Shown piece by piece: positions 1 through 33,244 of a stretch of 33,244 nt of DNA (positions are counted from its first letter, which is position 1; every line of letters begins with the position of its first letter). The stretch covers positions 1-33,244 of the forward strand of contig JAHOYU010000052.1 of the NCBI GenBank assembly GCA_019038625.1. The letters run 5' to 3'. Made by a program: the position numbers and the translations under genes. The notes under the pieces were generated by a model, which saw nothing but the letters and a program-made list of their open reading frames with translations, was not told the DNA's origin and did not search any database. Origin of the DNA: Candidatus Latescibacterota bacterium. Its GTDB lineage: Bacteria > Krumholzibacteriota > Krumholzibacteriia > Krumholzibacteriales > Krumholzibacteriaceae.

Positions 1-361
1 CGTTCTGGTCGGTCCATATCGACCAGGGAGGCCCCACCGCTCTGTTGACATTGGCAAGGACTATAGGGAGCCTTGCACCGACCGCCCAGTGCAGCATCTC
101 GTGCATGAGAAGCAGCCCCTGGGACGAAGTCGCGGTGAAGGTCCTCGATCCCGCCGCTGATGCGCCGACACAGGCCGCCATAGCGCTGTGTTCAGATTCC
201 ACCTTGATGAATTTAGCATCGATATCACCGTTTCCACACATCTCCGAGAGGAGCTCCACAATATGGGTCTGTGGAGTGATCGGGTATGCGGAGATCACCT
301 TGACCTCGGAAGCCATCACCCCGTGACTGACGGAGTGGTTTCCCATAATGACCTTCTTCAT
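1..361 (-). CDS. porA: 2-oxoacid:acceptor (pyruvate:ferredoxin-type) oxidoreductase alpha subunit, partial
   Basis: The reading frame starts at the ATG at 361-359 and stays open to the window edge, so only about 120 N-terminal residues are visible. They include the PorA-type thiamine-diphosphate-binding pattern 'SAYPITPQT' followed by a conserved 'ESEHSAMAACVGAS..G' block and 'TSSQGLLLMHE', typical of the pyrimidine-binding domain of the alpha subunit of pyruvate and related 2-oxoacid:ferredoxin oxidoreductases. The enzyme decarboxylates a 2-oxoacid to an acyl-CoA and passes electrons to ferredoxin or a flavoprotein in the cytoplasm. The start overlaps the stop of the upstream flavoprotein-delta gene as ATGA, which implies translational coupling. 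The true substrate (pyruvate, 2-oxoglutarate, phenylglyoxylate or another) cannot be decided from this fragment. The beta subunit is expected just beyond the left edge. Confidence 0.9.
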   Translation of the reverse strand, partial: MKKVIMGNHSVSHGVMASEVKVISAYPITPQTHIVELLSEMCGNGDIDAKFIKVESEHSAMAACVGASAAGSRTFTATSSQGLLLMHEMLHWAVGARLPIVLANVNRAVGPPWSIWTDQN

Positions 362-2037
362 TTTCCCTCCTCCCGCGTTGACAGGGCACTGCGCGGACAT
401 TCCTCAACGCAGACCAGGCAGCCCTTACAGTAATCCAGATCGATCTCGTATTCGTTCTCCCTGCGATGTATAGCCACATCGGGGCAGAATACCCAGCAAT
501 TATCACAATAATTACACACACCGCAGGAGAAACATCTTTCCGCTTCCTTTTCCAGAAGCTCGTCCGTATATCCGGTCTTGATCTCACGGAAAGTGCCCCT
601 GATCTCCTCCGATGGGATCCTCGGCACCCTGTTCTGCTTCACCCTGGTGAAATAATCCGTATTCATATCGTCGATACCGACGATCCTCTCTTCGATCTCC
701 TCAGGCTCCGACTCCCCACGGAATACCCTGATCATCTTCTCGGCGGCCTTGCGCCCTGCAGCTATCGCCTCCACTACGCTCGCTGCGCCTGTCACGACGT
801 CTCCGCCCGCGTAGAATTTGTCTCTGCTGCACTGGCCCATCTTCTGATCGGCCTTGATCAGGTTCCATTCACAGTCGAGCATCCCATCTATACCTTCGAG
901 GTCGGCCTGCTCGCCTATCGCGGAGAACATGCGATCGACTTCCATCTCGAAAGTCTCACCCTCTACTGCTACGGGGCGTCGCCTCCCGGACTCATCAGGT
1001 TTTCCAAGTTTCATTTTCTGAAATACAACGCTCGTCAGACTGTCGCCGTTTCTCTTGATTTCGAGGGGCGCGGCAAGGAAGTGGAAATTCACTCCCTCCC
1101 TCTCGGCCTCTTCGATCTCTTCCTGGATGGCCGGCATCTCGTTGATCGTCCTTCTGTATACGACCGTGACCTCGCTGCCGGAACGAATGGCACATCTCGC
1201 GACATCCATCGCCGTATTACCGCCACCTATTACGACTACCCGTTTCCCGGGATCGACCTTCTCGCCACCATTGACTTTTTTCAGAAATGAAAGTCCCGCT
1301 TCTACACCGTTGCCTTCTTCCCCTTCCATTCCCATCGAACGGCTTTTCGTCAATCCTGTTCCGAGGAAGACAGCGTTGAAATCCTTTTCCAGTTCTTCGA
1401 GGTTGATTTCCTTTCCAACCTCGATACCGGTCTTGACCTCGATAGGGCCTGCTTCCAGGATCGAACTTATCACCCTGTCCAGGACTTCGTTAGTCAGGCG
1501 ATACTCGGGAATCCCCCATCTGAGAACGCCACCAAGGGCCTTTTCCATCTCGAAAAGAGTGACGGGGAAACCGGCGCGGGCAAGATAAAAGGCACAGGAG
1601 AGTCCTGCGGGGCCACTACCCACGACCGCCACCTTCTGAGCTTCGGTCCCTTTCACCCTGGTCATCCATCCGGGATTATCCAGCCCCATATCACCAAGCG
1701 ACCGTTCGATCGCGTTGATATTGACCGGTTCATCATAATCCATCCTGGTGCATTTGCTCATGCAGGGATGGAAACAGACTCTTCCGGTGATCGCGGGCAT
1801 CGGATTTGACTCTATGATAGTACTCCACGCTTCTTCGTACCGTTTCTCGGTAACCAGATAGATGTACCTCTGGATATTCTCCGAGGTAGGACAGCCGGCG
1901 ATACAGGGCGATGTCTTGAAATCGTAATATGGCCTTACGTTTCGCCATGATCCGGTGAGATTCCACATCATTGTACTCAGTGTCATCGGCCGGATCGGCA
2001 TATCCTTGTAACTTTTGAATTCAAGCTTCTTGACCAT
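358..2037 (-). CDS. GltD-like NAD(P)H/FAD oxidoreductase fused to a delta-type 2x[4Fe-4S] ferredoxin domain
   Basis: 559 aa. The N-terminal part has the GltD/DPD-type cysteine cluster (C45, C49, C88, C92, C96). A FAD-binding GxGxxG follows (VVGSGPAGL, 138-146), then a second nucleotide fold for NAD(P)H (VVVIGGGNTAMD, about 267-278) and the FAD-closing 'YAGGDVVTGAASVVEAIAAG' block (about 409-428). The last 60 residues hold two CxxCxxCxxxCP ferredoxin motifs (C508-C518 and C537-C547), preceded by the GltD-tail 'RCFSCG'. The family moves electrons between NAD(P)H and iron-sulfur centres. Its place between the gamma and alpha genes suggests it replaces the small delta ferredoxin and links the oxidoreductase to NAD(P). 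A separate GltD-like subunit is known in phenylglyoxylate:NAD oxidoreductase (PadH), so NAD linkage is a reasonable inference. It starts 16 nt after porG and overlaps porA by 4 nt. Confidence 0.9.
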   Translation of the reverse strand: MVKKLEFKSYKDMPIRPMTLSTMMWNLTGSWRNVRPYYDFKTSPCIAGCPTSENIQRYIYLVTEKRYEEAWSTIIESNPMPAITGRVCFHPCMSKCTRMDYDEPVNINAIERSLGDMGLDNPGWMTRVKGTEAQKVAVVGSGPAGLSCAFYLARAGFPVTLFEMEKALGGVLRWGIPEYRLTNEVLDRVISSILEAGPIEVKTGIEVGKEINLEELEKDFNAVFLGTGLTKSRSMGMEGEEGNGVEAGLSFLKKVNGGEKVDPGKRVVVIGGGNTAMDVARCAIRSGSEVTVVYRRTINEMPAIQEEIEEAEREGVNFHFLAAPLEIKRNGDSLTSVVFQKMKLGKPDESGRRRPVAVEGETFEMEVDRMFSAIGEQADLEGIDGMLDCEWNLIKADQKMGQCSRDKFYAGGDVVTGAASVVEAIAAGRKAAEKMIRVFRGESEPEEIEERIVGIDDMNTDYFTRVKQNRVPRIPSEEIRGTFREIKTGYTDELLEKEAERCFSCGVCNYCDNCWVFCPDVAIHRRENEYEIDLDYCKGCLVCVEECPRSALSTREEGK

Positions 2038-2053
2038 TTAGCCTCCAGCCTCT

Positions 2054-2608
2054 TCAGGACATTGTCTTTACTTCGTTACAGGCGTCGACAGCCGCCTGCA
2101 TATTCTCTTGCTTCTTTATTGGTACGAAACCCTCGATAGCCTGCTTGACGGCTTCGATACCGACCAGCCCTGTAGCGCCCGCAAAAGCGCCGATGATCCC
2201 GGTATTGACGATCGGAGCGGACCTCGACCCCAGATGGTGCTTCAGCGCAATGGCGTTCGCATCGATGGTCGCTATTTTGAATTTTTCCGTAAGTTCTTTG
2301 TCCTCTACGGGACTGCTTGTATTTATGATGATCCAGCCACCCTCTTTGAGACCATCAGTAATATTGACCGTCTTTATCAGGACCGGATCGAGGACTATAA
2401 GATGATCAGGTTCGTATATCTGGCATCTCTCCCTGACCTCCGTGTCAGAGACGCGGGTAAAGGCCATCACAGGCGCCCCCCTGCGTTCAACACCGAATGC
2501 CGGAAAGGCCTGAACGAATTTACCTTCATGAAAGAACGCGTCGGCCAGGATCTCGGATGCTATCACCGAACCCTGCCCTCCCCGGCCATGAGTCCTGATC
2601 TCGATCAT
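2054..2608 (-). CDS. porG: 2-oxoacid:acceptor oxidoreductase gamma subunit
   Basis: 184 aa, usual length for a stand-alone gamma subunit. The opening 'EIRTHGRGGQGSVIASEILADA' region and 'AFPAFGVERRGAPVMAFTRV' are hallmark motifs of the PorG/IorB-like catalytic domain that binds CoA in pyruvate:ferredoxin oxidoreductases. The C-terminal 'NTGIIGAFAGATGLV' stretch also matches the family. The ATG at 2608 has an AAAGG ribosome-binding site about 8 nt upstream. This is the first gene of the operon, followed by the flavoprotein-delta fusion and the alpha subunit. The gene order gamma-delta-alpha(-beta) is that of the four-subunit enzymes of Thermotoga and archaea rather than of the single-chain proteobacterial enzyme. 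Substrate specificity is not readable here. Confidence 0.93.
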   Translation of the reverse strand: MIEIRTHGRGGQGSVIASEILADAFFHEGKFVQAFPAFGVERRGAPVMAFTRVSDTEVRERCQIYEPDHLIVLDPVLIKTVNITDGLKEGGWIIINTSSPVEDKELTEKFKIATIDANAIALKHHLGSRSAPIVNTGIIGAFAGATGLVGIEAVKQAIEGFVPIKKQENMQAAVDACNEVKTMS

Positions 2609-2952
2609 ACTCTGTACCTTTCTAGAAGTTTACTGGTATATCCGAATGGAAAACCTTCATTCATATGACGATAACAGGGTTCTTGCTGCTTAGAAAACCC
2701 CCGCGAAGCCTACCCCAATGACCCTCCGGGGTCAAGTGGATTTTTGTTATCTCTTATAATTTACTCTTTAACAGTATTCTGCGCAAGCGACTAAGCGACA
2801 GATTTTCACCATAAATCAGGCAGAAACCACAAAAATATCATTCTCACATGGATTCTGACTTAGATATTGTATTGTCAGGTTATCATTTACGCATTCGTAC
2901 TCAACAGGGGGAGATCACAGGACGAATCGTGTCAAAAACCGGTAATAAAAAA
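2609..2952. other. intergenic region between por operon and tRNA-Arg
   Basis: About 340 bp without a convincing gene on either strand. It holds the likely minus-strand promoter of the por operon (2707-2735), a roughly 90-nt leader to porG, a T-run directly after the tRNA-Arg 3' end on the minus strand (rc of 2947-2952) that could serve to terminate the tRNA transcript, and a short tandem repeat AAGCGACT/AAGCGACA near 2789-2805. A weaker alternative minus-strand promoter (TTGCGC, 17 bp, TAAATT) lies further upstream. Confidence 0.5.
2707..2735 (-). promoter_or_regulatory. predicted sigma70-type promoter of the por operon
   Basis: On the minus strand, TTGACC (rc of 2730-2735), a 17-bp spacer and TAGGCT (rc of 2707-2712). 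The -35 and spacing match the other promoters seen in this window; the -10 is weaker. Transcription would start near 2700 and give a leader of about 90 nt before porG. Confidence 0.45.
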
Positions 2953-3026
2953 TACGCCCAGGAGGACTCGAACCCCCAACCTTCTAGTCCGTAGCCAGAC
3001 GCTCTATCCAATTGAGCTATGGGCGC
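2953..3026 (-). tRNA. tRNA-Arg (anticodon ACG)
   Basis: A full cloverleaf reads on the minus strand: 7-bp acceptor stem GCGCCCA/TGGGCGT (one G-U), D-arm GCTC/GAGC, anticodon stem TCTGG/CTAGA with loop CTACGGA (anticodon ACG, reads CGU/CGC after A34 deamination), and a T-arm with the TTCGAGT loop. The discriminator A is followed at once by a T-run, so the 3' CCA is not encoded, unlike the two serine tRNAs further along. A strong promoter lies 45 nt upstream. Confidence 0.96.
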
Positions 3027-3070
3027 ATAATGCCGTGGAACCTTGCTTTATCAAGTCCAGACAACACCAC

Positions 3071-3099
3071 TATATATACCATAACTCAAGCTTGGTCAA
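3071..3099 (-). promoter_or_regulatory. predicted promoter of tRNA-Arg
   Basis: Minus strand: TTGACC (rc of 3094-3099), 17-bp spacer, TATATA (rc of 3071-3076). Transcription would begin near 3064, about 38 nt before the mature tRNA 5' end at 3026. It sits in the gap after nikO, so the tRNA has its own transcription unit. Confidence 0.7.
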
Positions 3100-3129
3100 T
3101 CAAAAACTGGCAGGGCAGGGCGTTCAGGT

Positions 3130-3792
3130 CTACTGAGCGGAAATGCTCCCGTCAGAGACGACGAGGCTTGATTCTGTGGCGGATTCCAGAAAACTCCTGT
3201 CGTGAGACACGACGATCATAGCCTGGGTCAATCCGGCCAGTATTTCGACTATCCTCTCTGACGACCGGGGGTCGAGTCCTGAGAGTGGTTCATCCAGAAG
3301 AAGGACCTCCGGCTTCATAGCCAGAACGGTCGCAAGTGATACGAGCCGCTTTTCACCACCTGAGAGATGATGAGTTATCCTGTCGCCGAAACCATCGAGT
3401 CCGAGCAGACGCAGTGTCGACGTCGAGATCTCGAGAGCCTCCTCCCTGGTGTATCCCTGATTCAATGGACCAAAAGCTGTATCCTCAAGCACCGTAGGGC
3501 AGAAAAGCTGGTCATCCGGATCCTGAAAAAGCAGACCCGCATGTCCCCTGACTTCCCTGAAATCCTTCTCTTCCTCACGGAGTTTTCCGAATACCTCCAC
3601 AACACCGGAACCGGGCTTGAGCAGCCCCATGATAATATGCAGGACGGTAGTCTTGCCAGAACCGACATGGCCGCGCAGTCCTATCCTCTGACCTTCGAAC
3701 AGATCGAGTGAAGCACCGGAGAGTACGGATCGTCCACCTTCATGCGAAAAATGGATATCTCTCAGGCTCACCAGCCTTTTGTTACCAGTCAT
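3130..3792 (-). CDS. nikO: Nickel/cobalt ECF transporter ATP-binding protein (CbiO/NikO family)
   Basis: 220 aa from the ATG at 3792. Walker A GHVGSGKT (41-48), Q-loop Q90, signature LSGGEKR (143-149), Walker B VLLLDEP (163-169) and switch SHD (196-198) are all intact. It is the cytoplasmic ATPase of an energy-coupling-factor importer and should drive uptake through NikQ and NikM. A longer frame opens at a TTG at 3837, but the ATG at 3792 follows a GGAGG and fits the usual family start (four or five residues before the first beta strand), so I prefer it. It lies last in the operon, 70 nt after nikQ. Metal specificity is inferred from the NikR gene and operator of the same operon. Confidence 0.92.
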   Translation of the reverse strand: MTGNKRLVSLRDIHFSHEGGRSVLSGASLDLFEGQRIGLRGHVGSGKTTVLHIIMGLLKPGSGVVEVFGKLREEEKDFREVRGHAGLLFQDPDDQLFCPTVLEDTAFGPLNQGYTREEALEISTSTLRLLGLDGFGDRITHHLSGGEKRLVSLATVLAMKPEVLLLDEPLSGLDPRSSERIVEILAGLTQAMIVVSHDRSFLESATESSLVVSDGSISAQ

Positions 3793-3862
3793 CGGATCGT
3801 CACCCTCCTGCCTGATGACAAATTCGTCATCATCCAACCACTCGGCGACTTCATGATTAACA

Positions 3863-4630
3863 CTACCATAATCTTCCCCGGTTCGTGTATACAGCGACAG
3901 ACAATATCACAAGGGCTAATGACGTGATAAGCAGGAATATCGCGTCCCTCTTTTCAAATCGGAAATGACTCACTACATGAAATTCTCCATCATATCCCCT
4001 GCACTTCATCGCCTCCATCACACGTTCCGATCTCTCAAGGCTCCGAACGATAAGCATTCCGGTCAGATACGCATAACTCCTGTAAGTGTGTATCCTCATC
4101 GAGGGAACAAACCCTCTCGTCTTCATAGCCCGTATCAGAGCCATATATTCGTGATGAAGTACATCAATATACCTTAGGGTAAACAAGAACAGGTGAGTTA
4201 GTTTTTCAGGGACCTTGAGATGATGGAACGCGTGCCCCAGTACAAAAGGATCGACCGTACCCATGAGCGCGGCAAAGACAAGAACGATCGCGTTCGCTTT
4301 CAGGGTGACGATCACGCTCCATATGAGGCCCTCATAGCTGTACGAAAGAGCTCCCACCGCGAACAGGGGTTCTCCCGGAAAGGTCAGTGGTACGAGGACA
4401 AACAACAATAACATGAAAATGTTCAATCTCAGGAGTCTCTTCAGCAGGGCATCTGAAGATATCCTCGCCAGAATCACCAGAAAAGCCCCCGAGATCAACC
4501 CGGCGATAAGGACGCCAGAATGCGATGTAAGAGCAACGAGTACCGAAAACGCTAACGTCGCGACCACCTTGGGGCGAGGATCCAGCCTGTGAATAAATGT
4601 ATCGCCGGTGTAGTAAGTCGCGCAGCTCAT
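3863..4630 (-). CDS. nikQ: Nickel/cobalt ECF transporter transmembrane protein (CbiQ/NikQ, EcfT family)
   Basis: 255 aa with about five or six hydrophobic segments. The N-terminal 'HRLDPRPKVVATLAFSV' matches the conserved opening of EcfT/CbiQ proteins, and the coupling helices that dock to the ATPases show as 'ALIRAMKTRGF' (about 162-172) and 'RVMEAMKCRGYDG' (about 198-210), both carrying the family A-x-x-x-R-G pattern. It is the inner-membrane scaffold joining the substrate-binding NikM to the NikO ATPase. The ATG at 4630 follows an AGAGGTG ribosome-binding site. It lies between nikM and nikO in the same orientation. Confidence 0.93.
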   Translation of the reverse strand: MSCATYYTGDTFIHRLDPRPKVVATLAFSVLVALTSHSGVLIAGLISGAFLVILARISSDALLKRLLRLNIFMLLLFVLVPLTFPGEPLFAVGALSYSYEGLIWSVIVTLKANAIVLVFAALMGTVDPFVLGHAFHHLKVPEKLTHLFLFTLRYIDVLHHEYMALIRAMKTRGFVPSMRIHTYRSYAYLTGMLIVRSLERSERVMEAMKCRGYDGEFHVVSHFRFEKRDAIFLLITSLALVILSVAVYTNRGRLW

Positions 4631-4658
4631 CTATTTTCACCTCTCATCGCCTTCCACC

Positions 4659-5294
4659 TCATATCTTTCCACCTTTTGACCTTGCAGCCGGCAGATCGAA
4701 TACCGACGGATAGACCTTCGACAGAAAGGCTACGACAAAACCTGTGAATATTCCTTCTGCAATTGCTACGACGATGTTAGGAATAAGCGCGATACCGACT
4801 ATCGTACCCATCTGCTTGCCACAGAAAATCAATGCGGTCGCCCACAGTACAAACGAAGCAAGGTAGGCCGTGACTCCGGCCATCATCCCCCAGAAGAAAA
4901 CCGACTTTCCCGTACCTGCCTTCCTGATCCGGCCATTATAAAGATAATAGACCAGGACTGCCGGCACTCCCATCACTACCGTGTTTATTCCCAGAGTCGT
5001 TATCCCCCCGAACTGGAAAAGCAGGGCCTGAAGAAAGAGTGATACAAGAAATGCAGGCATCGCGGCCCAACCAAGGAAAAGGCCTGCCAGTCCTCCCAGA
5101 AGAGGATGTACCGATGATGGACCTATCGGAAGCCGGATCACAAGAGTCGAAACGAACAGAACTGATGCCGTCAACGCGGCTCTCGGGATCTGTTCATCCC
5201 TCAAGACACGCAGTCCGGCTGCGATGCATGGAACGGCGATCGCGGCTCCGGCCAGAGCTACCCCGATCGGTGCTACTCCCTCTGATATATGCAT
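4659..5294 (-). CDS. nikM: Nickel ECF transporter substrate-binding membrane protein (CbiM/NikM family)
   Basis: 211 aa, about six membrane segments. It begins Met-His-Ile-Ser-Glu-Gly, the invariant family start. In the solved NikM structure the metal is held in a square plane by the free N-terminal amine, the His2 backbone and side chain, and an internal histidine. The matching internal residue here is H63 in 'GPSSVHPLLGG'. Because the N-terminus is part of the metal site, the ATG at 5294 must be the start; it has a GGGAG site 6 nt upstream. No fused or adjacent CbiN is seen; the next gene upstream instead encodes NikL, the accessory part typical of nickel-type systems. Confidence 0.94.
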   Translation of the reverse strand: MHISEGVAPIGVALAGAAIAVPCIAAGLRVLRDEQIPRAALTASVLFVSTLVIRLPIGPSSVHPLLGGLAGLFLGWAAMPAFLVSLFLQALLFQFGGITTLGINTVVMGVPAVLVYYLYNGRIRKAGTGKSVFFWGMMAGVTAYLASFVLWATALIFCGKQMGTIVGIALIPNIVVAIAEGIFTGFVVAFLSKVYPSVFDLPAARSKGGKI

Positions 5295-5311
5295 ACAGGT
5301 CTCCCGGCCCT

Positions 5312-5755
5312 TCAGTGCTTTCGCCTGAATATAGAGTACAGCCCGAATATCCCGAATATAATACTTACTCCTGTCACGACCTGAAGAGTACGGTCCCGCC
5401 TTACGAAAGACTGGTCACCAGTGACCCCTCCCCGGCCGATCTCCATCTCCAACACCGCCAGATGGCCCATCCCGTCATCAACCTCTATTTTCCATTTACC
5501 TTCAGCTCGGGCTACAAGAGAAAACCTTCCATCCTCCGAGGTCGTACCGGTCACAAATACCGAATCCGGACTGCCCGGCCTGAAAACGGACACATCACAA
5601 TAGGCCATTGGGCTTCCATCATCATATGAAGCTTCTATCATGAGACCGTTCTCTACCAACCGGCATTCCGCCCCATGAGCCGTCACGGTCCGTGGATTCA
5701 CCATTACTGCCAGAAACATCAAAGACAGGGCTACCATCCGCCAGCCGTTCATCAT
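5312..5755 (-). CDS. nikL: NikL-type periplasmic/membrane accessory protein of nickel ECF transporter
   Basis: 147 aa. A signal peptide (about 1-26) ends in VTA, so the mature protein would start His-Gly-Ala-Glu-Cys. A small beta-rich carboxypeptidase-regulatory-like domain follows, and a single C-terminal membrane helix (about 127-143) ends in RRKH. This layout matches NikL (also annotated CbiL), an accessory component found with NikMQO in place of CbiN. The start ATG overlaps the nikK stop (ATGA), with a GGGAGG ribosome-binding site. The domain probably lies in the periplasm, tethered beside NikM. The name rests on architecture and position, not on a search. Confidence 0.8.
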   Translation of the reverse strand: MMNGWRMVALSLMFLAVMVNPRTVTAHGAECRLVENGLMIEASYDDGSPMAYCDVSVFRPGSPDSVFVTGTTSEDGRFSLVARAEGKWKIEVDDGMGHLAVLEMEIGRGGVTGDQSFVRRDRTLQVVTGVSIIFGIFGLYSIFRRKH

Positions 5756-6420
5756 TTACCTCCCGGCCTTCCGACCTGGAACACCAGTGAACAACCTCGT
5801 CTTCCAACCGAAGCTGTCACAAGATATTTCCCCGACTTTCCTGTCATTATCCGTACTGGTTCCTCCGTATCTGCTCTGTAATGAGCTGTCCGTCCTTCTG
5901 CGGGAATGACGGTGATCTCGCATTCGACAGGGCTTCCATCCAGCATGACCTGGACCGGAAGGTCTCTACCAGGCACCGTGTCGGAAACCGGAGCGAAGGG
6001 AACGATCTCCAGACCGACTCCCGCCTGGTACCGACCAGGATCATCCTCGCCACTTCCCGCCACCATAAATGTCTTCAACTCGTACAGGGGGTCTTCCATC
6101 CCGGGACGCTTCATCACCAGCCGGAAAATATGCAGCCCCGGCGAGTCAAGGACCACGGTAGCAGTATGTCGTTTATCCCCTTTTCTGGTCGACAGCTCTC
6201 TCGCACCGTCAGGACCTGTCACCTGGATCTTTCCGAGCACCTTCTCCTTGACCGCAAAACTCGATTCAGGGTAATAATGTCCGCCGCAGATATCCAGATT
6301 TATCTCTACAGCAACCTGAGGATAAAGATCCTCCGCCTCAAACCAGTGTTCGTGGCTCGTAACTGAAACAGGCACTGCGATTGACGCCAGCAATACGGCG
6401 ACACATATGAATACTTTCAT
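5752..6420 (-). CDS. nikK: DUF4198-family periplasmic protein, NikK-like
   Basis: 222 aa from the ATG at 6420, which follows AGGA at good spacing; a GTG 12 nt further up (6432) is possible but less likely. The signal peptide ends VTS (about residue 22), giving a mature start of His-Glu-His-Trp, the typical 'HEHWF' opening of DUF4198 proteins. A free N-terminal H-x-H is a potential ATCUN-like nickel or copper site. The rest is beta-rich, with a central domain ('KIQVTGPDG', 'GLHIFRLVMKRPGM') and a C-terminal 'GKYLVTASVGRRG' strand pattern. NikK proteins accompany NikL in nickel ECF systems; the precise job is unknown but it is likely a periplasmic nickel-handling protein. Confidence 0.8.
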   Translation of the reverse strand: MKVFICVAVLLASIAVPVSVTSHEHWFEAEDLYPQVAVEINLDICGGHYYPESSFAVKEKVLGKIQVTGPDGARELSTRKGDKRHTATVVLDSPGLHIFRLVMKRPGMEDPLYELKTFMVAGSGEDDPGRYQAGVGLEIVPFAPVSDTVPGRDLPVQVMLDGSPVECEITVIPAEGRTAHYRADTEEPVRIMTGKSGKYLVTASVGRRGCSLVFQVGRPGGK

Positions 6421-6441
6421 TTTATTCCTCACCTGATGATC

Positions 6442-7221
6442 CTAGAACCTGCACATCAATGTGACGTTGCCCCGGATGATATCCGCTCCTCCACCCTTAC
6501 CGATCTCGATACCGGTCTTGAGCGTCATACTCTGCGATCCCACCGGCATGTAGACACCAGGCAGGACGGACCAGTTGTCCGAAGCCTCATCGAATGATCC
6601 CAGCAACTCGATACCGGCCGCTACTCCATGAGAATCACTGGAAAGCGGAGTCTTTCCTCCGATAGCCCAGAAGGTAGCACCCTCGTCTCCTTCACGCTCA
6701 TGACAGATATTAATAGTGACATTCGCGTGGTTCTCGAAATCCTTCGTCGCGATAAGCATTCCCGAATAGGCAAAGTCTTCGCTGCCGAGAAGGTCTTTCG
6801 CCCTCTGAAAAGGCACCTCGAATCCGGCAGCCACCGCGATGTTCACAGGCCAGTCCTCAGTCACCCTGTACTGCAGGCATCCAGCGACAGCCTCCATGAA
6901 GGGAGAAGGTCCCAGAGGTTCAAAGCCTGAGTCTTCTGCGAGATGCCCGACACCGAACTTCGCAAAATGGGTATGTACATCGAACATCAGCCTGTTCGTT
7001 ATCCCCCAGGACATCCCCGGAGTCATTTCCCAATGATCCAGCTCAGGGATCTCGGAATCGTCGACCATGTAATCATAATGCAGATGAAATACGAACTCCC
7101 CTTTTCTCGCCGTCGAATAACTCTCCATCTCTATATATTCCATCGCGTGATGAGCAGAAAGTCCTCCAGGTATATTAAGCAACCCCACTAACACTACGAT
7201 CGATATGATAAACTTTTTCAT
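6442..7221 (-). CDS. Outer-membrane beta-barrel-type protein in the nickel operon (candidate nickel porin/transport component)
   Basis: 259 aa. A signal peptide (about 1-23) ends LSA, after which the mature chain opens His-His-Ala-Met-Glu-Tyr and continues with 'HLHYDYMV' and 'FDVHTHFAKFG', so the N-terminal third is rich in His, Met and acidic residues. Alternating amphipathic strands and a final residue Phe (LMCRF) suggest export to the outer membrane and recognition by the Bam machinery. It resembles the small 'transporter/MetA-pathway' barrel proteins in style, but I do not recognise a named family. It is the second gene of the nickel operon, after nikR and before nikK, with an AGGGGG ribosome-binding site. 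I infer passage or capture of nickel at the outer membrane. No TonB box is visible. Confidence 0.7.
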   Translation of the reverse strand: MKKFIISIVVLVGLLNIPGGLSAHHAMEYIEMESYSTARKGEFVFHLHYDYMVDDSEIPELDHWEMTPGMSWGITNRLMFDVHTHFAKFGVGHLAEDSGFEPLGPSPFMEAVAGCLQYRVTEDWPVNIAVAAGFEVPFQRAKDLLGSEDFAYSGMLIATKDFENHANVTINICHEREGDEGATFWAIGGKTPLSSDSHGVAAGIELLGSFDEASDNWSVLPGVYMPVGSQSMTLKTGIEIGKGGGADIIRGNVTLMCRF

Positions 7222-7301
7222 CAGTCCCCCTTTTAAATCGAATTACTTCTTCAGCTCCCCAATTCAATCCAATCACTTTTGCGAACAGCGACTTTCGCCC
7301 C

Positions 7302-7715
7302 TTATATTCCCTGCCCCGTTGTGGCCGCGGCCAGTGAACAGTATTTTACTCCCTTTGTCGCCTTGAGCCTGTTTGCCAGTTCCCCCACTTTCTCAGGCTT
7401 TCCCCTGACAACGACGATCTCCAGACAATTGTCATGATCGAGATGCACATGCTGCGAGGAGATTATCAGATGATGGTAATCATGCTGAGTGTGAGTGAGC
7501 TTGTTCGAAAGGTTTCTTCTGTGATGGTCATATACCATCACTATCGCGGCGGCTACTTCCTTCCCGCTCTTCCAGTCATCCTTTACCAGATCATCCCTGA
7601 TCAGATCCGCTACAGCCTTGGATCTGGTGGGGTACCCGGTCTTCTCGATCCGCCTGTCGAATTTCGAAAGAAGTTTTTCGTCTATCGACACACTGAACCT
7701 GATCAATCCCGACAT
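7302..7715 (-). CDS. nikR: Nickel-responsive transcriptional regulator NikR
   Basis: 137 aa, normal length. The ribbon-helix-helix DNA-binding part covers about 1-50 ('LIRFSVSIDEKLLSKFD', 'GYPTRSKAVADLIRD') and the ACT-like metal-binding domain the rest. The four high-affinity nickel ligands of E. coli NikR (H76, H87, H89, C95) correspond to H78, H89, H91 and C97 here, all conserved in 'TQHDYHH' and 'HVHLDHDNC'. It is the first gene of the nickel operon, with an AAGGAGG ribosome-binding site. A palindromic operator overlaps its own promoter at 7768-7794, so it should repress itself and the uptake genes when nickel is sufficient. Confidence 0.97.
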   Translation of the reverse strand: MSGLIRFSVSIDEKLLSKFDRRIEKTGYPTRSKAVADLIRDDLVKDDWKSGKEVAAAIVMVYDHHRRNLSNKLTHTQHDYHHLIISSQHVHLDHDNCLEIVVVRGKPEKVGELANRLKATKGVKYCSLAAATTGQGI

Positions 7716-7767
7716 CCTGCCTCCTTGAAATTACCCGATACCTGCTCTTGCCCGAACATTCACTTTC

Positions 7768-7794
7768 GTATTACATATTTTACATTCGTAACAC
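7768..7794 (-). promoter_or_regulatory. NikR operator
   Basis: On the plus strand this reads GTATTAC, 13 bp, GTAACAC. It matches the GTGTTAC-N13/14-GTAACAC signal described for NikR of deltaproteobacteria and related groups, with one change in one half. The symmetry extends outward to TTCGTATTAC and GTAACACGAA. It starts 1 bp downstream of the -10 element of the nikR promoter, covering the start of transcription, as expected for a repressor site. It lies about 53 bp before the nikR start codon. Confidence 0.88.
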
Positions 7795-7795
7795 G

Positions 7796-7825
7796 AATAT
7801 ACAGCAAAAAGACTCAGGGTTACAA
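7796..7825 (-). promoter_or_regulatory. predicted promoter of the nikR-nikKLMQO operon
   Basis: Minus strand: TTGTAA (rc of 7820-7825), 18-bp spacer, TATATT (rc of 7796-7801). The predicted start of transcription falls inside the NikR operator immediately downstream. No other promoter or operator is visible in the 80-bp gap between nikR and the barrel gene, so the seven genes are probably one transcript. Confidence 0.6.
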
Positions 7826-7861
7826 TAGTTTTTATATGCACGAAAAGTTTTGTCGATGATT

Positions 7862-7873
7862 CGTAATATTACG
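7862..7873. promoter_or_regulatory. perfect 12-bp palindrome upstream of the nikR promoter
   Basis: CGTAATATTACG is a perfect palindrome, with partial outward symmetry (AT-n-...-n-AT). It lies about 37 bp upstream of the nikR -35. Its arms share GTAATA/TATTAC with the NikR half-sites, but in the everted orientation and without a spacer. It may be an auxiliary regulator site; the function is not established. Confidence 0.35.
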
Positions 7874-7990
7874 GATTCCTGACCTTAAAGCACCTATTTT
7901 CCTCCGATTTCCATACAGTCATCCGTCAATGTTCAAATGTGCGGGTTTTATTCTTGGGCGAAGTTCAGGCAAGAATCGAATGGACATAAA

Positions 7991-8084
<94 letters not shown>

Positions 8085-8098
8085 GCATATATCTATTG

Positions 8099-8185
8099 TG
8101 GCGGAGGGCGAGGGACTCGAACCCCCAAGGGCTTGCGCCCGGCGAATTTCAAATCCGCTGCCTTACCAATTAGGACTAGCCCTCC
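8099..8185 (-). tRNA. tRNA-Ser (anticodon UGA)
   Basis: Minus strand. Acceptor stem GGAGGGC/GCCCTCC, a three-pair D-stem (GTC/GGC with one U-G), anticodon stem GCGGA/TTCGC with loop TTTGAAA (anticodon TGA), variable arm GGGC-GCAA-GCCC, T-arm with TTCGAGT, discriminator G and an encoded CCA. It decodes UCA and other UCN codons. Acceptor plus T-arm is 7+5 bp, as for ordinary serine tRNA, not the longer helix of tRNA-Sec. Confidence 0.95.
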
Positions 8186-8197
8186 ACAAACAACGAC

Positions 8198-8215
8198 CCC
8201 TCTGCATGCAGAGGG
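8198..8215 (-). repeat. 18-bp perfect palindrome in the leader of the tRNA-Ser transcript
   Basis: CCCTCTGCATGCAGAGGG is a perfect palindrome that can fold as a 7-bp stem with a CATG loop. Given the promoter at 8224-8252, it begins about 2 nt after the predicted transcription start and ends 12 nt before the tRNA-Ser(UGA) 5' end. It could be a 5' stabilising or RNase-processing hairpin, or an operator. Confidence 0.6.
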
Positions 8216-8223
8216 ACTCAAAC

Positions 8224-8252
8224 AGTATAAAAAGTCATCACCCCACTGTCAA
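8224..8252 (-). promoter_or_regulatory. predicted strong promoter of the tRNA-Ser pair
   Basis: Minus strand: consensus TTGACA (rc of 8247-8252), 17-bp spacer, TATACT (rc of 8224-8229). Transcription would begin near 8217, just before the palindrome at 8198-8215. It lies in the gap after the peptidase gene that ends at 8292. Confidence 0.8.
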
Positions 8253-8291
8253 CACAATTGGAAAAAGCAGGCAGTCGGAACCCGGATCTCC

Positions 8292-9239
8292 TCAGACCTC
8301 TTCACTCTCCCATTCCCTGATCCGTTTTCTGTTCCTGATCTTCTTCAGGACATAGGCCAGAATCAACAGGCCCGCCATCATGAGCCAGAAAGGAGGCGAC
8401 CTGAATACCGGTGCCGCCGCGTTGTACCTGCTTTCCAGATCCAGATGGAATTCCTCGGCAAAATCCCCTGTAGTCTCCCCGAAGGTCAACAGGAACGCCC
8501 TGTCAAAATCTCCGAGATCCCTCGCAAAGGAAAGTAGTGTCACAAGATCCTCAGGCCTCGTTTCGAGCAGACGGGAGACTGCGGCATAACTTAGCCTGTA
8601 TGCGGCGGAAGCCCTTGCCGCAGAACGTGGGAAACTCCCTCCAAGATCCTCCAGGTCGGGAAGGTTTCCGCTCCAGATCGAAGTCATAAGGTTCCATTGA
8701 TCTGACATCGTCCACTCTCTCGATTGCCGCATGGCGATGCCTTCGACAAACCAGGTCGGACACCTCGTGCCACCCGTCTTCTGAACAAGAAAGATATGTG
8801 AGAGTTCATGCCTTATAACGGTCTTCAGAGGCCTCGGAGTCCTGAGAACGGCCCTGGCATCGATGACGATCTTCCTGTTGACCAGATCGCTGAACGCCTC
8901 TCCCCATTCTGGCATCTTCGATCCACTGAGTTGATTATAATCTTTTCTGTTGGGAACAATATAGACATCGATACGGCCGGGGTCCTGCAACCCGATCTCT
9001 TCAGCGATATCCGGTGCTGATTCACATATCAACCGTTCTACCTCGACGGCCATCTTCCTGCTGCGTTCGGAAAAATGAAAGACATACGGACCACAATCCG
9101 AAATGCTTATGATGTAACCCATCTTGTCGAGGTCCCGGGACTCTTCAATACTGCTCCGGGCGAAAGACGTCTGCACGACCATCAGGGTGACAAAAACAAC
9201 TGAAATAAACACCTTCACCGGACGGCAGAGAGGTCGCAT
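8292..9239 (-). CDS. Peptidase MA-like zinc metalloprotease, membrane-anchored
   Basis: 315 aa from the ATG at 9239. A longer frame runs back into mnmA but the start used here overlaps the mnmA stop as TGATG, and puts a signal anchor (about residues 8-25) at the N-terminus. The catalytic motif HELSH (144-148) is followed by E166 in 'WFVEGIAM', giving the HExxH...E arrangement of gluzincins of the peptidase MA type. A membrane helix near the C-terminus (about 279-295) is followed by a basic tail. The protease domain should face the periplasm. It is last in the cyclophilin-desulfurase-mnmA operon. Substrate unknown. Confidence 0.75.
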   Translation of the reverse strand: MRPLCRPVKVFISVVFVTLMVVQTSFARSSIEESRDLDKMGYIISISDCGPYVFHFSERSRKMAVEVERLICESAPDIAEEIGLQDPGRIDVYIVPNRKDYNQLSGSKMPEWGEAFSDLVNRKIVIDARAVLRTPRPLKTVIRHELSHIFLVQKTGGTRCPTWFVEGIAMRQSREWTMSDQWNLMTSIWSGNLPDLEDLGGSFPRSAARASAAYRLSYAAVSRLLETRPEDLVTLLSFARDLGDFDRAFLLTFGETTGDFAEEFHLDLESRYNAAAPVFRSPPFWLMMAGLLILAYVLKKIRNRKRIREWESEEV

Positions 9240-10351
9240 CAAAGCCCTCCGGAAAAAATTATGCCTCCGCCGATCACCCGGTCGCCTGAATATATGACGA
9301 GGGACTGGCCAGGAGTCGGAGCTCTCTGCGGTTCGAAAAAAGTGACCCTGCACTCTCCTCCAGCAAAACTGATCTTACTTATTGCGGCAGGCTTGTGCCT
9401 GTACCTTATCCTGGCCTTTAAGGGAAGTTTCGGATCTCTGACACGCATCTTCATGCTTCTGCAGATCACTTCGGTGGAACAGAGACCATCGTTGTCGGTA
9501 AGGACTATGCTGTTGGTCGCGACATCGATCCTTTTAATATACATGGGCTCCGCCGAAGAAATACCGAGGCCCCTCCTCTGCCCCAGCGTATATCTGAATA
9601 TCCCGCGATGTCTTCCCAGTCGGTTTCCTGATTCGTCCAGTACATCTCCAGATACCGGTGGGATCCTGTTTTCAAGAAAATCAGAGAGATCTCCATCGGG
9701 AATAAAACAGATATCCTGGCTTTCCCTCCCGATCTCCGTTCCGACACCAGCTTCGGAAGCGATCTTTCTCACTTCATTCTTTTCAAGTGTCCCGACGGGA
9801 AATATGCATCGTTCGAGAATCCTGACAGGAACACGGTATAGAAAGTATGACTGGTCTTTCTTCTGATCGAACGCGGTCTCAAGAAACACGGACCCCCTGT
9901 CACGCACTGTCCTCACGTAATGTCCCGTGGCAATCCGGTCGATTCCTGAAGATTTCGCAAATCCTTCCAGAAGAGGAAACTTGATATTCTCATTGCATAT
10001 GATGCACGGGTTCGGGGTCCTGCCGGTATCGTATTCCCTTACGAAACTGTCTACGACCTTATTATTAAAACTTTCGACGGCATCCAGCACCCTGTGTTCT
10101 ATTCCAAGCCTTTTGCAGACTCTCGCAGCTCTCTCTTCTGCGATGTCCCCGGTTGAAACCTCTGATAAGCACCCTCTGCATTGAAGTCTGAATGTGACTC
10201 CTGTGACCTGATAGCCGGCCCTGAGCAGGAGCAGGGCAGCAACAGAGCTGTCCACACCTCCACTCATGCCGACAGCGACACTTTCTCCCGGGCGAGGAGC
10301 AGAAATCGTTTTTGCAAATATCTTGCTGGAGTTATTGTCCCTGGTAGTCAA
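9239..10351 (-). CDS. mnmA: tRNA-specific 2-thiouridylase MnmA
   Basis: 370 aa, normal length. The enzyme adenylates and thiolates U34 of tRNA-Lys, -Glu and -Gln in the cytoplasm. The PP-loop SGGVDSS (30-36), the tRNA-binding 'GQRRGLGIS' block and the two catalytic cysteines (C119 in 'NPCIICN', C215 in 'SQDICFI') are all present. The position held by Asp99 in E. coli is C116 here, giving CxxC plus a distant Cys. The start is a TTG at 10351 directly after the desulfurase stop (TAATTG), with AAGGA about 10 nt upstream in the preceding gene; no ATG exists before the PP-loop. The adjacent cysteine desulfurase is the likely sulfur donor. Confidence 0.95.
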   Translation of the reverse strand: MTTRDNNSSKIFAKTISAPRPGESVAVGMSGGVDSSVAALLLLRAGYQVTGVTFRLQCRGCLSEVSTGDIAEERAARVCKRLGIEHRVLDAVESFNNKVVDSFVREYDTGRTPNPCIICNENIKFPLLEGFAKSSGIDRIATGHYVRTVRDRGSVFLETAFDQKKDQSYFLYRVPVRILERCIFPVGTLEKNEVRKIASEAGVGTEIGRESQDICFIPDGDLSDFLENRIPPVSGDVLDESGNRLGRHRGIFRYTLGQRRGLGISSAEPMYIKRIDVATNSIVLTDNDGLCSTEVICRSMKMRVRDPKLPLKARIRYRHKPAAISKISFAGGECRVTFFEPQRAPTPGQSLVIYSGDRVIGGGIIFSGGL

Positions 10352-11548
10352 TTACAGGATGTCCTTCCTCAGGGGAGACATCTCCCTGAGCCTCTCCACG
10401 ACTCCAGGGAAGACAGAAAGGAACTGATCCACTTCGTCACGGGTGTTTTCCGCACCGAGGCTTATTCTCAATGCGCCCTGAGCGTCTACATTGTCTATTC
10501 CCATAGCCAGCAACACATGACTTGGATCATCGCTCCCTGTAGCACATGCCGAACCACTCGATAGAGCGAAGCCGAGCATACTGAGGTTCAGCGTCAAGGC
10601 TTCCCCCTCTACACTGGTAACGGTAACGTTGCATGTATTCGACACCCTTGGAGCACTGCCGCCATTTATCCTGACATCAGGCACATCGTTGAGGATCCCC
10701 TCTTCAATAAGATCCCTGAGATTTCCGATATGTTCCATCTCGGACACGAGTCTCTCCAGGCTGATCCGACAAGCTTCGCCAAATCCGACTATCGCTGGAA
10801 CATTCTCTGTGCCCGGCCTGATTCCCCTCTCCTGGTGCCCTCCGGTCAGGACTGGTGCAAGCGAGACCCCGCGCTTTATATACAGGGCACCGATTCCCTT
10901 GGGACCATAGAATTTGTGCGCTGAAAGCGACAGCATGTCCACCCCCAGCTGATCCACATCTACCGGCATCTTCCCTGCTCCCTGAACCGCATCGACGTGA
11001 AACAGTACACCTCGCGCTCTCGCGACCCCGGACAGTTCCTGCACAGGTTGAATCACTCCTGTCTCATTGTTTGCGAGCATGATACTCACAAGAACAGTGT
11101 CGTCACGAATCGCATCTTCAAGATCTGATACACTGACCATTCCGTCACTGTCACTGGGCAGCCATGTCACTTCTGTTCCATTTTCTTCCAGTTCCCGGCA
11201 TGTACCTGTCACGGCTGGATGTTCTATGGAAGAAGTCACTACGTGAGCCCTGCCACCATCCAATCTGGAATTGAGCATAGCGCCACGGATCGCAAGGTTG
11301 TCGGACTCCGTACCCCCAGCTGTAAATATGATCTCTTCAGGTTCAGATCCTATCAGGCCGGCCACTCGGGTACGGGCAAGTTCGACTGCAGCCCTTGTCT
11401 CCTGACCGAAGAAATGCAGGCTGCTTGCGTTACCGAATGAATTACCTAGAAAAGGCAGCATCGCGTCGACCACTTCATCTCTTGCCTTTGTCGTGGCGTT
11501 ATGATCGAAATAAACGCGCCTTCCCTCACTTAAATCTTTTCCTTGCAT
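10352..11548 (-). CDS. Cysteine desulfurase (NifS/IscS family)
   Basis: 398 aa from the ATG at 11548; a TTG one codon upstream is equally well placed for the GGGAG site. The PLP lysine is K213 in 'LSAHKFYGPKG' and the persulfide cysteine C336 in 'SSGSACATG', with 'GGTESDNLAIRG' near 79-90, all typical of group I NifS/IscS enzymes. It removes sulfur from cysteine as a protein persulfide. No IscU or IscR gene is next to it; instead mnmA follows with no gap, which resembles the dedicated YrvO-MnmA pair of Bacillus. (Residue numbers here count from the TTG.). Confidence 0.93.
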   Translation of the reverse strand: MQGKDLSEGRRVYFDHNATTKARDEVVDAMLPFLGNSFGNASSLHFFGQETRAAVELARTRVAGLIGSEPEEIIFTAGGTESDNLAIRGAMLNSRLDGGRAHVVTSSIEHPAVTGTCRELEENGTEVTWLPSDSDGMVSVSDLEDAIRDDTVLVSIMLANNETGVIQPVQELSGVARARGVLFHVDAVQGAGKMPVDVDQLGVDMLSLSAHKFYGPKGIGALYIKRGVSLAPVLTGGHQERGIRPGTENVPAIVGFGEACRISLERLVSEMEHIGNLRDLIEEGILNDVPDVRINGGSAPRVSNTCNVTVTSVEGEALTLNLSMLGFALSSGSACATGSDDPSHVLLAMGIDNVDAQGALRISLGAENTRDEVDQFLSVFPGVVERLREMSPLRKDIL

Positions 11549-11571
11549 CAAGTTTGTCTCCCGGAGTGATA

Positions 11572-12150
11572 CTATTCGACTATGACAATAGAATCTATCT
11601 TGTCATTTTTCTTGATCTTGTCAAGCACATCCATCCCCTCGACTACTTTTGCGAACAAGGTGTATTCGCCATTGAAAGCCGGTTTGCGTTTTTTCAGGAT
11701 GTAAAACTGCGTCGAAGCGCTGTCATAGCTGCGAGGAAATCTGGCCATGCCGACCATACCTGCTTCGTGCTTGAGGTCCTGATCGAACATCTCGCCTTCG
11801 ATCTGTGAATATTCATGCTCTTTCTTGCCAGTCTGAACGAGAAATCCCTCTACTCTGTGGAATTTCATCCCGTTGTAAAAACCGTCTCGAACAAGAGTAA
11901 GGATCCTATCCACGGCTATGGGCGCATCGTCTGAAAGCATTTCCAATACGATGACCCCACCTTTTTCAAGAGTGATCGTGATCCTGATAGAGATGTCCTC
12001 GGCTACAGAGACTTCTTCTACTTCGGCAGCCTCATCCTGAAGGTCCTGGCCAACTACAGCGCCAAACCCCGCGCATAACATGACTGTCACTAACAGGAAA
12101 CAAAAACTGGCTCTCTCCTGCCATCCCGCTACGGTCCGCGAGCATATCAT
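11572..12150 (-). CDS. Cyclophilin-type peptidyl-prolyl cis-trans isomerase, exported
   Basis: 192 aa. A hydrophobic signal sequence (about 14-34) ends near 'AVVGQD', then an acidic linker, then the cyclophilin fold from about residue 53. The catalytic arginine is in 'FHRV' (R99), followed by 'FLVQTG', 'GMVGMAR' and 'STQFYI', which are family motifs; the tail 'GEYTLFAKVVEGMDVLDKI' is also typical. It should assist proline isomerisation in folding proteins of the periplasm. The start has an AAGGAGG site, and the gene lies 23 nt before the desulfurase, so it heads the operon. Confidence 0.92.
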   Translation of the reverse strand: MICSRTVAGWQERASFCFLLVTVMLCAGFGAVVGQDLQDEAAEVEEVSVAEDISIRITITLEKGGVIVLEMLSDDAPIAVDRILTLVRDGFYNGMKFHRVEGFLVQTGKKEHEYSQIEGEMFDQDLKHEAGMVGMARFPRSYDSASTQFYILKKRKPAFNGEYTLFAKVVEGMDVLDKIKKNDKIDSIVIVE

Positions 12151-12186
12151 TTCCTACCTCCTTGTCATGAAACGATGTCGCCTGAA

Positions 12187-12216
12187 AATTAAAAGCCTCC
12201 CCAAACCAGGGAGGCT
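12187..12216 (-). terminator. rho-independent terminator of the TPR lipoprotein gene
   Basis: Minus strand: an 8-bp stem AGCCTCCC/GGGAGGCT (12194-12201 with 12209-12216), 7-nt loop, then TTTAATTTT. It sits 39 nt after the stop of the gene at 12255 and separates it from the cyclophilin operon. Confidence 0.85.
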
Positions 12217-12254
12217 CGAAAGTCATAATGACATGAAAGAGCAAACATTACGAT

Positions 12255-13424
12255 CTACTCGTACAACTCCTGCTCTTTCTTTGCTTCCCTCTGCTTGATG
12301 AGTGCTCTCTGCCTCTCTATTTCCTTCTCCGCGTACTTCGACCACTGGGGATCCTTGAGGTTGACCACCTTTTCGAACTTGACGATCGCCTCTTCAAAGT
12401 TATTCAGTTTCGAAAGAGCGTATCCCCACTGATAATAAAGAATAGCATCCTGCTGCCCGGTGTTCAGGGCAAGGCCATTTTTCGACGATTCAAGGGCCTT
12501 ATTGTAATTCTTGTTATCGTTGTATATCTTGGCCAGAATAGCATATGTGAAATCGTCTCCACCGGTCAGCGCAATGGCCTTCTCGAGTTCTGCAGGAGCT
12601 TCCGCTTCCCTGTTCGACTGCGAATAGGAATAACCCAGGCGCTGATGAAAATCAGCGTTGTCGGGATAAATGGTCACGAGTTCCTCGTAGATAGGCGCTG
12701 CTTTTTCATAACTCTTATCGTTGAAATATGCTCTGCCCAGCTGCTTTTTGAATGCGTGATTCTCCGGCTCGGCTTCGATAGCACGAGTCAGGTACTCGAA
12801 TTTCTTTTCCTTGTTTCCCAGCTTGTCATACAGCCCAGACAGCGTTCCCATTGTCGTTGCGTCATCTGCTTTGGAGATAAGCGCCTTTTCGTAATAACTG
12901 ATGGCATCCTCGGTCTTTTTCTGCCTCTGAGCTATAAAAGCCAGGTTGACATTGGCATTGTAATGATTCTCGTCCTTCACCAGAAGCATATTGAAATACT
13001 CCTGTGCTTTCTCCCAGTTCTCGATATGAAGATAATTATAGCCTATCGAACTGATAAGGCCTTCATCACCAGGTGAGAGCTCAAGAGCTTTCTCATATGA
13101 CGAGATTCCCTTCTCGTAATCCTTCCGGGTCGAATATGCCGAACCGAGCTGCGACCATGCCTCTATATATGAAGGGTTCAAAGAGACAGCGCTCTCGAGG
13201 TTACTGATAGCTTCATCATACTTCCCGGCGTTAAGGAACTGCTGTGCCGACTGATAAGAGATCTCGGCGGGAGTCATGGTATTGTCGAAGTCCTCATCAG
13301 AATCCGCAACAGCGTCCGCGGGAGGGGTAATATTGGACATGACGCCGTAACTACCGGCTGTCGGCCCACACCCCATGCTGAATAACAGGAGAAGAGCGGT
13401 TGAGACAAACAACATCTTTTTCAT
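12255..13424 (-). CDS. TPR-repeat lipoprotein
   Basis: 389 aa from the ATG at 13424, which has a GGAAAGGA site; the longer frame from 13517 runs through the promoter and is rejected. The N-terminal lipoprotein signal ends in the lipobox LFSMGC with C19 as the lipid-bearing residue. After a short linker, about eight tetratricopeptide repeats fill residues about 60-360 (for example 'SAQQFLNAGKYDEAISNLESAV', 'PSYIEAWSQLGSAYSTRKDYE'; each repeat about 34 aa), ending with a charged helix. TPR lipoproteins usually scaffold protein complexes on the periplasmic face of a membrane. Its partner is unknown. It has its own promoter and terminator. Confidence 0.88.
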   Translation of the reverse strand: MKKMLFVSTALLLLFSMGCGPTAGSYGVMSNITPPADAVADSDEDFDNTMTPAEISYQSAQQFLNAGKYDEAISNLESAVSLNPSYIEAWSQLGSAYSTRKDYEKGISSYEKALELSPGDEGLISSIGYNYLHIENWEKAQEYFNMLLVKDENHYNANVNLAFIAQRQKKTEDAISYYEKALISKADDATTMGTLSGLYDKLGNKEKKFEYLTRAIEAEPENHAFKKQLGRAYFNDKSYEKAAPIYEELVTIYPDNADFHQRLGYSYSQSNREAEAPAELEKAIALTGGDDFTYAILAKIYNDNKNYNKALESSKNGLALNTGQQDAILYYQWGYALSKLNNFEEAIVKFEKVVNLKDPQWSKYAEKEIERQRALIKQREAKKEQELYE

Positions 13425-13482
13425 CTTTGATTCCTTTCCACATCGTGTTTCACAAATGCCATCGATTACCTTACCTGATTTC

Positions 13483-13511
13483 AATCTATTGAAGAGCAGT
13501 TGCGGTGTCAA
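13483..13511 (-). promoter_or_regulatory. predicted promoter of the TPR lipoprotein gene
   Basis: Minus strand: consensus TTGACA (rc of 13506-13511), 17-bp spacer, TAGATT (rc of 13483-13488). Transcription would begin near 13476, leaving a leader of about 50 nt before the ATG at 13424. This supports the shorter start of that gene. Confidence 0.75.
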
Positions 13512-13560
13512 GCCCAAGTTGAGGTTGATGACACTTAATCACTTATAATTCAACATCTTA

Positions 13561-14232
13561 TTAACGTATAGGTTTTGTGTCCCCGGTAGGTACCGGATCG
13601 TTGAGTGCTTTCTGCAAAAGGACAATATTCTCTCTCGCCCTATCTGCCAGATAGCTCCCCGGAGCCACATCGACGACCTTCTCCCATTCTCTCAGCGCCT
13701 CACGGAACATCTTGTTCTCCCAGAAAAATATGGCGAGGTAGAACATCGGCTGAGGATGATCCGGCGCCAGTTCCAGGGCCTTCGAAAGAAAAACCCAGGC
13801 CCTGTCATAACGTTTTTGCTGGAAGATCATAAAAGCAAGATGTGAATTGGCCAGGACATCGTCAGGATTGACACGCACAGCCGCCAGGAAATTCTTCTCT
13901 GCTTTGTGAAGGTCTCCTCTGTCATCATAAAGTACACCCAGATTCACGTATGACTTGAAATGGTCGGGATCCCTTCCGACCGCCTCACCATAATACCTGA
14001 TCGCTGAATCCGGAAGAGAGCTTTCATGGTATGCCACAGCGAGCTGGAAAAACACTTCCGCATCATCCCTGCCTTCCCTGATAAGATGCCGGGTATAGGC
14101 TATTCTCGGGCCTGGTTCGAGGCCCTTCAGCTCTTCGGCAAGGGTCATTCCACTGACATCCTGCCCCAACGCACCGGTCGCGAGGTTCAGGACAACCAGA
14201 AATATCGATATTAAAGCTTCAGGATTTTTCAT
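13561..14232 (-). CDS. Exported TPR-repeat protein
   Basis: 223 aa from the ATG at 14232; a GTG six codons upstream is a weaker choice and neither has a strong ribosome-binding site. A signal peptide (about 1-23) ends 'TGALGQD'. Four or five TPR repeats follow from about residue 55 ('FFQLAVAYHESSLPDSAIRYYGEAV', 'SYVNLGVLYDDRGDLHKAEKNF' regions). No lipobox cysteine is present, so it should be a soluble periplasmic protein. It is the last gene of the lipoprotein-barrel-TPR operon, which suggests it works with the outer-membrane protein encoded just upstream. Confidence 0.82.
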   Translation of the reverse strand: MKNPEALISIFLVVLNLATGALGQDVSGMTLAEELKGLEPGPRIAYTRHLIREGRDDAEVFFQLAVAYHESSLPDSAIRYYGEAVGRDPDHFKSYVNLGVLYDDRGDLHKAEKNFLAAVRVNPDDVLANSHLAFMIFQQKRYDRAWVFLSKALELAPDHPQPMFYLAIFFWENKMFREALREWEKVVDVAPGSYLADRARENIVLLQKALNDPVPTGDTKPIR

Positions 14233-14302
14233 TGTACAGGGAACGGGCACGGATCATCCGACTGTCAGCGGGATCGACTCTGCCACCTGCTGGCGGCGGC
14301 GA

Positions 14303-15520
14303 TCAATGTCTGTCATCCTTTCTCCTGGTCCATTTTTCGGAAAGATCCAGACTCAGCCCCAACCTCAGTACCTTCTCATCGATACCGTTGTCTGACACCG
14401 AGCCTATCTTCCCAGCCTCAATTGTAAAATCTATTCCACCGGGGCCTCCGGGCATCCCGAAACCGGACCCGATCGTAAAAAATCTTGAGACAACCTGTTG
14501 TCCGGCGGGAAATTCCAGATGCCACCTGTTCTCGTAATATCCGAACCTCAGCGGCATCCTCGACAATTTTCCTCCGTCACTCCCGGTTCTTCTCTCTATA
14601 CCGAACGAAATCACACTCTCGTCACTTAGCGAACCTTCCAGATGTTCGAAACCCGCTGGTTCAGGAGCTTCCCTCGTCCAGAAAGACGAAGAGACCCACC
14701 AGCGATTCGTGACCGCCACCGCCATACCCGCGCTCCAGGCGGCAGGAAGAGTGAAATCATAGGTCGACTCTGTATTCAGGATCCACCGGGAATACTGGAC
14801 CACCTCTTCGACCGAATAGTCGACCTTGTCATCGAACGAAGCTCCGATCCAGACCCTGGGATGAAGCTTGACAAGTGCTGAGAGACTCCATGAAATCCCT
14901 GAAAATCCCCTCGTCCTGACAGACGAGATGCTGTTGTAGGCAGGGTCGTCGAAATATATATAGACCTCGTCCTTGATCGAACCCCGGTCTATCTGCAAAG
15001 CGGTTCCCAGCCGCAGCCAGTCCAGTGGCCGCCAGGCGAGTGTAAATGGAATAGTATAGAGCGAGCTGTTGAATTCGTAGAGTTCCCTCGGTTGGGGAGT
15101 AAAATCGACTTCTTTTTCAGAAGTAAAATTTCCCCTGCCAAAGAAACGAGTCTTGTAACCGATTCCCAGCACAAGCCCGTCCTTCAATGGGACCGCGATC
15201 GAAGCAAAGGGAAGGACGAAACGGTTCTGATCCGAAGTCTCCTGTTTGGTATTCACCCGGCTCAGATTGAACATCTCAAATATTGAAAATGTCACCGAAC
15301 TGAGGTCCGAAAGGCTCGCCGGATTCAGGGGAAGTGCGCTGTTTGTGTCAGGAAAGGCTATTCCTGAATACCCGGTCGCCGAATATCGCCCATTCCCTCC
15401 AAGATTGTGCTCCCCGATAAAATTCAGCCCGAAAATGGATTGGGCCGAAAGGGTTCCAGGAATGAGAGCAATTGATAAGCAGAACACCGCGATTGTAATG
15501 TATTTTAGATTCTTCATCAT
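14303..15520 (-). CDS. Outer-membrane protein, FadL/OMPP1-like beta-barrel
   Basis: 405 aa. A signal peptide (about 1-26) ends LSAQ. The early stretch 'GGNGRYSATGYSGIAFPDTNSALPLNPASLSDL' has the glycine/Asn-Pro-Ala pattern common to FadL-like and related barrels, and the rest shows many amphipathic strands with aromatic ends ('LTLAWRPLDWLRLGTALQ'-like alternation). The last strand ends in Trp and is followed by a basic eight-residue tail, so the C-terminal residue is not the usual aromatic. The start overlaps the lipoprotein stop (ATGA). Substrate unknown; export or uptake of hydrophobic compounds would be typical for FadL relatives. Confidence 0.75.
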   Translation of the reverse strand: MMKNLKYITIAVFCLSIALIPGTLSAQSIFGLNFIGEHNLGGNGRYSATGYSGIAFPDTNSALPLNPASLSDLSSVTFSIFEMFNLSRVNTKQETSDQNRFVLPFASIAVPLKDGLVLGIGYKTRFFGRGNFTSEKEVDFTPQPRELYEFNSSLYTIPFTLAWRPLDWLRLGTALQIDRGSIKDEVYIYFDDPAYNSISSVRTRGFSGISWSLSALVKLHPRVWIGASFDDKVDYSVEEVVQYSRWILNTESTYDFTLPAAWSAGMAVAVTNRWWVSSSFWTREAPEPAGFEHLEGSLSDESVISFGIERRTGSDGGKLSRMPLRFGYYENRWHLEFPAGQQVVSRFFTIGSGFGMPGGPGGIDFTIEAGKIGSVSDNGIDEKVLRLGLSLDLSEKWTRRKDDRH

Positions 15521-16710
15521 TCTCCATCAAAATCAGCTGGCCGCGAATAGATGACCTCTATATAGGGCCTCATCGAATCGGCAGCAGTTATATCGAAAAA
15601 ACCCACCCTCTGATAACGAAGTAATTCCATGTCAGACTGCAATACCAGCCCGTTGTTGACTCTGCTGCCTTCGAGGACAAACTTGGTGTGTACGCCCAGC
15701 GGTATTCTCAACTCATCTGATACCGTTGGAGTAAATGTATTGATCGTTACGGGATCACCCTTGAGGAAAAGCGTGTCGGCGATATCGGATGAAGCTGGCG
15801 AATATAGATAAGAAATAAAATCGGTGGAAGCATCCAGTTCCGCCTGCTCTCCTAAAGTAGCTCCGAGCCCCAGATCACCGTCCACATGAAGAACGAGAGC
15901 CGAGTAATGCACCATCGCGTCATCCTCGATGTCGTCAAGATCGAATTCGAAGAATATCCTCGTCGCCGTTCCTCCGACACATACAAGCCCCTCTCCACCA
16001 TAGCTCGCAATATTCATATCCGCTATAGCCACAAAAGTGGCAACCGACCCATCGGTGAATCTTACCCTTACGACTGGAGGATCGGAACCGTAATTCTGGG
16101 ATAACATCTCTATTAAACCAGATGTGTCTAAATCACCTTCCCACCTGATAATGATCCCTTCAGGCCAGGGATCGCTCGTCCCATCGATCCATTCCTGCAC
16201 AATGCTCGGGGCAAGGGTAAAAATTCCGCTATTTATATTGAAGTCCCGCACCGTTTCTCCCGAGGGTCCCTGAATCGGGTCGATGATATATTCCGGCGCG
16301 ATCGTAATCGTATCATCCTCATTGAAACTGCCTGTTAATTCGTGAAATGTGATACCGAGATGGAATCCTTCAGAAACTAATATGACAGGCAGATCCAGAC
16401 TTACCGAGTCTACGGTCTTTCCAGTATAATGCTCCAGTGAGTCTACATCGAATCTCATCAGGATCGACTCGAACCTGATGCCTGCCTCTTCACCCAGCTT
16501 CAGAAGGGGGTGTTTACCTATACCGCCAGCGACATCGATTACACTCACGTTGCTGAAAGTACTCACATATCTGAATGTCTCTCCCGCGTCAGGCCTGTAG
16601 CTGCCATCTTCGAGGAATATTTTTGTGACCGGCCCCTCGGGGTCGCTGCTGCACGATCCGACGACCAGAAGAAAAGCAGTGATCATTATTGCCGCAAGAG
16701 TTCTTTTCAT
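15517..16710 (-). CDS. Lipoprotein with DNRLRE-like beta-sandwich repeats
   Basis: 397 aa. The signal sequence ends in the lipobox VVGSC with C20 as lipid-bearing residue. Two beta-rich halves are visible (about 60-230 and 235-390), each with patterns such as 'SILMRFDVDSL', 'TVDSVSLDLPV' and 'TRIFFEFDLDDIEDDAMVHYSALVLHVDG', reminiscent of the DNRLRE family of surface beta-sandwich domains whose strands begin with an R/FxFDL pattern. I do not recognise a named member. It is the first gene of an operon with an outer-membrane barrel and a TPR protein, and overlaps the barrel gene by 4 nt, which fits a surface or outer-membrane complex. Confidence 0.72.
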   Translation of the reverse strand: MKRTLAAIMITAFLLVVGSCSSDPEGPVTKIFLEDGSYRPDAGETFRYVSTFSNVSVIDVAGGIGKHPLLKLGEEAGIRFESILMRFDVDSLEHYTGKTVDSVSLDLPVILVSEGFHLGITFHELTGSFNEDDTITIAPEYIIDPIQGPSGETVRDFNINSGIFTLAPSIVQEWIDGTSDPWPEGIIIRWEGDLDTSGLIEMLSQNYGSDPPVVRVRFTDGSVATFVAIADMNIASYGGEGLVCVGGTATRIFFEFDLDDIEDDAMVHYSALVLHVDGDLGLGATLGEQAELDASTDFISYLYSPASSDIADTLFLKGDPVTINTFTPTVSDELRIPLGVHTKFVLEGSRVNNGLVLQSDMELLRYQRVGFFDITAADSMRPYIEVIYSRPADFDGE

Positions 16711-16793
16711 ATTCCTGTCGAGGTTCCTTCCCCTTCAGTTTTTCACTCTGTTTCGTCCGACCGGGCTCTGGGCGGGTCGGGGTGTCAGATGAA

Positions 16794-16821
16794 ACTATAC
16801 GAGTGACCCCCTCCGCGTCAA
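16794..16821 (-). promoter_or_regulatory. predicted promoter of the lipoprotein-barrel-TPR operon
   Basis: Minus strand: TTGACG (rc of 16816-16821), 16-bp spacer, TATAGT (rc of 16794-16799). Transcription would begin near 16787, about 77 nt before the lipoprotein ATG. It lies 68 bp beyond the methyltransferase stop, so the two units are separate. Confidence 0.7.
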
Positions 16822-16888
16822 GTCGAATAGGAAGAGTCCGATAAATAACATGGATCTTTCTGTCATCAGGGGTGTCACCGTGGACTCA

Positions 16889-17707
16889 TCACTTTTTACG
16901 CAGAAATGATACGACCGTTCCAGTAAAAAACTCCCTTATCCATGGATAACGGGTGAGAGGCCTGAGGAATTCGAACTTTGGAGGGATCAGTTCTTCCTTC
17001 TCGACCACTACCGTCCCGGCTGACTGGATGATCTTCCTGTATCCTGATATATCGATCCTGTTGTTCTTGATCCTGTAATCATCCATCACTCTCGCTGCAT
17101 CCTCCGCTGGATCCTCTCTGCCCTCTTCCTCGAAAGCCAGGCCGACCATATCTTCCAGTATCTTCTCCGAAAACAGGATATGGCACCATGGCGTTTTTAT
17201 CTGGTCATAGAGGTGAGAGCCAAGCGGAGACCTCCACGGAGTGAAAAACAGGAATACAAGGCTACCAGGCCTGACTACCCTGACAAGTTCGTTCAAAGCA
17301 GATGCGGGATCATGAAAATGTTCCATCGAATCGTTCGCGATGACTATATCGAAAGAGGAGTCGGAAAAGGGAAGTAAAGTCGCGTCGCCGCAAACGACAT
17401 TCAGCGGACACCCGCTGCCTAGGGCATAGTCTGCTGCCCCCGAGCAGTGGACCGGATCGAGGTCCACGCCGGTGACATCTCCGCCGGCTTCGGCGTAGAC
17501 CAGGGTCTTCCCGCCGAGCCCGCAACCGATATCGAGGATCTTCTTCCCCGCAAGATCTCCGAGATATTCATCACATCTGCCAATCAGAGTCCGTCCGGTC
17601 CTGTGTTCCCAATCCGAATAGGCCTCGGGCGATTCCCTCCCCTCCACTCGGGGTCTCGGAAAGAATCTGTCTATACGAAATAAAAACGACGCCATCAATC
17701 CAGGCAT
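16889..17707 (-). CDS. Class I SAM-dependent methyltransferase
   Basis: 272 aa. Motif I 'ILDIGCGLGGKT' (57-68), the acidic end of strand two 'VDLD' (81-84), the 'GDATLLPFSDSSFDIVIANDSMEH' segment (motifs II-III) and 'ELVRVVRPGSLVFL' match the Methyltransf_11 group. It should transfer a methyl group from S-adenosylmethionine in the cytoplasm; the acceptor is not readable. The long C-terminal part after the core may bind the acceptor. It starts 20 nt after the GNAT gene in the same operon as the OPT transporter. Methylation of an acetamido sugar is possible given the neighbour, but this is speculation. Confidence 0.85.
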   Translation of the reverse strand: MPGLMASFLFRIDRFFPRPRVEGRESPEAYSDWEHRTGRTLIGRCDEYLGDLAGKKILDIGCGLGGKTLVYAEAGGDVTGVDLDPVHCSGAADYALGSGCPLNVVCGDATLLPFSDSSFDIVIANDSMEHFHDPASALNELVRVVRPGSLVFLFFTPWRSPLGSHLYDQIKTPWCHILFSEKILEDMVGLAFEEEGREDPAEDAARVMDDYRIKNNRIDISGYRKIIQSAGTVVVEKEELIPPKFEFLRPLTRYPWIREFFTGTVVSFLRKK

Positions 17708-17726
17708 CAGTTTTCATCCTCCCTGA

Positions 17727-18671
17727 TCATCTGGCGAACCGCCAGGTGGCAGCTGTCAGAAACCTCGTAAATCCAAGTTTTTCATACAGGGCCAGAGCCG
17801 GTCTGTTGTCAGCCTGTGTACAGAGCGCCGCCTGATCGACACCAGAATCGTGCAAATAGTCAAGGGCCCCTGTTACCAGCCTTGCTCCAAGTCCATGCCC
17901 TCTCTCATCGGGCCTGACGGCGAGCATGTCGATCCATCCAGCGCCTGGATCATCCGGTCCCGGAATGATGACCGTGCAGAACCCCGCAGGCCTGCCACCT
18001 GCCGATCTCAAAGCCAGGACGGCGTCTGCTCTACCCTCGAAGCTGCCCCTCATCCACTCCTCATGCACTTTATCCGCCGTCTGTCGGTCAAAAACAGGGT
18101 CAGCATGAAATCTGTCGAACGAATATGAGACACGGGCGATCTCTCGGAGCTCTCCGATATCTTCAGGCCCGGCGATATCGACGCCCTCGACATCCTCTAC
18201 TTCCCCGCATTCGGCTTTCAGATAGACTATCTTTTCCAGTTCAGAGAATCCAGTTCCTGCCAGAGCATCACATTGTCGTCCATACTCCGATGAAGAGTCC
18301 GGCAACCTTGCCGTTGCGTACCTTATCCCCCTGCCGAGGGCAGTCTCTTTCCAAAACGCACAAAGGCTCCCGCACCCTTCGCCTCCGAGCAGGAGAATAC
18401 GTGCACAATCGACACCGGTGACTGCCGTATCCCATGACAGGGGAGACCAAAGCATCAGGCCATTCAATCCATCAGGCCCCACATGGCCGATCGCCTCTAC
18501 TTCTCCCTTTTTCAGAATATGCTCGAGCCGGTCGGCAGCGAGAGTGATTCCTTCAGGAGAATCGGGATCGATCCCCCTGCCAGCGGCAAGGGCCGTCGAT
18601 CCGGCAAGTCGACGGATCAACGGCCCCGCTCGATCTATATCAGTCCCGGTCAATATCCTGTCTTCCGGCAC
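17727..18671 (-). CDS. GNAT-family N-acetyltransferase (two-domain, WecD-like)
   Basis: 314 aa from a GTG at 18671, two bases after the OPT transporter stop. The C-terminal half is a complete GNAT fold, with 'WIDMLAVRPDERGHGLGARLV' (acetyl-CoA binding Q/RxxGxG/A loop as R-G-H-G-L-G) and 'NRPALALYEKLGF' near the end. The N-terminal half looks like a degenerate second domain. The 'SYSFDRFHADP' segment about halfway resembles the SRF-H/R-xDP region of the TDP-fucosamine acetyltransferase WecD. Acetylation of an amino sugar would fit the surface-polysaccharide genes downstream of this region, but the substrate is not established. Confidence 0.8.
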   Translation of the reverse strand: MPEDRILTGTDIDRAGPLIRRLAGSTALAAGRGIDPDSPEGITLAADRLEHILKKGEVEAIGHVGPDGLNGLMLWSPLSWDTAVTGVDCARILLLGGEGCGSLCAFWKETALGRGIRYATARLPDSSSEYGRQCDALAGTGFSELEKIVYLKAECGEVEDVEGVDIAGPEDIGELREIARVSYSFDRFHADPVFDRQTADKVHEEWMRGSFEGRADAVLALRSAGGRPAGFCTVIIPGPDDPGAGWIDMLAVRPDERGHGLGARLVTGALDYLHDSGVDQAALCTQADNRPALALYEKLGFTRFLTAATWRFAR

Positions 18672-18673
18672 CG

Positions 18674-20647
18674 TTATTCCGTAGCACCTTTCTTCGCGTC
18701 AAAATAGACATAGAGACAGAGCCCGGCGAAAAGGACTACACTGAGCATCTCACCGTAAGCTGTCTCTCCGAATCCTGTATTAAGAAAATCGTCCCAACCA
18801 GGCAACGCGACAAGAGCACTGAGAACACCCATCAAGGCGCCTCCAGCTATGAATCCGGAAGCTATCAGAGTGCCTCTCTCTTTTCTCTTCGTCACTATTC
18901 CCTCGTTTGTACTGCTCTTTCCTACGAAATGAGCGATGATGCCACCGACCAGTATCGGCGTGTTGAGCTGGATCGGCAGATACATTCCGAGCGCGAATGC
19001 CAGGGGCGAGATCTTCAGGAACTCGAGGATGAGCGCCATGAAACCACCCGCTATATAAAGACCCCATGGAGCCTGTGCGTCAGACATGAGAGTCTGGATG
19101 ACGGCTGCCATGGCGTTCGCCTGGGGCGCCGCAAGTGCGTCCGGCCCGGTAAATCCGAATACCTTGTCGAGAAGGATTATGACACCGGTAACACTGGCCG
19201 CAGCGACGATGATGCCGAGGAACTTGTAAGTCTCCTGTTTCCTCGGTGTCGAACCGAGCCAGTACCCTACCTTCAGATCGCTGACGAACGCTCCCGCTGT
19301 CGAGAGAGCCGTACATACGACTCCACCGATGATGAGGGCCGAGACCATTCCAGCCGGGCCAGAGAGGCCCGCCTTCACCAGGATCAGGCTGGAAAGGATC
19401 AGTGTCATCAGCGTCATCCCCGATACGGGATTCATCCCCACGATTGCTATCGCTCTCGCCGCAACTGTCGTGAAGAGGAAGGTGATCACGGCCACGACCA
19501 CAAGAGCAATGGCAGCGATCTTCCATGAATCAACGACCATGAAGCCGAAGAAAAGGAACACAACGAGAAGGGTTATAATGAGGGAACCGATCACAATCGA
19601 CATCTTCATGTCAGTATCGGTCCTCTCTTTCACTTCGCCGCCGCCCTTGCCGGCGAACATCTCTTTGAACCCGACCGTGAATGACGACACAATGATCTTC
19701 GACGATTTCAGGATCCCGATAATACCGGCTACCGCGATCCCGCCGATTCCGATGTGACGGACATAGTTGGTAAAGATCTCCTCCGGCCCCATCTCCGAGA
19801 TAAGCTCGGTCGCCGGTCCGATCGGAACATCGAGATGCCTGCCGAAGAACCAGACGGCAGGAATAAAAACGAGCCACGAAAGGAAACTGCCCGCCGCGAT
19901 GATAGTGGAATATCTCAGGCCGATTATATACCCGAGGCCAAGCACTGCCGCACCGGCATTCACCTTCACTACGAGTTTTGCTTTGTCCGCTACTACCGCG
20001 AGAGGAGCGACCACTCTTGTGGAGATCACTTCGCTCCAGAACCCGAATGTCGCTATGCAGAAATCGTAGAGGCCACCGATAATAGCGGCCTTCATGAGCA
20101 CCTTCGCCTGATCCCCTCCACTCTCACCAGTGACGAGGACTTCGGTGATAGCCGTTCCTTCGGGGAATGGCAGATGACCATGCTGTTCCTTGACAAAATA
20201 TCTTCTAAGCGGGATAAGGAAAAGTATCCCGAGAAATCCACCGAGTAGAGCAGCGATGAAAGTCTGGTAGAACTTAAGCTCGAGGCCGAGGATTATAATT
20301 GCGGGAAGGGTAAAGATCATCCCCGCGACGACCACTCCGGAAGCGGAACCGACCGACTGGATGATCACATTCTCCAGGATCGTGCTGCGTCTTTTAAACA
20401 GTCCCCCCAGTCCGACTGCGAGGATTGCGATCGGGATGGCCGCCTCGAAGACCTGACCGATCTTCAGCCCGAGATATGCCGCGGCCGCCGTGAAGATGAA
20501 GGCCATGATAAGGCCAGTCACTACGGCGCGGATCGAGGTCTCTGGGACCATCTTTCCCGCAGGCACGTAGGGAGTATACTCCTCCCCCGGCCCCAACACC
20601 TTATAGGCGTTTGCCGGAAGCCTGCTCGAACCCTTACTGTGTTCCAT
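18674..20647 (-). CDS. OPT-family transporter
   Basis: 657 aa with about 15-16 membrane segments, the normal size for prokaryotic oligopeptide transporter (OPT) proteins. The opening 'YTPYVPAGKMVPETSIRAV', the 'AAYLGLKIGQVFEAAIP' first-helix pair and 'PRKQETYKFLGIIVAAASVTG' near residue 480 are typical of the bacterial OPT branch that includes peptide and metal-chelate carriers. It would import a small peptide or chelate with proton coupling. The ATG follows a strong AAGGAGGG site. It heads an operon with a GNAT acetyltransferase and a methyltransferase. Peptide versus metal-siderophore use cannot be told from the sequence. Confidence 0.9.
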   Translation of the reverse strand: MEHSKGSSRLPANAYKVLGPGEEYTPYVPAGKMVPETSIRAVVTGLIMAFIFTAAAAYLGLKIGQVFEAAIPIAILAVGLGGLFKRRSTILENVIIQSVGSASGVVVAGMIFTLPAIIILGLELKFYQTFIAALLGGFLGILFLIPLRRYFVKEQHGHLPFPEGTAITEVLVTGESGGDQAKVLMKAAIIGGLYDFCIATFGFWSEVISTRVVAPLAVVADKAKLVVKVNAGAAVLGLGYIIGLRYSTIIAAGSFLSWLVFIPAVWFFGRHLDVPIGPATELISEMGPEEIFTNYVRHIGIGGIAVAGIIGILKSSKIIVSSFTVGFKEMFAGKGGGEVKERTDTDMKMSIVIGSLIITLLVVFLFFGFMVVDSWKIAAIALVVVAVITFLFTTVAARAIAIVGMNPVSGMTLMTLILSSLILVKAGLSGPAGMVSALIIGGVVCTALSTAGAFVSDLKVGYWLGSTPRKQETYKFLGIIVAAASVTGVIILLDKVFGFTGPDALAAPQANAMAAVIQTLMSDAQAPWGLYIAGGFMALILEFLKISPLAFALGMYLPIQLNTPILVGGIIAHFVGKSSTNEGIVTKRKERGTLIASGFIAGGALMGVLSALVALPGWDDFLNTGFGETAYGEMLSVVLFAGLCLYVYFDAKKGATE

Positions 20648-20706
20648 TATCCCTCCTTGCAGAGCGGTGATGTGGAAGAATTCACCTGATTACATTCCGA
20701 TCGCTG

Positions 20707-20737
20707 ATGTTACCATATGGAACGGTATAATTGTCAA
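20707..20737 (-). promoter_or_regulatory. predicted promoter of the OPT transporter operon
   Basis: Minus strand: consensus TTGACA (rc of 20732-20737), a long 19-bp spacer and TAACAT (rc of 20707-20712) preceded by TGG, which gives an extended -10. Transcription would begin near 20700, with a leader of about 53 nt. Confidence 0.5.
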
Positions 20738-20802
20738 ACGATTAGTGATATTGATGAGATTTGAAAAATGATATTCGTCTTCGATTTAAATATACTTGCA
20801 GG

Positions 20803-22059
20803 TCAATGGACCATCTTGTCTTCAGGACGGCCTCTTCCGAGGTAGCCACGCATGACCACTCTCAGGACCAGGTACAGTTGCCTGAAGTACCCCCTCCTGA
20901 GAACAGACAATAGAAGTCGGAATCTCTCCATACGTGTCATCCGCGGATCGTCGAGAGCCCTTTGATAAAGTTTCTCGAATTTCTCGGCACCTTTTCGGTA
21001 ATCATAGTTATCCAACACGTATTGCCGGGAGAAGGAAGCGAGCCTTTCGTATAACTCCCTGTCATTGATTATCCGGTTAAGCGCTTCGGAAAGCAGCCCG
21101 GGGCCGACCGGCACTTCAAGATTTCTGCCCGCAAAATTATAGTATTTCAGTTCATCCACTTTTTCAGGTTCGACCACACCTGCAAGTCCGTTCTCCCCGA
21201 CAACGAGTGTGGGCTTGCCTGTGGCCATACCTTCCCAAGCGCAACGGCCGATTCCCAGGACAATATCTGCCCAGGCTAGCAAGCCGGGAGTCTCAACGAC
21301 CGCCCCAGTCAGAATAACAGCCTTGTACCCCAGCTCAGAATTAACGTTTTCCATTTTCGCGGCCAGATCCCCAAAACTCACACCATCACCCGCGATGACC
21401 AGATAGACTCTTGTCCCGGCAGCTGCAATTTCCTTCACAGCCTCGACAGCATGGTGGAGAGATTTCGATTTCGTCGGATCGACCCTGCTCATGAAGACGA
21501 TCTTATATCCATCACCGGGAAGATCATATTTCTGTGCCACATCCTCCGAAGCCACATCTGGATGGAAAGTCTCAAGGTCTATCCTGTTCGGGATCACGGT
21601 CATCTCGCGGGGAAAACCTCCGAAACTGCCGCGTGCCTTATCGAGAAACTCCTCGGCTACAAAAGTCACTCGACCTCTGTATGCTGGATGCGGCGCGTCG
21701 TCCAGAAACCATACAGCGGAATACACAACGGGGATATTTCTGGCTGCCGCCGCGAACAGGGCCAGGTAATAATCATTGAAATGAAAACAATGGATCAGAT
21801 CGATAGAGTGGTCTTCGATCGCCCGGATCATCTTCCGGTAGGCCCCAGCATTGAGATGATACATATGTGGAAGAGCCTTGCTGTATGAAGCAGGGATCAT
21901 CTCGATATCGGCAGCCTGTAACCTCTCTTCATATATCCCTCCGGGCTTGGTGAAGAACAATACTTCATGTCCAAGTTCTCTTATTCCCTTCGCGATCGAA
22001 ATAGCAGTATTTGGAGCTCCGCCAAGATCAAGCCATGGGTAGCAGATCATCACTCTCAT
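20803..22059 (-). CDS. Glycosyltransferase family 4 protein
   Basis: 418 aa, GT-B fold. The N-terminal domain shows 'LGGAPNTAISIAKGIRELGHEV' and the Gly-rich acceptor side; the C-terminal nucleotide-sugar domain shows 'VIPNRIDLETFHPD', 'KIVFMSRVDPTKS', 'YLVIAGDG' and 'AWEGMATGKPTLVVGENGLAGVV', which is the usual GT4 order. It probably adds a sugar to a lipid-linked polysaccharide on the cytoplasmic side of the inner membrane. The ATG overlaps the flippase stop by 4 nt. It is the last gene of the murA-murB-polysaccharide operon. The long basic tail after residue 370 may associate with the membrane. Confidence 0.9.
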   Translation of the reverse strand: MRVMICYPWLDLGGAPNTAISIAKGIRELGHEVLFFTKPGGIYEERLQAADIEMIPASYSKALPHMYHLNAGAYRKMIRAIEDHSIDLIHCFHFNDYYLALFAAAARNIPVVYSAVWFLDDAPHPAYRGRVTFVAEEFLDKARGSFGGFPREMTVIPNRIDLETFHPDVASEDVAQKYDLPGDGYKIVFMSRVDPTKSKSLHHAVEAVKEIAAAGTRVYLVIAGDGVSFGDLAAKMENVNSELGYKAVILTGAVVETPGLLAWADIVLGIGRCAWEGMATGKPTLVVGENGLAGVVEPEKVDELKYYNFAGRNLEVPVGPGLLSEALNRIINDRELYERLASFSRQYVLDNYDYRKGAEKFEKLYQRALDDPRMTRMERFRLLLSVLRRGYFRQLYLVLRVVMRGYLGRGRPEDKMVH

Positions 22060-23366
22060 GACCCGTCTCCATTATCTTTTTCATTTCTATTGATCATGCC
22101 CCTGACTTTCTTTAACAATCTAAAGGCTGCATCCCTGTAACTGACTATATCTTCTCTTGTAGGGACCAGGACCTCCCTTAGAGGGATCCCTGTATTCCTT
22201 ACGAAATAACCGACTATCAATGACACCATCACGATATTGGATACACATGTCGCCATTCCTGCGCCTATCAACCCGAATCTCTGTATAAAAATAAAATTGC
22301 ATGTGATATTGACGACCGCGCCAATGAACGAAGTTATCACAATGACCCAGATCCTGTCACGCGACGCAAAATCGATAGCGATCATATTGTAAACGGGCCA
22401 TATAGTGATTGCGATGAGAAGCGAATATATCGCTTTTGCAACATTGGCATATTGTTCGCCATAGACCAGAAGAACCATGAATTTCCCAAAGATCAGAAGC
22501 AGAACCGAGAGCAGGACCATGAAGAACAGGTTGTTCCTGCACACCTTCGCCGAAAACCTTGAAGAATCATCCTTCTTCATGGCCAGAAGTGTAGGATAAA
22601 GGACAAAGGTCAGAGCGGTAGGTACAAGCCAGAGTCTCTCGCTGATATTCAGCGCGATCTGGTAATAGCTTACATCACTGGCGGTCATGTAATATTTGAT
22701 TATGAAGATGCCGACCCTGTTGTTGATCTCCCTGAATAGGAAACCCAGATACAGCTTTGGACCGTAGGTGAAAAACGGCTTGATCATGTCTTTTCTGATC
22801 ATACCGAGCGGCCTGGATTCCTTCGTGAACAGAGCCAGACAGATGGCTGCTGTTATCGCCATCGAGGCTGTAAAAGAGATCACAACTTCTCTTGTACCGC
22901 CATTGAAAAGGAAAAGGAATATAGCAACAAGCACCAGATAGACGATGTAGCGTATTATATTCGCTATATTCGACTGTTTCACCAGAAGCATTGCCAGAAG
23001 GAACCGTTTGAAGAGATTGTTGAAGAATATGAACGGGACAGCGATCAGGCCTATGATCATTATATCCCGGGGAATATCTACCCAGATATTTGAAATATAC
23101 GGATATATGAAGTAGAAGATCCCGGCGAAAACGCCACCGAAAACGGCAGAAAAGATCAACAGGAATCCGAGGACATTACCTCGGGGAAATGTCTTCTTTC
23201 CCGTAAAATACGTGATCGACGACCCAACACCCAGATGAGTGAACGAAAATATCATCGTCGCGGCCTGAACGACCAGCGCCATGTATCCACGACGTTCCGG
23301 CCCCAGGATCCTTGATACGATTATGCCTGCAGCCATCGCAAGGACCACTGCTGAAATATTCGTCAC
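22056..23366 (-). CDS. Wzx-like polysaccharide flippase
   Basis: 436 aa from the GTG at 23366, about 12-14 membrane segments. The N-terminal 'AAGIIVSRILGPERRGYMALV' is the standard Wzx/oligosaccharide-flippase opening, with 'LGVGSSITYFTGK' after it. It should move lipid-linked polysaccharide units across the inner membrane. The open frame continues upstream of the GTG for 12 codons that read as a normal flippase N-terminus ('IGFIKRASGIF'), directly after a GGAGG, with the codon there being ACG (23402-23400) followed by ATC. Translation probably begins at 23402 or 23399, not at the GTG. It overlaps the GT4 gene by 4 nt. Confidence 0.88.
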   Translation of the reverse strand: MTNISAVVLAMAAGIIVSRILGPERRGYMALVVQAATMIFSFTHLGVGSSITYFTGKKTFPRGNVLGFLLIFSAVFGGVFAGIFYFIYPYISNIWVDIPRDIMIIGLIAVPFIFFNNLFKRFLLAMLLVKQSNIANIIRYIVYLVLVAIFLFLFNGGTREVVISFTASMAITAAICLALFTKESRPLGMIRKDMIKPFFTYGPKLYLGFLFREINNRVGIFIIKYYMTASDVSYYQIALNISERLWLVPTALTFVLYPTLLAMKKDDSSRFSAKVCRNNLFFMVLLSVLLLIFGKFMVLLVYGEQYANVAKAIYSLLIAITIWPVYNMIAIDFASRDRIWVIVITSFIGAVVNITCNFIFIQRFGLIGAGMATCVSNIVMVSLIVGYFVRNTGIPLREVLVPTREDIVSYRDAAFRLLKKVRGMINRNEKDNGDGS

Positions 23367-23412
23367 AAAGATTCCACTTGCTCGCTTGATGAATCCGATC
23401 GTCCTGCCTCCG

Positions 23413-26013
23413 TTATTTTATCACTAGGCTGCCTGCTATTTCTCCAGCATAGATGTCGTCATCGCTGAGTAGATCGCTCAGCGAATAATTGGGATACTGC
23501 ACATGTTCTAAAAGCTTCACCGAGTAAGTATACTCTCCCGGGGCGATGTCGGATGGAACAACAAATGAGAACCTGTCGTCCATTACTGTCATCTCCGGCC
23601 AGCGGTCGGGGGAATTCAAACCGTTCATCGGCTGATGGGTAGTCCTGAATCTATATCGATTTCTCCTCATCTTCTCTATGACTTTTCTGTATATCTTTCC
23701 GTACCACTTTCTGTAAAAAGAACCTTTCGGAAATTCACGGTCAAACCTGATGTATGCCCTGTAACTGCCGGGAGGAATCTCCCCGGTCGCTATCCACTCC
23801 ACTGTCATCGACAGCATTTTGCCTCGTGAGGCTGTATGAGAGTGCGGCAGTACATCTCTAATGACAATACCGTCGATCCCAGACTGTTTCATCCCCGAGG
23901 AAGGAAGAAGATCCAGCTTTTCCATAGATTCGACTATCTCGATATCCGTGATACCTTGCGGAGAAATATCCGATATGCCATTGTATCTGAACATCGCAAG
24001 TCTGTCAGAACTGAAGATCTCAGTAAATATTTCAGGGTATTTCCTCAATCGCTCTATCGCCATGATCGCTGAACTCTCATCCGCTTTCCAATACATCGAA
24101 TGCATTGACGAGGGGATCCGACCATTGATCACGATGTGATCCGCTCCATACCTGTCAAGCGTCTCTGTAATCAGTTCAAGAGGCTCATCCGGCAGAAATA
24201 GACATTTAACATCGAAAATCCTCTGAAGTGCCGTCGAATCGTTCGGGATGGAATGCTGGTCACTCGTGCATACCACATACTGGTTGCAGAAAGCAGGGAT
24301 ACAGTAGCTTGTAATCGGGTCTGACATGATTACGCTACCATCGGGAATTTCCGAATCAATCACCTCATAGAGATCACTTAATGAATAGCATGTCTCACTT
24401 CTGTTTATACTTCCTGAACTGTATGCAAAACCCGAAAACAAACGAATAAGCACCGCACCAAAAACGATGACAATAACTGCTCCACCAACCAGAGCACCGA
24501 ATCTGGTCACATTTGTCTTTCGTCCCTTCGCAGCTCTTACGACAGACATAGTGAGTAGAGCTGAAAGAAACACAGGTGGGATCGAACTCTTCAACCTGAT
24601 CAGCATGTACGAGACATATTTTGTTAAAAAGGGAACAAGGAGCGGATTGAAAACAACCGCGAATATTCCAATAGTCGACCAAAGGATTGCTCGCACTCTT
24701 TTTAATCCAGCCGATTTTTTCCAGAGAAGAAGTACTGAGACAAGAGCCAGGAATGTCAGAGGTACAGTAAATCTGAATGTAGGGAGAGGATTCATTATCA
24801 TCATACCGCTACCGAGCTGGAATAATCCTTGAACATGCTCGTGGATTACATTATTCGGGGCGTAATCGCGAATAATCCTCATCAATACATATGGAATATT
24901 TACTGCAATGATAGTTATTCCAAGAAGCGGGACCCTTTGGATCAACATTTCTTTCCATCTACCGTTCCGCGACTCAATAAGGAAAGCCGACGATATGGTG
25001 ACCATAAGAAAAGCATGCAGAATTATATGCCCTATATGAGTCGAAACGGCACAAAATGAAGAGGCGGCAGCAGCAATAAGCATCCACCGTTTACCTGTAT
25101 CGAGATACAAGATAATATACGCCAGAAAAAGTAATCCAAAGATCTTCCCGAAAAGGAACGAATAGGCCGTATAAACGAGGTTGAGCCTGGACAGGCCTCC
25201 CATAAAAATAAAAATCGTAATAAATACAGCCAGCAGCCCTGTCGATCCATCGCCAAAGATTCTTACAGCCACATAGAAAACCACGAGGAGCATAAATATA
25301 GCCCCTATGACCGAGATCAGAGGCCAGACGGGTATGGGATCAGTCCTTCCCGAGGCCAGATTAATCGAGGCCCAGAGTCCGTGAGACAATCCCTTTCTCA
25401 AGTCTTTCGTAAGGATTCCACCAACACTATAGAGATTGACTTCGGGAAAAGTCTCGCCGGATGACGCCACTGTCCGCATGTACGCAAGATGATCGGGAGA
25501 ATCCGATGTTAGGCTTAGGGGGTCGTCCGAATACAAAACGAGAATAGATGAAAAAACTATCAAGCAAGTCAGGATTATAATGATACTGGACGTGACAGTA
25601 ATTCTATCATTTTCCGTCTCTGCCCCCCTGTTTCCATGATCTCGACTAAATAGAGAGTTTACTATCAGGAATATTATAGCTAGGACGGGAGAGATAGAAG
25701 CTGCCAGAACGATTCCAGCCTTAGCTAGAGCCAGCAGAAAAAGAACCAGAAATATCTGAGTGCTGCCACAGAGAAAGGAATAGATTACCCTCTCCAACCG
25801 ACCACTTTCTCTGAACACAAGCCTTGAAAGAGAAAAACCTGGAACAAGTACCATGCTGAAATAAAAAAAAGTGAATAGACTTCGATGAAGTGGTATATGG
25901 TCAGCCACCAGAAGAAGCACGAAATGAATGATCGTACTTCCAATGATAAACCAGTCTGCAGGACCGATCCATCTCTGCCGTACTCCGGTATTTCCTGACG
26001 CATCGCTATTCAT
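23413..26013 (-). CDS. Large GT-C-like membrane protein of the polysaccharide locus
   Basis: 866 aa. About 13-14 membrane helices occupy residues 20-530. The first large outer loop holds 'SDSPDH' (D171, D174, H175), where GT-C glycosyltransferases keep their catalytic acidic residues. From about 535 the protein is periplasmic: an alpha/beta part resembling the soluble C-terminal domain of such enzymes and then a beta-sandwich (about 740-866, 'SMTVEWIATGEIPPGSYRAYI', 'SDIAPGEYTYSVKLLEH' regions). It probably transfers a sugar from a polyprenyl-phosphate donor. I do not recognise a named family. The start overlaps murB by 4 nt. A shorter protein with the same SDxxxH motif is at 28414. Confidence 0.7.
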   Translation of the reverse strand: MNSDASGNTGVRQRWIGPADWFIIGSTIIHFVLLLVADHIPLHRSLFTFFYFSMVLVPGFSLSRLVFRESGRLERVIYSFLCGSTQIFLVLFLLALAKAGIVLAASISPVLAIIFLIVNSLFSRDHGNRGAETENDRITVTSSIIIILTCLIVFSSILVLYSDDPLSLTSDSPDHLAYMRTVASSGETFPEVNLYSVGGILTKDLRKGLSHGLWASINLASGRTDPIPVWPLISVIGAIFMLLVVFYVAVRIFGDGSTGLLAVFITIFIFMGGLSRLNLVYTAYSFLFGKIFGLLFLAYIILYLDTGKRWMLIAAAASSFCAVSTHIGHIILHAFLMVTISSAFLIESRNGRWKEMLIQRVPLLGITIIAVNIPYVLMRIIRDYAPNNVIHEHVQGLFQLGSGMMIMNPLPTFRFTVPLTFLALVSVLLLWKKSAGLKRVRAILWSTIGIFAVVFNPLLVPFLTKYVSYMLIRLKSSIPPVFLSALLTMSVVRAAKGRKTNVTRFGALVGGAVIVIVFGAVLIRLFSGFAYSSGSINRSETCYSLSDLYEVIDSEIPDGSVIMSDPITSYCIPAFCNQYVVCTSDQHSIPNDSTALQRIFDVKCLFLPDEPLELITETLDRYGADHIVINGRIPSSMHSMYWKADESSAIMAIERLRKYPEIFTEIFSSDRLAMFRYNGISDISPQGITDIEIVESMEKLDLLPSSGMKQSGIDGIVIRDVLPHSHTASRGKMLSMTVEWIATGEIPPGSYRAYIRFDREFPKGSFYRKWYGKIYRKVIEKMRRNRYRFRTTHQPMNGLNSPDRWPEMTVMDDRFSFVVPSDIAPGEYTYSVKLLEHVQYPNYSLSDLLSDDDIYAGEIAGSLVIK

Positions 26014-26939
26014 CCGGTTTTCAGCTCTGTTCTCCCCGCAAGGGGTATCTGTTCGAGTTCGAGGTAGATCCCGGACATAGTGTAAACTTTTCGCCTGACC
26101 TCAGCGATTAATCGGATGATATCGTCAGCAGTCGCATTCTCTGAGTTTACAATAAAGTTAGCATGCCGCTCACTGACGACAGCTCCCCCGATCCTGAGCC
26201 CCTTGCATCCGGCTTTCTCTATGAGCCTGCCTGCATAGTCTCCCGGTGGTCGTTTGAACACGCTTCCGGCATTAGCCTCGTCGAGAGGAAATTTTCTCAT
26301 CCTCTCACGAAGGATACTATCGATATTTCTTCCAAGTTCCAGCGGGTCTCCCTTACTCAGGCTCATCCGGGCGCTGAGAATCAACCAGTCGGTCTGCTTG
26401 AACATGCTCCGCCGGTATCCAAGAGACATATCTCTCTTCTCGATCTTATACCTGCGTCCTGCAGGTGTGATCACATCGACGCTGACCAGGACACACGACA
26501 TGTCGCCTTCGTTGGTTCCTGCATTCATCATGACTGCTCCACCGACAGTGCCGGGGATACCGGCAACTGGCTCAAGACCACTCAACCCTTCCCCCGCTGT
26601 GTGTTTAGCCAGATCTATGAGATTAACTCCTGCTTCGACTTCTATGACTCCTTCGCCAAGATTCCTTATCCCGGCAGATGGATTCTTCATCTTGAGTACA
26701 ATTCCCTCCATACCATCGTCTGGGGCAATCACGTTGGACCCCCAACCGATCATTGTCAGCGGGATCTCTTTCTCATATGCGTACAAATAGACTTGAGCAG
26801 CTTCCTCGCTGTTCTCCGGGCATACGAGGATATCGGCCTCTCCACCCACCTTGTAGGTAGTGTGCCTGGAAAGAGGTTCTGAGATGAGGACCTCACCACT
26901 GATAATTCCAGACAGGTCTGCTGCGGTTTTTTTTATCAA
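26010..26939 (-). CDS. murB: UDP-N-acetylenolpyruvoylglucosamine reductase MurB
   Basis: 309 aa, type II size. The FAD-binding 'HTTYKVGGEADILV' (26-39), 'GIPGTVGGAVMMNAG' (127-141), 'LGYRRSMF' (173-180), 'NAGSVFKRPPG' with the catalytic serine S226, and 'GGAVVSERHANFIVN' (251-265) are all present, as is a late Glu in 'YLELE'. It makes UDP-N-acetylmuramate for peptidoglycan. The start is a TTG at 26939 with a GAAAGGA site about 5 nt upstream; no nearby ATG fits. It lies 20 nt after murA and overlaps the membrane protein downstream by 4 nt. Confidence 0.96.
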   Translation of the reverse strand: MIKKTAADLSGIISGEVLISEPLSRHTTYKVGGEADILVCPENSEEAAQVYLYAYEKEIPLTMIGWGSNVIAPDDGMEGIVLKMKNPSAGIRNLGEGVIEVEAGVNLIDLAKHTAGEGLSGLEPVAGIPGTVGGAVMMNAGTNEGDMSCVLVSVDVITPAGRRYKIEKRDMSLGYRRSMFKQTDWLILSARMSLSKGDPLELGRNIDSILRERMRKFPLDEANAGSVFKRPPGDYAGRLIEKAGCKGLRIGGAVVSERHANFIVNSENATADDIIRLIAEVRRKVYTMSGIYLELEQIPLAGRTELKTG

Positions 26940-26959
26940 ATGGATCCTTTCAGGGGAAT

Positions 26960-28210
26960 CTAGCTTTTTCTTTTTATATGAGCACCGAGCCTGGAAAATT
27001 TCCTTTCGATCCTCTCATATCCCCTGTCGATCTGATAGATATTGTCTACTATAGTTTTTCCGCTCGAAATAAACCCTGTCAGGATCTCAGCGACACCACC
27101 TCTCAGGTCAGTGGCCCTTACCTTCGCGCCCTTTAGTGGATTTCCACCTGTCACTACAGCGCAATTACCGTAATGATCGATTTCTCCACCGAATGATTTC
27201 AGCTGCGGAACATAAGCAAACCTGTCGGTAAAACGCTGGTCAGTGATCGAGGATTCCCCCGGTACCGCCAGGGCAAGAGCCGCAAAGAGCGGTTGAAGAT
27301 CAGAATTCACTCCCGGATAAGGAGCTGTGAAGAGATGAAACGGCTTCAATCCCTTTTTCCCCGAAACATAAACACTACCTCCCCATTCGAAGATCTCTAT
27401 CCCTGCTTCACGGAGATATTGCACATCGATACGAAGATGTTCGAGGTCGTAATCGCAGATCTTTACTTCGCCACCAGTCATACCTGCCGCGATCATGTAG
27501 GTCATAGCCTCGTCACTACCCTTCATGATCGACCATTCTGTTCCCTTGAGTTTCTTCACCCCTTCTATCTCGACAAGTCGGTTCGACATCCTTATCTTCG
27601 CACCCATACTATTCAGGAAACCTGTAAAGTCCTCGATCTCGGGTCTCGTGTTGGCATTTCTTATAATAGTCTTACCCTTCGCCAGACAGGCACCCAGCAT
27701 CACATTCTGTGTGCCGGTAGTCGATGGAAGGTAGAATTCGATATCGGCGCCCTTGAACGAAGAGACGCTTCCCTTGATCGCCTCTTCCCCCATGTCAATA
27801 TCTGCTCCGAGCTGTCTCAGCCCGTCGATATGGAGATCGAATTTCCTGGAGCCTATGTCACACCCGCCGGGGAAAGGAAGAAGGACCTTTCCGAAACGGG
27901 AAAGGAAAATCCCGAGCATGAGAAGAGATGACCTGATCTTTGAGGCCAGCTCATACGGAATCACTGCTTCGCATATTGTAGAAGGATCTATTGTCACATC
28001 GCTGCCCTTCACTACGACCCGCGCACCCAGCTTGCGTATCACTTTAATCGCTACCTTGATATCCTGCATTCCAGTGGGAACATTGTGAAGCTTCACCGTC
28101 CCGCTACTCATCAGTGACCCGAAAAGTATCGGAAGAGCCGCATTCTTGGCTCCACTCAAGGATATCTCTCCACTGAGGGGATTTCCGCCCATTACTTCAA
28201 ATACTGCCAT
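26960..28210 (-). CDS. murA: UDP-N-acetylglucosamine 1-carboxyvinyltransferase MurA
   Basis: 416 aa, normal length. K22 in 'LSGAKNAALPIL', the catalytic cysteine C117 in 'FPGGCDIGSRKFDLHIDGL' (the residue modified by fosfomycin), and 'PGVNSDLQPLFAAL' with the catalytic Asp are in place. It catalyses the first committed step of peptidoglycan synthesis in the cytoplasm. It begins with an ATG at 28210 after a GAGGA site and is the first gene of a five-gene operon with murB, a GT-C-like protein, a flippase and a glycosyltransferase. Any expression is therefore tied to the polysaccharide genes. Confidence 0.97.
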   Translation of the reverse strand: MAVFEVMGGNPLSGEISLSGAKNAALPILFGSLMSSGTVKLHNVPTGMQDIKVAIKVIRKLGARVVVKGSDVTIDPSTICEAVIPYELASKIRSSLLMLGIFLSRFGKVLLPFPGGCDIGSRKFDLHIDGLRQLGADIDMGEEAIKGSVSSFKGADIEFYLPSTTGTQNVMLGACLAKGKTIIRNANTRPEIEDFTGFLNSMGAKIRMSNRLVEIEGVKKLKGTEWSIMKGSDEAMTYMIAAGMTGGEVKICDYDLEHLRIDVQYLREAGIEIFEWGGSVYVSGKKGLKPFHLFTAPYPGVNSDLQPLFAALALAVPGESSITDQRFTDRFAYVPQLKSFGGEIDHYGNCAVVTGGNPLKGAKVRATDLRGGVAEILTGFISSGKTIVDNIYQIDRGYERIERKFSRLGAHIKRKS

Positions 28211-28230
28211 TAATTTCCTCTTTCACACAT

Positions 28231-28260
28231 ATTTTACAATGTTTTAAGCAGACTTAACAA
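28231..28260 (-). promoter_or_regulatory. predicted promoter of the murA operon
   Basis: Minus strand: TTGTTA (rc of 28255-28260), 18-bp spacer, TAAAAT (rc of 28231-28236). Transcription would start near 28224, giving a very short leader. The spacer contains the small inverted repeat TTAAG-CAGA-CTTAA (28244-28257), which could be a repressor site. The remaining ~150 bp of the 203-bp divergent gap to 28413 is AT-rich; no clear plus-strand promoter stands out for the gene at 28414. Confidence 0.55.
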
Positions 28261-28413
28261 AAGTTAGCAAGATTCGTTCAAATGTGGCAACTATTTTTGA
28301 ATAAGTTGTTGTTAATTTTTCTTTTGGACTTGCGGCAGAACACTGTTGTACTATTTCCAACGAATCATGGACTGTAAGGACATATCTCCACGCACCCGGG
28401 CCTGAAAGGAAAA

Positions 28414-30453
28414 ATGAAAAGTCGCCAGATAAATATGATCCTGCTGTTAAGCATCCTATCACTGTTTATCAGCCTTCCGGGGCCACTGAATGTAATCAGC
28501 GGGTTTTTGCAATCTTTCTATATCCCCGGCCTGGTATTACTGGCCCTGTCAGGATTCAAGCCGCGCTTCAAAGGTGAGCCGGTCCTCCTGTCTTTCCTGC
28601 TTTCCCCCGTGATCCTCTCGATCTCGGTCCTGCTCGTCTCGTTCTTTGTCGATTCCTTTCCAACAGCCCTTAGATTCTCCCTTTTCGGGTTTTATCTCAT
28701 ACTCGCCATCATCCTCGTCATGAAGAAAACCCCGGTTGACCCAGCAGATGAAAGCCTCCCCACCGGAATATTTATCATCTCAGGCGCCTTTGCCTGCACT
28801 ATAGCCCTGTCATATATCTTTAATGACATTCTACTTATCAGATCCGATGCCTGGTATCATGCTTCTGTCGTGGCTGAGATATCCAAAAATGGTATCCCGC
28901 CGATGGAGACATGGCTCGCTGATTCTCCGATCAGATATATGTGGATCTATCATCTGTTCCTGGCATCATGGAAAAACCTTTCAGGGCTGACAGTATTCCC
29001 CGCGATGGGATTCTTCAATGTAATGAGCGCCCTGTCCTTTCCGTTCCTGATCAGCCGTGTCGTATCTGTCTTTTCAAATGAAAAAAAGTACCTCCTCTGG
29101 GTCCCGGCATTCTCAATCGCCGGCATGGTCATCGCTTCATGGGTCCTCTGGCCCTTAGGTCTTGCAAGAGCTCTGTCGGGTGAAGTGCGCGGAATGGAAG
29201 AGATCACGCGGATCCTCGGTCAGGCCAGGGTCCAGCTGGACGGTGTGGCGGTGACATACTTCCTCACCCCTTACAAGGCACTGATGATCAACTTCCTCGA
29301 CAAATTTATCACAGTCACCCCCTTCAGTTACTCTCTCGACCTATTTCTGCTTGGGTTCTCTGTAATACTATTCTCACGTGTCGACAGATCGATCACGGCC
29401 AGAAACATGGTAACCCTTTTCGTCTCGGCTCTTGGAGCTTTGCTTTTTCATGTCATCATCGGGATCTCCTTTGCGGGTACCGCAGTCGGAACCGGAATTC
29501 TACTATGCGTACTCAGCAGGATCAGAAAAGAGAAAGGGAGTTTCGCTCAATCAGCCGCAATTCCGGTAACAGCCCTTCTCGCTATTCTCGCCAGCTATCC
29601 ATATATTTCTTCTCTCGGTGCTACATCGACTAATGGAGGGAATTTTTTCGCTGAACACTTTCATCTCGGGATTACAAACGCCATAACGATCTTCTTCCCT
29701 CTAATCATTCTTTTTCCCTTTCTATTTGGTGCTATCAGAAAAATTGCTGTTCTTTCCGACAGAAAGTATTCAGTTCTGGCTGCAGTTCTAATCTGTCTTC
29801 TTGGGCTCAACCTTTTCTTCAACCTTCCCACTCATAACGAATCCAAGCTGCTCTTTCCATTCTTCCTCGTCCTCGGCATCCCCGTCTTCATCGAGATCAT
29901 AAAAAGCTGGTCTGAAGCTGCCCGCTCGAAAAAAACGTTGCTGAGTCTGTGGCTTGCTCTTTTATTCCTCGTTCCGTTATTGTTGACTTTCAGGGGATAC
30001 CTTATTACTGAGCCAAGGGGAACTCACGAGACCCGCAGACAAAATCTCGACGAGAATGATCGACTCGCATACGAATGGATCTTGGAGAACACTTCTCCGA
30101 ATGCTGTGATAGCTGAAGACAACACCTATCACATCGCCCCAGTGCTTTCTGCAAGGCACTCTCTATATTCGGACATGGGTGTGATAAAGGTCCTCGGATA
30201 CACGGGCAACCGCTATGAATACTATAAACGACTTCAAAATAGCCTCTTCTCTCCTGAAACACCGATCGGTGAGGCAGCTGATCTGGCCGCAATATCAGAG
30301 CTCGACCTCTATGTGGTCGTTTGGACAAGTGACCTTGAGAATAAATCATTTCTGTCGGGCAGATTTGAAAATGCTCCCGGGAATTTCACAGAGGTTTACA
30401 ATAATCCGAAAGTGAAGATCTTCAAGCTGATCAAAAAGGAAGGCAAAGAATGA
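28414..30453 (+). CDS. GT-C-like membrane protein (polysaccharide locus), plus strand
   Basis: 679 aa. About 13-14 membrane helices fill residues 5-530. The first large loop carries 'RSDAWYH' (D145, H149), the same SDxxxH pattern as the 866-aa protein at 23413, followed by 'SPIRYMWIYHLFLASW'. The C-terminal part (about 540-679) is a soluble domain with 'NDRLAYEWILENTSPNAVIAED', similar to the C-terminal domains of dolichyl-phosphate-mannose-type transferases and probably periplasmic. The ATG at 28414 follows AAAGGAAAA. It likely transfers a sugar during surface polysaccharide synthesis. It overlaps the next gene by 4 nt (ATGA). Named family not recognised. Confidence 0.7.
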   Translation: MKSRQINMILLLSILSLFISLPGPLNVISGFLQSFYIPGLVLLALSGFKPRFKGEPVLLSFLLSPVILSISVLLVSFFVDSFPTALRFSLFGFYLILAIILVMKKTPVDPADESLPTGIFIISGAFACTIALSYIFNDILLIRSDAWYHASVVAEISKNGIPPMETWLADSPIRYMWIYHLFLASWKNLSGLTVFPAMGFFNVMSALSFPFLISRVVSVFSNEKKYLLWVPAFSIAGMVIASWVLWPLGLARALSGEVRGMEEITRILGQARVQLDGVAVTYFLTPYKALMINFLDKFITVTPFSYSLDLFLLGFSVILFSRVDRSITARNMVTLFVSALGALLFHVIIGISFAGTAVGTGILLCVLSRIRKEKGSFAQSAAIPVTALLAILASYPYISSLGATSTNGGNFFAEHFHLGITNAITIFFPLIILFPFLFGAIRKIAVLSDRKYSVLAAVLICLLGLNLFFNLPTHNESKLLFPFFLVLGIPVFIEIIKSWSEAARSKKTLLSLWLALLFLVPLLLTFRGYLITEPRGTHETRRQNLDENDRLAYEWILENTSPNAVIAEDNTYHIAPVLSARHSLYSDMGVIKVLGYTGNRYEYYKRLQNSLFSPETPIGEAADLAAISELDLYVVVWTSDLENKSFLSGRFENAPGNFTEVYNNPKVKIFKLIKKEGKE

Positions 30454-31622
30454 TAAAAGAAAAAATAACCCAGGTTCCTGCTATCATGGATGAAGAGTCT
30501 ATCGATCTCTGGCTTACGTTTGTACGTGAGACAGAGACAAACGGCGATCCCGCTCTTGACCTCATCCTTGGAGCCAATTGCACCTGGCAGTCTGCATTCA
30601 TGATCGCCGCGACCGGAGATGCAATAGCCATCGTGGGAAGCCTTGACGAAACCAGGATCAGGGAAACAGGTGCTTATGAAGTAATCGGATATAAAGAGGG
30701 AATAGGATCCGTTCTGATAGAACAGCTTGACAGGTTTTCTCCCGGATCGATAGCCATCAACTACTCTTCCAGCGACAAGATGTCCGATGGTCTCTCGCAC
30801 GGGATGTACCTCACCCTGACTGATTACTTAAAGGGCACGAGCTACGAGAACGCCCTGGTGAGCTCCGAAGGGATCATCTCAAAACTGAGGGGTAGAAAGA
30901 GCCCCGAAGAGATCCGCAGGATCAAGATAAACATCGACCTTACAGAAAAGATATTCGACCGGGTCACGACATTCATAAAACCTGGAATGACCGAGAAAGA
31001 AGTCGCCACTTTCATCCTAGGCGAGGTACGAAAAGAGGGCGTGGAGACATCCTGGGAACAGGAACATTGCCCCGCTGTCTTCACAGGCCCCGATTCGGCT
31101 GGAGCACACGCGGGACCGACGGACAGGAAGATAGAAAAAGGACACGTCCTGAACATCGATTTCGGCACACGCAGCGAAAAGTACTGCAGCGATCTGCAAA
31201 GAACATGGTATTTCCTCCGCGAAGGCGAGACCGAGGCCCCCGAAGAAGTCATCAGGCCATTCGATACGATAAGAGACTCCATATCGTTGGCAGCAAAAAA
31301 GATCAGGCCTGGGATGGAGGGACGCGAAGTCGACTCGATCGTCAGAAGCTATATCACTGATAAAGGTTACGATGAGTTCCCCCACGCTACCGGACACCAG
31401 GTCGGCCAGGCCACTCATGACGGAGCTGGACTGCTCTGCCCCGAATGGGAAAGATACGGAAAACTCCCCTATCTGAAGATAGAAGAGACCCAGGTGTATA
31501 CTATTGAACCACGGATAAATATTGCCGGATTCGGAATAGCCACGATGGAAGAAATAATAGTCGTAAGACCCGACGGAGGAGAATTCCTCTCCAATCAGCA
31601 AAAAGAGATAATACTGATATAG
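30450..31622 (+). CDS. M24-family Xaa-Pro peptidase
   Basis: 390 aa with the usual two-domain layout: a creatinase-like N-terminal domain (1-about 155) and a pita-bread M24 domain. The metal ligands are visible as D237 ('NIDFGTR'), D248 ('YCSDLQRT'), H316 ('HATGHQVG'), E353 ('TIEPR') and E367 ('ATMEEI'). Such enzymes cleave peptide bonds before or after proline, usually in the cytoplasm. The start codon is in the ATGA overlap with the GT-C-like gene. Its place between two polysaccharide genes looks incidental, or it may simply use the operon's transcription. Confidence 0.92.
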   Translation: MIKEKITQVPAIMDEESIDLWLTFVRETETNGDPALDLILGANCTWQSAFMIAATGDAIAIVGSLDETRIRETGAYEVIGYKEGIGSVLIEQLDRFSPGSIAINYSSSDKMSDGLSHGMYLTLTDYLKGTSYENALVSSEGIISKLRGRKSPEEIRRIKINIDLTEKIFDRVTTFIKPGMTEKEVATFILGEVRKEGVETSWEQEHCPAVFTGPDSAGAHAGPTDRKIEKGHVLNIDFGTRSEKYCSDLQRTWYFLREGETEAPEEVIRPFDTIRDSISLAAKKIRPGMEGREVDSIVRSYITDKGYDEFPHATGHQVGQATHDGAGLLCPEWERYGKLPYLKIEETQVYTIEPRINIAGFGIATMEEIIVVRPDGGEFLSNQQKEIILI

Positions 31623-31692
31623 AACGCAGCGCTCCGATTAGCACCGGGCTCGGAGTATTTACGGCACATTTAATGCTTCTTTGGTACAGGTT

Positions 31693-33165
31693 ATGGATAA
31701 ACTTGAAGAAAAAAAATCCGACAGAGATCGCACGACTGGCGGTCTTTTATCGAAGATACCCTTTGGTAAATTCCGACTCACAGCGCTGGTCCTTGGCGTT
31801 GGAGCACTGATCGGTAACCAGATCTATGCGCCCAACAAGAGGATCATCCAGAGTATCGTCGGGGTCGTTCTCATGTCCGTCCTGTGGAATTTTTCGACCC
31901 TAAACGCCCTATGGTTTATCGCGGTCATGTACCCCTTCCCTTTTGCGATTGCCTATGGCAACTCCAACTTCGTCTTCGCCATATTAATCTTTATTATCTA
32001 CCTTATCCGGGTATCGACCGGGGAGGAGAAGATCTACTTTGACAAGAAAGTGGCCCTTCCTGTTATATTCCTGATCGGATCTTACATTCTTTCTTTCTAT
32101 AATGTGGACCCAGGCACTATTCTCTTCAAACGTGGGCTCATAGAGACCGGCACTATGTTCGCGGCAATGCTGTTCATGTTCATGGTCATCAACCTGGTCG
32201 ACGACGAAGAAAAACTCGACCGGATGGTCAAGATCATGGCGATCACCGCCACTCTCGTCATCCTGTTCACAATCATCGAGATCCTGTTCCCGGGAAAGAC
32301 GATCGTCCCAAACTGGCTCTACACGAAACATAAGACACGCCTAATTATGAAGGGGATCAGGATGGGTGGCCCGTTCCACGATTTCGAGCTGGTAGCCGAG
32401 TTTTTCGCTATGAATGTACTGATCTTCTTCTTCCTCTTTACAAGGGCGAAGAGAATGCTCATGAAATCGCTGTACATGGGACTCATGATAACGGACCTTA
32501 TGATGATGTTCACGACGATCACGAGGGGAGCGTTCATCTCACTCTTCATCGGCATCGTTTACCTGACATTCCTGTCGAGGAAAGATCTGAGTTTCGTAAG
32601 GCTTGTTATGCTTACCGGGGCTTTCGCCATAATGATATTAGTCATGGAGACTGTTGTCGCCCGGTATACGGCGTCCGGCTCCCTGTTCGAGAGGCTTTTC
32701 GAGACTACGTTCCAGAAGGGTGTGATTCCCACAAACAGGGTCGGCGCATGGGGAGGCGCGATCAAGAGGGGAATGATGCATCCGATCCTTGGAGGTGGCC
32801 CGGGCTGGGATTTCTCCGGTGGCCTCAACGTAGGCCTCTGGCCACATAATGTCTATCTGTTCTATTTCAATATCACCGGGGTGGTCGGGCTGACCTCTTT
32901 CCTCTTCCTTATGTACAGGCTTGGCGTGGCGACGCTACCGGGAATAAGATCGTCTATAATACATTCGTCGTACGCCGAATCGTTTATGAAGGTCCTGCAC
33001 GTATGTTTCGTGATGTTTGCTATCGATCAGATAAAGATTGAATACCTTCGGAATAACAAATACATATTCTTCGTCTGGCTTTTTTTCGGGATGATCATAG
33101 CTACATCCAATGTCATCCGAAAACAGAAAGAGGAGCAGCTGAACGCCACCCCTCCCGATTCATGA
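31693..33165 (+). CDS. O-antigen ligase/polymerase-like membrane protein (Wzy_C type)
   Basis: 490 aa from the ATG at 31693; a TTG at 31681 four codons upstream is possible, and neither start has a strong ribosome-binding site. There are about 12 membrane segments, the arrangement of WaaL/Wzy proteins. The long outer loop with 'HPILGGGPGWDFSG' (about 363-376) leads to 'PHNVYLFYF' (H384-N385), a hallmark of the Wzy_C/O-antigen ligase family. The family joins lipid-linked glycans into chains or onto lipid A. Whether this one polymerises or ligates is not decidable here. It follows the M24 peptidase by 70 nt. Confidence 0.87.
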   Translation: MDKLEEKKSDRDRTTGGLLSKIPFGKFRLTALVLGVGALIGNQIYAPNKRIIQSIVGVVLMSVLWNFSTLNALWFIAVMYPFPFAIAYGNSNFVFAILIFIIYLIRVSTGEEKIYFDKKVALPVIFLIGSYILSFYNVDPGTILFKRGLIETGTMFAAMLFMFMVINLVDDEEKLDRMVKIMAITATLVILFTIIEILFPGKTIVPNWLYTKHKTRLIMKGIRMGGPFHDFELVAEFFAMNVLIFFFLFTRAKRMLMKSLYMGLMITDLMMMFTTITRGAFISLFIGIVYLTFLSRKDLSFVRLVMLTGAFAIMILVMETVVARYTASGSLFERLFETTFQKGVIPTNRVGAWGGAIKRGMMHPILGGGPGWDFSGGLNVGLWPHNVYLFYFNITGVVGLTSFLFLMYRLGVATLPGIRSSIIHSSYAESFMKVLHVCFVMFAIDQIKIEYLRNNKYIFFVWLFFGMIIATSNVIRKQKEEQLNATPPDS

Positions 33166-33244
33166 TCCGGCATCTATCTCCGTCGGCCTTCCTGAATCAG
33201 GATCACCTTTCCTTAGAAACAGAAATACCCAGTACACATATATC
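33160..33244 (-). CDS. possible C-terminal end of a membrane protein, partial
   Basis: On the minus strand an open frame enters at the window edge and stops at TGA (33162-33160). It reads about 27 residues: a hydrophobic aromatic stretch ending 'FLFLRKG', then the hydrophilic tail 'DPDSGRPTEIDAGS'. This looks like the end of a last membrane helix plus tail of a convergent gene overlapping the last codons of the Wzy-like gene. The fragment is too short to identify or to exclude chance. Confidence 0.35.
   Translation of the reverse strand, partial: IYVYWVFLFLRKGDPDSGRPTEIDAGS

Follow-up and report, generated by a model that had tools for sequence, protein, structure and literature searches.

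What does an unnamed exported protein do between the repressor gene nikR and nikK in a nickel ECF operon? Passage of nickel across the outer membrane has been established only for a few TonB-dependent receptors (listed in PMC11247825). An earlier note on the 33,244 nucleotides analyzed here (referred to as the window) had pointed to a signal-bearing, strand-rich protein of 259 aa between nikR and nikK that ends in Phe; the open reading frame was confirmed, and AlphaFold2 predicts 12 antiparallel strands for its product, referred to below as the barrel protein (Table 1). The reading frame cannot be attributed to chance, since homologues are present in 35 genomes. The earlier note had missed that the mature N-terminus is His-His and that a NikR operator matching the consensus at 13/14 positions precedes nikR.

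Table 1. Features of the nickel operon and its surroundings; positions refer to the window.
Feature	Position	Strand	Description and evidence
Two tRNA-Ser genes	7993-8185	-	anticodons gct and tga; upstream of the nikR operator
NikR operator	7768..7794	-	GTGTTAC-N13-GTAATAC; 13/14 to GTGTTAC-N13/14-GTAACAC
nikR	7302..7715	-	nickel-responsive repressor; PF08753 111.5 bits; NCBIfam PRK04460.1
Barrel gene	6442-7221	-	ATG start, 259 aa, last residue Phe; predicted exported 12-stranded outer-membrane beta-barrel
Predicted Sec signal peptide	7153..7221	-	residues 1-23, ...GGLSA/HH; residue -1 small and conserved; in all homologues, conservation sets in sharply at HH
Mature N-terminus His-His-Ala-Met-Glu-Tyr	7135..7152	-	candidate N-terminal histidine metal site
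Mature H23-H62, strands 1-3	6967..7086	-	putative lumen-facing H23, H25, D27, H40, E42, D58, H60, H62; alignment and face analysis
nikK (DUF4198)	5752..6432	-	exported, mature N-terminus HEHWF; PF10670 56.1 bits
nikL	5312..5755	-	exported, membrane-anchored, mature N-terminus HGAEC; NCBIfam NF058648 E 2.8e-13, below curated cut-off
nikM	4659..5294	-	CbiM-family S component, N-terminus MHI; PF01891 156 bits
nikQ	3863..4630	-	T component; PF02361 115 bits
nikO	3130..3837	-	ATPase; PF00005 89 bits
tRNA-Arg	2952-3027		

The operon runs on the minus strand in the order nikR, barrel, nikK, nikL, nikM, nikQ and nikO, with gaps of 80, 9, -4, 17, 28, and 25 bp from nikR-barrel to nikQ-nikO. NikR, NikK (DUF4198), CbiM and CbiQ exceeded their Pfam cut-offs, and the genes following the barrel belong to a NikKLMQO nickel ECF transporter, with PF10670, PF01891, PF02361, and PF00005 over cut-off and NikL (NF058648) below. 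The barrel gene is single-copy in its own genome. The same genome encodes four TonB-dependent receptors, none of them located in the nik operon, which could serve as an alternative nickel route. In the barrel protein, the predicted signal peptide is followed by HHAMEYIEMESY. Searches of Pfam, NCBIfam and PADLOC with this protein gave no match, PDB sequences yielded chance-level matches only, a profile of 21 homologues found no match among PDB sequences, and no relative occurred in the viral contigs and plasmids searched. The C-terminal Phe is invariant among the aligned homologues; such a terminus is expected for BAM substrates.

The AlphaFold2 model of the window protein, based on 21 window and locus sequences, reached a pLDDT of 87.8 and a pTM of 0.82 with 12 antiparallel strands, only residues 1-9, which include the His-His end, being poorly placed; a second model queried with a 51% identical homologue (L024) showed the same 12-strand architecture (pLDDT 87.5, pTM 0.83). 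For both models, Foldseek returned FapF, the COG4313 channel, KdgM-type porins and VhGalP as nearest solved folds at TM-scores of about 0.6-0.7. The former claim of a small outer-membrane barrel is borne out by structure prediction, which confidently gives a 12-stranded barrel of the outer-membrane type and no soluble fold, and the idea of the earlier note largely holds. FapF (5o65/5o68), the COG4313 channel (4rl8), KdgM (4fqe), and VhGalP (8xua) thus share the predicted fold, but sequence identities are 9-15% and none of them is a metal protein, whereas the neighbors of the barrel are nickel genes.

More specific assignments were considered and rejected. For Phenol_MetA_deg/COG4313 (PF13557), the window protein gave no match, two of 21 members matched weakly and below the curated cut-off (best E 0.035), and TM-scores to 4rl8 were 0.60-0.63. 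FapF reaches a TM-score of about 0.7, but is characterized by the fap amyloid operon and an N-terminal coiled-coil, whereas the barrel has nik neighbors and a pre-barrel tail of ~19 residues. A TonB-dependent receptor would have about 700 aa and 22 strands, carry an N-terminal plug and match PF00593/PF07715, which does not agree with a mature length of 236 aa, 12 predicted strands and no Pfam match. The weaker Foldseek matches include Pla, OMPLA and LpxR, which, with the conserved Asp and His residues within a small barrel, could hint at an outer-membrane enzyme resembling omptins, OMPLA or LpxR, with a catalytic His/Asp cluster. However, TM-scores to Pla are poor (0.26-0.31), no solved or Pfam enzyme family matched by sequence, and the linkage to nickel genes is strict; we regard an enzyme as extremely improbable.

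Hints at the substrate come from the N-terminus and the putative lumen. In every copy reaching the N-terminus, HHA[M/L]E directly follows the predicted cleavage site (A or G at -1), and His is accordingly predicted to be the first residue after signal cleavage. AHHAMEY had been used as a pattern in the genome scan, and circularity was therefore considered; it was dismissed, as 10/10 profile-found homologues also start with HHA[M/L]E. Invariant in the alignment are the mature residues H1, H2, E5, D27, D39, E42, D58, H60, H62, and E112. Furthermore, a near-invariant His/Asp/Glu wall (Table 1) is predicted to line the lumen, with alternating residues of strands 1-3 placing it on one face. When faces were assigned by hydropathy and strand parity, the putative lumen face showed a lower entropy than the lipid face (0.92 vs. 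1.48 bits, p = 1e-4) and hence stronger conservation. Judged from the sequence, the His-His start and the lumen wall point to metal handling. In most loci, a His is also found at or next to the mature start of NikK (HEHW/HDYW...), NikL (HG...) and NikM (MHI), which suggests that histidine sites at N-termini follow one another across the envelope. For a DUF4198 protein, i.e., of the NikK family, the N-terminal His was described to bind Ni2+ with a Kd of 18 nM, and the genome neighbors of this protein include NikR and TonB receptors (PMC12537917).

Conserved basic residues (K167, K212, R96, and R227) were also found on the putative lumen face, beside the acidic wall. These would suit a channel that takes nickel as a small organic chelate, e.g., Ni-histidine or a metallophore fragment, in place of free Ni2+, with NikK stripping the metal in the periplasm. 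In line with such a role, channels that conduct small organic acids and sugars are among the fold neighbors (COG4313, KdgM and VhGalP), and the IsDUF4198 crystal contained Ni2+ together with chelating malonate (PMC12537917). However, no metallophore synthesis gene was recognized in the operons examined, whose flanking genes are partly annotated, and we consider a chelate as the actual substrate unlikely.

A scan of 84,980 species genomes yielded 22 relatives of the barrel, and whole-phylum profile searches raised the total to 35 genomes from about ten phyla, nearly all of them metagenome-assembled. Hosts include Krumholzibacteriota, Kiritimatiellae, Verrucomicrobia, Lentisphaerae, Aminicenantes, Neomarinimicrobiota, WOR-3, and Hydrothermota as well as MAGs labeled Eisenbacteria, Clostridia and Deltaproteobacteria. 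In the phylum of G096, a Deltaproteobacteria-labeled MAG, the barrel is essentially missing (1/345). A small-clade effect as the source of the nickel linkage was rejected based on this spread across phyla, and one weak match (L005 in G067) was discarded as spurious, lying in an unrelated reading frame. Within the 21-sequence set, homologues are 48-89% identical to the window protein; a same-genus relative labeled Candidatus Krumholzibacteriia (L002), with nik proteins identical to those of L006, places the window in a Krumholzibacteriota-type genome. Averaged over 21 operons, the barrel is the most conserved protein with a mean identity of 52%, followed by NikR (45%), NikO (43%), NikM (39%), NikL and NikQ (34% each), and NikK (28%). 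Such a top rank is unusual for an outer-membrane protein.

In all 33 genomes in which the downstream gene is readable, it is a nickel gene, namely nikK in 32 cases and a convergent nikR in the remaining one (L021). Upstream, nikR immediately precedes the barrel in 20 genomes; in loci lacking nikR, the nickel genes begin with the barrel. Shorter versions of the operon keep barrel-nikK-nikL (L053, L078) or a local barrel-nikK pair only (L011, L018), in L018 additionally with nikR. The pair at L011:7766-8470, without nikLMQO nearby, suggests that the barrel and NikK either make up the core of the system or cooperate with a permease encoded elsewhere. Within its own phylum, four genomes have both the barrel and a strong NikK, none the barrel alone, one NikK alone and 73 neither (Fisher p = 3.5e-6), which corresponds to a barrel in 4/5 genomes with a strong NikK and in 0/73 others. 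Moreover, barrel and NikK co-evolve with r = 0.76.

This constant partnership with nikK, even without adjacent nikLMQO (L011, L018), would also be expected if the barrel were an outer-membrane anchor or nickel buffer and no conduit, its periplasmic His-His tail docking or loading NikK while nickel enters via general porins. A precedent exists in Caulobacter, where the N-terminal domain of PcoB stabilizes the periplasmic PcoA (PMC12509749). However, strong conservation extends beyond the tail into the predicted barrel (D27, E42, D58, H60, and H62), and to a purely anchoring role we attach rather little credence.

The survey of gene neighborhoods agreed with the expected tie to nickel genes: close homologues sit with them in every readable case, and one distant relative lies apart. 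The latter (L084 in G971, 5845-6561, minus strand; profile E 2e-7) starts with AHHGKDF (mature HHGKDF) and has no nickel genes around; it possibly represents a sister family whose barrels also begin with His-His but serve a different metal. Given this location of L084, a restriction to nickel may not hold for the superfamily as a whole. In a Deltaproteobacteria-labeled genome (L025:4432-7522), genes for ExbB, ExbD and TonB are located directly upstream of a barrel copy; this copy was not accepted as a TonB-linked barrel, as the gene runs into a 100-N gap that renders its downstream neighbors unreadable. A natural comparison of operons with and without the barrel is offered by a relative from the same family (G008; L064, C26:20500-33000), in which nikR and nikKLMQO occupy the same genomic position but no barrel gene lies between nikR and nikK, which are only about 22 bp apart; a 13/14 NikR site is kept. 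Because this genome retains nikR-nikKLMQO, the barrel is an accessory component. G008 has no NiFe-hydrogenase family match, whereas four barrel-bearing relatives do, although the family model can catch related complex I subunits; this paired absence in one genome at 90% completeness is only suggestive.

Control by NikR was assessed by scoring operator sites out of 14 positions against the delta-proteobacterial consensus, given as GTGTTAC-N13/14-GTAACAC in PMC545781. The window operator, 79 bp before nikR, is the only site of at least 12/14 in 33 kb. Sites of 12-14/14 were found 44-100 bp upstream in six of the 12 units starting with the barrel gene (0-0.5% in shuffles), three being perfect (L017, L020, and L057, at 14/14 directly before the barrel) and three scoring 12/14 (L053, L056, and L078), while 7/19 nikR-first units have an operator of at least 12/14. 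NikR control is consequently strong for some units and unproven for others, as the remaining units are without a recognizable site. The co-regulation put forward in the earlier note is supported by operators upstream of nikR-barrel units and, in other genomes, directly before the barrel gene itself. The regulation also bears on a role in nickel efflux or resistance, in which the barrel would let out excess periplasmic metal as proposed for PcoB and copper; an efflux function has been advocated for barrels of the PcoB type (PMC12509749). However, the operon encodes an importer, no efflux pump genes were recognized in it, and, lying behind NikR operators, this importer operon should be off at high nickel. 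We consider efflux very unlikely.

We favor, as a fairly likely reading, that the barrel is a TonB-independent outer-membrane nickel channel or receptor dedicated to NikKLMQO and feeding NikK, for which we infer nickel binding, the direction of transport and the hand-over to NikK. When nickel is scarce, NikR would leave its operator and the barrel would be produced along with NikK, immediately ahead of it. Ni2+, free or in a small complex, would enter the lumen, where the His/Asp/Glu wall on strands 1-3 could provide selection, and the flexible periplasmic His-His N-terminus would hold the ion and pass it, presumably in this order, to NikK. NikK, whose own N-terminal His corresponds to a nickel site in a characterized relative, would thereby receive the metal, before NikL/NikM and the ATP-driven ECF module (NikQ/NikO) would draw it into the cytoplasm. 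TonB energy would not be needed in a channel of this kind, because high-affinity periplasmic capture would keep the gradient inward. More tentatively, and rather doubtful at present, the operon could constitute a full relay that moves nickel through both membranes independently of TonB, with a His at or beside the N-terminus of every component that is exported or faces the surface (HH in the barrel, H in NikK and in NikL, and MH in NikM). No other outer-membrane barrel is known to gather metal from its own lumen with a cleaved N-terminal His-His and to pass it along, as this one would then do.

With its NikR control, its lack of a Pfam or NCBIfam model and its tie to NikK in about ten phyla, the barrel represents a testable candidate for a second outer-membrane nickel route, and it is probably the missing outer-membrane door for nickel in many little-studied phyla. 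For loci without a linked TonB receptor, it further hints at how NikK is supplied. Curators gain a well-delimited new family together with a hypothesis on its function; the openly licensed papers searched contain no description of it.

In comparison with known systems, the locus shares the operon core, NikR control and NikK plus NikL as extra exported components with the NikKLMQO nickel ECF transporters (PMC545781, PMC2667541), but differs in the barrel gene preceding nikK; the searched passages of these two comparative surveys mention no outer-membrane component. A DUF4198/NikK system with a TonB receptor (PMC12537917) likewise places an N-terminal-histidine nickel protein beside an outer-membrane protein and NikR, the neighbor there being a TonB receptor in contrast to the predicted plugless 12-stranded His-His barrel found here. 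In its proposed mode of action, the barrel is most like PcoB/CopB of the E. coli Pco system, a small TonB-independent 12-stranded copper barrel with an electronegative, metal-lined pore (PMC9210255), although it belongs to a different family by sequence: none of 21 members matched PF05275 at E-values up to 1. In both, the exported N-terminal tail contains His and Met, the operon encodes periplasmic partners that bind metal, and the barrel has 12 strands, here by prediction; the acidic metal lumen of PcoB may have its counterpart in the conserved His/Asp/Glu residues on the putative lumen face of the predicted barrel. They differ in the genetic context, a nickel operon with NikR instead of a copper two-component system, and in the tail: a short one with a strict HHA[M/L]E motif here, a long one with little conservation in PcoB. 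A small non-TonB metal barrel is not new in principle, PcoB being the precedent with copper (PMC9210255). The barrel would extend this idea from copper to nickel, and the new family would give a known transport system a new outer-membrane part.
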